This document shows, piece by piece, positions 1 through 64,000 of a stretch of DNA of 64,000 nucleotides. Position 1 is the first letter of the stretch, and the number at the start of each line of letters is the position of its first letter. Location: assembly GCF_019797845.1 (NCBI RefSeq), contig NZ_CP081864.1:4650001-4714000 (forward strand), given 5' to 3'. The position numbers and the translations under genes were made by a program. The notes beneath the pieces are model-generated. The model worked only from the letters and a program-made list of their open reading frames with translations, had not been told where the DNA came from and ran no database searches. Source of the DNA: Symbiopectobacterium purcellii. Its GTDB lineage: Bacteria > Pseudomonadota > Gammaproteobacteria > Enterobacterales > Enterobacteriaceae.

Positions 1-66
1 GTGTTGACATAAATGTGTCACTTCGATCGCTTAATTTGGCCTCGAAGTGTCACGGGAGACTCGAAT

Positions 67-1799
67 ATGTTCAGCGTAGATGCCATCCTGCAAGACCTTG
101 CACCACACCGTCAAACGCCATCCTGGCAGCGCTCTCTTCTACGCGCACTGCTGTTTGAGCGCGAAATGCAACAATTCGCCGAACGTTACCCCCATCTGAA
201 AGGCCTGGATCTGGTCGAACAAATTCTGGACTATTTCAATTTCACCTGTGAAATGGTGGAGGGAGATTTAGAAAACATCCCTAGCCAAGGGCCGGTGGTG
301 CTGGTCGCCAACCATCCGATCGGCTCACTGGATGGTCTGGCGCTGCTGCGCGCGGTGGCGAGCGTTCGCCCTGACGTGCGTATTTTAGCCAGCCAAGTAC
401 TCTCCTACATTACCCCGTTAAAAGGGGTGCTGCTCGCCGTCGATAACGTTAACAACCGCACCAAGCGTTCACAAATCAATGCGATACAGCAGCACCTCAG
501 TCAGGAGGGTGCCATCATTCTGTTTCCGGCAGGCGAAGTGTCACGCGTTAGCCTACGAGGGATTCGCGATGGGCATTGGCACAGCGGTTTTATTCGCATG
601 GCAAGCAAAGCCCGTGCGCCCGTCGTTCCCATTCACATCAGCGGGCGCAACAGCATCTTGTTCTACCTCTCTTCTTTACTCTACCGGCCACTCTCAACGC
701 TGCTGTTGGTCCGAGAAATGTTTCAACAACGCAGCCAGAAGCTCAAAATCCGCATTGGCGCGCGCATTCCCTATGCCACCTGGAGCCACGGAGAGTGGAA
801 TGCCAACGATGTTGCAGCCCGTTTCCGCCGCCATGTCTATCGACTGGGCCTGGGTAAACCCGGTACTTTCCTGGGAGAAAAACCGATTGCTCTGGCGGAA
901 GATCGCGCCGCGCTGAAGCACGCGTTAACCGTGTGTGAAACCTTAGGCACCACCCCTGACGGTAAGGTCGTTTACCTCTATCGGCGCGGTGAGGAGGGAT
1001 ATGTGCCGATTCTGCGCGAACTGGGGCGGTTGCGAGAAATCGCGTTCCGCGCCGTCGGAGAAGGCTCAGGCCAGCGGCGCGATCTGGACAGCTATGACGA
1101 CGACTACCTGCATCTGATTTTATGGGATGAAAAGGAGTTGGAAATTGTCGGAGCCTACCGTTTCAGCCTACCGCGCAGCAAATTGCCCATAAAGGCGTTA
1201 ACGGTCTTTATAGCCACAGCTTGTTTCAGTATGGGGCAGAGATGGATCCGATTCTGGCTCAGGGCATTGAATTGGGACGAAGCTTTATTCAGCCCAAATA
1301 TTGGGGAAAACGTGGGCTCGACTATCTGTGGCTGGGGATTGGCGCCTATCTGGCCCGTTACCCGCAATATCGCTATCTGTTCGGTCCGGTGTCGCTTTCC
1401 GGCACCCTGCCACCGCACGCGCGGGATCTGCTGGTTGCCTTTTATCGCCTGTACTTCTCACCGAGTCAGCCAATGGCTACCTCACGTCGGCCTTATCCGG
1501 CCTCGTTGCCCGATGTGTTAAAACAGTTTGAAGGCACCGACTATCAACAAGATCTGACGCGGCTAAAAAGCATGCTCAACAACATGGGATGTGCGATTCC
1601 CACACTGTACAAGCAATATTCTGAGGTCTGTGAAACCGGCGGTGTACAGTTTATCGATTTCGGTATCGACCCTGATTTTAACAACTGCATCGATGGCCTG
1701 GTGCTGGTGGATATGACACAGCTCAAACCGTCTCGCTACCAGCGCTATGTGGCTCCCTTCCTACCGGAGCCGCAGCAGATTCCGCAAGAGCACGCGTAG
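67..1799 (+). pseudogene. Two-domain acyltransferase (PlsC-like + GNAT/hemolysin-like), frameshifted
   Basis: The N-terminal half resembles lysophospholipid/glycerolipid acyltransferases: NHPIGSLDG near residues 82-90 is the acceptor/catalytic His-Asp type motif and FPAGEVSR is the following substrate motif. The C-terminal half (GRSFIQPKYWGKRGLDYLWLG region) resembles the GNAT-fold N-acyltransferase/'hemolysin' family related to OlsB. The ATG at 67 is chosen because a GGGAG Shine-Dalgarno lies just upstream; an upstream in-frame ATG at 13 has none. The reading frame slips by one base around 1165-1185: sense continues to about YRFSL, then resumes in another frame at QQIAHKGVNGLYSHS and runs to 1797. 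The undisturbed protein would be about 577 residues. The slip is either a real one-base loss or a sequence error. The likely role is acylation of a lipid or amino-lipid at the inner membrane; the substrate is unknown. Confidence 0.8.
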
Positions 1800-1821
1800 C
1801 CATCGTTCTTCTTTGTTACCG

Positions 1822-1847
1822 CCATCCTCCGTTTTCACGGAGGATGG
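1822..1847. terminator. Hairpin between convergent genes
   Basis: A perfect 10-bp stem, CCATCCTCCG paired with CGGAGGATGG, with a TTTTCA loop, sits between the ends of the acyltransferase and the citrate synthase remnant. There is no long T tract on either side, so it is a weak or bidirectional transcription stop at best. Confidence 0.55.
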
Positions 1848-1855
1848 CTGACGCA

Positions 1856-3125
1856 CTATTTCAACTGAGATGCGTAGTCCCGACGCGGTTGGCCGGTATA
1901 AATCTGGCAGGGACGATAGATTTTGGGTTCCTGAGTATGCAGTTCCTTCCAGTGGGCAATCCAGCCGATAGTGCGGCCTACCGCAGAAATAACCGGGAAC
2001 ATGGAGGGCGGCAGGCCCATGGCTTTCAGGATCACCGCCGTGTAGAAATCCACGCTCGGATAGAGCCGGTGCTCAAGGAAATAGGGATCGGTCATGGCGA
2101 TATGTTCCAGTTCCATCGCCACTTGCATCAGATTATCTTTCGGCCCCATCTCATTGAGCACTTCATGGCAGGTTTTTCGCAGCACGGCCGCACGCGGGTC
2201 AAAATGGTGATACACCGAGTTACCAAAGCCCAGCAAACGGAACGAGTCGCGGCGATCTTTAGCCCGCGGGAACACGCTCAACGGTATTGATCTCTTCGAG
2301 CATGCGCATACAGGCTTCATTAGCACCGCCATGGTTGGGTCCCCACATGGTTGCCAGCCCGGCAGCAATGCGCGCAAAGGGGTTAGCGCCGGAGGAACCG
2401 GATGCTCTCACTGCGGTGGTAGAGGGACATTGGCCGTGATCGGCGTGCAGAATCAGCACCCGGTTCATTGCACGTTCCAGCACCGGGTTGACTTCATACT
2501 TTTCTGCCGGAACGGAAAACAGCATATGCAGGAAACTGCCAGTATAAGAGAGGCTGTTGCGCGGATAAGCCGCTGGTTGCTCAATGGAGAATTTATAGCT
2601 CATGGCGGCCAGCGTCGGCATCTTCGACAACAGGCGCAGCGCCGCCAGCTCGCGGTGCTCTTCGTTGTGAATATCCAGCACGTCGTGATAAAACGCCGCC
2701 AGCGCCCCAACCACGGCGCACATCAGCGCCATCGGGTGCGAGTCGCGACGAAACCCGCTGACCATACGCGAGATTTGCTCATGAATCATGGTATGCCGTG
2801 TGATGCTGTTGACAAACTGATCGTACTGTTCACGATTCGGCGCATCACCGTGCAGCATGATGTAACACACTTCGGTAAAATCACACTTCTCAGCCAGTTG
2901 CTCCACCGGGAACCCGCGATGCAGCAGCACGCTATTGGCAGCGTCAATGTAGGTGATGGCGGATTCACACCCGGCTGTGTTATTGAACCCCGGATCGTAG
3001 CTGCACAGCCCCTGCGCACCTAAAGGACGTACGTCTACGGCCTCTTTGCCCAACACGCCCGCGCGCACGTTGAGCGCAATGTTCTTTTTTCCTTCCATCG
3101 TCAGGATGGATTTCTTGACTGTCAT
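1856..3125 (-). pseudogene. Second, divergent type II citrate synthase (GltA-like), frameshifted
   Basis: The product aligns over its whole length with E. coli GltA (oxaloacetate + acetyl-CoA to citrate). The start ATG at 3125 follows a GGGAGAAAG ribosome site. WGPNHGGANEA keeps the histidine equivalent to GltA His264, and YPSVDFYT keeps the aspartate equivalent to Asp362. The third catalytic residue, His305 in the usual GFGHRVY motif, is changed: here the motif reads GFGNSVY. The frame is also broken near 2259-2290, after EEINTVERVP, where about four residues are missing relative to GltA and translation would stop at once; the sense frame resumes at RAKDRRDSFRL. The housekeeping gltA of enterobacteria lies beside sdh, so this is probably a paralogue. 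Loss of a catalytic residue plus a frameshift argues it is dead rather than mis-sequenced. Confidence 0.85.
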
Positions 3126-3397
3126 TATTCTTTCTCCCGTCCGAATGCGCCTTTCACCAACATGACACCCCATAACGCGAATCTGCGCCGCATTACCGTA
3201 ACACAGCCAGAGCACACTCCGTACCGCACCTTTCCTTAATACGCGAAAAAAGGCTTTAAATTCGAACAATTCGCTGAAAAATTGACATAGGTAAATTTTC
3301 TGAGAGGCCATAATGCCGACTGGCATTTTTGCTACGCAATCAGTATAACTGTCCCCGATTAGTTAACTCACCCCTTGATGATGATTGAATTCCGATT

Positions 3398-5722
3398 ATG
3401 AATGATGCATTGAGCCAGATTATCGCCAGCGAATTGCAGGCGCGAAAGGAGCAGGTTGACGCCGCTGTACGCCTGCTGGACGAAGGGAACACCGTACCGT
3501 TCATCGCTCGTTACCGTAAGGAAGTGACTGGCGGGTTGGATGATACCCAACTGCGCCAGTTGGAAACCCGCCTCGGTTACTTGCGCGAATTGGAAGAACG
3601 GCGTCAGACCATTCTGAAATCGATCGAAGAGCAAGGAAAATTAACACCACCGTTAGTTTTGGCGATTAATGGCACCCTGAGTAAGACTGAACTGGAAGAT
3701 CTCTACCTGCCGTACAAACCCAAACGTCGTACTCGTGGACAAATTGCCATCGAAGCCGGGCTGGAGCCGCTGGCAGACAGTCTGTGGCAAGACCCGAGCC
3801 AGGTGCCCGAAGAGGCGGCACTGGCCTATGTCGCCGAAGACAAAGGCGTTGCCGATGTCAAAGCCGCGCTGGACGGTGCACGCTACATTCTGATGGAGCG
3901 TTTCGCCGAAGATGCCGTCTTGCTGGCCAAGGTGCGTGACTACTTGTGGAAAAATGCTCATTTGGTGGCACGCGTGGTCGAAGGTAAAGAAGATGAAGGC
4001 GCGAAGTTCCGCGACTACTTTGCCCACCAAGAACCGATCGCCAGCGTGCCCTCGCACCGTGCATTGGCGATGTTTCGTGGCCGCAACGAAGGGGTGCTGC
4101 AACTCGCCCTGAACGCCGACCCACAGTTTGACGAGCCACCGCGCGAAAGCCACGGTGAACAGATCATCCTTTCACACCTGAATTTGCAGCTAAACAACGC
4201 CCCTGCCGACAACTGGCGCCGTGCGGTGATCAACTGGACCTGGCGTATCAAGGTGCTGTTGCATCTGGAAACCGAGCTGATGGGTACTGTGCGTGAAAAG
4301 GCCGAAGAAGAAGCCATCAATGTGTTTGCGCGCAACCTGCACGATCTGCTGATGGCCGCACCGGCCGGAATGCGAGCTACCATGGGGCTCGATCCGGGCC
4401 TGCGCACCGGCGTGAAAGTTGCGGTGGTGGATGCCACCGGAAAACTGGTTGCCACGGATACGATTTATCCGCATACCGGACAGGCCGCTAAGGCTGCGCC
4501 GATCATTGCGGCACTGTGCGTCAAACATCAGGTAGAGCTGGTGGCGATCGGCAATGGCACCGCATCACGTGAAACCGAACGTTTCTTCCTTGATACGCAA
4601 AAACAGTTCCCGGCAATTAAGGCTCAGAAAGTGATTGTCAGTGAAGCGGGTGCTTCAGTGTATTCAGCCTCCGAGCTGGCAGCGCTGGAATTCCCCAGTC
4701 TGGATGTTTCCCTGCGCGGTGCGGTTTCTATTGCCCGTCGCTTGCAAGATCCACTGGCAGAGCTGGTGAAGATCGATCCCAAATCCATCGGTGTCGGCCA
4801 ATACCAACACGATGTGAGCCAGATTCAACTGGCGAAAAAGCTCGATGCAGTGGTAGAAGACTGCGTTAACGCCGTGGGTGTCGATCTGAATACGGCCTCG
4901 GTGGCGCTGCTGACGCGTGTTGCCGGCCTCAGTAAAATGATGGCGCAGAATATCGTCAACTGGCGTGATGAGAACGGGCGCTTTGACAACCGTCAGCAGT
5001 TGCTCAAGGTCAGTCGCCTGGGGCCAAAAGCGTTCGAACAGTGCGCCGGATTCCTGCGTATAAACCAGGGTGATAACCCACTGGATGCCTCGACGGTTCA
5101 CCCGGAGGCCTACCCGGTGGTTGAACGCATTCTGGAAGCCACACGCCAGACGCTGCGCGATCTGATGGGTGATACAAGCGAGCTGCGCAAACTCAAGGCC
5201 GTGGATTTCACCGACGCACGCTTCGGTTTACCCACGGTGACGGATATCGTGAAAGAGCTGGAAAAACCTGGGCGCGATCCGCGGCCGGAGTTTAAAACCG
5301 CTGCGTTCGCCGAAGGGGTGGAAACGCTCAACGATCTGTTGCCGGGTATGGTGTTAGAAGGTGCGGTCACCAACGTCACCAACTTTGGCGCTTTCGTGGA
5401 TATTGGCGTACATCAGGATGGTTTGGTGCACATCTCGTCGCTGTCCGATCGCTATGTCGACGATCCACACAAGGTGGTGAAAGCCGGGGATATCGTGAAG
5501 GTCAAAGTGTTGGAGGTCGATCTGCAACGTAAGCGCATCGCGCTGACCCTACGTCTCGATGAACAGCCGGGTGACACCACGTCACGCCGTAGCGCTAGCG
5601 GTGCTCAACGCAACACCGGATCTCGCCCTGCTAATCATACACCGCGTGCAAAACAGCCGCAGAGCGCAACAGGCAATAGCGCCATGAGCGATGCACTGGC
5701 CGCCGCATTTAAAAAACGTTAG
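3398..5722 (+). CDS. tex: Tex-family RNA-binding transcription accessory protein
   Basis: The 774-residue protein matches the length of E. coli Tex (YhgF). It has an N-terminal helical region, a YqgF/RNase H-like fold around residues 325-460 ([19 protein letters not shown]), helix-hairpin-helix segments around 490-560 ([16 protein letters not shown]), and a C-terminal S1 RNA-binding domain around 645-715 ([20 protein letters not shown]). Tex is a cytosolic nucleic-acid-binding protein linked to transcription and RNA metabolism. The gene stands alone, and in E. coli it also lies near bioH. The tail after the S1 domain is basic and low-complexity. The gene is intact. Confidence 0.95.
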
Positions 5723-5730
5723 GTTTTTGG

Positions 5731-5930
5731 TATACCCTACATACTTCGAGTTATAGGAAGGCGTCAAGCGAGGGGCAAATTTGTCTTGAGCAAATTTGAA
5801 CAGCGCTTGCGCTGGCCCGAAGGGTGAATCTCAGGGATGAGATGCATTCACCCCGATGCGCTTACTTAGGTAAGTGATTCGTGTGAATGCGTGTAGCCAA
5901 CGCACATGTCACTTGAAGTATGACGGGATA
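5731..5930. repeat. Intergenic repeat family A, copy 1
   Basis: This non-coding block of about 200 bp has inverted ends built around CATACTTCRAGT and an internal palindrome CAGCGCTTGCGCTG. Its reverse complement matches the block at 53541-53731 (shared GTTGGCTAC, CGAATCACTTACC and GGCCAGCGCAAGCGCTG) and, over its ends, the block at 7478-7645. It occupies almost all of the spacer after tex. It has no reading frame and behaves like a small mobile palindromic repeat. Confidence 0.75.
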
Positions 5931-5977
5931 AGCAAAGGGAGCCATTGGCTCCCCTTGTAACGTTTGCTGGACTTCAC

Positions 5978-6205
5978 TTATTTATACAGAACTGCCGTGC
6001 CGCGCAGTTGGTTGTCACCGGTAGCAGAAACGATACGGTAAGAAGAGGCACCTGCTGCCTGTGCTTTAGCGGCAACTTGCGATTCGAAACCGCTCAGCGT
6101 TTTAGCGCCACTGACGGAAACGGTACCGATCTGCTCTGCGGCGAAGGTGCCGAAAGAGAGAGAAGTCAGGGCCAATACTGCTGCAAAAGTTTTGATGTTT
6201 TTCAT
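5978..6205 (-). CDS. YdgH/BhsA/McbA-like secreted stress peptide (DUF1471)
   Basis: This 75-residue protein has a typical Sec signal peptide (MKNIKTFAAVLALTSLSFG followed by TFAA at the cleavage site). The mature part of about 52 residues (EQIGTVSVSGAKTLSGFESQ onward, then GASSYRIVSATGDNQLRGTA) has the pattern of the YdgH/BhsA domain. Family members are periplasmic or surface-associated and are induced by acid, oxidative, metal or biofilm conditions. An AGGATTAGC stretch provides a ribosome site. It is monocistronic. The exact paralogue (YhcN, BhsA, McbA or others) cannot be assigned. Confidence 0.85.
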   Translation of the reverse strand: MKNIKTFAAVLALTSLSFGTFAAEQIGTVSVSGAKTLSGFESQVAAKAQAAGASSYRIVSATGDNQLRGTAVLYK

Positions 6206-6386
6206 GATGCTAATCCTTATCTCTGTGGTTAGGTTGAAAGCGAAGTGCTTTCGATGGAGAGAAGAATAGCGCCACTGCTCGGTAATGGATAGCTAAGTGA
6301 TTTGCTGTGGTAAGTCAATTTTTTTGAACAAATATCATTACTGATTTCGATTTGTTCTTCTGATGCTGTCTGCGGATGATGCCTGG

Positions 6387-7193
6387 CTACCCCACTACGA
6401 TACCAACCCCGCGGGTAACCCTTGGTGATGAGTAAAAATGGTAGGTCAGGCCTGCTGTCACCCTATAATACCCGTTGGCAATACCCAACGCGTGGCCGCC
6501 AATATATCCCTGTTCCCCGGAAATCTGATCGGTAATTTGCGTCCGTCCCCGGCTCTCATCATATTTATTCCAACTCAGCGCGGTAAATACCTTGGCGCAA
6601 GATGCCAGATAATAGCCAATATCCACCAACACGGAATAATAACGCCCATCATTACCTTCATCGCGAAAGGTCAGTTGGCGAGAATAGTGCTCATCATTAT
6701 CATACTGATAAAGCCCCCCCAGCGCCGTCCAGCTAAAACGCGTCTGTTGATAACCTGCAATCCCTCCCAGCCGATAAAAAGGCTGGCTCACAACCCAACC
6801 CTGAGCCTCTATATCAAACGCATTGGCGTGGTTCAGGCGACTATTGAGATGATGAGACCATTCACTCCAGTGCGTTTGATCGTCATAGAGCCAATCATAG
6901 TCATCCATTATTGCACTTCGCTCAGCGAGCGTTGTCCAGCCATGAGCAATTAATGTGATATATGGAGACATATCCCAATTAACCGCCATTGTCACGATCG
7001 GCGTTTGCTTTATTTTCCAATCCCGCTGACTGAGTTTATCGCCATTTTCCATGTAAACATTTTCGTGTGATTTTCCCTCTATCCATCCCAACGCCCCACT
7101 GGTTGTTGCGGTGGTAACGGTGTTTTCGGCCTGAGCTAAAAATAGCGTCATCACCCCGGCAACACAGCAGAGAATTACGTATCGTTGCTGCAT
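6387..7193 (-). pseudogene. Omptin-family outer-membrane protease, internally deleted and with lost stop
   Basis: The start ATG at 7193 follows AAGGAA and gives a Sec signal peptide ending near LAQA. The mature part is clearly an omptin (OmpT/Pla/PgtE): DYDW at 98-101 and DEH at 167-169 match the catalytic OmpT Asp83/Asp85 and Asp210/His212 pairs. Between GGLYQY and DNDEHY the sequence jumps over roughly 55-60 residues present in OmpT, the stretch holding two barrel strands and an outer loop, without breaking the frame. The usual terminal aromatic (AGLTYHF, F253) is followed by a TAC codon and 15 extra residues instead of a stop, hiding the C-terminal Phe used in outer-membrane assembly. The protein is 268 residues, against 317 for OmpT. 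The catalytic residues survive, but a functional barrel is doubtful. Confidence 0.8.
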
Positions 7194-7477
7194 GAACAAT
7201 TCCTTAATGATTGCGTAAATGATTTTTATAGGAAACAGCATCCGCATAAAAAAACAGAAAAAACCTAATTAATAACAGTATTTTATTGGACAATTAATAA
7301 GAATGCAGAGGCCAAATATTAACGTCATTAATGGAATCTGAATATAACGGTGAGATGAGAGGGAATGCATTCAGAAAATGATTTACTAAAACAAGGCACT
7401 ATCACCTTATTCAATCATTGGTCATCGCAGAGAAAACATATTGTCAGATCATAACAAGAGGCCAAACGACCCCTTGC
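7194..7477. other. AT-rich upstream region of the omptin gene
   Basis: About 280 bp that presumably holds the omptin promoter. It is rich in A/T runs and has no credible reading frame. I looked for a PhoP box, as known for omptin genes, and found no convincing direct repeat. Confidence 0.4.
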
Positions 7478-7645
7478 TATACCTATCGTATTTCAAGTTG
7501 CAGACGCGTTGGCGGCGTTCGTTATTCGGCCCATCCCTGGGCCTCACCTCTTACGAGGCCACCTCATGCGGCGTTCAAATCTGCTCCAGACAACGTTGTC
7601 CCTCGCTTACCGCCTTCCTGAAACTCGAATTATGTAGAGCATATA
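7478..7645. repeat. Intergenic repeat family A, copy 2 (divergent)
   Basis: The block begins TATCGTATTTCAAGTTGCAG and ends GCCTTCCTGAAACTCGAATT, matching the ends of the other family A copies (5731-5930 inverted, 53541-53731 direct). The middle is shorter and has diverged. It ends four bases before the stop codon of the permease gene. Confidence 0.7.
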
Positions 7646-7649
7646 TCCA

Positions 7650-8912
7650 TTATTCCCCGCGTAATGCCGCCGCAGGAGACTGTCGATAGGAGAGCACGGC
7701 AGGAAGCGTCAGCACCACCGCAGCCACGGCCAGCAGTAGCAATACGAACCACAGATCGTCTTCACCCAGCGCAATGGGCAAGACAAAACCGCTCTTTTCG
7801 CTCATGATGATCGCCACAGCCTGAGCAGCGACATAGCCCAACCCCACACCGATCGCCACACCGGCAAATACCAGTGACATCAATCCGCTCCAGATCAGCA
7901 GGAAAATACCGGTGCGCGGCGCGCCGAAAGCACGTAACGCACCGATTTGCTTCTGACGTTGGCGTAAATGCATCACCGCCACCAGCGCCACCGCCATCCC
8001 CACCAATCCTTGTGTACCCATCGCGATATACATCAACAACGCACGAATATCACCGAGGATGGAATAGAGCTTCACCAGCACCTCTCCTGGGAATACCGCC
8101 TGCGTCGCCGTGCTGCGATAAAGTGAGCGCAGTTGGTAAGCGCCTGCAATGCTTAAGGGTTTTACTACGATGGCCGGAACCCCCGCCTCATGGTGATGTG
8201 CTTCACTGTCATCATGGTGTTCATGCGTATCACCCTCGGCATGCTCATGCCCCTCATCATCATGATGCTCGTGCTCATCGTCATGATCGCCGGGTGCATG
8301 GATGCCGTGCACACGCCACACCGCGTTGACCGGCACCAGAATGGCTTTATCCCAGGCGCTGCCGTCGGCGGGCAGCACACCAACCACGGTATAGCGCACT
8401 TCTGCATGGGCATGGGCTCCCTCTTCCCCAACCTGACCGTGCACCGGACTAAAGGTACTGCCAACTGACAGTCCGGTCCCTGCGCCCACTACGGCTTCAA
8501 ATCCATCGTTAAACACCCGACCGGCCAGTAACGGGCGTTTCCCCCCCTCCGTCACCAATGCCGCGTTAGTCCCCACGATCGGCATACCTTGAAAGAAATC
8601 ACCAAACGCCACCGGTGCCGCCCAGGCCACCAGCGGATTTTTCTGTACCTCATCCAGCACCTGCGCCGGAATCAGCGTCAATGCAGAGGGCTGGAGAAAG
8701 ACTGACGAGAGCACCAGCTGCGTTTCGCTCCCCGGAGCACCAATCACCAAATCGAAACGATCCGCCGCCTTGGCGCTGCCCATGCGCAGAGCACGCTCCT
8801 GTAAACTCATAGAAATGCTCAGCGCGGTCGCCAACGCAATCAGTATCACCACCACCACTACGCCCGGCCACAGTCGACGCCAGTCCGCGATAATCAAACG
8901 CCATGGGATCAT
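7650..8912 (-). CDS. ABC transporter permease (FtsX/MacB type) with histidine-rich loop
   Basis: This 420-residue inner-membrane protein has one N-terminal membrane segment (about 15-35), a large periplasmic domain and three C-terminal segments (about 290-410), the FtsX/MacB arrangement. Its special feature is a loop at about 202-241 holding 14 histidines among many Asp/Glu residues (DHDDEHEHHDDEGHEH and DTHEHHDDSEAHHH), a likely metal (zinc or nickel) binding segment. It starts inside the stop codon of the ATPase gene (ATGA), so the two are translationally coupled. It is the last gene of the phosphatase operon. Inference: a metal-linked transporter or mechanotransmission ABC complex rather than a drug pump. 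The metal is not proven. Confidence 0.8.
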   Translation of the reverse strand: MIPWRLIIADWRRLWPGVVVVVILIALATALSISMSLQERALRMGSAKAADRFDLVIGAPGSETQLVLSSVFLQPSALTLIPAQVLDEVQKNPLVAWAAPVAFGDFFQGMPIVGTNAALVTEGGKRPLLAGRVFNDGFEAVVGAGTGLSVGSTFSPVHGQVGEEGAHAHAEVRYTVVGVLPADGSAWDKAILVPVNAVWRVHGIHAPGDHDDEHEHHDDEGHEHAEGDTHEHHDDSEAHHHEAGVPAIVVKPLSIAGAYQLRSLYRSTATQAVFPGEVLVKLYSILGDIRALLMYIAMGTQGLVGMAVALVAVMHLRQRQKQIGALRAFGAPRTGIFLLIWSGLMSLVFAGVAIGVGLGYVAAQAVAIIMSEKSGFVLPIALGEDDLWFVLLLLAVAAVVLTLPAVLSYRQSPAAALRGE

Positions 8913-9598
8913 CCCTGCACCTCCTGAGAGTCATCCGCCACTTGCTGTCCTTTTTCCAACTGAATACGGCGCGACATCAATGCAGCCAGCCGTTTGTCGT
9001 GTGTAATGGCAATCAGCGTACTGCGCTGTTCCCAAGCCAACGTGACAAGGAGATCGGCGATCTGCTCACCGTTGTGGGCATCCAGACTGGCCGTAGGCTC
9101 ATCGGCAACGATAATTTCCGGCGTCGCCAAAAGAGCACGCGCTACGGCCACACGCTGTTTCTCACCGCGCGATAGCACTTCAATCGGTCGATTACCGGTG
9201 TTCACGCCGACGCGCTCCAGCAACATGTTCCCCCGCGCCACCAATGACGCCGGCAGACGCCAATGGTGAAAACGCGCTGGCAGCAGTACGTTCTCCAGCG
9301 CATCAAGGCCGGGAAATAAATGAAAATCTTGCATAATCAGACCAACATGGCGGGCCCGCCAGCGATCGCGCTCGGCTTCTGACAATTGGCGGATATCCTG
9401 ATCGCCCCAACGTACACGGCCAGAGCCCTCACACTCCATACCAGTAATAGCATTGACTAACGTGGTTTTACCCGAGCCTGATGGCCCCATTACCGCCACG
9501 CAGCTTCCCGCAGCAATCTGCAATTGGGCGATGTCCAGCACGGCGCTGGGCATATCAGGAAAAGAGACCGTTAAATTTTCAATATGCAAATCAGCCAC
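8909..9598 (-). CDS. ABC transporter ATP-binding subunit (LolD/MacB-like)
   Basis: This 229-residue cytoplasmic ATPase has a Walker A motif GPSGSGKTT (about 39-47), a signature motif LSRGEKQR in place of the common LSGGQ, a Walker B IIVADEPTASLD and a switch histidine in ITHDKR. The size and sequence fit the MacB/LolD group that powers FtsX-type permeases. It overlaps the permease start by four bases and begins 8 bases after the CPFC protein gene, so the three are one transcription unit. It couples ATP hydrolysis to whatever the permease moves or pulls. Confidence 0.88.
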   Translation of the reverse strand: MADLHIENLTVSFPDMPSAVLDIAQLQIAAGSCVAVMGPSGSGKTTLVNAITGMECEGSGRVRWGDQDIRQLSEAERDRWRARHVGLIMQDFHLFPGLDALENVLLPARFHHWRLPASLVARGNMLLERVGVNTGNRPIEVLSRGEKQRVAVARALLATPEIIVADEPTASLDAHNGEQIADLLVTLAWEQRSTLIAITHDKRLAALMSRRIQLEKGQQVADDSQEVQG

Positions 9599-9606
9599 AG
9601 CGGCTC

Positions 9607-10095
9607 CTAAGGCGTATCAAAGCGGGCATCGCGCAGGCGTAACAGGCTGACAAATCCGGTTTCCGGGTCCGTCCATGAGCCAAACTCCAGCACGCCTTCC
9701 ACGTCGATAATGGTGTTGTTCTGTACAAAGGTTTGCCGTTTTGACAGATAGACCACCACGATATCCTCCGGCCAGTCGGCGTCGGAAGAGCAGAACGGGC
9801 AGAGTGCCATCGGCATTTTGGTCAAGACAAAGAATTGGGATTCAGCCTTGAGCGGTGGGGCCATAAAGCCGCGCATTTTGACGCGTTTTCCCGAGAGTTG
9901 TTTTACCTCATCGGAAAATTCCAACCCCAGCACGCCATACGAGGCATAGAGTTTATCGAAAGAGAGTGTGGGCAATGCGGCACGCGCGGTGCCGATCAGG
10001 CTAAGCACCAATACGCCGACGCCGACCATGCGCCACAGCGCCGAGAAGAATAACGGCGGGGTCTCCCCCGCCGGACGTAAAGTAAGGCTCTTCAT
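9607..10095 (-). CDS. Membrane-anchored or secreted CPFC-motif protein
   Basis: This 162-residue protein has one N-terminal hydrophobic segment (about 25-40, ending GTARA, possibly cleaved) and a small beta-rich domain with GKRVKMRGFMAPPLKAESQF followed by MALCPFCSSDADWPEDIVVVY. This is an OB-like fold resembling DUF3299-type proteins, and the CPFC pair could bind metal or undergo redox. It sits between phoA (9-bp gap) and the ABC pair. From memory, a similar trio (small protein, ATPase, MacB-type permease) belongs to a zinc-responsive operon in Pseudomonas aeruginosa, which would fit a metal-handling role. The function here is inferred from context only. Confidence 0.65.
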   Translation of the reverse strand: MKSLTLRPAGETPPLFFSALWRMVGVGVLVLSLIGTARAALPTLSFDKLYASYGVLGLEFSDEVKQLSGKRVKMRGFMAPPLKAESQFFVLTKMPMALCPFCSSDADWPEDIVVVYLSKRQTFVQNNTIIDVEGVLEFGSWTDPETGFVSLLRLRDARFDTP

Positions 10096-10104
10096 TACAG
10101 CGCG

Positions 10105-11850
10105 TTACTTGGTGGCTTGTGGTTTCAGCGCCAGCGCATCAACCATCACGCGGAACAGCTCGGTGTTTTCCATGTACCCGCGAATCTTTTCACCGCCAGG
10201 GCCACTGGCCTGAATCACCATGTCATCCACGGCGTGAACACCGGTATCCGAAGAACGCGGCAGAATGCCTTCACGGAACACCGCACCTGGGACGTTTTCA
10301 TAGGCCTTGTTCGCCACATACTGGTCTTTTTCGTTCTTGATGGCTGGAACGAACTGATTGTCCAGTTTCGGACGGAAGGTTTCGTAGTAATCGGGATAGT
10401 TGTTGAAGAACACCGCTAACCGTTTGGAGACATTGATGTCATCCGGGTAGCCGTCTTTGTTGGCATCTTTGTAGTTCGGGAAGCCCGCATCTTCATACAC
10501 GCCCACTTTTTCACGCATCTCGGTACCCGGTTTATCATCATCCACCGTACCAATAATCGACAAGCCGTGCGTATGGTCACCGGTGACGATGATCAGCGTA
10601 TCCGGATTTTTCTCAGCAAATTTCTTGGCGATTGCCACTGACTGATCCAGCATGATGGTGTTGGTAAAGGCGCGTTCCCAATCCAGCGGGTGAGAGGCTT
10701 TGTCGATCAGCGCCGATTCCACCATCAGGAAGAAGCCCTCTTTGTTTTTCGACAGCACGTCCAGCGCTGCCTGCGTCATGTCAGTCAGATCCGGCTGATT
10801 GGGGAATTTCTTGGTCACGTCATTTTTCAGGAAACGGCGATCCAGCACACCGTCCATATTGCCGGTGTGGAACAGCCCCAGCAGTTTGGTGGCCTGCTCA
10901 GCATTCTTCTTCAGCCCGTCTGCGTCAGTGACCAGCGTATAGCCGGCTTGCTGGAATTTCTCAACGTAGTTGGTGTCATCCTTACGTTTAGAGCCAGCAG
11001 TGCTCTTCGGCAGGAAGTAGGCAGAACCGCCACCCAGCATAACCGTCGGTTTCACGTTGTAGAACATCTCAACGATTTCCGCTTTATCAGCGCGACGGCG
11101 GGTGTGAGACACCACCGCCGCTGGCGTGGCATCTTCCAGTTCAGCGTCGCTAACCACACCAACCGACATCTTGGAAGAGCGGGTGATAAGCTCACCCAGC
11201 GTTTCCTGTTTCGGGTGCTCCAGCGAATTCTTGCTGCGGCTCACGTAAACACCCAGCGCATTCACGCCGGATTTGTGCCCCGTCATGTAGGCGCTCATGG
11301 TGTTGGCGCTGTCTGCCGCGATAGAGTCAGTACTGGAGGTACCGGCAAACGCCATGTATTGCAGATCGTCAATCGCCAGACGACCATCGGCTTTCCCTTC
11401 GGTCACACCTTTGGAAAGGATACGCGCGCCAGTGCGGTGCGCTACAGAGAGGCCATCGCCGATAAACAGAATGACGTTCTTCGCTTTACGTTTTTCAGCA
11501 CTGGGGTAAACCTCCCAGGTCACTTTCGACGTTTTGCCATTAGCCTGCACTTCCACGTCATACTTGCCTGCTTGTGGCAGGAACACATCGCGGATCCACA
11601 CGGCAGAGACATCCTGCCCATCTTCGCGCTCAACAAAGGTAGCGGATTTACCCAGTACCTGCTGGTAATCCTTGCCGTTGATCAGAATGCGAACATCCGC
11701 GGGTTTCAGTACAGCGTAAAACTCGACTTTGAAATCAAATTTACCGCCTGCCAGCATGGTGGCGCGGTCGATAGGGTAAATCGCTTGAGCCTGCGCGAAC
11801 CCCGGCAGGGTGGAAGCAAACAGCAACGGCAGTAGCCAACGAGCGTTCAT
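10105..11850 (-). CDS. phoA: Periplasmic alkaline phosphatase, large form
   Basis: This protein hydrolyses phosphomonoesters in the periplasm. The start ATG at 11850 lies 7 bases after AAGGAC; the ATG at 11856 is too close to it. A signal peptide ends near GFAQA. After an N-terminal beta domain (about 24-115), the catalytic domain has NVILFIGDGLS (metal Asp), DSIAADSANTMSAY with nucleophile Ser181, ESALIDKASHP and the zinc-ligand motif VTGDHTHG. At 581 residues it is longer than E. coli PhoA (471) and resembles the larger alkaline phosphatases of marine and environmental gammaproteobacteria. It heads an operon with a CPFC protein and an ABC pair. A Pho-box-like site lies upstream. Confidence 0.88.
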   Translation of the reverse strand: MNARWLLPLLFASTLPGFAQAQAIYPIDRATMLAGGKFDFKVEFYAVLKPADVRILINGKDYQQVLGKSATFVEREDGQDVSAVWIRDVFLPQAGKYDVEVQANGKTSKVTWEVYPSAEKRKAKNVILFIGDGLSVAHRTGARILSKGVTEGKADGRLAIDDLQYMAFAGTSSTDSIAADSANTMSAYMTGHKSGVNALGVYVSRSKNSLEHPKQETLGELITRSSKMSVGVVSDAELEDATPAAVVSHTRRRADKAEIVEMFYNVKPTVMLGGGSAYFLPKSTAGSKRKDDTNYVEKFQQAGYTLVTDADGLKKNAEQATKLLGLFHTGNMDGVLDRRFLKNDVTKKFPNQPDLTDMTQAALDVLSKNKEGFFLMVESALIDKASHPLDWERAFTNTIMLDQSVAIAKKFAEKNPDTLIIVTGDHTHGLSIIGTVDDDKPGTEMREKVGVYEDAGFPNYKDANKDGYPDDINVSKRLAVFFNNYPDYYETFRPKLDNQFVPAIKNEKDQYVANKAYENVPGAVFREGILPRSSDTGVHAVDDMVIQASGPGGEKIRGYMENTELFRVMVDALALKPQATK

Positions 11851-11901
11851 GGTCATGTCCTTGAGCGATAATATAATCAGGACATAACCTAGTTACCTTT
11901 T

Positions 11902-11919
11902 TTTACAGTTTGATGAATG
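11902..11919 (-). promoter_or_regulatory. Candidate Pho box upstream of phoA
   Basis: On the minus strand CATTCATCAAACTGTAAA agrees with the PhoB consensus CTGTCATAAATCTGTCAC at 12 of 18 positions, including the CTGT core of the second half. It lies about 50 bp before the phoA start, a normal place for PhoB control. Confidence 0.5.
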
Positions 11920-11970
11920 TTGACAGGAATGGTGATATTTGTGTGTCCATCACCATTCACTGCGACGCGG

Positions 11971-12411
11971 TTAGCGCACTTCCGTTAACGTATCGGGAGA
12001 GAATCCCCAACGCGTTTTCGCTGAATCCAGCCACGCTTGATCGGAAATAGTGTTATTCCTTTCAATAATTTCCAGCAACGGATAGGGCGAAAACATGGTT
12101 ATTTTTCCATTCACCATCAACGGCACATCACTAGGGCCGCTGTATTTGACTTTAAATAAAGGGTATTTGTTTTTATCAACACACCATACTGAAACAATCT
12201 CACCCTGGCGTAATGAACAATACTGAACAACCATTGGTGAAAGATAAGTATCCATGGTCAGAAGTACAGCGCCACCCGGCATTGAGCCTCTCATTTTTGT
12301 CGTATAATGCGTTTCAAAGTACTCTATAGCACCGCCCTTTTTAACATCGCCGAACTTTATTGCGCATCCTGACAACGTAAAGCCAATCATCAAAAAAATC
12401 AGCACTCTCAT
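11971..12411 (-). CDS. Predicted lipoprotein of unknown function
   Basis: This 146-residue protein begins MRVLIFLMIGFTLSGC, a type II signal peptide with lipobox LSGC; Cys16 would be lipidated, and the following residue (Ala) is compatible with outer-membrane sorting. The mature part is of mixed composition with two further cysteines (QYCSLRQGEIVSVWC) that could form a disulfide. I do not recognise the family. It has its own upstream region and is probably monocistronic. Confidence 0.7.
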   Translation of the reverse strand: MRVLIFLMIGFTLSGCAIKFGDVKKGGAIEYFETHYTTKMRGSMPGGAVLLTMDTYLSPMVVQYCSLRQGEIVSVWCVDKNKYPLFKVKYSGPSDVPLMVNGKITMFSPYPLLEIIERNNTISDQAWLDSAKTRWGFSPDTLTEVR

Positions 12412-12931
12412 AAACCATCCTTGAAAAAATAATCATATTGGCCGCTAACGACTCGCAACGGCCGTTAGCGAAAAAGCATTGAGCAGGCCCAGTCTGCGTA
12501 TCCGCTTGCGTAGACCCAGACTATGCCACCAGGACCATCTTCCCCATAAAACCAGAGATCTTCACTTGGTGCTTGCCACTCATCTTATGTGTTCAATCAA
12601 TGCCCGAACGGCTGGCGTCATGCGCTCTGCGTGGCTTACAGCAGAGCATATACCGAACGAAAACAGGCAGATAAGGGAAAGAGGCCTACGCAAAACAAAC
12701 GTAATACTTACGTTAATTTACAATTCGGCGCATTTTTACCTTTAATAACGGCAGGCGGCTATCAAAAAACCGGTTCGTGTCTCAATTCAACAGGTTATGC
12801 TCATAAATACAGATAATTAAGCATTAAATATGAATAGCAATCATTATCATTTGATCGCTAATAATATCACGCAGACTACCTCACATAATCAGGTGGGAGT
12901 GATATAGCGTAACGCGTTAGTTTATAGCGAG
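12412..12931. other. Intergenic region without recognised gene
   Basis: About 520 bp between the lipoprotein gene (transcribed away) and the end of acrD. Short open frames occur at 12479-12745 and 12589-12816, but neither has a ribosome site or a recognisable protein pattern. The middle part (12590-12720) has coding-like composition and could be the scrap of a lost gene. Confidence 0.35.
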
Positions 12932-12961
12932 GAAAAAAATCCCCGTGACTCCCACGGGGAT
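12932..12961 (-). terminator. Rho-independent terminator of acrD
   Basis: Read on the minus strand, an 8-bp stem TCCCCGTG/CACGGGGA with a 5-base loop is followed by a run of seven T. It lies 25-50 bp past the acrD stop codon. Confidence 0.85.
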
Positions 12962-12984
12962 AAGGAAAGAGAGACCAATAAGCA

Positions 12985-15900
12985 CTACTCCGTTTTCTCT
13001 CTCAATGGGAAGCGGCGTCGTACTACGACGAAGAACAGGGGAACAAAGAAAATCGCCAGCACGGTGGCAGCTACCATGCCGCCAATCACGCCGGTGCCCA
13101 CCGCGTGCTGGCTGGCTGAGCCCGCACCGGTGCTGGTTGCCATCGGCAACACACCAAAAACAAAGGCCAGTGACGTCATCAGGATAGGGCGCAAGCGTTG
13201 GCGGGAGGCTTCCAGCGTGGCTTTAACGATATCCACGCCTTTGTGGTTCATATCGTTGGCAAACTCTACAATCAATATGGCGTTTTTGGCTGAGAGCCCG
13301 ATCACTGTCAGCAGGCCGACCTGAAAATAAACATCGTTTTCCAGCCCGCGCGCCCAAGTTGCGATTAATGCGCCCAGTACGCCCAGCGGCACCACCAGCA
13401 TCACAGAGAACGGCACGGACCAGCTTTCATACAGCGCCGCCAGACACAAGAACACCACCAACAGGGAGATGGCATAAAGCGCCGGAGCCTGCGCCCCGGT
13501 CATGCGCTCTTGCAACGACATGCCGGTCCATTCCAGCCCAAACCCGTCTGGCAACTTGGCTACCAGTTGTTCCATCACATCCATGGCCGTACCGGTGCTG
13601 ACGCCCGGCGCAGATTCCCCAAGGATCTCCAACGCGGAAAAACCGTTATAGCGTTCCAGACGCGGCGAGCCAGTCATCCACGAGGTTTGCGCAAAGGCGG
13701 AGAACGGCACCATGCCCCCGCTGTCGTTGCGCACATACCATTTGTTGAGATCGTCTGGCAGCATACGGTAGGGCGCGGCCGCCTGCACATACACCTTTTT
13801 CACCCGTCCACGATCGATAAAATCGTTCACGTAAGTGGAACCCCAGCCAATCTTCAGCGTGCTGTTGATGTTGCTGATGGAAACCCCCAACGATTCTGCC
13901 TTGCGCTGATCGATGGTGATTTGCATTTGCGGACTGTCGTCCAGACCATTGTGGCGAACCCGGGTCAAACGCGCGTCCCCCGCCGCCTGCGCCAGCAGCG
14001 TGTCACGCGCCGCCATTAAGGCGTCATGCCCTAACCCTGCGCGATCCTGCAATTCCATATCAAACCCGGATGCGTTACCCAAACCGGAAATCGCCGGTGG
14101 TGTGCTGGCGAAAACCCGCGCCTCATTGATACGGCGAAAGGCTCGCGTTGCCCGTTCAACGATGGCACCTGCGCTGTTTTGTGCACCGGGACGTTCATCC
14201 CAATCTTTCAGACGCACAAACAGTTGTGCCACGTTCTGGCCGTTACCGACAGCGGTAAACACCGACACCACGTTCTCTTTTTCTTGCGTCATGTAATAGG
14301 CTTCCACCTTTTCGACCACTTTCAGCGTTTGCTGCTGTGTCGAGCCGGGCGGTAGCTGGATCTGCGTCATAAAGACGCCGCGATCCTCCTGCGGTAAAAA
14401 CGAGGTAGGCAAGGTGCGAAACAGGAACGCCATCACGCCAATAATCGCGAGGTAAAGTACAAACCAGCGGCCACTTTTGACCACGATCTTGCCAACACCG
14501 TGCTCGTAACGTTCAGAGAGCTGATTAAACTGACGGTTAAACCAGCCAAAGAAGCCGCGTTTGCCATGGTGTTCACCTTTCGCCAGCGGTTTCAGCAGCG
14601 TGGCGCACAGTGCGGGGGTTAAAATCAACGCCACCAACACCGACAGCACCATCGCTGAAACGATGGTAATGGAGAACTGGCGGTAAATAGCACCGGTCGT
14701 GCCACCAAAAAACGCCATGGGAACAAACACCGCAGAGAGCACCAGCGCAATACCCACCAATGCGCTTTGCACCTGTTGCATCGATTTGCGCGTCGCAGCT
14801 CTGGGGCTCAGCCCTTCCTCACTCATTACGCGCTCAACGTTTTCCACCACCACGATGGCATCATCCACCAGCAGCCCGATGGCAAGCACCATTGCAAACA
14901 TGGTCAACGTATTGAGGCTAAAGCCAAAGGCATAGAGCACGGCAAACGTCCCCAGCAGCACCACGGGAACGGCGATAGTGGGGATGAGCGTAGCGCGGAA
15001 ATTTTGCAAGAACAGGTACATCACCAAAAACACCAGCAGTACCGCTTCCAGCAGCGTTTTGACCACATCCTCAATCGAAGCCTTTACAAAGGGGGAGGTC
15101 TCGAACGCGATTTTCGCTTCCAGCCCGTGCGGGAAAAACGGAGCCAGCTCGGCCAACCGTGCACGCACCAGCTTATCGGTTTCAATTTCATTGGCCCCGG
15201 ACGCCAACTTGATGCCAAGCCCGGAGGCAGACTGGCCGTTAAAGCGGCTCAGCGAGTCATAGTTTTCTGCACCCTGTTCAATTTTCGCCACGTCACCCAA
15301 CGTCACCGCAGAGCCATCCTGGTTCACACGCAGGGTAATGGCACGGAACTGTTCGGGCGTTTGCAACAGTGAGCGCGCGTTTACCGTGGCATTTAGTGAC
15401 TGATAGTCTACAGATGGCGTGCCGCCTACCTGACCGACTGACACCTGACTGTTTTGCGATTGAATGGCGCTCACCACATCGCTGGCCGTCAGGGAAAAGG
15501 ATTTGAGTTTGGACGGATCGAGCCAGATGCGCATGGCATACTGCGAACCAAAAATATCGACGCTGCCCACCCCGTTGATGCGGCTAAGCGGTTCCTGCAC
15601 GTTACTGGCGACATAGTCGGAGATATCCTGTTTCTCCATGCTGCCGTCGGTCGAAACGAATGCAATCATCAAGATATTGGTGTCACCCGTCTTGTTAACG
15701 GTAACCCCTTGTTGTTGCACATCCTGCGGCAATTTTCGCATCGCCGATTGCAACTGGTTCTGCACCTGCTGACGCGCGTTATCCGGATCGGTACCCGCAT
15801 CAAAACTTAAGGTAATGCGCGTCTGACCGGAGCTGCTTTGCGATGACATGTACATCAGGTGATCGAGCCCGGTCATGCTCTGCTCGATAATCTGCGTCAC

Positions 15901-16080
15901 GGTGTTTTCCATCGTCTGCGCAGAAGCGCCCGGATAGGAAGCGGTGATACGCACATTGGGCGGTGCCAAATCGGGATATTGCTCAACCGCCAACGAGGCG
16001 ATCGCCATCATGCCACCCAGACTCAGCAGGATGGCCAGTACCCAGGCAAAGATCGGGCGATCAATAAAAAAATTCGCCAT
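12985..16080 (-). CDS. acrD: RND multidrug efflux transporter AcrD
   Basis: This 1031-residue inner-membrane proton antiporter of the HAE1 RND family is nearer to E. coli AcrD than to AcrB (same start, [19 protein letters not shown], and AcrD-like porter loops). The proton-relay aspartates are in [14 protein letters not shown], and the partner lysine is in [12 protein letters not shown]. AcrD exports aminoglycosides and other polar or anionic compounds in complex with AcrA and TolC. As in E. coli, no adaptor gene lies beside it, so AcrA must come from elsewhere. It is followed by a strong terminator, and about 175 bp separate it from bioH on the same strand. The gene is intact. Confidence 0.93.
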
Positions 16081-16256
16081 CGAAACAACGCTCCTTCAGA
16101 CTATTTTATACGTGGCGCATATTGTTGATTATTTATAGGTATCTTAAATAACGCACTACTTTACCCTGCCACTACGCGCAACATCGTGGAGAAAATGAGG
16201 AGAATATGTAAATTAACGTTGGTGACACATTTTTTGAGCCTTCACTCAACAACGCG

Positions 16257-17024
16257 TTAGACGCCAGCAAACGAACAAACCTTTTCGGCAAAGGTGTCCG
16301 GGTGGGAAATAAACGGTGCATGCGCCGCCTGCGCCATCACCACCGAGTCAGTATCGGGCCAGCGTTCATCAAGCAGACTCGCCACTTTACGCGGTACCAG
16401 CCCGTCCAGCGCCCCGTAAATACGCAGCATCGGCAACGTCAACGACGCCATCGCCTCGCGCAAGTCGGTCTGGCGCAAGATGTCCAAGCCCCCCTCAAGC
16501 ACCTCAATGCTCGGCATCGGCTGCTCCAGCACCACACTTTTTAGCAGACGCGCATCCTGACGCGCGCTGCCTGTGCCCAGGGTTTGTAATGCCAGGAAAC
16601 GCTCGACGGTGCGCTGAAAATCTTCGCTAAGCTGCTGCTGAAAACCCTGCAACACCGTAGGTTTAATGCCGGGCCACGCCTCGTGGGCGCTGAAACAGGG
16701 GGAGGACGCGACCGTGACCAAAGCACTGACACGCGCAGGCTCACTGAGTGCCGCCTGACTGGCAACCAGTCCGCCCAGCGACCATCCCAACCAGACAGCC
16801 TGCTCGGGAGCCTGTGCCAGCACGATGTCAGCCATATCAGCAAGCGATAACGCCCCATATCCCCCGCTGCGGCCATAACCAGGGAGATCCACACAGTGCA
16901 GCCGAAAATGCGGAGCCAATCGCGCTGCAATGCCCTGCCATACCTGCGCGTTCAACCCCCATCCGTGCAGTAGCACAAGATCGCGTTTCCCTTCCCCTTC
17001 GGTGTGCCAGTAGAGCGTTGTCAT
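16257..17024 (-). CDS. bioH: Pimeloyl-ACP methyl ester carboxylesterase
   Basis: BioH removes the methyl group from pimeloyl-ACP methyl ester, ending the disguised fatty-acid cycle that makes the biotin precursor. At 255 residues it has the family length. It has an alpha/beta-hydrolase fold with the oxyanion region [12 protein letters not shown], nucleophile Ser in GWSLGG, Asp in [11 protein letters not shown] and His in [12 protein letters not shown]. It is divergent to gntX with a 46-bp spacer, as in E. coli, so both promoters must sit in that short gap. The gene is intact. Confidence 0.94.
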
Positions 17025-17070
17025 CGATTATCTTCCTGCTAGTCGTTCGATATTTTGTTGCGAGGCTACT

Positions 17071-17769
17071 ATGTTAACCATCAGTGCTAGCTGCTGGCTA
17101 TGCCAACAGCCGCTTTATCATTATCACCACGGTATTTGCTGCTACTGTCAGCGTCATCTTCCCGCGCCACCCGTATGCTGCCCGCGCTGCGGGTTACCTG
17201 CGGGCAATGCCACGTTGCCGTGCGGCCGCTGCCTGTATCGCCCGCCACGCTGGCACAGTCTGGTTTTTGTCTCCGATTACCGTCCGCCATTCACTACGCT
17301 ATTGAAACAGTTCAAATTCCGCGGGCGTATCGAACTCGGACAAGTACTCGCACGACAGATGTTACTGCGCTGGCTTAACGCATATCGCCTTGCTCCAGAA
17401 CAGGTTAAGAAACCCGATGTGCTGCTCACCGTACCGCTGCACCGCCGTCAGCGCTGGCGGCGCGGCTTCAATCAAACCGAGTTGATGGCGCAGCATTTAG
17501 CGCGTTGGTTACGCTGCCGCTATCATCCTCACGCGCTCACGCGTGTGCGGCATACGCCGCTGCAACAGCACCTGTGCGCCTCTAAGCGGCGCTACAACCT
17601 GCGTCGTGCGTTTTCCTGCGACCAGGATCTCTCCGGACTGCGGGTTGCGCTAGTGGATGACGTAGTGACTACCGGCAATACGATGACGGAGATCTGCCGC
17701 GTGTTACTGGCGCAGGGTGCCGTGCATATTCAGGTGTGGTGCCTGTGTCGCACGCTGCTCGATGCGTGA
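17071..17769 (+). CDS. gntX: ComF/GntX-type phosphoribosyltransferase-fold protein
   Basis: This 232-residue protein has an N-terminal four-cysteine zinc-ribbon-like segment (CWLCQQ, CCYCQRH, CCPRCGLP, CGRC) and a C-terminal phosphoribosyltransferase fold with the PRPP motif VALVDDVVTTGNT. It belongs to the ComF family, whose Gram-positive members take part in DNA uptake; the enterobacterial GntX (YhgH) is tied to use of external DNA as a nutrient. It lies divergent to bioH and upstream of nfuA, the conserved order. The gene is intact. Confidence 0.9.
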   Translation: MLTISASCWLCQQPLYHYHHGICCYCQRHLPAPPVCCPRCGLPAGNATLPCGRCLYRPPRWHSLVFVSDYRPPFTTLLKQFKFRGRIELGQVLARQMLLRWLNAYRLAPEQVKKPDVLLTVPLHRRQRWRRGFNQTELMAQHLARWLRCRYHPHALTRVRHTPLQQHLCASKRRYNLRRAFSCDQDLSGLRVALVDDVVTTGNTMTEICRVLLAQGAVHIQVWCLCRTLLDA

Positions 17770-17875
17770 ACGCCTTTGTTGCCATAAATGGCATTTACCG
17801 TGAATGAATTGGAGTTAACGCCACGATGGGCGTATTATGACCGATAAGCGTAGTCAACAATTGAGTTAACCCACT

Positions 17876-18451
17876 ATGATCCGTATTACCGACTCTGCAC
17901 AAGACCACTTTGTCAAACTGCTGGTAAAACAAGAAGAAGGCACGCAAATTCGCGTCTTCGTTATCAATCCGGGCACACCCAACGCTGAGTGTGGCGTTTC
18001 CTATTGTCCGCCGGATGCGGTGGAAGCCTCCGACACTGAACTGAAGTTCGAGAAGCTTTCTGCCTACGTGGATGAACTAAGCGCACCGTACCTGGAAGAT
18101 GCTGAAATCGACTTCGTTACCGATCAGTTAGGTTCTCAACTGACGCTGAAAGCACCCAACGCAAAAATGCGCAAAGTGGGTGACAATGCGCCGTTGATGG
18201 AACGCGTGGAATATGTGCTGCAATCCCAGATCAACCCCCAGTTGGCCGGGCACGGTGGCCGCGTAACGCTGATGGAAATCACCGATGATGGCTTGGCTAT
18301 CCTGCAATTCGGCGGCGGTTGCAACGGCTGTTCAATGGTCGATTACACGCTGAAAGAAGGGATCGAGAAAGAACTGTTAGAAAAATTCCCTGAGCTGAAA
18401 GGTGTGCGCGATTTAACGGAACACCAGCGCGGCGAACATTCATACTATTGA
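17876..18451 (+). CDS. nfuA: Fe-S cluster carrier NfuA
   Basis: This 191-residue cytosolic scaffold/carrier delivers 4Fe-4S clusters to targets under oxidative stress or iron shortage. The N-terminal degenerate A-type domain (1-95) carries CGVSYC, and the C-terminal Nfu domain (about 105-191) has the cluster ligands [10 protein letters not shown]. Length and order match E. coli NfuA. The start ATG follows GAGTTAACCCACT. It is followed by a strong hairpin shared with convergent malQ. Confidence 0.96.
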
Positions 18452-18465
18452 TCCACCGATCGCCC

Positions 18466-18491
18466 TACTCCCCACGTCCCCGTGGGGAGTA
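18466..18491. terminator. Hairpin between nfuA and malQ
   Basis: A perfect 11-bp stem TACTCCCCACG/CGTGGGGAGTA with a TCCC loop lies between the convergent nfuA and malQ ends. It is followed by a short CTTCTT tract on the plus strand and no T run on the minus strand. Confidence 0.7.
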
Positions 18492-18503
18492 CTTCTTAGT
18501 CTA

Positions 18504-20609
18504 TCAACGCTCACTAGCCCCACTCGCCGTTTCAGGCGGCAACGCCAAACCACGTCGTAGATCGAGATCGCGAATCAAGCGTTCCAGATGACGATCGCTG
18601 AATATGGATGTCACCGTTCTGCTCAGCTTGCGCCGCCAATTGGGATATTCGCGCGTGGTGCCGGGAATATTGACCGGTGTCGCCATGTCCAACCAATCTT
18701 CGAGTTGCAGCCCCAGCAAGGCACTGCGGCTGTCCGCCATGTAACGCTGCACGCCACGACTCAGTTGCGTACCCATCGCGGTTAGCGCGGCATTGCGCCC
18801 CACGCGCTGCGGTAATAGCTGATACTGATGCAGCGCGTCGAGCAAGCCCTGCTTGGCGTTATCACGCTGTTCAATCTGTTGCTGCAACGTGCGTTCATCA
18901 GGATAAAGGCCAAGCTCTTTGCCCAATGACAAATCGACGTTTTGCCAAAAGCCGCGTAACGTGGGCAGATCGTGAGTGGTAATAGTCGCCATCGATTGGC
19001 GCGGATAATCGAGCGGAGCCCGAAAGTGATGGTGCTCATCCTGTTCAAAAAACAGCACCTTGTAAGAATAAACACCGCTGTCGCGCAGTTTATCCACAAT
19101 TTCGGCCGGCACCGTCCCCAGATCTTCCCCCACGACCAGACAGCGCTGACGTTGGCTCTCCAGCGCCAGGACGGCCAGCAAATCATCCAGCGGGTAATGT
19201 ACATAGGCACCGCGCGTAGCGGGCTCAGCCTTGGGTATCCACCACAGGCGCAGCAGACCCATCACGTGGTCGATACGCAATGCGCCACAGTGCGCCATAT
19301 TACTGCGCAGCACATCGATAAACGGCTGATATCCCTGCGCCTGCATCACGTGCGGGTTCATCGGTGGCAGCGACCAGTTTTGCCCCTGCGGCCCTAGCGG
19401 GTCGGGCGGTGCACCGATGGCAGCGTCCAGGCAGTAGAGCCGACGCTCATCCCAGGTTTCCGCTCCGCCCTGCGCCACGCCCACGGCCATGTCCCGGTAT
19501 AGGCCAATAGGCATCCCGAGCTGTTTACTGTGCGCGAAACACTCTGCCAGTTGCTCACTGGCCACCCATTGCAGCCAGCAGTAAAACGCAATCTCGTGCT
19601 CATTTTCCTGACAAAACGCTTTCACCGTGTCGCCATGCACATCGTGATAACAGGTTGGCCACTGCTGCCAATCGCCATAATTCTCGCCCTGACGTTTGAG
19701 CCAGGTTTGCAACGCATCAAAGGTCGCTTGCCGTTGCAGGCTTTGTCCGCAGCTGACCACAAATTGGCGACATGCACTGACGCGCGGATCGAGCACGCTG
19801 CGCGTCTTGAAATAGTCGTAGGCCAAGCGTAGCGCAGCCAGTTTTTGCGCCATCACACCGCTGTAGTCGACCCAACGTCCGGCACGCAGTGCCGCGAGTT
19901 GACGCTGCGTGTCGTCCCGTCGCCACCAGGCTTGCGCCTCTTTGCTCTGTTGAAAATCATCAATACGATTGACGTTGATATAAATGATGTTCAGCCAGTG
20001 GCGGGAAGAAGGACTGTAAGGACTGGCGGCCTCAGGATCGGCAGGGTAAAGCGCATGCAGGGGATTTACGCCGATAAAAGCACCGCCGCGCCGCGCCACT
20101 TGCTCTACCAGTTGGCGCAGATCGCCGAAATCGCCAATCCCCCAATTATCCTGCGAGCGCAGCGTATAAAGCTGCACGTTAACGCCCCACCAGCGTTTCC
20201 CCTGGGTTAAGGGTTCCGGCTCATAGCCACGCTGCGGCGCAACAATCACGCGGCAGGTCCAGCGCTGTTCACCGCGCATCAATATCAGCTCGTGGTACCC
20301 CAGTGGTAAAGCGTCCGGCAGCAGCAGTTCGCTGCCGCCCGTGATGCTGCCCTGAACCTGCCCCCCGTTTTCATACATCAGCGTCCAACCAAACTCGCCG
20401 TCACCTGAGAGGGGAATCAGCGCCGCCTTGCCCTGACGAAAAACCCGAACCGAGGGCAGCGGTGCCTTTTCGCACCCGTTCGTCGCCATCATGGTCAGCA
20501 GTTGTTTTTTCACCGCCATATCGACAAGGTGCGTTTTACCGTATGCATCGGTATAGGTATCGGCAACGCCGACAGGAGCGAACTTCGGGTTATCTACCTT
20601 GAATGACAT
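18504..20609 (-). CDS. malQ: 4-alpha-glucanotransferase (amylomaltase)
   Basis: MalQ disproportionates maltose and maltodextrins, passing glucan chains between acceptors and freeing glucose. The ATG at 20609 follows AGGAAAGGAAG, giving 701 residues, close to E. coli MalQ. GH77 hallmarks are visible: WGVNVQLYTLRSQDNWGIGD, the catalytic Asp region ALRIDHVMGLLRLWW, VGEDLGTVPAEI (acid/base Glu) and TTHDLPTLRGFW. It lies 10 bp after malP in the usual malPQ operon. It is intact, although its partner malP has a nonsense codon and malT is not beside it. Confidence 0.95.
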   Translation of the reverse strand: MSFKVDNPKFAPVGVADTYTDAYGKTHLVDMAVKKQLLTMMATNGCEKAPLPSVRVFRQGKAALIPLSGDGEFGWTLMYENGGQVQGSITGGSELLLPDALPLGYHELILMRGEQRWTCRVIVAPQRGYEPEPLTQGKRWWGVNVQLYTLRSQDNWGIGDFGDLRQLVEQVARRGGAFIGVNPLHALYPADPEAASPYSPSSRHWLNIIYINVNRIDDFQQSKEAQAWWRRDDTQRQLAALRAGRWVDYSGVMAQKLAALRLAYDYFKTRSVLDPRVSACRQFVVSCGQSLQRQATFDALQTWLKRQGENYGDWQQWPTCYHDVHGDTVKAFCQENEHEIAFYCWLQWVASEQLAECFAHSKQLGMPIGLYRDMAVGVAQGGAETWDERRLYCLDAAIGAPPDPLGPQGQNWSLPPMNPHVMQAQGYQPFIDVLRSNMAHCGALRIDHVMGLLRLWWIPKAEPATRGAYVHYPLDDLLAVLALESQRQRCLVVGEDLGTVPAEIVDKLRDSGVYSYKVLFFEQDEHHHFRAPLDYPRQSMATITTHDLPTLRGFWQNVDLSLGKELGLYPDERTLQQQIEQRDNAKQGLLDALHQYQLLPQRVGRNAALTAMGTQLSRGVQRYMADSRSALLGLQLEDWLDMATPVNIPGTTREYPNWRRKLSRTVTSIFSDRHLERLIRDLDLRRGLALPPETASGASER

Positions 20610-20619
20610 CTTCCTTTCC

Positions 20620-23028
20620 TCAACAGCGCGCGTGCCAGATGCGCGTCTGATAATCATGAATCGCCCGATCGGCACTGAAAAAACCCATTCGCGCGGTATT
20701 CAACACACACCGTCGCGTCCATTCCTCCGTTTCACGATACAGCGCATCCACACGCTGCTGCGCCTGGCAATAAGGCGCAAAATCGGCCAACAACAGATAG
20801 GGATCGCCCTTATCCAGCAGGCTTTCAAGTAGCGGCGCAAACGCCGTTTTGTCACCGTGGCTAAACGCACCGCTGCCCAGTTCATCCAACAATGAGGTCA
20901 ACTGTGGCTCCTGCTTGAGCACCTCACGTGGATCGTAACCCTGTGACAGCACGCTTTTAACCTCATCCACCGTATGCCCGAAAATAAACAGGTTTTCTTC
21001 CCCGACTTCCTGCGCCATTTCCACATTGGCACCGTCCAGCGTCCCCACTGTCAGCGCACCGTTTAATGCCAGCTTCATGTTGCCGGTGCCAGAGGCCTCT
21101 TTCCCCGCGGTGGAGATTTGCTCCGACACATCGGCAGCGGGAATAATTCGCTCCGCCAGCGACACACGATAATCTGGAATAAACAGTATACGCAAACGAT
21201 CTCTAATATGTTTATCCCGATTAATCTTCTCCGCTATGCTATTAATGGCGTAGATAATGTTTTTTGCCAGCACATATCCAGGTGCAGCCTTAGCCCCGAA
21301 TAAAAAGACGCGCGGAACTATATCCAGATGCGGGTTATCACGCAATTGGCGATAAAGTGAAAGAATATGGAGCACATTCAGGTGCTGGCGTTTGTACTCA
21401 TGCAAGCGTTTGATCTGCACGTCAAACAGGGCGTGAGGATCCAGTTTCACCGCCAAATTCTGGCGTACCCAGTTTGTCAGATTTTCTTTATTTTGCTGCT
21501 TGATGGCACGGTAACGCGCCCGAAACGCACTGTCATTGGCGTACGGTTCGAGCGCGCGCAAGACGGGTAAATTCGTGGCCCAGGCCGTTCCAACGGTGTC
21601 ATCCAGCAGCGCCGACAGCACCGGGTTGCACTGCTTTAGCCAGCGGCGTGGCGTAATGCCATTCGTCACGTTATGAAATTTTTGCGGCCAGAGTTGATGG
21701 TATTCAGGAAACAGATCGCTCACGACCAGACGTGAATGCAGTGCTGCCACCCCATTAACGGCAAAGCAAACCACCACGCACAGGTTTGCCATACGCACCT
21801 GACGCTGATAGCGAATCGCGACACGCGGCCAGATATGCTGTGTCTGTGCGCCCCACCGCTGTTCCACCTGCGCTTTGAAATGCGTATCAATGGTGTTGAT
21901 AAGATCAAAATGGCGCGGCAGCAGGCGACGGAACAAGCCGTCATGCCAGCGCTCAAGCGCTTCTGGCATCAAGGTATGGTTGGTATAGGCAAACATACGT
22001 CGGGTAATGTCCCACGCCTCGTCCCAACCCAGATGATGTTCATCCAACAACACGCGCAACAATTACGGAATAGCCAGCGTCGGGTGTGTGTCGTTGAGCT
22101 GAATCACCTCCCGTTCCGGCAGCGCTGACAACGCCCACCCGGCCTGAAGGTGCCGCCGCACAATGTCTGCGACAGCGCAGGCACACTGAAAATATTGCTG
22201 CATCAGACGCAAACGCCTGCCAGCGGCATGATTGTCATTCGGGTAAAGCACTTTCGTCAGGCTCGCCGCTGACACACCGGCGCGCTCCGCGTCCAGATAG
22301 CGCCCGGCGTTGAATGCCGTGAGATCAAAAGGAGTTTCCGCCGTAGAGTGCCAGAGCCGCAACACCTGCACCACGCCGTTTTGATAGCCTAGCACCGGCA
22401 CGTCACGCGCCTCACCGCGAAAATAAAAGGCGGGCTGCCATTTTTCTTCCTCTCCATCGCGCTGTTCGATAGCTCCCCCGAAACCGACCTTCACGCTCAG
22501 TTCAGGCTGCGGTCGCCCCCAGGGGTACGCATCGCGCTGCCAATCATCAGGGTACTCATGCTGCTGGCATGCTTCGAAACGTTGGCGGAACAGGCCGTAC
22601 TGATAGTCCAGCCCGTAGCCCATCGCCGGCTGCCCCACCGTCGCCATGGCATCCAGAAAACAGGAAGCCAGACGCCCTAATCCTCCGTTACCCAATGCCG
22701 GGTCAGTCTCGCCTTCCAGTACATCGCTAAGGTTAAGCCCCTGCTCTGCCAGAACCTCTGATACGGCAGAGTGCCATCCCAGGTTAATCAGGTTATTGCC
22801 GGTGAGACGACCCGGTAAAAATTCCATGGAGAGGTAGTTAACATGACGGCCTGGCGGCGAATCGGGAGGGGTTATCGGGTGAGCGGCAAGCTGCTCCGCC
22901 AGTGCAGTACTGACAGCATGCCACTGCTGCTGGGCGCTGAGACAGGTCAGCGCCGCCACGCCATAGTATTGTCGTTGGCGGTGCAATGCAGCAATAAACA
23001 GCGTGCGGTTCAATGACAGCTTTCCCAT
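20620..23028 (-). pseudogene. malP: Maltodextrin phosphorylase interrupted by an ochre codon
   Basis: MalP releases glucose-1-phosphate from maltodextrins. The sequence follows E. coli MalP from [11 protein letters not shown] to the end, including the PLP-lysine motif [14 protein letters not shown]. Codon 322 (22063-22065) is TAA where MalP has Glu in AIPELLRVLIDEH; the frame is otherwise unbroken, so one G-to-T change would explain it. Without suppression a 321-residue fragment without the PLP site results. Only 43 bp separate its start from the glpR stop, so the usual malT-malP divergent control region is gone; AGGGGAGAGG before the ATG serves as ribosome site. Confidence 0.93.
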
Positions 23029-23071
23029 CGTGCCTCTCCCCTGTTATCAATCAGAAAAAGGCACGTCTGGC

Positions 23072-23830
23072 TCAGCACAACTCCAACTGCACCTTATGTT
23101 GTTCAATGATTTTCATTACGCTGGGTGGTGGTAGCTGATCGGTAAAAAGATAGTCGATCAGGTCCATATTGCCCAGATTCACCATCGCATTGCGACCGAA
23201 TTTGGAGTGATCGGTGACCAACATGACGCAGCGGGAATTCTCGATAATGGCCCGTTTGGTGCGCACTTCATGGTAGTCAAACTCCAGCAAGGAGCCATCC
23301 ATGTCAATGCCGCTGATACCGAGGATGCCAAAATCCAGACGAAACTGAGAAATGAAATCCAGCGTCGCTTCACCCATAATGCCGCCGTCCCGGGTGCGCA
23401 CTTCACCGCCAGCCAGAATCAGCCTGCAATCCTCTTTTCCCATCAACAGCGTCGCCACATTCAAGTTGTTGGTGACGACCCGCAGATCCTTAGGCTGCAA
23501 CAACGCATAGGCAACCGCTTCTGGCGTTGTCCCGATATCTATAAACAGCGTAGCACCATCCGGGATTTGGCTGGCGACTTTACGTGCAATACGTGCTTTT
23601 TCATCTGACCACATCATTTTGCGATCGTGGTAAGCCGTATTCACCGAGCTGGAAGGCAGTGCCGCACCACCGTGGTGGCGATGGATTTTGTTCTGCTCCG
23701 CCAGATCGTTCAGATCCCGGCGAATCGTTTGCGGGCTGACCGCAAAATGCTCGACCAACTCTTCGGTACTGACATATCCCTGCCGACGCACCAGTTCAAT
23801 GATGGCGTCGTGCCGCTGTGTTTGCCTCAC
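23072..23830 (-). CDS. glpR: Glycerol-3-phosphate regulon repressor
   Basis: This 252-residue DeoR-family repressor has an N-terminal winged helix (VSTEELVEHFAVSPQTIRRD) and a C-terminal sugar-phosphate sensor domain (FIDIGTTPEAVA, ILAGGEVRTRDGG, DFGILGISGIDMDGSLLEFD). It is nearly identical in layout to E. coli GlpR, including the final VQLELC. It represses glp operons, including glpD here, and is induced by glycerol-3-phosphate. It lies downstream of glpG on the same strand, as in the glpEGR order, although glpE has been moved about 4 kb away by an inserted block. Confidence 0.95.
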   Translation of the reverse strand: MRQTQRHDAIIELVRRQGYVSTEELVEHFAVSPQTIRRDLNDLAEQNKIHRHHGGAALPSSSVNTAYHDRKMMWSDEKARIARKVASQIPDGATLFIDIGTTPEAVAYALLQPKDLRVVTNNLNVATLLMGKEDCRLILAGGEVRTRDGGIMGEATLDFISQFRLDFGILGISGIDMDGSLLEFDYHEVRTKRAIIENSRCVMLVTDHSKFGRNAMVNLGNMDLIDYLFTDQLPPPSVMKIIEQHKVQLELC

Positions 23831-23924
23831 GTTGTTCCCCTAAAACAGGTTTCCACTCAACCCTCAGGTTGAGACTTCTCTGTGCTGCTGGCAACGCTTA
23901 CCCCGTGATGCTACCGGGTTGCGA

Positions 23925-24752
23925 TCATGCTTTTTTCTGCTGCGTATCCCAAAAAGCCAGCACCAACCCAATAACCAGACCCACGACGTGCGCGGCATTA
24001 GCAATGCGTAGACCTAAAATATCGAAATATCCGGCGATCAACCACAACAATGCAAAGGCCATCAATCCACGCTGCATGAACAGCGGGCCCGACGGCACGC
24101 GTTCACCGTATAGCCAGACATAGCCCATCAACGCGTACACCACGCCGGACAGGCCACCGAAATAGATACCGCTGAAGAATGATTGTATCCAACCACTGGC
24201 AACCGCAGAGAGCAGCGCCAAGGTCAGTAGCTTGCGCGTCCCCAAAATTTTCTCTACCGGTCCGCCGAGATACCACCACCACATCAGGTTAAACAAAATG
24301 TGCAGCAAGGAAAAATGCAGGAAGGCATGGCTAACCCAGCGCCATAGCTGACCTTTTTGCCCTACATCCGGGTAAGAGAGCCACATCATGGCACGATCGT
24401 TACCGAATATCGTCATCCACAGATAAACGACAATGCAGGTAATCATCACACCCAGCGTCAGCGGTCCGGCGCGCTGCTGTAACGTCTGCAAATAGGAGAA
24501 ACGTGCATAGCGCAGGGGCGAAGACGTTGATCCCGCCTGCCAACTGGCCGCTTGATAACGCGGGTGCATCGGGTTCTGAATGAACACGTCGAGCGCCTGC
24601 TGTACTTCAGTCAATCGCGACTCATCGTCCAGCCAGAGCTCTGCTTCCTGCCCAGAGAAGCGTAACTCCAGTTGAATACTCTGCGTTTGCATATAGTCGA
24701 CAAACGCCTGTGCCAAGCGTGGCTGAGATAAGGCTGTTAGGCGAATTGCCAT
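23925..24752 (-). CDS. glpG: Rhomboid intramembrane serine protease
   Basis: This 275-residue inner-membrane protein has an N-terminal cytosolic domain (1-90) and six membrane segments. The catalytic serine lies in [14 protein letters not shown], the catalytic His in [12 protein letters not shown], and the loop-1 region [20 protein letters not shown] is preserved. It cleaves single-pass membrane proteins within the bilayer. In E. coli it sits between glpE and glpR; here the glpE side is separated by a three-gene cassette on the opposite strand. It reads with glpR, 94 bp apart. Confidence 0.95.
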
Positions 24753-25007
24753 CGTGGTTTATCCGTTAGCAAATTGATTTGTCATAAAAATATCACATCG
24801 TTTTATTAAGAGGGTTGAAATATTGTTCTGATAAACAGGCGGTTTACCCTGACGCCCGCACCACGAGCACCGCTGGCGTGGGTAATTCGCTAAACATCAT
24901 CCACATACACACTTCCGTTTGCTTCCGTTTTGCCCATTATCCTATGACAATAGTCACTTTTTAACCATAGCCGCTCCTTTAGGCTCATATCCAGCAGCGA
25001 GGTGACC

Positions 25008-26273
25008 ATGTTCCTGGAAGAAAGACGTAATCAAATTCTGGCCTATTTAACCAAACACGAACGTGCCGGTGTTGATTATCTGGCCACCGCATTTGCCGTG
25101 AGCAAAGAGACGATCCGCAGCGACTTGAACGAGTTGGCGCGCTTGAATCTGGTTCAACGCTGCTACGGCGGTGCCATTATTGTGCGGCGCAGCTTGCAGT
25201 CTGAACTGATTGCCCCTCGCAGTGAAAATTTTGAAGTGCTGCTCAAGCGACTGGAAAAGCAGACCCGGCATCAAACCAGCAAACAGAAAGGAAACAAGAT
25301 GAACGGCAAGGTGTGTATTTTAGGATCGTTCAACGTCGATATCGTCGCCAAGGTGGCGCGTTTTCCCAAAGGCGGTGAATCGATCATGGCGCAGGGCAGC
25401 GCGCTCGGCCCCGGCGGCAAAGGCGCCAATCAGGCGATGGCCGCCAGTCGGGCTGGTTCACAGGTCTATTTTGTCACCAAGGTCGGCACCGATCAGTTCA
25501 GCCAGTTTGCCTATGACCATTTGTCGTCATCGGATATTCACGCCTTCAAGCTGTATCAATCCGATACCGAACCCACTGGCAACGCCATCATCTATGTCTC
25601 ACAGCAAAACGGCGAGAACATGATCGCCATATATCCCGGTGCCAACCAAACCATCACAGATGATGAAGTGGCGGCCATCGCCCCGGAATTAACAACGTCA
25701 GACGTGCTGTTGGTGCAGTTGGTGCAGTTGGTGCAGTTGGTGCAGTTGGTGCAGTTGGTGCAGTTGGTGCAGTTGGAGAATAACTTCTCCGCCACCCTGA
25801 ACGTCATCAAGCTGGCGCATGCGCTGGGCAAAAAAGTAATCCTCAATCCGGCCCCCTATTCCAGCGAGATACTGCCCTATCTGGATTATCTGGACGTGAT
25901 CACGTCCAACGAAACGGAAGCGTCACTGCTGTCGGGTATCGACATTCAGGATTTTGACAGCACCAAAGAGGCCGCGCTGAAAATTGCACGTATGGGTGCC
26001 AAGCGCGTCATCATTACCATGGGATCGCGCGGTGCGCTGCTGTATGACGGCCACCAGTTCCAACATATTCCGGCCTTTCCGGCGCTCGGCGTGGATACCA
26101 CCGGCGCAGGGGATGCCTTTAACGGTGCCTTTGCCGCCGCACTGGCTAACGGACAAAGCATGGTGCAGGCCGCGACCTACGCCTCGGCCTTTGCGTCTTT
26201 GGCAGTCGAACGGGAAGGTGCCTCAAACATGCCAGAACATCAACAGGTTATCGCGCGTTTATCACAACGTTAA
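25008..26273 (+). CDS. DeoR-type HTH fused to ribokinase-family (PfkB) sugar kinase
   Basis: Residues 1-55 form a DeoR winged helix ([20 protein letters not shown]). After a linker, a full PfkB kinase starts at about residue 98: [33 protein letters not shown] (substrate/ATP lid) and [12 protein letters not shown] (catalytic Asp). The ATG at 25008 has GAGG upstream. A second ATG at 25299 follows AAAGGAAACAAG, an excellent internal ribosome site, so the kinase may also be made alone. A seven-copy 9-bp repeat inserts extra LVQ units before LENNFSATL. It heads a cassette with an aldolase-family lyase and an MFS carrier, suggesting sugar-acid or pentose catabolism. The substrate is unknown. Confidence 0.85.
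25710..25772 (+). repeat. Seven perfect copies of a 9-bp tandem repeat inside the kinase gene
   Basis: TTGGTGCAG is repeated seven times without a mismatch, followed by a partial TTGG. It encodes Leu-Val-Gln units (DVLL, then seven LVQ-type units, then LENN). Related ribokinases have a single LLxQLE here, so about six units (18 residues) are extra. The unit is a multiple of three, so copy-number change keeps the frame. Confidence 0.95.
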
Positions 26274-26320
26274 TGCCTGCGGGCCCGTGCCCGCACAGTC
26301 TGTATTCGGAGAAATAAAAA

Positions 26321-27244
26321 ATGAAAAAAATCGATGGTATCGTCCCTGTCATGCTTACACCGTTCACCGAACAGAACGACGTAGACTATCCCGGCCTGGC
26401 CAACCTGATTGACTGGTATCTGGAAAACAAGGTCGATGCGCTGTTTGCCGTGTGCCAGTCCAGTGAAATGCAATTCCTGACGCTGGAAGAACGCGTGGCG
26501 GTAGCCCGTTTCGTTGTCGACCATGTGAAAGGCCGCGTGCCGGTGATCGCCTCCGGCCACATCAGTGACGACCTCGGCGCACAAATTGAAGAGCTGTCTG
26601 CCATGGCGCAAACCGGTATCGATGCGCTGGTACTGGTGACTAACCACCTCGATCCGCAGAAAACCGGCAGCGACACCTTCTTCAGTACGCTGAACAGCCT
26701 GCTGGAAGCACTGCCAGCCTCGCTGCCGCTGGGCCTGTATGAGTGCCCGGCACCGTATCGCCGCCTGCTGAGTGACGAAGAACTGACCTATTGCGCCAAC
26801 ACCGGCCGTTTCGTGGTGTTGAAAGACGTAAGCTGCGACCTGGACACCGTAACCCGTCGCGTCAAGCTGGTGCAGGACACCCCGCTTAATATCATCAACG
26901 CCAATGCCGCCATTGCCTTCCCGGCGATGAAAGCGGGCTCACGCGGTTTCAGCGGCGTGTTCACCAACTTCCACCCGGAACTGTACGTGTGGCTGTATCA
27001 CCACCATCAGGAAAACCCTGCGCTGGCAGATGAACTGGCCGATTTCCTGTCACTGGCCGCCGTCACTGAAACGTTGGGCTATCCGAAAAACGCCAAGATT
27101 TACCATCAACGCCGCGGCACCTTTGACAGCATTCACTGCCGGGTCAACAAGGATGACGTGCTGGAGAAATTCTGGGGATTGACCGTGATCCTCGACCAGA
27201 TTCGCCACGGCACCGCGCATTATCAGAAAAAAATTGCGCAATAA
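26321..27244 (+). CDS. Dihydrodipicolinate synthase/N-acetylneuraminate lyase family protein
   Basis: This 307-residue TIM-barrel class I aldolase has a GGAG ribosome site before the ATG. The Schiff-base lysine is in FVVLKDVSCD; the partner tyrosine segment reads LGLYECPAPYR, where DHDPS has YNxP; the substrate-carboxylate loop AVCQSSEMQFLTLEER replaces GTTGE. These changes argue against lysine biosynthesis and for a pyruvate-releasing aldolase acting on a keto-deoxy sugar acid. Gene order (kinase, lyase, carrier on one strand with short gaps) supports a catabolic operon. Confidence 0.82.
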   Translation: MKKIDGIVPVMLTPFTEQNDVDYPGLANLIDWYLENKVDALFAVCQSSEMQFLTLEERVAVARFVVDHVKGRVPVIASGHISDDLGAQIEELSAMAQTGIDALVLVTNHLDPQKTGSDTFFSTLNSLLEALPASLPLGLYECPAPYRRLLSDEELTYCANTGRFVVLKDVSCDLDTVTRRVKLVQDTPLNIINANAAIAFPAMKAGSRGFSGVFTNFHPELYVWLYHHHQENPALADELADFLSLAAVTETLGYPKNAKIYHQRRGTFDSIHCRVNKDDVLEKFWGLTVILDQIRHGTAHYQKKIAQ

Positions 27245-27452
27245 AAAATAACAACAATGCGCGGGAACACGTTGTGATTCCCGCGATGAAAAATAAAAAA
27301 CCAGTGGATTTTCAGCATGATCGTGTGTGACCAATCTGATTGGGCGCAAGAACTGCACGCCCTGCATCCTACATCAACGTCCTTACAGCCAGACTCACGG
27401 CGAATCGTTTATTCGCAGATTCCTCTCAGCCTGCTCACGGAAAATAAATAAA

Positions 27453-28751
27453 ATGAAAGAGACAATATCGTTATCTCAACCTGCTGCTGTTGCACCGCCA
27501 ATGCAAAAAATATCCCGTTTGCGTTGGAGCATTATTCTGGTGTTACTGATCGCCGCCGTGGTGAACTACCTGGACCGCGCCAACCTCAGTATCGCCAACA
27601 CCACGATTTCGAAAGAGTTCGGCTTTAGCGCCACCCAGATGGGCCTGCTGTTTTCGGCCTTTCTGTGGCCCTATGCGCTCGCCAATCTGCCTGCGGGCTG
27701 GCTGGTCGATAAATTCGGGCCGAAAAAAATGTTTTCCTGGGCGCTCGGCTTGTGGTCAGGGTTCACTATCCTCGCGGGTTTCGTTAACGGCTATTCCATG
27801 TTCTATGGCCTGCGCATGATGCTGGGCATCTCTGAATCACCGTTTTTTACCTCCGGCATCAAGATCACCCATCGCTGGTTCCCGAGCAATGAACGCGGAC
27901 TTCCCACCGCCATCATCAATACCGGCTCACAGATCGCCAACGCCGTTGCGCCGCCGATCCTGACTATCCTGTTGCTGACGATGGGCTGGCGCGGCATGTT
28001 TATCGCCATCGGTTTGGCGGGTATTCCGATTCTGCTGGTGTGGCTGAAGTTGTACCGTAACCCGACGCCCGCAGAAGAAGTGCAGATCCACGGCGACGCG
28101 GAAGCCGCTGAGACGCAACAAGCGAATCAACCCAAAGCGAGCTGGGGCTCTCTGTTTAAACACAAAACCACCTGGTTCATGATTCTGGGGAACTTCTCCA
28201 TCATGTTCACCATTTGGGTGTACCTGACCTGGTTGCCAAGTTATCTGGAGAGATCGCTCGGCTTCAGCCTGATGAAAACCGGCTGGGTGGCGTCCATCCC
28301 GTTCTTTGCCGGGATCATGGGTGTGTTGGTGGGGGGTGTAATTTCCGACCGGTTGATTCGTCGCGGTACCAACACCATTACCGCACGTAAAATCCCGATT
28401 GTGTGCGGTGCTGCACTGGCCGCCTGCTTCGTGGCACCGATCCCCTTCGTACACGACACCACCTTGTGTATCGCACTGCTGTCGCTGGGCTATTTCTGTT
28501 CTCAGATGCCGTCAGGGGTTATCTGGAAGCTGGCGACGGATATCGCCCCGAAATCGCAGGTGGCTTCACTGGGTGCTATCCAGAACTTCGGCGGATTCCT
28601 CGGCGCGGCCAGTGCGCCGATCGTCACGGGGATTATTCTTGATGCCACGGGCACCTTTACCAACGTCTTCCTGTTTGGCGCCTTCCTGCTCATGCTGGGG
28701 GCCATCAGCTACGGCTTCTTTGTGAAAAAGCCGATTCAGGCGGCGGTTTAA
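27453..28751 (+). CDS. MFS transporter, anion:cation symporter (sugar-acid) type
   Basis: This 432-residue inner-membrane carrier has twelve predicted helices. The hallmark segment NYLDRANLSIANTTI, then PAGWLVDKFGPKKMF, marks the ACS group that holds glucarate, galactonate and hexuronate importers. The ATG at 27453 is chosen because the protein then begins as in relatives (short hydrophilic head, RLRWSIILVLLIAAVVNY). It most likely imports the compound processed by the two preceding genes. A strong hairpin follows at once. Confidence 0.88.
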   Translation: MKETISLSQPAAVAPPMQKISRLRWSIILVLLIAAVVNYLDRANLSIANTTISKEFGFSATQMGLLFSAFLWPYALANLPAGWLVDKFGPKKMFSWALGLWSGFTILAGFVNGYSMFYGLRMMLGISESPFFTSGIKITHRWFPSNERGLPTAIINTGSQIANAVAPPILTILLLTMGWRGMFIAIGLAGIPILLVWLKLYRNPTPAEEVQIHGDAEAAETQQANQPKASWGSLFKHKTTWFMILGNFSIMFTIWVYLTWLPSYLERSLGFSLMKTGWVASIPFFAGIMGVLVGGVISDRLIRRGTNTITARKIPIVCGAALAACFVAPIPFVHDTTLCIALLSLGYFCSQMPSGVIWKLATDIAPKSQVASLGAIQNFGGFLGAASAPIVTGIILDATGTFTNVFLFGAFLLMLGAISYGFFVKKPIQAAV

Positions 28752-28760
28752 CCTTGCACT

Positions 28761-28786
28761 ATCCCGACGCGTCATGGCGTCGGGAT
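28761..28786. terminator. Hairpin between MFS gene and glpE
   Basis: A perfect 10-bp stem ATCCCGACGC/GCGTCGGGAT with a GTCATG loop sits between convergent ends. No T run follows, so its strength is uncertain. Confidence 0.65.
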
Positions 28787-28794
28787 GTCCCACT

Positions 28795-29127
28795 TCACGC
28801 GTTGTCCGACGCTGATGCCACATCTTGCGGAAAATCACGCTGCCAGGCGTCATAGCCGCCATCCACGCTGTATACCGCCTCAAATCCCAGGCTCAACAGA
28901 TATTGTGCCGCATTGCGGCTGCTAATCCCGTGATAACACATCACCATCACCGGCTGATCGAGTTCAGCGTCACGCACAAAATCAGACAGCGTTTCATTCG
29001 TCAGGTGCAGCGCCTGCGGCACATGCCCGGTGGCGTAACTTTGCGCATCGCGGATATCCACCATCACGCCGTGTTTCTGCCAGCGCTCATGGGCTTGCTC
29101 AATGCTGAGACACTCAAACTGTTCCAT
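28795..29127 (-). CDS. glpE: Thiosulfate sulfurtransferase (single-domain rhodanese) GlpE
   Basis: This 110-residue cytosolic rhodanese has its ATG at 29127 after AGGTGG. It transfers sulfane sulfur from thiosulfate to cyanide or a thiol acceptor. The active-site loop reads [11 protein letters not shown], with the catalytic Cys first; E. coli has CYHGNSS. The remaining fold ([34 protein letters not shown]) matches GlpE. It has been parted from glpG by the kinase-lyase-carrier cassette and from glpD by the agp-ula block. Confidence 0.94.
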
Positions 29128-29350
29128 ACAAATACCACCTCGGGACAAAGAAAAAAGGCATTACGGCACAGCGCACGCCACTGTGACAGAGATGCTACTG
29201 TTTCAGTAAGGTAAGTCAATCGTCACATTTCTGTAATAAAACATTTTTCGTTATGCAAAAAAAAGAGCCATGATGAGAAAGATCGCGTTTTCACGCATCC
29301 GTTACGCGAGTCAGGCGCACACATGCTATTCACTCACCAGGAGCATCGCT

Positions 29351-30605
29351 ATGTCTTTACAACGAAAAGTACTGTTTTGTCTCCCGCTGTTACTGCCCGC
29401 AGCGCTCACTTTCCCAGCCGCCGCACAGGATGGCTACACGCTCGAACAGGTCGTGGTGTTTAGTCGTCACGGCTTGCGCGCTCCGTTAGCCAGCCCGAGC
29501 AGCGCGCTCGGCAAGGTCACGCCCGATGCCTGGCCACAGTGGGATACCCCCAGCAGTTACCTGACCACGCGCGGCGGCGTGCTGGAAGCCTATTTCGGCC
29601 ACTATTTTAGCGAATGGCTGGTAGATAACCGCCTGCTGGCTGCCGATACCTGTCCGACGGATAAAGACGTCTCGTTTTATGCCAACAGCCTGCAACGCAC
29701 CATCTCAACCGCACAATATTTCGCCGTGGGCGCGTTCCCCGGTTGTCTGGTGCCAGTTGTGCACAAAGAAAAATTGGGGACGATGGATGCCACCTTTAAC
29801 CCCCATCATCCGCAATGACAGTGCCACGTTTAAACAACAGGCCATCGACTCCATTAATCAAAAAGCCGGTGAAGGTGGGGTGAAAGGGCTCAATGAACGG
29901 CTGAAACCGGTGTATCAGCAGATGGCCGAGATCATTCGCTACAAGGATTCCGCCAACTGCAAGCAGGATAAACAGTGCGACCTGATGGCACAGGAAACTG
30001 ACGTGAAGATTGAGGCAGGTAAAGAGCCGGGTGTGGTGGGTCCGCTGAGAACCGGCACCTCGATTGCTGATGCCTTTATTCTGCAATACTACGAAGGCAC
30101 ACCGATTAACCAGATCGGCTGGGGACGCATTAAAGATGAGAAGCAACTGGCTGATTTGGTGTCGATCAAAGAGTACTACAACAGCGTAGTGTTCAGTGCC
30201 CCGGTGGTTGCCAAAGCCGTCTCGGCCAACCTGGTCAAAGCGCTGGCCGGTTCGTTTGGCGAGCAGCAGCCCAAATTCACCTTCCTGGTCGGCCACGATT
30301 CAAACGTCGCGTCGCTGTTCTCCGCACTGGGCGTGAAACCGTACCATCTACCGCACCAATTGGAAACCACGCCGATCGGCGGCAAGGTGGTGTTCCAACG
30401 CTGGCGCGATAACGCCAGTAACAAGGCGCTGTTGAAAGTGGAATACGTGTATCAATCGACCGAACAGCTCGCTACGCTGGCACCATTGAACCGCGCCAAC
30501 CCGCCGCAGCGCGTGACGCTAGCACTCAGCGAGTGTCCGACTAACGACAAGGGATTCTGTTCGTTCGACGATTTCGAGAAAATTACCAAGGCGCTAACTC
30601 AGTAA
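29351..30605 (+). pseudogene. agp: Periplasmic glucose-1-phosphatase, frameshifted in a C run
   Basis: A histidine acid phosphatase close to E. coli Agp, which lets cells use external glucose-1-phosphate. AGGAG precedes the ATG at 29351; a signal peptide ends near FPAAAQ. The RHGLRAP active-site motif and the GHDSNVASLF segment with the proton-donor region are present. At about 29797-29802 a run of five C replaces the four needed: the frame passes from TFNP into a short tail and stops at 29818, while the sense frame goes on as IIRNDSATF to ALTQ. One inserted base would explain all of this. Slippage in a homopolymer is easy in vivo and also a common sequencing fault. Confidence 0.88.
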
Positions 30606-30652
30606 CGATCCTGGTAGTGGCCGATGCAGAAGATGGGGTTTGGTCTTTTGCT

Positions 30653-30900
30653 CGCGTAAAGAATCACGCTGAGGCGCGCGTGGCCGCCGGGTGAGCCGCA
30701 TGGATGCGGCGAAAGTTCCCGCCGCGTCTGGAACGCGTCGGGAACGGCCCGATCCGCGGACACGAACGCCGAAGGCACCGCGCAGCGGCGTGATTTATCG
30801 CGAAAAGCCTGGAGCCACGAGGCGGCGGCGATTGAGCGCCTCGTGTCGGGCGCGCAACAATGGTTGCAGAAACTGGCGTTGGTAAACGCGCACGAAACAC
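30653..30900. repeat. Intergenic repeat family B, copy 1
   Basis: This GC-rich block of about 250 bp matches 50618-50863 in the same orientation (shared GTGATTTATCGCGAAAAGCC and GCGATTGAGCGCCTCGTGTC). Both copies contain a perfect 9-bp stem CACGAGGCG/CGCCTCGTG. Small open frames across it look spurious. The block could be a structured RNA or a non-autonomous mobile repeat. Confidence 0.75.
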
Positions 30901-30953
30901 TCACGCGACTGACAGAAACACAAGGATAATTCAGTGTCCCAGTATAAGACTTG

Positions 30954-31709
30954 TTATACCAGTATCACCTCAACACCTTGCGCTCGCAGTTGCTCTACGA
31001 TAGTGGCGTCAGCATGCTTCCCAGTGATCACCACGTCAATCTGATCGGCACGGCTAAACAGCATGCCCGCACGTTGACCCACTTTGCTGCTGTCCACGAC
31101 TACCGCCAGTTTGCCGACGTAGCTCAGAATCTTTTGTTCCGCCATCGCCGTCAGCATATCGGTTTTATACAGTCCTTCCGTCGTCAGCCCTTTACCGCTG
31201 GTGAACATCCAGTGACCGGCATACAAGCTTGCATCCCCTTCCTGAGGTGCCAAGGTGATCGACTGGCTCTTGTTGTACTGCCCGCCCATGATCACTACGC
31301 TTTCGTGCTCTTGCTCAATCAGGAAATTCGCCAATGGCAGATAGTTGGTGATCACCTGAATATCACGCCCGACAATCTCCCGCCCCAGCAAAAACGCCGT
31401 TGACCCACAGTTAATCACCACGCTTTCACCGGGGTTGCACAGCGCGGCAGCCGCCTGCGCGATGCGCATCTTCTCATCCAGATTCTGCGCCTGATAGATA
31501 TTAAGGGGCGTCCAGGCCGGGCGCGGCAGGTTAACGGCCTCAGCGCCGTTGCGCACTTTGCGCAGTTTGCCCAATTCATTGAGTTTGTTGATGTCGCGTC
31601 GCGCAGTGGCGGGAGAAACGTCAAAATTCACGATCAGATCGGAGACGGTGAGTTGCCCCTGACGTTGCAGAAAATCAATGATGGCATGATGGCGCTGAGA
31701 TTCAGTCAT
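30954..31709 (-). CDS. ulaR: L-ascorbate utilisation repressor
   Basis: This 251-residue DeoR-family repressor starts [20 protein letters not shown]. The winged helix is followed by the hallmark [20 protein letters not shown] and a sensor domain ([52 protein letters not shown]) matching E. coli UlaR. It represses ulaG and ulaABCDEF and is released by L-ascorbate-6-phosphate. It lies immediately downstream of ulaG on the same strand, the E. coli arrangement. Confidence 0.95.
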
Positions 31710-31886
31710 AGGTCGTCCGGTAACAAGAAGCGGCGCGTCATGGCGTCGACGTGAAAAGTTTACATCATAATTTATCATAAATGCGCATCAATCATCATAT
31801 GCCCGCAATAATTCGCGTCGAAGTATGACAGGCATAGCGCGACGTGTTTGCCACGTCGCGTACTACATCGCAAGCTACATAACGAA

Positions 31887-32951
31887 CTACAGGAAAGATT
31901 TGAACGGCAGATCGGGTTCCGTGGTAAAGCAGTCGTCAAAGCCGCGCGGATAGTGATATTCCAGATTATCTTTGTCCAACGGCCAGGTAAACTTGCCACC
32001 GACTTGCCAGATAAAGGGTTTAAAGCCGTATTGCAGACGGTCTTTTTTCATCTCCCACAGCACGCGAATTTCCTGCGGATCGGCTTGAAAATTCGACCAG
32101 ATATCATGGTGGAAGGGAATAACCACCTTGGCATTCAACGCCTCGGCCATGCGTAGCATATCCGCACTGGTCATCTTGTCGGTAATACCACGCGGGTTTT
32201 CTCCGTATGAGCCCAACGCCACGTCAATGTCATACTCATTGCCGTGTTTCGCGTAGTAGTTGGAGTAGTGGGAATCACCGCTGTGATACAAATTGCCACC
32301 CGGGGTTTTGAACAGGTAGTTCACCGCGCGCAGATCCATGCCATCCGGCAACACGCCTGCCGCTTTTTGCTCCACCGGTAAGGTGATCAATGCGGTGCGG
32401 TCGAACGCATCTAACGCATGGATTTCAATATCTTTAATGCGGATCACCGAGCCCGGTTTCACCACAATGCAACGCTCGCGCGGCACCCCCCAGCCCACCC
32501 AGAGATCCACGCAGCTCTGTGGACCAATAAAGGGCACTTCTGCGCTGCAATTTTTCAGCACCGCAGCGGCGACATTGACGTCAATGTGGTCGTTGTGGTC
32601 GTGCGTCGCCAAAATAGCATCCACCTGGCGGATAGCGAACGGATCCAGCACAAACGGCGTGGTGCGCAAGTTAGGTTGCAATTTTTTCACCCCCGCCATG
32701 CGCTGCATCTGGTGCCCGTTTTTCATCAAAGGGTTACCGTGACTCTGCTTGCCGGTGCCGCACCAGAAATCGACACAAATATTGGCACCCCCCTCTGATT
32801 TCAACCAAATCCCGGTACAACCCAGCCACCACATGGCGAAGGTGCCAGCGGCAACCTGCTCTTGTTCGATCTCTTCATTCAACCAGGTGCCCCATTCCGG
32901 GAAGGTACTCAGGATCCAGGATTCGCGGGTAATGGTTTCTATCTTGCTCAT
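31887..32951 (-). CDS. ulaG: L-ascorbate-6-phosphate lactonase
   Basis: This 354-residue cytosolic metallo-beta-lactamase-fold enzyme opens the lactone of L-ascorbate-6-phosphate, the first step after PTS uptake. The metal motif is HDHNDHID, with further ligands in [12 protein letters not shown] and FHHDIWSNF. Length and sequence match E. coli UlaG. It is divergent from ulaA across a 406-bp control region. The gene is intact. Confidence 0.96.
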
Positions 32952-33056
32952 GGCGTGACCTCATCATTAATCGGCAATTAAAAAATCACAAGTAATCATA
33001 AAAAGATTAAAAACGATAACTTTATGTCAATCTATCACCGTTAAATCGCACTGACA

Positions 33057-33071
33057 ATCACTTGAAGTGAT
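33057..33071. promoter_or_regulatory. Candidate UlaR operator (palindrome)
   Basis: ATCACTTGAAGTGAT is a perfect 15-bp palindrome about 105 bp before ulaG and 290 bp before ulaA, inside their shared control region. Position and symmetry suit UlaR, but the match to its true operator is not established. Confidence 0.4.
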
Positions 33072-33191
33072 AAAAAAATCATGAAAATTCACATAGAGAT
33101 CAAATAACGCGAAACACAAAAAACACAATGCATTGAATAATATGTAAAAAATAAAACATACTTGTTGAATGATCTTAAGCACCATGAGAAT

Positions 33192-33207
33192 TGTGAGTTT
33201 AATCACA
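33192..33207. promoter_or_regulatory. CRP-binding site in the ulaG-ulaA control region
   Basis: TGTGAGTTTAATCACA carries both conserved CRP half-sites, TGTGA and TCACA, with a 6-base spacer. It lies about 150 bp before ulaA. The E. coli ula operons are known to need cAMP-CRP. Confidence 0.75.
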
Positions 33208-33324
33208 AAAAATCAAAAAAAATCTCAATACGATTACTAGTGATTACTGAAGTCTCTACGCCCGGTTATGTCAGCCATCGCGTCACTCCCTGTAAGCCGC
33301 CGTGATGGCAGGCAAGAGCAGTAA

Positions 33325-34755
<1,431 letters not shown>

Positions 34756-34771
34756 CGCTGGAGAAAGCACC

Positions 34772-35080
34772 ATGACAGTTCGGATTCTGGCCGTATGCGG
34801 CTGTGGGCAAGGCAGTTCCATGATCATGAAGATGAAGGTGGATCAATTCCTGACCCAACAAGGGGTGGCACACACCGTCAACAGCTGTGCCGTCGGAGAA
34901 TACAAAGCAGAGCTGAGCGGCGCGGACATCATTATCGCCTCAACCCACGTGGCGGATGAGATAACCGTAAGCGGCAACAAATATGTCGTCGGCGTGCGCA
35001 ATATGCTCTCTGCCGCTGAGTTTGGTCCCAAGCTGATGGAGGTGATCAATGCCCACTTCCCTCAGGATGCTAAAGCGTAA
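34772..35080 (+). CDS. ulaB: L-ascorbate PTS phosphocarrier EIIB
   Basis: This 102-residue cytosolic domain is phosphorylated on the Cys in [14 protein letters not shown] (residue 9 or near it) and passes phosphate to incoming ascorbate. The ATG at 34772 follows GGAGAAAGC. Size and sequence match E. coli UlaB. It lies 16 bp after ulaA and 9 bp before ulaC. It is intact although its membrane partner is broken. Confidence 0.95.
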
Positions 35081-35089
35081 GGAGTTTCC

Positions 35090-35560
35090 ATGAAGCTGCG
35101 CGATTCTCTACTGGAAAACCGGTCAATCCGCCTGCAAGCGGAGGCCGCCACCTGGCAAGAAGCGGTCAAAATCGGTGTCGATCTGTTGGTAGCCGCTGAT
35201 GTGGTCGAGCCGCGCTACTACCAGGCGATTCTCGATGGCGTAGAACGTTTTGGTACCTACTTTGTGATAGCGCCCGGGCTTGCCATGCCCCATGGCCGCC
35301 CGGAGGAAGGGGTGAAAAAAACCGGCTTCGCGCTGGTAACACTAAAAACCCCACTGCCGTTCAACCATGAAGATAACGATCCGGTAGATCTGCTGATCAC
35401 GCTGGCCGCCGAAGATGCTACCGCACACCAAGAGGTGGGCATTATGCAGATCGTTAATCTGTTTGAAGATGAGGCGAATTTCGATCGCCTGCGCGCCTGC
35501 CGCACCGAGCAGGATGTTTTAGATCTGATTGATCGCGCCACGCTGGCTGCGACGGAATAA
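35090..35560 (+). CDS. ulaC: L-ascorbate PTS component EIIA
   Basis: This 156-residue PTS EIIA of the mannitol/fructose type has the phosphorylated histidine in [12 protein letters not shown]. It takes phosphate from HPr and gives it to UlaB. AAGGAG precedes the ATG. It is part of the ulaABCDEF operon with tight spacing, and is intact. Confidence 0.95.
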
Positions 35561-35570
35561 GGAGTCCCCA

Positions 35571-36224
35571 ATGCCACAGTTACCGATGTTACAAGTTGCG
35601 CTGGATAACCAGACGCTGTCCGATGCCTACAACACCACACGTCTGATCGCCGAAGAGGTGGACATTATCGAAGTCGGCACCATTCTATGCGTGGGCGAAG
35701 GGGTGCGTGCCGTGCGCGATCTGAAAGCGCTCTATCCGCACAAGATCGTGCTGGCCGATGCCAAGATTGCCGACGCGGGGAAAATCCTGTCACGCATGTG
35801 TTTTGAAGCCAATGCCGACTGGGTCACGGTGATCTGCTGCGCGGACATTAACACTGCCGCCGGCGCCCTGGCGGTAGCGCGCGAATTCGACGGCGATGTA
35901 CAGATCGAATTGACCGGCTTTTGGACCTGGGAGCAAGCGGAAGCCTGGCGTGCGGCTGGGATTCAGCAAGTGGTGTATCACCGCAGCCGGGATGCACAGG
36001 CCGCGGGCGTCGCCTGGAGCGAAACCGACATCAGCGCCATCAAGCGCCTGGCAGAAATGGGCTTTAAAGTCACCGTCACCGGTGGTCTGGCGCTGGACGA
36101 TCTGCCGCTATTTCAGGGCATCCCGATTCACGTCTTTATCGCCGGACGCAGTATCCGCGATGCGGCAAGCACGGTCGATGCTGCCCGTGAGTTTAAACGC
36201 CGTATTGCCCAACTGTGGGGCTAA
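35571..36224 (+). CDS. ulaD: 3-keto-L-gulonate-6-phosphate decarboxylase
   Basis: This 217-residue TIM-barrel enzyme of the orotidine-phosphate-decarboxylase suprafamily converts 3-keto-L-gulonate-6-phosphate to L-xylulose-5-phosphate and CO2. The metal/catalytic DxKxxD appears as [11 protein letters not shown]; the phosphate loop is [12 protein letters not shown] and FIAGRSI. AAGGAG lies 10 bp upstream of the ATG at 35571. The gene is intact. Confidence 0.95.
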
Positions 36225-36234
36225 GGGAAGTCAC

Positions 36235-37095
36235 ATGCTGACAAAAGCGGTGCCGCTGGGCATCTACGAAAAAGCGTTACCTCCCGGCGAGGATTGGCTG
36301 GCACGCTTACAACTGGCGCGCGAACTGGGCTTTGATTTCGTCGAAATGTCGCTGGATGAAACCGACGAGCGCTTAGCCCGGCTGGATTGGGATCGGGAAC
36401 AGCGTCTGGCGTTAGTCAATGCCATTGCGGCTACCGGTATTCGGGTGCCTTCCATGTGCCTGAGCGCGCACCGCCGCTTCCCACTGGGCTCACAGGATGA
36501 CGCCATTCGCGAGCAGGGACTCACCATCATGCATAAAGCGATTGCGCTGGCGCAGGATGTGGGGATTCGCGTGATTCAGTTGGCCGGTTACGATGTCTAT
36601 TATCAGGAAGCCAATGAGATAACACGTGAACGTTTTCGCGACGGCCTGCAACACGCGGTAGAAATGGCAAGCCGCGCACAGGTCACACTGGCGATGGAGA
36701 TCATGGATTACCCCCTGATGAACTCCATCAGCAAAGCGCTAGGCTATGCCAACTACCTCAACAACCCGTGGTTCCAGCTCTATCCCGATATCGGTAACCT
36801 CTCGGCCTGGGATAATGATGTGCAGATGGAGTTGCGCGCAGGCCAAGGCCACATTGTCGCGGTGCACGTGAAAGATACCCGCCCCGGCGTCTTCAAAAAC
36901 GTGCCCTTCGGCACTGGCGTCGTGGATTTCGAACGCTGTTTTACCACGCTGAAAGAGAGCGGCTACCGTGGTCCTTATCTGATTGAGATGTGGAGCGAGA
37001 ATGCCCCCGACCCGATCAAAGAAGTGCTCGCAGCGCGCGACTGGGTGAAACAGCGCATGGAACGCGCCGGTTTGCCCGTGGAGGAAGCCGCATGA
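36235..37095 (+). CDS. ulaE: L-xylulose-5-phosphate 3-epimerase
   Basis: This 286-residue TIM-barrel enzyme converts L-xylulose-5-phosphate to L-ribulose-5-phosphate. The ATG at 36235 follows AAGGGAAG. Metal and catalytic residues fall in [30 protein letters not shown] and YLIEMWSEN, as in E. coli UlaE. It overlaps ulaF by four bases (ATGA). The gene is intact. Confidence 0.95.
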
Positions 37096-37781
37096 TAGCG
37101 CAACTGAAACAACGCGTCTTTGAAGCCAATATGGCCCTGCCTCAGCACGGTCTGGTGACGTACACCTGGGGGAATGTGAGTGCTATCGACCGCGAACGCG
37201 GTCTGGTGGTTATCAAACCCAGCGGCGTCGCCTATGAAGTGATGCGGGCCGAGGATATGGTGGTGGTCGATGTACAGGGCAATCTGGTTGAAGGGCATTA
37301 TCGCCCTTCCTCAGATACCCCCACACATCTGGAGCTGTATCGCCGCTATCCGCAAATGGGGGGGATTGTGCACACGCACTCCACCCACGCCACCGCCTGG
37401 GCACAGGCCGGGTTAGACATTCCTGCGCTCGGCACCACGCACGCCGACTATTTTTTTGGCGACATTCCCTGCACCCGTCCACTGACGGCGCACGAAGTGG
37501 AGCATGAGTACGAAAAAAATACCGGTGTGGTCATTGCCCAGACGTTGGGAGATCGCAATCCGCTGCACACCCCCGGCATGATTGCCTACCAGCATGGGCC
37601 GTTCTGCTGGGGCAAAGATGCGGAAGAAGCGGTACACAATGCGGTGGTGCTGGAAGAAGTGGCGCGCATGGCCTGGCTCGCTTGCACGCTGAACCCTCAT
37701 CTGCGCGCGCTCGACAGCGCATTGCAGCACAAGCATTTTAATCGCAAACACGGCCCGAACGCCTACTACGGGCAAAAATAA
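37092..37781 (+). CDS. ulaF: L-ribulose-5-phosphate 4-epimerase
   Basis: This 229-residue class II aldolase-fold zinc enzyme makes D-xylulose-5-phosphate, joining ascorbate breakdown to the pentose phosphate pathway. Zinc ligands are in [12 protein letters not shown] and in [12 protein letters not shown]; the head region [21 protein letters not shown] is typical. It is the last gene of the operon, and its start overlaps the ulaE stop. The gene is intact. Confidence 0.95.
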
Positions 37782-37963
37782 CGCCTCGACGGTCATTCCT
37801 TGCCAACGCGAGAAATGACCGTATTCTCTGCCAATTACGCGCCCTTCTTCGCACCAATCCCCTATACTTTATGTGACAACCTTCAACAATATGTTACCTG
37901 CATCACGCCTAAATGTTTTTATTTGGTTAATCCTTGGCTGTGGTGTTTGTTTTCGATTATGAT

Positions 37964-37983
37964 AATGCTCGAAAACGAACATT
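37964..37983. promoter_or_regulatory. GlpR operator upstream of glpD
   Basis: AATGCTCGAAAACGAACATT fits the palindromic GlpR consensus (WATKYTCGWW then its complement) at every position. It lies 32-51 bp before the GTG start of glpD. A second, weaker match lies directly upstream at about 37942-37961, suggesting tandem sites as in E. coli. Confidence 0.8.
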
Positions 37984-38014
37984 TTGACCTTTTTTTGGAC
38001 ACGGAGGAGAACGC

Positions 38015-39514
38015 GTGGAAACCAAAGACCTTATCGTGATCGGTGGGGGCATCAACGGCGCAGGCATTGCAGCCGATGCCGCGGGCCGTGGCTTGTCGGT
38101 GCTGCTGTTAGAAGCACAGGATCTTGCCAGCGCGACCTCCTCTGCCAGTTCAAAATTGATCCACGGCGGCCTGCGCTACCTGGAACATTACGAGTTTCGT
38201 TTGGTGAGCGAAGCGCTCTCCGAGCGTGAAAAATTGCTGAAGATGGCACCGCACATCATCTTCCCAATGCGCTTCCGTTTGCCCCATCAGCCGCACCTGC
38301 GCCCGGCCTGGATGATTCGTATCGGGTTATTTATGTATGACAATCTGGGCAAACGCGTCAGCCTGCCCGCCAGTCACGGCCTGAAATTCGGCAAGGACTC
38401 GGTGCTGAAACCCGAATTAACGCGCGGTTTCGAATATTCCGACTGCTGGGTAGACGATGCGCGTCTGGTGGTATTGAACGCGCAGGAAGTGGTGAAACGC
38501 GGCGGCGAAGTGCGCACCCGCACCAAAGTGACGCGGGCGCGTCGCGAAGGCGATCTGTGGATCATCGATGCCGTCGACAGCGTTACCGGAGAAACCCATA
38601 CCTGGCAGGCGAAAGGACTGGTCAACGCCACGGGCCCTTGGGTGAAAGAGTTCTTCGATCATGGGCTGGAGCTGAAATCCCCTTATGGCATTCGTCTGAT
38701 CAAAGGCAGCCACATTGTTGTGCCTCGCGTACACGACGAACCACAGTCCTACATTCTGCAAAACAAAGATAACCGCATTGTGTTTGTGATTCCGTGGCAG
38801 GATGAGTTCTCGATCATCGGCACCACCGACGTGGAATACCACGGCGATCCGCATGACGTGAAGATCGACGACAAAGAAACGGCCTACTTGCTGGATGTCT
38901 ACAACGATCACTTCAAAAAGACGCTGACACGAGACGATATCGTATGGACCTATTCCGGCGTGCGCCCGCTGTGCGATGATGAGTCGGATTCTCCGCAGGC
39001 CATTACCCGTGATTACACGCTGTCGGTGGCGGACGAGCACGGTAAAGCGCCTCTGCTGTCGGTGTTTGGCGGCAAGCTGACCACCTACCGCAAGCTGGCA
39101 GAGCATGCGATGGAGAAACTGGCAAAATACTATCCGCACAGCGGTCAGGCCTGGACGCAAAACGCGGTGCTGCCCGGCGGCGATTTGGCCGGTACGCGCG
39201 ACGAATACGCCGCTGCGCTGCGCCGTCGTTTCAATCTGCCGGAATCTCTGGCGCGTCGCTATGCCCGCACCTACGGTTCCCACAGCGAACTGATCCTGAC
39301 GAACGCCACAGGCATTCATGACCTCGGCGAAAACTTCGGACACGACCTCTACGAAGCAGAATTGCGCTATCTGGCCGACAAAGAGTGGGTTGTCAGCGTG
39401 GAGGATGCTATCTGGCGTCGTACCAAGCTGGGCATGTGGCTGAATGATGAGCAAAAACAGCGCGTCGCTGACTGGCTGAGTGCCTATCGCCAATCCAAAG
39501 TTACCGCACAGTAA
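38015..39514 (+). CDS. glpD: Aerobic glycerol-3-phosphate dehydrogenase
   Basis: This 499-residue peripheral membrane flavoprotein oxidises glycerol-3-phosphate to dihydroxyacetone phosphate and feeds ubiquinone. The start is GTG, set by ACGGAGGAG 7 bases upstream. The FAD motif is DLIVIGGGINGAGIAADAAG; SSASSKLIHGGLRYLE and GIRLIKGSHIVVPR are family signatures. GlpR operators precede it and a terminator follows. In E. coli it is divergent from glpEGR; here the agp-ula block lies between. The gene is intact. Confidence 0.96.
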   Translation: METKDLIVIGGGINGAGIAADAAGRGLSVLLLEAQDLASATSSASSKLIHGGLRYLEHYEFRLVSEALSEREKLLKMAPHIIFPMRFRLPHQPHLRPAWMIRIGLFMYDNLGKRVSLPASHGLKFGKDSVLKPELTRGFEYSDCWVDDARLVVLNAQEVVKRGGEVRTRTKVTRARREGDLWIIDAVDSVTGETHTWQAKGLVNATGPWVKEFFDHGLELKSPYGIRLIKGSHIVVPRVHDEPQSYILQNKDNRIVFVIPWQDEFSIIGTTDVEYHGDPHDVKIDDKETAYLLDVYNDHFKKTLTRDDIVWTYSGVRPLCDDESDSPQAITRDYTLSVADEHGKAPLLSVFGGKLTTYRKLAEHAMEKLAKYYPHSGQAWTQNAVLPGGDLAGTRDEYAAALRRRFNLPESLARRYARTYGSHSELILTNATGIHDLGENFGHDLYEAELRYLADKEWVVSVEDAIWRRTKLGMWLNDEQKQRVADWLSAYRQSKVTAQ

Positions 39515-39541
39515 TTTTTCTGCCAGACCGCTCCCCCCACG

Positions 39542-39574
39542 ACAGGTTGCCGAAAGGTAACCTGTTCGTTTTTT
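39542..39574 (+). terminator. Rho-independent terminator of glpD
   Basis: ACAGGTTGCC-GAAA-GGTAACCTGT forms a 10-bp stem (one G-T pair) with a tight GAAA loop, followed by TCGTTTTTT. Confidence 0.88.
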
Positions 39575-40226
39575 ACACGAAAGAAACGTTAACATTTCGC
39601 GGAATACAACGCCCATTACCCACTCAAAAAATATGGTTAATCATTTTTCCCCTCTTCAGGCTAATCTGCTCTCACAGACGCAAGTCAAAGCAGCGTCATC
39701 TCAAGAAAATAAACCGGGCCAGTAACAGTAAATAATAAACGAATGATAATAAACATTGCGCACAATGTTATTTATTATGTTAATGGAATTTAAAATCGAG
39801 GAATATATTTATATCAAGAAGGAAAACGATGGATTAAATAAATATCAGGCAGGATGTAAATAAGAATAATAATCAATACCCACAAAAAATAAATGGCTAT
39901 TTATTTTTCTACGATATAGCTCACAGAATAAATATAATAAAATACCCATTCTTATTAATGATTAACGGAGTAATAAATTGCATATCAAGTACTCTATTAT
40001 TAGTACTGATAGCCAATCATGACCTCCGTCCTATTCAACATTGCATCGTAAGTCAGTTCGCAAAACAGACGCGGGTAATAAGCCGTTGTGATGAGATATC
40101 GTTATTAACTATTTTATACAACGGTTAGTGTTTACTGTCACGTTATTTCTTGCCGCCTTGTTGCGTGTTTTGTACTGCGTTGATTTCCGTGCTCATGTAT
40201 TCGGGTATGCGGAGGATGAAAATTAA
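39575..40226. other. AT-rich control region before ydhYVWXUT
   Basis: About 650 bp without a credible gene; composition is strongly A/T compared with the flanks. An inverted repeat AACATTG-CGCA-CAATGTT lies at 39752-39769. The E. coli operon is FNR-activated, but I found no good TTGAT-N4-ATCAA site here. A GGAGG 12 bases before ydhY at 40210 acts as ribosome site. Confidence 0.4.
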
Positions 40227-40844
40227 ATGCCTAATCAGGTTGAGCGTCCTTTATTGGATCTGGGACTAACAAGACTCGAATTCCTGCGGATTTCAGGCAA
40301 AGGCCTGGCAGGGATCACTATTGCGCCAGCGCTGCTTTCACTGTTGGGGTGCCGACAGGAACAGATCGACAGCGGCGTTATCGGGCTGACGACCACCCCC
40401 AAAGGCGTGCTGGTGACAAACCGCGCCCGCTGCACCGGGTGCCATCGCTGCGAAACCGCCTGTACGTCGTTTAATGACGGCAGCGTTGGTTCCTATTTCT
40501 CACGCGTCAAAATCCATCGCCATTTCTACTACGGCGACGGTGGACTTGGCTCCGGCGGCGGCCTGTACGGCGATCTCAATTTCACCACTGACACCTGTCG
40601 GCAGTGTAAAGATCCCGAATGCATGAAAGCCTGCCCTATCAAGGCGATCGCCTTCAATGAAGAGCATGGCAGCATCGCCGTGGACACCAAGCGCTGCATC
40701 GGCTGCGCCGCCTGTCCCTGGATGATGGCGACCGTTAACCCGCAGACCAAAAAATCGGGCAAATGCATTCTGTGCGGTGAATGCGCGACGGCGTGCCCGA
40801 CCGGGGCATTATCCATTATCGAATGGAAAGAGATTACCGTCTGA
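40227..40844 (+). CDS. ydhY: Ferredoxin-like 4Fe-4S protein YdhY, one cluster ligand missing
   Basis: This 205-residue electron-transfer subunit is the first gene of the ydhYVWXUT operon. The N-terminus is hydrophobic and ends in a lipobox-like LLGC (39-42). Cysteine groups occur at 69/72/75/79, 124/127/132/136, 157/160/163 and 180/183/186/190. Three are complete CxxC...C...C sets for 4Fe-4S clusters, but the third reads CIGCAACP where CxxCxxCxxxCP is expected: about four residues, one a cysteine ligand, are absent (around 40695-40718). Pairing of cysteines across sets means the loss could disable one cluster. The probable role is passing electrons between YdhV and a quinone-linked cytochrome. 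Confidence 0.88.
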   Translation: MPNQVERPLLDLGLTRLEFLRISGKGLAGITIAPALLSLLGCRQEQIDSGVIGLTTTPKGVLVTNRARCTGCHRCETACTSFNDGSVGSYFSRVKIHRHFYYGDGGLGSGGGLYGDLNFTTDTCRQCKDPECMKACPIKAIAFNEEHGSIAVDTKRCIGCAACPWMMATVNPQTKKSGKCILCGECATACPTGALSIIEWKEITV

Positions 40845-40847
40845 TAA

Positions 40848-43007
<2,160 letters not shown>

Positions 43008-43023
43008 GTACAAGGCATCAATC

Positions 43024-43746
43024 ATGAAAACTGTTGTGGATAACCAAACAACGCCGCCTGATGAATTGCCCTCTGCGGCGCTTGCCGCCGCAGAGGGCGT
43101 TGCAGACAGCGATGCACCGGATATGCGCCGACGCAGGTTGTTGCTGCCGCTAAGCGTCGCACTGCGCGATGCACCGGCAGCGCAGGAAACCGCGCCGACA
43201 GAGGAAGCGCCCAAAGCCCCTTACCTGGTTCTGGCGGATTACCTGCGTGGCTGCTCTGCCAACGGCACGGTGGTGGATCGGCGCGACCTGTTAGCGCCGC
43301 CCTACGCGTTAACCGAAGAGGAACTGGATGTCCTGTTAATGCAGATTCGTGCCGAAGAACAAGGCAGCGATATCGTTGAGATAGCGCAGCAGGACACCTG
43401 TTTCTACTATTCCGACCGTTACATGAGCCATAACTACGCGCGGATTTTGATCTTCACGCATGAGCAGGACGCCTGCGCGACGTTGGCGCAGACCGTCCGC
43501 TTTGAGTGTGAAACCTATCCGCGTCCGTTCAAGGCCGGCATGTTGGCGCTGCACCCGTATGGATTTGATGACGACAAGATAGCAAGCACGTTGCGCTTTC
43601 TCGCCGACACCGAGGCTTATCAGGATATTCACCCGGTGGAAGCCTCCAACGGCGCCATCTATCTGTACAGCGACCGCTACATGAGTGTCGGCAAAGCCCA
43701 AGGGCTCTGTGAATGGATTGAGGTGGAACAATATGAGAACCCCTAG
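43024..43746 (+). CDS. ydhW: YdhW family protein of the ydh redox operon
   Basis: This 240-residue soluble protein has no signal peptide and no cluster motif. The first 65 residues are low-complexity and Ala/Glu/Pro-rich; the rest contains two similar halves ending SDRYMSHNYARI and SDRYMSVGKAQG, an apparent internal duplication. The family has no established activity. It begins 16 bp after ydhV, and its position between ydhV and ydhX is conserved in E. coli. An assembly or maturation role for YdhV is possible but unproven. Confidence 0.85.
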   Translation: MKTVVDNQTTPPDELPSAALAAAEGVADSDAPDMRRRRLLLPLSVALRDAPAAQETAPTEEAPKAPYLVLADYLRGCSANGTVVDRRDLLAPPYALTEEELDVLLMQIRAEEQGSDIVEIAQQDTCFYYSDRYMSHNYARILIFTHEQDACATLAQTVRFECETYPRPFKAGMLALHPYGFDDDKIASTLRFLADTEAYQDIHPVEASNGAIYLYSDRYMSVGKAQGLCEWIEVEQYENP

Positions 43747-43806
43747 CCCGCGCGCCCGGTATGCGTGGATCACAATGAATAACGTACTTTCTGGGAGGCA
43801 TGGAAG

Positions 43807-44478
43807 ATGACATGCTCACGCCGTAAATTTGTCCTCGGCATGGGGTCGGTGATTTTTTTCAGCGCACCGGTTTTCTCGGCATTGGGTAAAGCGGAAAAAG
43901 GCGCCCCCGTGCGCTATGCCATGATCCATGATGAAGTGAAGTGCAACGGCTGTAATATCTGTACCGTTGCCTGTCATAAGGTCAATAAGGTACCTACCGG
44001 CGCGGCGCGCATGAGCATTGCGCACATTGCGATGACGCCGCCTGAATCCGGTAACACCTATCACTTTTTCCGTCACTCTTGCCAGCAGTGCGAAGATGCA
44101 CCGTGCATTACCGTCTGCCCGACGGGCGCGTCCTACCGCGACGACAGCAACGGGATCGTGCGGGTGGATAAGCCCAAGTGCATTGGGTGCAGCTACTGCA
44201 TCTCCGCGTGCCCGTATCAGGTGCGCTACCTGAACCCGGTTACCCATGTGGCGGATAAATGCGACTTCTGTCTGGAATCGCGTCTGATGAAAGGATTCAC
44301 GCCCATTTGCGTCAGTGCCTGCCCACAGAATGCGCTGATCTTCGGACGAGAGGACAGCGATGTGGTGCAGAACTGGCTGAAAACACACGACTACTATGAG
44401 TATCAGTTGCCAAATGTGGGTAAACCGCACCTCTATCGTCGGCCGGGACCCCATGAAGTGAAGAAGGTGAACGCATGA
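43807..44478 (+). CDS. ydhX: Periplasmic 4Fe-4S electron-transfer protein YdhX (Tat-exported)
   Basis: This 223-residue protein begins MTCSRRKFVLGMG, a twin-arginine signal. Four full cysteine sets follow: CNGCNICTVACHK, CQQCEDAPCITVCP, CIGCSYCISACP and CDFC with CVSACP, as in NrfC/DmsB-type subunits. It would carry electrons between the b-type cytochrome YdhU and a periplasmic partner. AGGCATGGAAG precedes the ATG. It overlaps ydhU by four bases. The gene is intact. Confidence 0.92.
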   Translation: MTCSRRKFVLGMGSVIFFSAPVFSALGKAEKGAPVRYAMIHDEVKCNGCNICTVACHKVNKVPTGAARMSIAHIAMTPPESGNTYHFFRHSCQQCEDAPCITVCPTGASYRDDSNGIVRVDKPKCIGCSYCISACPYQVRYLNPVTHVADKCDFCLESRLMKGFTPICVSACPQNALIFGREDSDVVQNWLKTHDYYEYQLPNVGKPHLYRRPGPHEVKKVNA

Positions 44479-45265
44479 ATATCATGCCTAACGCTGAGCA
44501 ATTTCAGTCCCAGCTGTATCAGTATGTTTATCTCTACACCCCCGACTATTGGCCTATCTGGCTGATTCTGGCTGGCGTGGCGTTTGTCGGCATGCTGGGC
44601 GTGTTGGCGCTGCACGGTTTCCTGCGTTACCGCTTCGCCGCGCCGCATGCTGCCGGACATGAGGAGAAGGTGTATCTCTACTCACGGGCGGTACGCTTGT
44701 GGCACTGGAGCAACGCGCTGCTGCTTATCCTGTTGCTGGCGAGCGGTTTCATCAACCACTTTGCGCTGCTTGGTACGCACGATACCGCGCTGCTGGTATC
44801 GCTGCACAGCCTGTGCGGCTACTCTATCTGTTGCTGGTGTGCTGGCTGGCGTTTGTGCTGATTAATGCGCTGGGCGGCAACGGGCACCACTACGTTATCG
44901 AGCGACAGGGATGGGGTCAGCGGGCTTTTCTGCAAGTGCGCTTTTATCTTTACGGCATTATCAAGGGTGAAGACCATCCGTTCCCGGCCACGCCGCGCGC
45001 CAAGTTCAACCCGCTACAGCAGGTGGCTTATCTGGGGGTGATGTACAGCCTGGTGCCGCTACTGCTGCTCTCAGGGGTAGTATTGCATAACCCACTGTGG
45101 CTGCCCGCCGGATGGGTCTTGGTGAAAGCCTGGCTGCTGCCGGTGCATTTTATGCTGGCGGTACTCAGCGTGTTCTTTATCTGTGGGCATCTCTATCTGT
45201 GCACCACCGGGCGCACGCCGACCCAGACCTTCCGCAGTATGGTCGATGGCTACCACAGGCACTGA
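44475..45265 (+). pseudogene. ydhU: Cytochrome b561-type quinone-linked membrane subunit YdhU, frameshifted
   Basis: YdhU-like membrane cytochrome expected at about 262 residues with four helices. Haem-ligand candidates are H in VRLWHWSNA and others in LHSLCGY and LPVHFMLAV. The frame breaks near 44820-44826: after LHSLCGY the first frame runs out at 44861, while sense continues in the next frame as LYLLLVCWLAFVLINA to YHRH at 45262. Loss of one C from an expected TACCTCTAT would account for it. Without this subunit the ydh complex would lose its quinone link. An assembly error cannot be excluded. Confidence 0.87.
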
Positions 45266-45275
45266 CGGAGAGCCC

Positions 45276-46277
45276 ATGATGCCGACCCACGGAGAACCGC
45301 ACATCACTCGTGAACAGTTACGCGCGCTGCACGTTAGCCGCGACTTGTATCGCTGGTTCCTGCGACATTTTCCAACGGGCGGCAGCTATCAGGCAATTCA
45401 CGAGGCGCTGATTGGCGATGGTCACAGCGCCTGGCTGGAAAGCCTGGTGGATTATGCTTACGCACACAGCTTTGGCGCACGGCCGTTTCTGGAACAGGAG
45501 ATCGGCAGCGCGCGAACCCTGGCCGCACAGCTGACACGCTGTCAGGCAGAGCAGTTACACATCACCCCGCGCGGCAACGCCAGTGGCCGCTTCACGCCAG
45601 TGCTGTCGTGCACCTTGCAGTTTGCCAGCGGCGATCACGCGTTGAATATCGGCTGTTCCGGCTTTCAGAGCCATTTGGCTGCCACCGGTAACGGCAACTT
45701 TATCGGTCAATCCGGCGATAACGGCAGCATCGCCAGCGCAGGCTACGGCTGCCAGTTGGTGAGCAGCGGCTTTGCCGCCAAAATGAGCAATACCGGGCAG
45801 AACTGCCGCATCAGTGCGTTGGGCGATCGCGCGCGCATTGCCAACTGCGGCAATGCGACAAAAATCAGCAGTGCCGGTCGTGGCACCCACATCACCAACA
45901 GCGGCAGACGCAATTACCTCGCCAGCCAAGGCGCCTCAACGCGCGTGGCAAATGCCGGCGACGGCAGTCACATCTACACGCAGGGCGTGGGCAGCCGTAT
46001 CACCAACAGTGGCGATAACGTCACGCTACAGGCCAGCGGTAGCGACAGCGTGTTTTGCTCTAGCGGCAGTGTGCAACAGTTCACGCTGGGCGTCGGTGGC
46101 TGTGCGGCACTCAGCTACCATGACGGTAAACGCCTGCGTTTTGTCACCGTCTATGAAGGAGAAAACGGCATTGTTGCTGGTGTCCCCTATCGCCTGACAG
46201 AGCACGGCAAGATAGAGCCGCTCGCGGATAACACAGAAAATCAACGCCTCACTCCCGCCCACTGCGTCAACGACTAA
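45276..46277 (+). CDS. ydhT: YdhT-like protein with 15 exact nonapeptide repeats
   Basis: This 333-residue protein is the last gene of the ydh operon; GGAGAG precedes the ATG-ATG at 45276. Residues 1-118 form a predicted helical head (ITREQLRALHVSRDLYRWF). Residues 129-263 are 15 consecutive units of exactly nine residues starting with Gly, pattern G-x4-(I/L/V/M/F)-x3, for example GDNGSIASA, GNATKISSA, GVGSRITNS. This predicts a solenoid, likely a beta-helix of two units per turn. The tail (LSYHDGKRLRFVTVYEGENG) is globular. There is no signal peptide, so it is probably cytosolic. It is longer than my recollection of E. coli YdhT (about 270). Function unknown. Confidence 0.85.
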   Translation: MMPTHGEPHITREQLRALHVSRDLYRWFLRHFPTGGSYQAIHEALIGDGHSAWLESLVDYAYAHSFGARPFLEQEIGSARTLAAQLTRCQAEQLHITPRGNASGRFTPVLSCTLQFASGDHALNIGCSGFQSHLAATGNGNFIGQSGDNGSIASAGYGCQLVSSGFAAKMSNTGQNCRISALGDRARIANCGNATKISSAGRGTHITNSGRRNYLASQGASTRVANAGDGSHIYTQGVGSRITNSGDNVTLQASGSDSVFCSSGSVQQFTLGVGGCAALSYHDGKRLRFVTVYEGENGIVAGVPYRLTEHGKIEPLADNTENQRLTPAHCVND

Positions 46278-46349
46278 GCCTCTCGCCGTCGCGGTATCAG
46301 TTCACTACTGAGGCGCACAGCTTTCGGTGCTATCACCTTTTTTTAAAAA

Positions 46350-46369
46350 ATTTGCCGCCTGAGGCAAAT
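46350..46369 (+). terminator. Hairpin after ydhT
   Basis: A 7-bp stem ATTTGCC/GGCAAAT with a GCCTGA loop lies about 75 bp past ydhT; only short T tracts follow (ATTTCT). It is moderate evidence for an operon end, and lies just before the sigma-factor pair. Confidence 0.5.
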
Positions 46370-46423
46370 ATTTCTCTGCCTGATTCGTCTACCTCATTAT
46401 CAGAACAACACGGAGTAGATGAC

Positions 46424-46849
46424 ATGCACGATCGTAAATTTAAAATGCTGGGTATTGGCTTGCTGGCGGTGGTGGCGATTGCCACACTGGTCATGCTGCT
46501 GTGGAATGCCTTGCTGCCCGCCATTTTTGGCGTCCAAAGCATTGGTTTTTTCCAGGCGCTGGGGCTGCTGATCCTGTGTAAGATACTGTTCGGTGGCATC
46601 GGCTATCGCGGATTTTTTGGCCGGCACGGGCGCGAAATGCGTGAGCGTTGGTTATCCATGAGTCAGGAACAGCGCGATGCCTTTTTCCATCAGCGGGGAT
46701 TTGGTCCACACGGAGACCACTGCGGCCACCGTTTTCATCGCGGCCCTTTCGCGCACCGTCGTGGTAAGCATCAGGCGTGCCATGACCAGCAGCATGATAC
46801 CTCGGTGGCAAGCGATAAACCCGCCGACCAAAGCGGAAAAACGGAGTAA
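46424..46849 (+). CDS. Small membrane protein with His-rich tail, partner of ECF sigma factor
   Basis: The ATG at 46424 follows CGGAG by 8 bases and gives 141 residues. Two hydrophobic segments (about 8-30 and 40-58: LGIGLLAVVAIATLVMLLWNALLPAIFG, FFQALGLLILCKILFGG, listed as separate stretches of the same region) are followed by a basic, His-rich C-terminal half (GPHGDHCGHRFHRGPFAHRRGK). The stop codon overlaps the ATG of the sigma-factor gene (TAATG), so expression is coupled. It could be a metal- or envelope-sensing regulator of the sigma factor; this rests only on gene pairing and composition. Confidence 0.7.
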   Translation: MHDRKFKMLGIGLLAVVAIATLVMLLWNALLPAIFGVQSIGFFQALGLLILCKILFGGIGYRGFFGRHGREMRERWLSMSQEQRDAFFHQRGFGPHGDHCGHRFHRGPFAHRRGKHQACHDQQHDTSVASDKPADQSGKTE

Positions 46850-47562
46850 TGGCTGACGCCATGCAAAGGCAAAACGTTCTGCTCACCGCGCTGGAAGCCT
46901 GTCAACGACGACTGCGTGCGTTTATCTCTCGGCGCACGCGCAGCACGGCTGAGGCGGAAGACATCTTTCAGGAAATCAGCTATCGGCTGCTCAAAGCCGA
47001 CAGCTACCTTGATCCGATAGAGCACGTCTCTGCCTGGCTATTTCGCGCTGCGCGCAACGAGTTGGTCGATCGCTCGCGCAAACCGCGCGACATCTCGCTC
47101 ACGGAAATGGCAACGGAGAACTGGCCGGAAGGCGATGAACTGGCCGATATTTTGTTCAGTCCGCCTGACAGCGCAGAAGATGCCTATCTGTACCACCTGG
47201 TGTGGGAAGAGTTGGCGGCAGCGCTGGAAGAGATGCCCGCGCTGCAACGAGAAGCCTTTGAGAAAACCGAGTTGCAGGGTTACAGCTTCAAACAACTGGC
47301 GCAGGAAACCGGCATCCCCGTGGAAACCCTGCTGTCACGTAAGCATCAGGCCGTGCAGTTTCTGCGCGTCCGGCTACAGTGGCTTTATTCAGGCCGTGAC
47401 ACAAGCCTGAGGCGGCAGCCCACTCACCGCTTACCGGTCTGCCCCTGCTTATTGCTTGCTTTTCCAACGCTTTTCTTCACCGCTGGCCGCCGGCCTTCCC
47501 CGGTGAAACGGGTGAGCGCAGGCTGCGCGGTTTTATCCTGCGCCGTATTTCTTTTGTTATAG
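46849..47562 (+). CDS. ECF-type RNA polymerase sigma factor with aberrant C-terminal tail
   Basis: Residues about 18-80 form sigma region 2 ([34 protein letters not shown]), and about 128-187 form region 4 with a helix-turn-helix ([22 protein letters not shown]). A typical relative ends near residue 187 ([10 protein letters not shown]). Here the frame runs on for about 50 more residues, rich in Cys/Leu/Pro, crossing 139 bp into the 3' end of ygiQ on the other strand. That tail looks non-native, as if the normal stop had been lost. It should still bind core polymerase and direct an unknown regulon linked to the upstream membrane protein. Confidence 0.8.
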
Positions 47563-49621
47563 GGTTTGGCATTGCGGCGCTCATCGACCGTTGCCACTGG
47601 CACCAGACATTCACGGCGATTACCGATCAGGTGCTTCATGCCCATCGCGGTTAACGCCTCGCGGATCAGCCCCCAGTTAGCCGGATCGTGATAGCGCAGC
47701 AGCGCCTTATGCAAACGGCGCTGGCGATCGCCACGCGGCACCACCACCTCTTCACTGTGATAATCCACCTTGCTGAGCGGATTTTTCCCGCTGTAATACA
47801 TGGTGGTAGAACTGGCGAGCGGTGAAGGATAGAAATTTTGCACCTGATCCAGCCGAAAGCGGTTCTTTTTCAGCCACAGCGCCAGGTTGACCATATCCTC
47901 ATCGCGCGTGCCGGGGTGAGCGGCAATAAAGTACGGGATCAGATACTGCTCTTTGCCCGCCTGACGCGAATAGGTGTCAAACAGCTCTTTGAAGCGGTGA
48001 TAGCTGCCCATGCCGGGTTTCATCATCTTCGATAGCGGCCCCTGCTCCGTGTGCTCCGGGGCAATTTTCAAGTAGCCACCCACGTGGTGTTCGGCCAATT
48101 CCTTGATATAGCGCGGATCCTCTACCGCCAGATCGTAGCGTACCCCAGAAGCGATCAACACCTTCTTGACGCCTTTAAGGGCTCTGGCACGGCGATAGAG
48201 CTGAATGGTCGGCTCATGGTTGGTATCCATGTGCGCGCAAATTTCCGGGTAGACGCAAGACGCGCGGCGGCAGGTTTGCTCCGCTTTGGGCGACTGGCAG
48301 CGCAGCATGTACATGTTGGCCGTGGGCCCACCCAGATCGGAGATAATGCCGGTAAATCCCGGTACTTCATCACGGATCGCTTCAATCTCTTGCACAATCG
48401 ACTCTTGCGAACGGCTTTGAATGATGCGTCCTTCATGCTCCGTGATCGAACAGAATGCACATCCGCCAAAACAGCCGCGCATAATGTTGATGGAAAAGCG
48501 AATCATGTCGTAAGCCGGAATACGCGATGTGCCATAGGAGGGGTGCGGCACCCGTTGATACGGCAAGGCATAGACTGCGTCCATCTCATCCGTTTGCAAC
48601 GGAATAGCCGGTGGGTTAATCCACACATAGCGATCGCCGTGTTTTTGCATCAACGCACGGGCGCTACCCGGGTTGGTTTCGTGGTGCAGGATGCGCGAGG
48701 CGTGTGCGTACATCACCTTGTCGTTATTCACCTTCTCGAACGAGGGTAACAACACGTAGGTTTTTTCCCACGGCTTCGGCTTGTGCGCCTGGACGGTAAT
48801 GGGCTTGCCGCTGGTGGAGCCTTTTACCGTATGCGCCACACAGGGCAAGTCTTCACCGTAGGGATTAAGGATAGGTTCGATGCGACCGGGGCTATCCAGC
48901 CGCGTAGAGTCAACGCCCGTCCAACCGGGCAGCGCGGTTTTACGCAGCACGGCAGTATTGCGCACATCCACAATCGAACTAATGGGCTCTCCAGCCGCTA
49001 AGCGGTGTGCAATCTCCACCAGCGGGCGTTCACCGTTGCCATAGATCAACAGATCGGCTTTGGCGTCCACCAGCACCGAACGGCGCACCTTGTCTGACCA
49101 ATAGTCGTAATGGGCGATGCGGCGCAGGCTGGCTTCAATGCCACCCAGCACCACCGGCACATCACTAAAAGCTTCCTTGCAGCGCTGGGTATAGACCAGC
49201 GTGGCGCGGTCCGGGCGCTTACCGGCAACATTATCCGGCGTATACGCATCATCATGGCGCGCTTTGCGATCGGCGGTGTAATGGTTGATCATCGAGTCCA
49301 TATTGCCCGCCGTCACGCCGTAAAACAGATTCGGTTTGCCCAGACGCATAAAGTCGTTTTTCTGCGTCCAATCCGGCTGGGCAATAATATCCCAACCCGA
49401 AATCCCTGAGACTCTAGCATCCTGCCAACGATCGCCATACCGAAGCTAGGGTGATCCACATAGGCATCCCCTGTCACCAACACAATGTCACAGCTGTCCC
49501 AGCCCAGTTCATCCATCTCAGCGCGGCTCATGGGCAAAAATGGCGCTGTGCCGTAGCACTCGGCCCAGTAGCGAGGGTAAGAAAACAGATGACGTTCAGG
49601 AACAATCAGGCTTGTGGACAC
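47424..49621 (-). pseudogene. ygiQ: YgiQ-family radical SAM protein, frameshifted by 2-bp duplication
   Basis: A large radical SAM protein (about 735 residues intact) with the cluster motif [15 protein letters not shown] and conserved [16 protein letters not shown]; function unsettled. The GTG start at 49621 gives [15 protein letters not shown], as in relatives. After LESQGFRVG (about 49385-49392) the sequence reads GGGATATTATTGCC where GGGATTATTGCC would keep frame: an extra AT. The first frame then ends at 49313, while sense resumes as [19 protein letters not shown]. Restart at the downstream Met (49349) would give a protein lacking the first 90 or so residues but keeping the SAM core. Confidence 0.9.
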
Positions 49622-49846
49622 GGTTAACTCTTCAACACAGGGGATTATCAGGGCCGGAAATTCTACCGATTTCCACAGAAAAAGGGGGGGAATTTACACA
49701 GGAAATGAGACAGATCATGAAAATTGCCTTGTGCAAAAAACGCGCATCGATATTGCAAGAAAACGCACCGGGTGAGGCCGTTAGCCATCTTGCGCGTTTG
49801 CAATGCTACACTTCAGGCAAGTGTAGCCAGCCACATAACAGAATAT

Positions 49847-50518
49847 ATGACCAACACAGCGTTGAAACGCCCGATACTGACGCTCCCTAACGGGGCGAAC
49901 AAACTCCTGCTGCATTCGTGCTGCGCACCGTGTTCAGGGGAGGTGATGGAAGCCATTCAGGCAGCAGGGATTCACTACACCATTTTCTTCTACAACCCTA
50001 ACATTCACCCGCAGAAGGAGTATCTCATCCGCAAGGAAGAGAATATTCGCTTCGCCCAGAAGCATGGGGTGCCCTTTATTGATGCCGATTACGACATGAA
50101 TAACTGGTTTGAACGGGCAAAAGGGATGGAGTGGGAGCCAGAGCGCGGCGTGCGCTGCACCATGTGCTTTGATATGCGCTTCGAGCGTACCGCACTGTAC
50201 GCGGCAGAAAACGGCTTTACGGTGATCAGCAGTTCGCTCGGCATCTCGCGCTGGAAAAACATGCAGCAAATTAATGATTGCGGCCAGCGGGCTGCCTCGC
50301 ATTATCCGGGCATGGTGTACTGGGATTACAACTGGCGGAAAGGGGGCGGCTCGGCGCGCATGATCGAGATCAGCAAGCGGGAGCAGTTTTATCAGCAAGA
50401 ATACTGCGGTTGCGTGTATTCCCTGCGCGACAGCAATCTGCACCGCAAATCGCAAGGCAGACCGCTGATTAAAATCGGGAAACTGTATTACGGTACTGGG
50501 GAGTCATCACACGGGTGA
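49847..50518 (+). CDS. queH: Epoxyqueuosine reductase QueH
   Basis: This 223-residue QueH (DUF208) enzyme makes queuosine in tRNA by reducing epoxyqueuosine, the non-homologous alternative to QueG. The cysteine pairs that hold its metal/4Fe-4S cluster appear as LHSCCAPCS and CTMCFDMR, with a further YCGCVYS. The ATG at 49847 is chosen because homologues begin just before [10 protein letters not shown]; the ribosome site is weak. It is monocistronic and divergent from ygiQ. The gene is intact. Confidence 0.9.
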
Positions 50519-50530
50519 TCGCGTACTCTA

Positions 50531-50563
50531 CCTGTCATTCCCGCGAAAGCGGGAATCCCCAGA
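50531..50563. repeat. REP-like hairpin ATTCCCGC-GAAA-GCGGGAAT
   Basis: A perfect 8-bp stem with a GAAA tetraloop (50537-50556) lies directly after queH. The same core, CGCGAAAGCGGGAATC, recurs at 50916-50931. It resembles short palindromic extragenic repeats found in many proteobacteria and may act as a transcript 3' end for queH. Confidence 0.65.
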
Positions 50564-50617
50564 GCAAATAGCGTAAAGCGGCATGGTTTTAATGCGTTGA
50601 ATTATTTGACGTTATAT

Positions 50618-50863
50618 CGCGTAAAAAATAACGCTGAGGGGAACGAGACCACAGGGTGAGCGGCAGGACGCCGCGAAAGTCAGCGCCGCGTCGGGAACGC
50701 GTCGCTGGCGGCCCGTCAGTGGGCTCGGGCCCCGAAGGCACCGCGTAGCGGCGTGATTTATCGCGAAAAGCCTGGAGTCACGAGGCGGCGGCGATTGAGC
50801 GCCTCGTGTCGGGCGCGTGCTGCAACGGTTTCAGAAATCCGTGTTGGTTAATGCGCACGAAAC
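50618..50863. repeat. Intergenic repeat family B, copy 2
   Basis: It matches 30653-30900 along nearly its whole length in the same orientation, including the 9-bp stem CACGAGGCG/CGCCTCGTG, with scattered substitutions and small indels. The left part (GGCAGGACGCCGCGAAAG) and middle (GCGTCGGGAACGCGTC) are also palindromic. Confidence 0.75.
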
Positions 50864-50904
50864 ATCCACTGCACCAACAAAAAGGCTTGGCCTGGATTTG
50901 TGGG

Positions 50905-50990
50905 GATTCCTCAGCGCGAAAGCGGGAATCTCCTACAGAGGAAACGCGTTCTTTCTGCCGGAGATCCCCGGCTTTCGCCGAGGATAACGT
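50905..50990. repeat. Paired degenerate REP-like palindromes before the glgP end
   Basis: GCGCGAAAGCGGGAATC, then an inverted, diverged version (GATCCCCGGCTTTCGCCGAGG) about 45 bp later, forms a long imperfect inverted repeat just beyond the glgP stop codon. It could serve as terminator or mRNA stabiliser for glgP. Confidence 0.5.
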
Positions 50991-50997
50991 GGGGAAG

Positions 50998-53445
50998 CTA
51001 CAACCGTATCGGTTTGATATCCCAGATATCGTCGGCATACTCCTGAATAGTCCGGTCAGATGAGAAGTTACCCATATTGGCGATATTAATGATGCTTCTG
51101 CGCGCCCATTCATCGGGGTTGCGATACAGCTCATCCACCCGGTCATGGGTATCCACATAGCTGCGATAATCCGCCAACAGTTGCCAGTGGTCACCAAAAT
51201 TCACCAACGAGTCGAACAGATCGCCGTAGCGTCTGGGATCGTTCGGACTGAAAACACCGGTGGCAATCTGTGTCAGCACCCGACGTAGTTCCTCATCCTT
51301 CTCGTAAATTTCACGCGGGTTGTAACCGTTCTTTCGCAGCGCCTCGACCTGTTCCGTGGTGTTGCCAAAAATAAACATGTTCTCTTCGCCAATGTGCTCC
51401 AACATTTCCACGTTGGCCCCATCGAGCGTGCCGATGGTCAGTGCCCCATTGAGCGCAAATTTCATGTTACTGGTGCCGGAGGCTTCGGTTCCCGCCAGCG
51501 AGATCTGCTCAGACAGATCGGCAGCAGGAATGATTACCTGCGCCAGACTGACGCTGTAGTTGGGAATAAACACCACCTTCAACTTGTCATGCATGTCAGG
51601 ATCGTGGTTGATCACCGCTGCGACATCGTTGATCAGGTTGATGATGTGCTTCGCCATGTAATACGCCGACGCCGCTTTGCCCGCAAAAATCGCCACGCGC
51701 GGCACGCGCTTGACCTTGGGTTCATCCTTAATGCGGTTATACAGTGTGATAATGTGTAGCAGATTGAGCAGTTGCCGTTTGTACTCATGAATGCGCTTGA
51801 TCTGCACATCGAACAACGCCTCAGGATCGATCACCACATCCAGATGCTCGGCCACGTACTCCGCCAGACGCTGCTTGTTCGCCAGCTTCGCCTTACGCAC
51901 CTTCTGCACAAACGCCGGGAAATCCGCCTGTGGCTTGATATCTTCCAACTGGCTGAGGTTGGTACGCCAGTTCTTACCAATCGCGTCATCCAGCACTTTC
52001 GACAACGACGGGTTCGCCAGCGCCAGCCAGCGTCGCGGTGTGACACCGTTGGTCTTGTTGCAAAAACGATCGGTATAAATGCGCGCAAAATCCGCAAACA
52101 GTGAGTGCACCATCAAATCGGAGTGCAATTCCGACACACCATTCACCTTGTGGCTTGCCACCACCGCTAACCACGCCATACGCACCCGGCGGCCGTTGGT
52201 TTCATCAATGATGGAAACACGCGACAGCAAGCCGTTGTCTTTCGGGAATTTTTTCTGCACTTCTTCGAGAAAGTGCTCGTTGATTTCAAAAATCAGTTGC
52301 AGATGGCGTGGCAAAATCTTGCCCAACATCTCCACCGGCCAGGTTTCCAGCGCTTCCTGCATCAGCGTGTGGTTAGTGTAAGAGAAGACGCTCGTCACCA
52401 CCTGCCAGGCATCCAGCCATTTAAATTTATGTTCATCGATCAGCAAACGCATCAATTCGGGGATCGCCAACACCGGATGGGTGTCGTTAAGGTGAATGGC
52501 AAATTTATCCGCCAGGTTGTCATAGGTGTTGTGCATCATCCAGTGACGACTGAGGATATCCTGCACCGTGGCAGACACCAGAAAGTACTCCTGACGCAGG
52601 CGCAACTCGCGCCCAGAGTAGGTGGAGTCATCGGGATAAAGCACCCGCGACACGTTCTCCGAGTGGTTCTTGTCTTCCACCGCAGCAAAGTAGTCACCCT
52701 GATTAAACTTGCCCAGATTGATTTCACTGCTGGCCTGCGCCCCCCACAGCCGCAGCGTGTTGGTCGCATCAGTGTCGTAACCGGGGATTATCTGGTCGCA
52801 GGCGCTGGCAATGATCTCCTCGGTTTCCACCCAGCGCGCTTTGCTTCCTTCCTGCTGTACGCGCCCACCAAAACGCACCGTATAGCGCGTACTGTGACGC
52901 GGGAATTCCCAGGCGTTACCGTATTCCAGCCAATAGTCCGGGGATTCCGCCTGCTGACCGTTGACAATCTTTTGCGCAAACATGCCGTATTCATAGCGAA
53001 TGCCATAACCGCGGCCGGGCAGCGCCATCGTCGCCAGCGAATCCAGGAAGCAGGCCGCCAAACGCCCGAGGCCACCGTTGCCCAGCCCAGGATCGTTCTC
53101 TTCCTCGATCAGCTCATCCAGATCCAGCCCCATGTCGTCCAGCGCCTGCTTTAGATCGTCGTACAGCCCCATCGCCAGCAGCGCATTCGACAGCGTTCGG
53201 CCCAGTAGGAACTCCATCGAGAGATAGTAGACCTGTCGCACATCCTGCGAGAGCTGCGCCCGGTTGGAGCGTAACCAGCGTTCCACCATGCGGTCGCGCA
53301 CCGCGAGCAGCGTGGCGTTCAGCCACTCGTGCTTGTTGGCAATAGAGGGATCTTTACCTATGCTGAACATCAACTTATAGGCAATGGAATGCTTTAGCGC
53401 GTCCACGCTAAGCGTGGGTGAGTTGTAGATAAACGGAGAGTTCAT
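50998..53445 (-). CDS. glgP: Glycogen phosphorylase
   Basis: This 815-residue cytosolic PLP enzyme releases glucose-1-phosphate from glycogen. The ATG at 53445 ([20 protein letters not shown]) follows TTGGGAA. Signatures include [31 protein letters not shown] and the PLP lysine in [16 protein letters not shown]. It is the last gene of the glycogen cluster, separated from the glgA remnant by a family A repeat, and in E. coli it likewise follows glgA. It is intact although synthesis genes upstream are damaged. Confidence 0.95.
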
Positions 53446-53540
53446 TACGTTTATTCCCAATCATGAGTGTTACGACAAGCGTTGTTTGACCGAGATCGCT
53501 AACGCCCCTGCATGTTGTCCTCACCATGCAACGCACGGTC

Positions 53541-53731
53541 ATACCCGTCATCCTTCAAGTTACAGGGACGTTGGCTACGTTCTCTCACCCGAATCACTTA
53601 CCGGTGTAAGTTCATCGGGATGCCTTCACTTGCCGCGTTACGAGACGCATAAATGCGTCTCGCCCTAAGGGGCCAGCGCAAGCGCTGTTCAAAACGTAAA
53701 CGTTTTGTCCCGCAACTCGAATTATTCAGGG
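53541..53731. repeat. Intergenic repeat family A, copy 3
   Basis: About 190 bp filling the glgP-glgA gap, homologous in inverted orientation to 5731-5930 (shared GTTGGCTAC, GAATCACTTACC, GGCCAGCGCAAGCGCTGTTC). It has internal short palindromes such as GAGACGCATAAATGCGTCTC and AAAACGTAAACGTTTT. It directly abuts the stop codon of the glgA remnant. Confidence 0.75.
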
Positions 53732-54016
53732 TCATAAGCGCTGGTAAAGTGCACGATATGCCTGCGCAGCTACCTGCCAGCTAAAGTCCATCGCCATCGC
53801 CTGACGTTGCACATAACGCCACAGCGTGGGACGAGACCACAACACAAACACGCGGCGAATCGCTCGGGAAAGCGCGCCGACATTGCAATCGCTGCAGGAA
53901 AAACCCGTGGCAAGACCATCGGCCAGATTCTCCAGCGAGCAATCCGCAACGGTATCCGCCAAACCGCCGGTTTTCAGCAGCGGAAACAGCTCTGAACATA
54001 CATGTAATACCCGCAT
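53732..54016 (-). pseudogene. glgA: Glycogen synthase remnant: two ends joined by an internal deletion
   Basis: It starts like GlgA ([21 protein letters not shown]) with a GGGAG ribosome site and ends like GlgA ([13 protein letters not shown], then [39 protein letters not shown]), but only 94 codons remain of about 477. The join falls in TGGLAD, a motif that in GlgA occurs twice: near residue 20 (KTGGLADV) and near residue 400 ([13 protein letters not shown]). Recombination between these short coding repeats would remove about 1.15 kb and keep the frame, exactly as seen. No catalytic domain is left, so ADP-glucose cannot be built into glycogen by this gene. Confidence 0.95.
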
Positions 54017-54084
54017 TCTTACTCCCACCTTCCCCTCACCTGCGATGTCGTGCACCACATCATCGTGAACCACGGCCTCTTGAA

Positions 54085-55295
54085 CTACAGCTTCGCCAAC
54101 ATGGCGCGTGTCACCAGCACAATCCCCTCTTCCGAGCGGTAGAAACGGCGGCTGTCTTCAGCAGCATTTTCACCGATCACCGTCCCTTCAGGCAGAACAC
54201 ACGCACGGTCGATGACGCAGCGCCGCAAGCGACACGAACGCCCCACGTTCACATCCGGCAGCAACACGGATGAATCGATGCTGCAAAACGAGTTCACCCG
54301 CACCCGCGGAAACAGCACCGAATGCGTCACCACCGATCCCGACACGATACAACCGCCGGACACCAGCGAATTCATGGTCATACCGTGGCTGCCCGAGCGA
54401 TCCTGTACGAACTTGGCCGGTGGCAGTTGATCCATGGCGGAGCGTATTGGCCAGTTTCTGTCGTACATATCCAGATCGGGCGTGACCGAGGCCAAATCGA
54501 GGTTAGCCCGCCAATAGGCCTCAAGCGTTCCCACGTCGCGCCAGTAATGGCAATCATCCTGACCCGAAGTAACGCAGGAGAGCGAAAACGGATGCGCCCA
54601 GGCATCGCGTTGCGCAACAATTTTCGGGATCAGATCTTTGCCGAAATCGTGTGAAGAGCCCGGCTGGTTGACGTCCTCTTGCAATAACCGATAGAGGTAG
54701 TCCGCATTAAAAACATAGATGCCCATGCTGGCGAGCGCCATTTCGGGGTCATCCGGCATCGGCGTAGGCTGTTCCGGCTTCTCATCAAAGCTCAAAATGC
54801 GCCGCTGTTTATCCACACTCATGATGCCGAATGCATTCGCTTCTTTGAGCGGCACCGGCAAGCACGCCACGGTGCACTGCGCCTGTTTGTCGACGTGATC
54901 GATGAGCAAACGCGAATAGTCCATTTTATAGATGTGATCGCCCGCCAGGATCACCACATACTCCGCACGGTAGCGCCGAATAATGTCGAGGTTTTGACAG
55001 ACGGCATCCGCCGTGCCGCGATACCAGTGATCGGTCTCCTGCCGCTGCTGAGCAGGCAGCAGATCGACAAATTCATTCATCTCAGCATTGAGGAAAGACC
55101 AGCCACGCTGGATGTGCTGCACCAACGTGTGGGATTGATATTGGGTGATCACACCGATGCGGCGAATCCCCGAATTCAGACAGTTCGACAGGGCGAAATC
55201 GATGATGCGGAATTTGCTGCCAAAATCAGCGCCACTGATTTCAGTGGAAGCTGCCGTGCGAGCATCAAGGGATCATGCTTCTCATTATTTACCAT
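54085..55295 (-). pseudogene. glgC: ADP-glucose pyrophosphorylase with N-terminal deletion and frameshift
   Basis: The ATG at 55295 follows AAGGAG, 3 bp after the glgX stop, and the first residues ([26 protein letters not shown], two consecutive parts) match GlgC. Then the coding sequence jumps to [12 protein letters not shown] in another frame: the stretch for GGRGTRL, KRAKPAVHF and neighbours, about 23 residues, has gone with a net loss near 67 bases. These residues bind nucleotide and pyrophosphate. The rest ([20 protein letters not shown] to VTRAMLAKL) is well preserved. TTTGGC may have served as the deletion repeat. Restart at a later Met could make only a truncated, probably inactive protein. 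Confidence 0.9.
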
Positions 55296-55298
55296 GGC

Positions 55299-57296
55299 CT
55301 ACTCCTTACTGCGGCGTGTACAGACACACACCGATTGGGCATTCCCTTGCCAACAACCGCCGCGCAGCGCTTTCGAGGCCTCGAACGGCGGCGACACCAG
55401 CCAATCTCCTGCGGGCAGCGACATCTCGCACGGCGACGCACTCGCATTAATCAGCAGTAACCAATCAGATGACAGGACGATTTGTAAACGGCGCGCTCCC
55501 TGCTCCCATGCCGACGGCGTGAGCGGCTGCGCCTGTTCATTCAGCCACTGCACACGGCCATCCCCTTCTTGCCACCAGGCATCCTGCTGTAACGCTGGGA
55601 TGGCGCGTCGCAGCCGAATCAGCCCGGCGGTAAAAGCACTCAAGGCGGTATCCGCCGTTTCCCAGTTAAGCCAGGTCAAGTCATTATCCTGACAGTAAGC
55701 GTTGTTATTCCCCTGCTGGCTATGGCTATGTTCATCCCCCGCCAGCAGCATGGGCGTGCCCTGCGACAGCAGCAATGTCGCCAGCAACGCGCGTTGACTG
55801 GCCGCGCGGCGTACAAGCGTAGCCTCATCCGCGTCCAAACCTTCGGTGCCGTGGTTGTTGCTGAAATTACTGTCGGTGCCGTCGCGGTTATCTTCCCCGT
55901 TGGCGTGGTTGTGCTTATGGTTGAAGCTGACCAAATCGCGCAGCGTAAAGCCGTCGTGCGCGGTGAGCTTGTTTACCGACGCATGCGGCAAACGAGGAGG
56001 GTGTTGAAAGATATCGCTCGAGGCGGCAAAGCGGCGGGCAAAACCGCCCAGGGAAATATCGCCGCACAGCCAGAAACGACGCATATCATCGCGGTAGCGG
56101 TCACTCCATTCAGCAAAGGGCGCAGGGAAACGGCCGAGCTGATAGCCACCGTCACCAATATCCCAAGGCTCGGCGATCAGTTTCACGCCGTGCAAACGCG
56201 GCGCCTCACGCAGCGCGGTGAGCAGCGGCGCAGCGGGGTCAAACGCCGGTGTTCTACCCAACACGGTGGCCAGATCGAAACGGAAACCATCCACGTGGCA
56301 TGCTTCGCGCCAGAAAATCAGGGACTGCATCACCCAGTCGATCACCGCAGGGTGGTTGAGACGCAGCGCATTACCGCAGCCGGTCCAGTTGTGGTATTCG
56401 CCCTGTTCGGTCAGCCAGTAATAGCTCTGATTGTCGATACCGCGCAGCGACAGCGTCGGCCCTTCAACATCCAGCTCGGCCGAATGGTTAAACACCACAT
56501 CAAGGATCACTTCGATACCCGCGCGATGCAGCGCCTTGACCATATCGCGAAATTCATTAAGCGCGTCATCACGTGCCGCCAGGCTGGTTTCAACGGCAAA
56601 CGGCAACAGCACGTTGTAGCCCCAATAGTTGCGCAGCCCGAGTTTTTGCAAGCGCGGCTCATCGGCGTGCTGCTGCACCGGCAACAGTTCAATGGCGGTG
56701 ATACCCAGATTTTTCAGGTAGTTGATCATGACCGGGTGTGCCACACCGCTGTATGTCCCGCGCAGTTCAGCGGGAATCTCAGGGTGTAGCTGGGTCAGCC
56801 CACGCACGTGGGCCTCATAGATCACGCTCTCCCCCCATGGGGTGGCTGGGAGAACATCATCGTCCCAGTCGTAGCGTTCATCCACCACCACGGCTTTTGG
56901 CATCACCTGAGCATTGTCGCGCTCGTCAGGCGTATCGACACCGCCCTGTAGACTTTCGTCATCAACGACCCAGCCATCTAACTGGCGAGCACAGGGATCG
57001 AGCAGCAGCTTATTCGGGTTAAAACGGTGACCCTGTTGCGGTGCGAACGGGCCATAGACACGGTAGCCATAGCGTAGCCCAGGACGCGCAATGGGCTCCT
57101 GCTCGGAAAGCGGCAAATAGCCGTGCCAGATATCGCCCGTACGGGATGGCAGAGTAAAACGGTGCTCCTGCTGGTGCGCATCAAACAGGCACAGTTCGAC
57201 CCGCTCGGCATGGGCGGAAAACAGCGCAAAATTAATGCCCTGTTGATCGACGCTGGCGCCCAATGGCGCGGGCTTGCCCGGCAGCAGTGCAGTCAT
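55299..57296 (-). CDS. glgX: Glycogen debranching enzyme
   Basis: This 665-residue GH13 isoamylase-type enzyme removes short maltodextrin branches from phosphorylase-trimmed glycogen. It has an N-terminal CBM48-like domain (1-115) and a catalytic barrel with [32 protein letters not shown] (nucleophile Asp), [14 protein letters not shown] (acid/base Glu) and [12 protein letters not shown]. Its start overlaps the glgB stop by four bases; glgC follows 3 bp later. It is intact and slightly longer at the C-end than usual. Confidence 0.95.
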
Positions 57297-59482
57297 GGCA
57301 CCTCCTTCGCCAGATAGAGCGTCGCCAACGGCGGCAGCGTCAATACCAGCGAATGGGCGCGACCGTGGCTGCCGATGGCCTCGCTCTCCAGTCCACCGCC
57401 ATTACCCAGATTACCGCCGTGATAATGCCAGGAGTCGGTGTTGAGGATTTCGCGCCAGCACCCCGGTTGATTGATACCGATACGGTAACCTTGGCGTGGC
57501 ACTGGCGTGAAATTGCTGACCACCAACACCTCATTGCCTTGCCTGTCTCGGCGTATAAAGGCGAACACCGAGTTTTCCCGATCATCCACCACCCGCCATT
57601 CAAAACCTTCCGGCTGAAAATCCAACTGATACAGCGGCGGCTGGTCGCGATAGCAGTGGTTCAAATCCTTCACAAGCTGCTGTACACCACGGTGCCATCC
57701 TTCCGGCTCATCCAACAGGTGCCAGTCCAGGCTGGTATCGTGATTCCATTCCCGTCCCTGCGCGAACTCACCGCCCATAAACAGCAGTTTTTTTCCGGGG
57801 AATGCCCACATAAAGCCGTAATAAGCGCGCAGATTGGCAAATTTTTGCCACACATCGCCTGGCATACGATCGAGCAGCGAACGCTTGCCGTGTACCACTT
57901 CATCGTGTGACAACGGCAGAATAAAATTCTCGCTGTAGGCGTAGAGCATGCCAAACGTCATCTTGTCGTGGTGGTATTTGCGATGCACCGGATCCTGCTG
58001 CATATAGTTCAGCGTGTCGTGCATCCAACCCATGTTCCACTTGTAATGGAAGCCTAAACCGTTGCAGCCCGGCGGCAGCGTTACCCCCGGATAGTCGGTA
58101 GACTCTTCGGCCACGGTAATGGCATCGGGACGCGCATGCCCCAACATGTTATTGGTGTAACGCAGGAAGGCGATGGCCTCCAGATTCTCTTTACCACCGT
58201 AATAATTGGGCACCCATTCGCCCTGTGCCCGGCTGTAATCGCGGTAAATCATCGAGGCAACCGCGTCTACCCGCAGACCGTCGATACCGTAATGTTCCAT
58301 CCAAAACAGCGCATTACCCGCCAGATAGTTACGCACCTCATGGCGGCCGTAGTTGTAAATCAGGGTGTTCCAATCCTGATGAAACCCCTCTTTCGGGTCG
58401 GCATATTCATACAGCGCGGTGCCATCAAACTGTGCCAAACCATAGGCATCGGTCGGGAAATGCCCCGGCACCCAATCCAGCAACACGTTAATGCCAGCCT
58501 CGTGCAGGGTGTCGACAAAACAGCGGAAATCCTGCGGCGTGCCAAAGCGTAGCGTCGGTGCATAAAGGCCGAGCGGCTGATAACCCCAGCTACCGTCAAA
58601 CGGATGCTCGTTGATGGGCAATAGCTCAATATGGGTGAACCCCATTTCATTGGCATATTCCGCCAACTGGGTTGCCAGATCCTGATAACTCAGCCAAAAA
58701 TTATTGTCGGTGTGACGTCGCCAGGAGGCGAGATGGACTTCATAAATCGAAATGGGTGCATCGAAGTTGTTCGCCTGTCGCCGTTGTGCGTTGGGTTCAA
58801 CTTTAGGCGGCAACCGGACCACGCAGGAGGCGGTTTCCGGGCGCATCTGCGCTTCAAACGCGTAAGGGTCAGCTTTAAGCTGCACATTGCCGTGCACATC
58901 GACCACTTCATACTTGTAAAGCTGCCCGGCATGCACCGCCGGCAGAAAAATCTCCCAGATGCCGTTTTCACGCAGCAAGCGCATCGGGTGGCGGCGTCCG
59001 TCCCAGAAATTGAATTCTCCCACCACAGAAACCCGGCGCGCATTCGGAGCCCACACTGCAAATCGCGTGCCTTCAACGCCATCCAACGTGACCAGATGCG
59101 CACCAAGGCGTTCGAAGGGGCGCAGGTGGGTCCCCTCCGCCAGCAGCCAGATATCCATGGCATCCAGCAGCGGACCAAACCGATAGGGATCGTCGATAAC
59201 CAAAGCGGCATGCGCCCAGGTGACGGCCAGTTGATAATGAAAAGGACGCTTACGACGCGGCAGGGTTGCGCAGAAAAAACCGCGATCGTCAATGCGCGGC
59301 AACTGCCCGACTTTACGTCCGGTCGCACCATCCAGCACCCAAACATCCAGCGCATCAGGCAGCAACGCACGCACTTCGAGCCCGTTTTCGGTTTCATGCA
59401 TACCCAACAGGGAGAAAGGATCGGCGTAGTGACCAGCAATCAGCGAGTTGATCGCACCGGATAATTCCGACATGGCATCCAT
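57293..59482 (-). CDS. glgB: 1,4-alpha-glucan branching enzyme
   Basis: This 729-residue GH13 enzyme forms alpha-1,6 branches. It has an N-terminal carbohydrate-binding domain (about 1-115), a CBM48 domain ([21 protein letters not shown]) and a catalytic barrel with [17 protein letters not shown] region ([11 protein letters not shown]), [15 protein letters not shown] (nucleophile Asp), [11 protein letters not shown] (acid/base Glu) and [16 protein letters not shown] abuts the first ATG, so the ATG nine bases on (59473) may be the real start. It is the first gene of the glgBXCAP cluster. The gene is intact. Confidence 0.95.
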
Positions 59483-59926
59483 CCTCTAATTAACCGATTG
59501 AATTTATTATGCAAACACGTTATCAGTCCGATACCGTATTTTTACCACCTCGTATAAATATATAAAAAAAACAATATGTTAATAGGAAATCCACAAGATT
59601 CCCTAATGAGGTGTAATCACGTAAAGAGAAAGGCAACAACACATACGCCGTTATTTATAAGTCTAGTCAATAAAACAAAAAGCACGGGCCGAAACTTAAA
59701 ATTTTCCTTTATTTTTTATATGAATAAGTTATGACACAGTTGTTAAAGATTCTATTCTGCCTCTCTTCACGGTGCGCCAATGCTTTTTGCAATACGGCGC
59801 GATAATCTGGCTGAAATGGCAGAAAAAACGTGCAAATTCTCTGCGCAGTCCGTGCTTATCCAGCGTCGTTCGCGTTACAATTGCCGATGCATGTCCCCCT
59901 TGCATGCGCAGTGAGGTATTTTTTGC
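59483..59926. other. Divergent control region of glgB and btsS
   Basis: About 440 bp, A/T-rich near glgB (59500-59740), without a credible gene. It must hold the promoters of the glg operon and btsS. I see no clear operator; AATGAGG/GAGGTATT stretches are ribosome-site scale only. Confidence 0.4.
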
Positions 59927-61645
59927 ATGGTCAGCCAAATCGATTTGATTCTCTCGTTACTCCAGCAGATGTGTGTCTATCTGGTGATTGCCTATTTGCT
60001 GAGTAAAACGCCGCTGTTTATTCCGCTGATGCAGGTCACCATTCGTTTGCCGCACAAGCTGGTGTGCTATCTGGTGTTTTCCATGTTTTGCATCATGGGT
60101 ACCTATTTCGGCCTGCATATTGATGATTCCATCGCCAATACGCGCGCCACCGGTGCCGTGCTGGGCGGGATGCTAGGCGGACCATCGGTCGGTTTTCTGG
60201 TCGGTTTGACCGGTGGACTGCACCGTTATTCCATGGGGGGAATGACGGCGCTGGCTTGCATGGTGTCAACCATTACGGAAGGGTTGATCGGCGGCCTGCT
60301 GCACCGTTATCTGCTACGGCGTAACCGTATCGATATGCTGTTCCAGCCGCTGGTGGTAGGGCTGACGGCGCTGGTCGCCGAACTGCTGCAAATGATCATC
60401 ATTCTGCTGCTGGCGCGCCCGTTCGACAGCGCGGTTGAACTGGTCAAAGACATTGCGTTGCCGATGATGATCACCAACACCGTAGGCTCCGCCATGTTTA
60501 TGCGCATCCTGCTCGACAGGCTCGCCATTTTTGAAAAATACACCTCGGCGTTTTCTGCCAAGGCGCTGCAAATTGCCGCGCGCGCGGAGGGGGCGCTACG
60601 CCAAGGGTTCGATCAGCAAAACAGCATGCGCGTAGCGCGCATTCTTTACGAGGAACTGGGCGTCGGTGCCGTTGCCATTACCGATCGCGATAAGCTGCTG
60701 GCGTTTATCGGCCTGGGTGACGATCACCACAAGGTGGGCTCGCCGATTACCTCGCTGCACACTCACCGAGCCATCGACAATAATCAGGTGGTGTACGCCG
60801 ACGGCAATGAAGTGCCCTATACCTGTTCCGTCTCGGCCCACTGCAAGCTCGGTTCGACCCTGGTGATCCCACTGCGCGGCGAAGAGCAGCGGGTGATTGG
60901 CACCATCAAGCTGTATGAGCCTAAGAACAAGCTGTTTTCCAGCATCAACCGCACGCTGGGAGAAGGTATTGCGCATCTGCTGTCAGCGCAGATTCTGGCC
61001 GGGCGTTTCGAGCAGCAGAAACAACTGCTGGCACAGTCAGAAATCAAGCTGTTGCACGCACAGGTCAATCCGCACTTTCTGTTTAACGCGCTCAACACGC
61101 TTTCCGCCGTCATCCGGCGCAACCCGGATCATGCGCGGCAACTGGTGCTCTCACTTTCCACCTTCTTTCGCAAAAACCTGAAACGCAGCAACGATGAAGT
61201 GTCGCTGCGCGATGAGATGGAACACGTTAACGCCTATCTGGAAATCGAGAAGGCGCGTTTTGCTGACCACATGACGGTAGAGATTACGCTGCCGGAAGAA
61301 CTAATGGATGCGCGTTTGCCTGCGTTTTCGCTGCAACCCATCGTGGAGAACGCCATTAAACACGGTATTTCGCAGATGATAGAGAGCGGCCATATCCACA
61401 TCAGCGGCCGCTACCGCGCCAACACGCTGGAACTGATGGTCGAGGATAATGCAGGCACCTATCAGCCACCGACAGGGGGTGACGGTCTGGGCATGAATCT
61501 GGTCGACCGTCGCATCAAGGCGCGCTACGGCAACCGCTACGGCATTACCGTTGAGAGCAAGCCCGATACCTTTACTCGCGTGGAAGTGCGGATTCCGCTG
61601 ATTCAACCGAAAAAGACGCTGGCAGATATCGAGCGGGCGGCGTAG
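59927..61645 (+). CDS. btsS: Pyruvate-sensing histidine kinase BtsS (LytS family)
   Basis: This 572-residue inner-membrane sensor has six helices in a 5TM-LYT domain (1-200: RLPHKLVCYLVFSMFCIMGTYFG region), a GAF domain (about 220-345: AVAITDRDKLLAFIGLGDDHHKVG) and a C-terminal kinase core with the His motif NPHFLFNALNTLSAVIRR and ENAIKHGISQMIESG. Identity along the whole chain is to E. coli YehU/BtsS, which responds to pyruvate, rather than YpdA. In E. coli the cognate regulator gene btsR follows directly; here the next gene is on the other strand and unrelated, so BtsR must be elsewhere or lost. Confidence 0.9.
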   Translation: MVSQIDLILSLLQQMCVYLVIAYLLSKTPLFIPLMQVTIRLPHKLVCYLVFSMFCIMGTYFGLHIDDSIANTRATGAVLGGMLGGPSVGFLVGLTGGLHRYSMGGMTALACMVSTITEGLIGGLLHRYLLRRNRIDMLFQPLVVGLTALVAELLQMIIILLLARPFDSAVELVKDIALPMMITNTVGSAMFMRILLDRLAIFEKYTSAFSAKALQIAARAEGALRQGFDQQNSMRVARILYEELGVGAVAITDRDKLLAFIGLGDDHHKVGSPITSLHTHRAIDNNQVVYADGNEVPYTCSVSAHCKLGSTLVIPLRGEEQRVIGTIKLYEPKNKLFSSINRTLGEGIAHLLSAQILAGRFEQQKQLLAQSEIKLLHAQVNPHFLFNALNTLSAVIRRNPDHARQLVLSLSTFFRKNLKRSNDEVSLRDEMEHVNAYLEIEKARFADHMTVEITLPEELMDARLPAFSLQPIVENAIKHGISQMIESGHIHISGRYRANTLELMVEDNAGTYQPPTGGDGLGMNLVDRRIKARYGNRYGITVESKPDTFTRVEVRIPLIQPKKTLADIERAA

Positions 61646-61662
61646 GGGATTGTTCGGCTATT

Positions 61663-62523
61663 TCACGTATCAGGAAACGCCGCGCGGCCGTCCTCCCCGC
61701 CGGTAACGTCCAACGCATCGCGTAAGCTATCCCCGAGGTACTGGCAGGCAGCAACCACCAGCACGATGGCGATCCCGGCAGGCAGCATCTGTTCCGGGTG
61801 CACCATCATCACGTTTTTCGCTTCCCCCAGCATCGCCCCCCACTCCGGGGTAGGGGGCTGCACGCCCAGCCCGAGAAAAGAAAGTGCCGAGAGCAGCAGG
61901 ATAACCGCACCGCTGTCGGTGGTTGCCAGCACAATCAGTTCTGCCGCCGTCACGGGCAACAGGTGGCGCCGAATCAAATAGCCGGGAGAAGCCCCCAGCA
62001 GGCGAGCATAGTGGATATAGTGTTTATCGCTATACTGAAGCACAATGCCACGCACCATGCGGGCATACCACGCCCACTTCACCAGCACCACCGCCAGCAG
62101 GATATTTTGCAGCCCCGGCCCCAAAATGCCGACCAGCGCAAAGATCATCACCTCACCGGGAAAAGAGAGCATCAGATCGCACAAACGCATTAGTGCCGCA
62201 TCAATCCGCCCACGCAGGTAACCCGCCAGCATGCCGAGCACGGTGCCGGTCAGCATGGTGACGGACATCGCCAACAGGGCAACAAACAGGGTATTCCGGA
62301 TACCAAACAGCAAGCGCGACAAGACGCAGCGGCCAAGGTGATCGGCCCCCAGCGGGTAATTCAGACTGATGCCGTGATATTTATCGCGCCAGGAAACCAG
62401 CAACGGATCGTGGGGTGCCAGCCAGGGAGCGAATAGGCCCGCCGCCGCTACAACCAGCAGAAAAACCAGACTGAGCAGCGCCAGCGGATCGTGTGCAATA
62501 CTGCGCAACAGGCGGCGAATCAT
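61663..62523 (-). CDS. Nickel/peptide-type ABC importer permease (NikC-like)
   Basis: This 286-residue inner-membrane permease of the oppBC family has an ATG at 62523 overlapping the upstream permease stop (ATGA). Motifs include LGADHLGRCVLSRLLFGIR and WAWYARMVRGIVLQ, and the EAA-type loop YIHYARLLGASPGYLIRRHLLP. WAWYARMVR is characteristic of NikC and nickel-type relatives. It forms a heterodimer with the NikB-like subunit. The ATPase genes expected downstream (nikDE) are not on this side; btsS follows convergently. Confidence 0.82.
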   Translation of the reverse strand: MIRRLLRSIAHDPLALLSLVFLLVVAAAGLFAPWLAPHDPLLVSWRDKYHGISLNYPLGADHLGRCVLSRLLFGIRNTLFVALLAMSVTMLTGTVLGMLAGYLRGRIDAALMRLCDLMLSFPGEVMIFALVGILGPGLQNILLAVVLVKWAWYARMVRGIVLQYSDKHYIHYARLLGASPGYLIRRHLLPVTAAELIVLATTDSGAVILLLSALSFLGLGVQPPTPEWGAMLGEAKNVMMVHPEQMLPAGIAIVLVVAACQYLGDSLRDALDVTGGEDGRAAFPDT

Positions 62524-63458
62524 AGCGCAACCCCGCGACGCAAACGGGGATCGAGCCACATCAGTAGGATATCGATGAGAAAATTGCCCACCACAAACAG
62601 CAACGCCATTAGCAACACATAGGCTTGAATTATCGGGTAATCACGCTGAAAAATCGCCGAAACACACAGACGCCCTAACCCCGGCCAGGAAAAAATGTTC
62701 TCAATAATCAGCGTACCTGCAAACAGCTTCGGAATACTCATACCGAGCGCGACCAACGGCGAGTACAGTGCATTGACCAGGACGTGACGCCACAAAATAC
62801 GGCCTGCACTCAAACCACGCGCGCGCGCATAATCAACATAAGGTTGATGCAGGTGAGCCAACATATTGGCACGCAGCAGCCGTACATAGGTACCCAGATA
62901 GCCCAATGCCAGCGTTAATGCCGGCAGGATAACCGCCCCCGGTGCATCAATGCCCCCCACGGGCAGCCACTGCCATTTCACCGCCAGCAGCCAGAGCAGC
63001 AGCAGTCCCACCCAGTAATTCGGCATCGCTGTCAGAAAAAACAAGCCAGCGCGCAGCAGCTTGTCTGGCCAATGCCCGGCGCTCACCACACACAGTGAGG
63101 CAATCGCCAGCGATAAGGTAACAATCATCGCCAGCGCCGTTGCCGCCAGCCACAGCGTTGCGGGCAGCGCCTGCGCCAATTCATGGCTGACTGCCGTACG
63201 CGTCACAAACGATGTGCCCCAATCCAATTGTACACAGCGCGCCAGCCAGCGCAGATACTGTTGCCACAACGGTGCATCCAACCCCAGCTCCAGACGTAGC
63301 GCAGCAATGGCCTCCGGCGTCGGAACGATCATATTGACGCGTAAGGCCACCTCCGCCGGATCGGAAGGTGATAATTGGATAAGCAAAAAAGTGACAACGG
63401 TAATCAGGAGCATCAGCGGCACCATCAACAGCAGCCGATGCAACACATAACGCCCCAT
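62520..63458 (-). CDS. Nickel/peptide-type ABC importer permease (NikB-like)
   Basis: This 312-residue permease has six predicted helices (oppB family). GDPA-like region PSDPAEVALR, LDWGTSFVTRTAV and the cytoplasmic EAA loop YVDYARARGLSAGRILWRHVLVNAL are typical, and ENIFSWPGLGRLCVSAIFQRDYP closely follows NikB. It begins 15 bp after the binding-protein gene and overlaps the NikC-like gene by four bases. It is probably a nickel (chelate) importer; related opp-type metallophore systems are an alternative. Confidence 0.82.
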   Translation of the reverse strand: MGRYVLHRLLLMVPLMLLITVVTFLLIQLSPSDPAEVALRVNMIVPTPEAIAALRLELGLDAPLWQQYLRWLARCVQLDWGTSFVTRTAVSHELAQALPATLWLAATALAMIVTLSLAIASLCVVSAGHWPDKLLRAGLFFLTAMPNYWVGLLLLWLLAVKWQWLPVGGIDAPGAVILPALTLALGYLGTYVRLLRANMLAHLHQPYVDYARARGLSAGRILWRHVLVNALYSPLVALGMSIPKLFAGTLIIENIFSWPGLGRLCVSAIFQRDYPIIQAYVLLMALLFVVGNFLIDILLMWLDPRLRRGVAL

Positions 63459-63473
63459 TACGCTCGCCCAGAC

Positions 63474-64000
63474 CTATCGAAAGTACATCTTTTCAAAGGG
63501 GATTTCATACTGCGACGGATTAAAGGACCCCCCCTGTAACGCAGGACTAAACACCGCTTTGGTACGCGAGTAGGTCAGTGGGATATACACCCCTTCCTGC
63601 GCCAGCGTTAAAAAGATCTGGCGATACAACGCCTGGCGTTTCACCTCATCGGGCTCTATCAACACAGCACCGATGTCAGTATCGATCTCCGCTTTATTCG
63701 GTAGCCCTTTTTGCCCCTGATAATCTGCGTGCGCCGGAATACGAAACGACGACACATAGGATTGCGGATCGTAAGGCGTGCCCCAAGAAAGCGAATACTG
63801 AATATCAAAATCGCCAGACTTCTGCCTGTCCAGATACGCCTGTTTTTCCTCGCCCAACAGATCGACAGTGACGCCTATCTGTCTTAAATCACTCTGCACC
63901 ACCTCGGCAATCTGCCGTTCACCCGCGTTATTGCTGTTGTAGGAGAACACCAGACGTAACGCAACGCCCTGCTTTTCTCGCTGCGCCGCACCTTTAGGCA
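63474..64000 (-). CDS. Nickel-binding periplasmic protein (NikA-like), C-terminal part only
   Basis: The C-terminal 175 or so residues of an SBP_bac_5 substrate-binding protein; the frame is open through the window edge, so the start lies beyond 64000. Segments RQIAEVVQSDLRQIGVTVDL, DFDIQYSLSWGTPYDPQSYVS and EIPFEKMYFR resemble E. coli NikA, including the tail that NikA shares (ATEIPFE). It would capture nickel or a nickel-chelate in the periplasm for the two permeases that follow. Confidence 0.8.
   Translation of the reverse strand, partial: PKGAAQREKQGVALRLVFSYNSNNAGERQIAEVVQSDLRQIGVTVDLLGEEKQAYLDRQKSGDFDIQYSLSWGTPYDPQSYVSSFRIPAHADYQGQKGLPNKAEIDTDIGAVLIEPDEVKRQALYRQIFLTLAQEGVYIPLTYSRTKAVFSPALQGGSFNPSQYEIPFEKMYFR

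Follow-up and report, generated by a model that had tools for sequence, protein, structure and literature searches.

An in-frame nine-base array in a regulator-kinase fusion gene

The window analysed here comprises 64,000 nucleotides of Symbiopectobacterium purcellii SyEd1 (NZ_CP081864.1, positions 4,650,001 to 4,714,000), a record for which the available text of PMC12710357 mentions a large genome. The host lineage is an insect-symbiont relative of soft-rot bacteria. On the plus strand of the window, an open frame of 421 residues (25008..26273; ATG at 25008, with GTG 25002 as the longest possible start) encodes a DeoR-type helix-turn-helix (HTH) domain fused to a ribokinase-like PfkB kinase. 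Numbered from the 25002 start, residues 8-61 (25023..25184, plus strand) match HTH_DeoR (PF08220) and residues 103-410 (25308..26231, plus strand) match PfkB (PF00294), the latter with 216.9 bits against a Pfam gathering score of 25.8. The closest curated models for the fusion protein are ribokinases, which upholds the family assignment made in the sequence-only reading of this DNA. With the ribokinase equivalog TIGR02152 the protein scores 294.3, below the NCBI cut-off of 299.65, versus 310.6 and 306.6 for the relatives L035 and L036; none of the three reaches the cut-off of 341 set for the stricter model NF008353. The ribokinase fold of the protein is nevertheless still recognised, and the catalytic aspartate, D369 in TTGAGDAF, is invariant across 12 aligned sequences. 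In Escherichia coli ribokinase RbsK, the accessible portion of PMC9604405 assigns a catalytic role to Asp255 and ribose binding to Glu143.

Where the kinase domain begins, a conserved internal ATG (25299..25301, plus strand) lies 6 nt downstream of AAAGGA (25287-25292). The same pair occurs in L035, L036, L037, L038 and L041 and is absent in L044. The conserved arrangement suggests a possible separate start for the kinase part, from which the kinase might be produced on its own alongside the fusion protein.

Within the kinase domain, the assembled sequence carries seven perfect, in-frame copies of TTGGTGCAG (25710-25772, plus strand), translated as (Leu-Val-Gln)x7. Tandem Repeats Finder (TRF) delimits the full period-9 array at 25704..25776 on the plus strand (8.1 copies, 98% matches); besides the perfect copies it takes in an imperfect unit at their flank, GTGCTGTTG, and base 1 of a Glu codon. 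That Glu, E257 (25776..25778, plus strand), follows the array and one Leu codon directly, and by alignment to 1gqt it is the counterpart of the ribose-binding Glu143 of RbsK. Aligned to the orthologs, the gain amounts to exactly 18 residues (LVQ x6), where the sequence-only reading had put it at about 18; owing to the nine-base unit the frame remains open. One short read can span 63 bases, and a nine-base unit differs from a homopolymer error, both of which speak against an artefact. An 84-residue frame on the minus strand over the array is taken as mechanical.

The array stands out from its surroundings. Its self-match run at lag 9 extends over 59 bases, against at most 10 at any lag from 4 to 30 in the rest of the window, and the longest run in 200 order-2 Markov simulations of equal length was 15, which rules out a chance origin. 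In a repeat survey of 464 kb of the genome (the window and 20 stretches, each of 20 kb, including one picked for its weak similar repeat), ten perfect arrays of period 4-60 had at least three copies. The TTGGTGCAG array had the most; the runner-up was a four-base array of 4.5 copies, and no other perfect array in the 464 kb reached five copies. The top TRF score in the survey belongs to an imperfect 54-base array of 7.5 copies (L059:6700-7104), which by eye encodes an Ala/Lys-rich repeat. The same stretch holds an imperfect nine-base array, CAGCACCAA, of 4.4 copies and 87% matches (G000:C1:1990735-1990774, L059:10735-10774), with a motif nearly that of TTGGTGCAG, in what appears by eye to be a membrane transporter gene. 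A genome-wide search with two units and up to 2 mismatches returned no exact further copy of the array and two other places with 2 mismatches each. Three exact units of the motif occur in 12 viral stretches; no relative of the kinase protein turned up when viral contigs were scanned by alignment.

Absence of the array in relatives, and its origin

Among named relatives, 13 were found with the protein and 12 cover the array site. All 12 carry LVQ or LLQ once at this position, in a segment that reads LLxQLE, or a close variant, a single time, as the sequence-only reading had described for ribokinases. The thirteenth, Symbiopectobacterium endolongispinus (L047), has lost the site through an in-frame deletion of 405 bases; within the four congeners, the site is thus present as one copy in three and lost in one. 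The ends of that deletion (L047:4971-5774) carry a common short near-identical sequence, the mark of a slippage-type event that kept the frame. In a family search of 295 genomes, drawn evenly from a larger group, 59 genomes (counting that of the window) matched at E <=1e-90. Thirty loci from this search and seven further ones, 37 in all, were compared at the site. Once the copy in the window itself and the split gene of genome G018 are set aside, 35 remain, and none of them has an insertion; these 35 loci represent 32 distinct genomes, three of which were taken twice. The named and wider sets overlap and are therefore not independent counts, but both point to a gain specific to this lineage, as the earlier interpretation implied. 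A conserved repeat is ruled out by the lack of any array at the site in the relatives examined.

In G018 (L011, L101), an insert of about 2 kb splits the kinase ortholog at the ENN codons of the site, leaving two minus-strand reading frames (563-1498 and 1480-2223 of L011). The first frame of the insert starts with V-E-N-N and matches DUF6862, and the insert start and the resumed gene have GGAGAATAAC / GGAAAACAAC in common. The insert is reminiscent of the VENN-type modules of contact-dependent inhibition proteins. Homologs of the kinase at E <=1e-60 also occur in 20 plasmid records.

The sister locus L036 offers a likely view of the ancestral state. Its single-copy site, GTGCTGTTGGTGCAGTTGG, consists of two near-identical nine-base units, and weaker versions of this near-duplicate period are visible in L035, L037 and L038. 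Such a near-duplicate would be the expected starting point of slipped-strand mispairing. We propose that an imperfect duplicate like that of L036, GTGCTGTTG GTGCAGTTG G, was probably present at the ancestral site and would allow the newly made strand to pair again with the template one unit further back. After two perfect copies had formed, additional slippage would have been easy and could have led from one copy to seven. Deficient mismatch repair was considered as a cause and rejected: mutS, mutL and mutH each give one match over the cut-off and contain no stops, so that, as far as sequence can tell, a repair defect is neither needed nor seen.

Because the sister genomes carry a single copy, the alignments place the expansion after the split from them; its age is otherwise poorly fixed. 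The sequence-only reading had taken the perfect repetition to imply recent slippage, which proves a weak date. With 25 private codons of 404, the probability that 21 codons stay unchanged over the whole branch is about 0.27, and with a stricter count, for which three congeners had to agree on one codon (14 of 393), it is 0.47; perfect copies by themselves would be no proof of youth, even in an array dating back to the base of the branch.

The kinase outside the array and decay of the surrounding cluster in relatives

The structure models are shallow, with 12 alignment rows, and of poor quality overall. In them the strand next to the array still spans four residues (233-236), and the repeat itself takes the form of coil, at a pLDDT below 50, so the idea that the repeat expands a beta-strand finds no support in this poor model. 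Values below 50 also occur at 63-136 and 178-219 and are hence not specific to the array, and an insertion without aligned relatives by itself lowers model confidence.

Elsewhere in the gene, the 25 private codons, scored against three congeners, comprise 23 silent changes and two replacements. One replacement, S21G (25068..25070, plus strand), lies in the HTH domain at a position occupied by Ser in 12 and by Thr in one of 13 relatives. The other, P300S (25905..25907, plus strand), converts the TPNETE motif, which binds phosphate and Mg, to TSNETE; Pro is found in all 13 relatives. The NxxE motif in its intact TPNETE form is thereby lost, with N301 and E304 themselves kept. The corresponding silent and replacement counts are 26 and 1 in L035, 18 and 5 in L036, and 82 and 10 in L037. 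The single-copy gene of L036 thus has more replacements than the seven-copy gene, some of which (S397F, P409R) also affect conserved sites. In the seven-copy gene, silent and replacement changes stand in a proportion close to that of the sister genomes, which argues against long-standing relaxation; judged from these codons, the kinase gene was constrained during most of the branch.

The kinase is followed on the plus strand by an open frame for a lyase of the DHDPS family in the same cluster (26321..27244) and by one for an MFS transporter (27453..28751, with the start placed as in relatives; the longest frame begins at 27327). Of two plasmid homolog neighbourhoods, one has a YhcH-family gene placed between the lyase and transporter genes, and the other has it after the lyase. 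These families suggest a pathway in which a keto-deoxy sugar acid is cleaved and the aldose set free is phosphorylated. In L035, L037 and L038, each of the three genes (kinase, lyase, transporter) can be aligned without a change of frame. The transporter of L036 is frameshifted, and together with the extra replacements in its kinase this suggests that the L036 cluster may be failing by another route. L047 combines its kinase deletion with a frameshifted transporter, and Prodigiosinella confusarubida LacA (L046:4971-6245) is missing everything from the end of the kinase through the lyase into the beginning of the transporter, so that the kinase and transporter remnants adjoin.

Lesions also occur in other genes of the window. 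The malP gene, a maltodextrin phosphorylase by Pfam, carries an in-frame TAA (22063-22065, minus strand) in place of a Glu codon present in five of five aligned relatives (L035, L036, L037, L038 and L047), and L047 has a different in-frame stop nearby. A histidine phosphatase gene (His_Phos_2, 29270-30605) has its frame broken by a one-base length difference; in L036 this gene carries an independent deletion of 11 bases. L035 has neither the malP stop nor the histidine phosphatase frame break. Genome erosion has been described for Symbiopectobacterium (PMC10019282) and is also covered in the available part of PMC13345370, according to which up to half of the ancestral genes can be broken in young symbionts.

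Interpretation and comparison with known systems

On the basis of these results, we consider it probable that slippage has quietly inactivated or strongly impaired a dispensable catabolic gene while keeping its frame. Eighteen residues inserted directly before the sugar-binding Glu would abolish or strongly lower kinase activity, and the insertion would have been tolerated because the small sugar-acid-type cluster is dispensable and is being lost in the genus. The gene would in effect be a pseudogene in the making with an open frame, and its HTH half may still be produced and able to bind DNA. The sequence-only reading had left tuning and quiet inactivation side by side and placed both before an on/off phase switch; of these, inactivation is the part we retain. 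Several observations weigh against it: the silent and replacement pattern in the rest of the gene looks normal, the protein is still recognised as having a ribokinase fold, and the pathway is not visibly dead, because the lyase and transporter frames are open.

The main rival, which we regard as unlikely, is that the expanded kinase works fully or partly and that copy number tunes its stability or activity. The last LVQLE could fill the strand, with the six additional units forming a loop at the far end of the sheet, remote from the active site. However, six additional LVQ units are hydrophobic and would be unlikely to form a soluble loop, the TPNETE motif carries P300S, model confidence is lost around the repeat (in models built from few sequences), and the insertion lies at a site where all orthologs examined lack one.

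A reversible in-frame switch, in which copy number rises and falls within a population and toggles the kinase, perhaps together with the operon it regulates, appears improbable. Perfect nine-base units are a plausible substrate for slippage, and a precedent exists in mutL, where in-frame loss of a 6-bp copy makes the gene defective and regain restores function, as stated in the available text of PMC2955026. Against this stand the mismatch-repair genes, all present without stops, and the relatives examined, whose sites lack the repeat and which therefore give no sign of selection maintaining a switch. To return to one copy, the gene would moreover have to lose every one of the six added units, although intermediate copy numbers might be functional. 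Phase variation in the usual sense involves a unit change that shifts the frame, or a repeat located in a promoter, whereas the nine-base unit lies inside the coding frame.

We give even less credence to graded control by strand register. Here (LVQ)n would make the core strand register-degenerate: any copy could supply the strand, only the register of the last copy would place the sugar-binding Glu, and copy number would set the correctly registered fraction. If true, this would be a reversible, frame-neutral and graded control of a regulator-kinase fusion and no on/off switch. Least credible of all is an assembly or sequencing artefact with a true copy number other than seven. Tandem repeats are known to give rise to errors in assembly (PMC6868369, in the part available), but this genome was assembled into one contig of 4,942,431 bases.

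If the enzyme is dead, as the favoured loss of function by in-frame slippage in the catalytic core would have it, the locus cleanly illustrates a type of broken gene that the usual pseudogene criteria would pass over. Published definitions of a pseudogene rely on a split frame, on less than 65% of the length or on few remaining gene features (PMC13345370, in the portion available). The open 421-residue frame is neither split by an indel or stop nor truncated, and it would consequently be missed by callers based on frameshifts, stops or truncation. Open-frame lesions of this type in young symbionts would make counts of gene loss too low. If the enzyme is alive, a ribokinase core tolerates 18 repeated residues beside its substrate site, which would be surprising. 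In the literature on Symbiopectobacterium repeats, ribokinase slippage and symbiont pseudogenes, of which our coverage was partial, we found no report of the repeat. The kind of event is known; what makes it of interest is that it lies within a catalytic core and escapes the definition commonly applied to pseudogenes.

The closest parallel for the event is the 6-bp repeat of Salmonella and E. coli mutL, likewise a short frame-keeping tandem repeat in a protein gene that is changed by slippage and whose copy number alters function without a frameshift. In mutL the functional state has three copies and conversion was shown experimentally, according to the available text of PMC2955026; in the kinase the ancestral state is one copy and the derived state seven, as known here from sequence alone. 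Tandem repeats in Mycobacterium tuberculosis promoters also change in copy number, but these act on promoters in phase variation measured inside populations (PMC12817950, as far as available), whereas the kinase array lies in a coding frame. The erosive setting and the near-full length of the gene recall the near-complete pseudogenes of Sodalis endolongispinus and of Symbiopectobacterium endolongispinus, a member of the same genus as the array host. In those pseudogenes, as the available part of PMC13345370 reports, indels or stops split the frame; the kinase frame is open, and the gene therefore falls outside that definition. With E. coli RbsK (1RKD/1RK2) and the PfkB family the protein shares the fold, the NETE and GAGD motifs and the sugar-binding Glu after the LLxQLE strand, and it differs from RbsK in its N-terminal DeoR HTH fusion, in the 18-residue LVQ insertion before that Glu and in the exchange of Pro for Ser in TPNETE.
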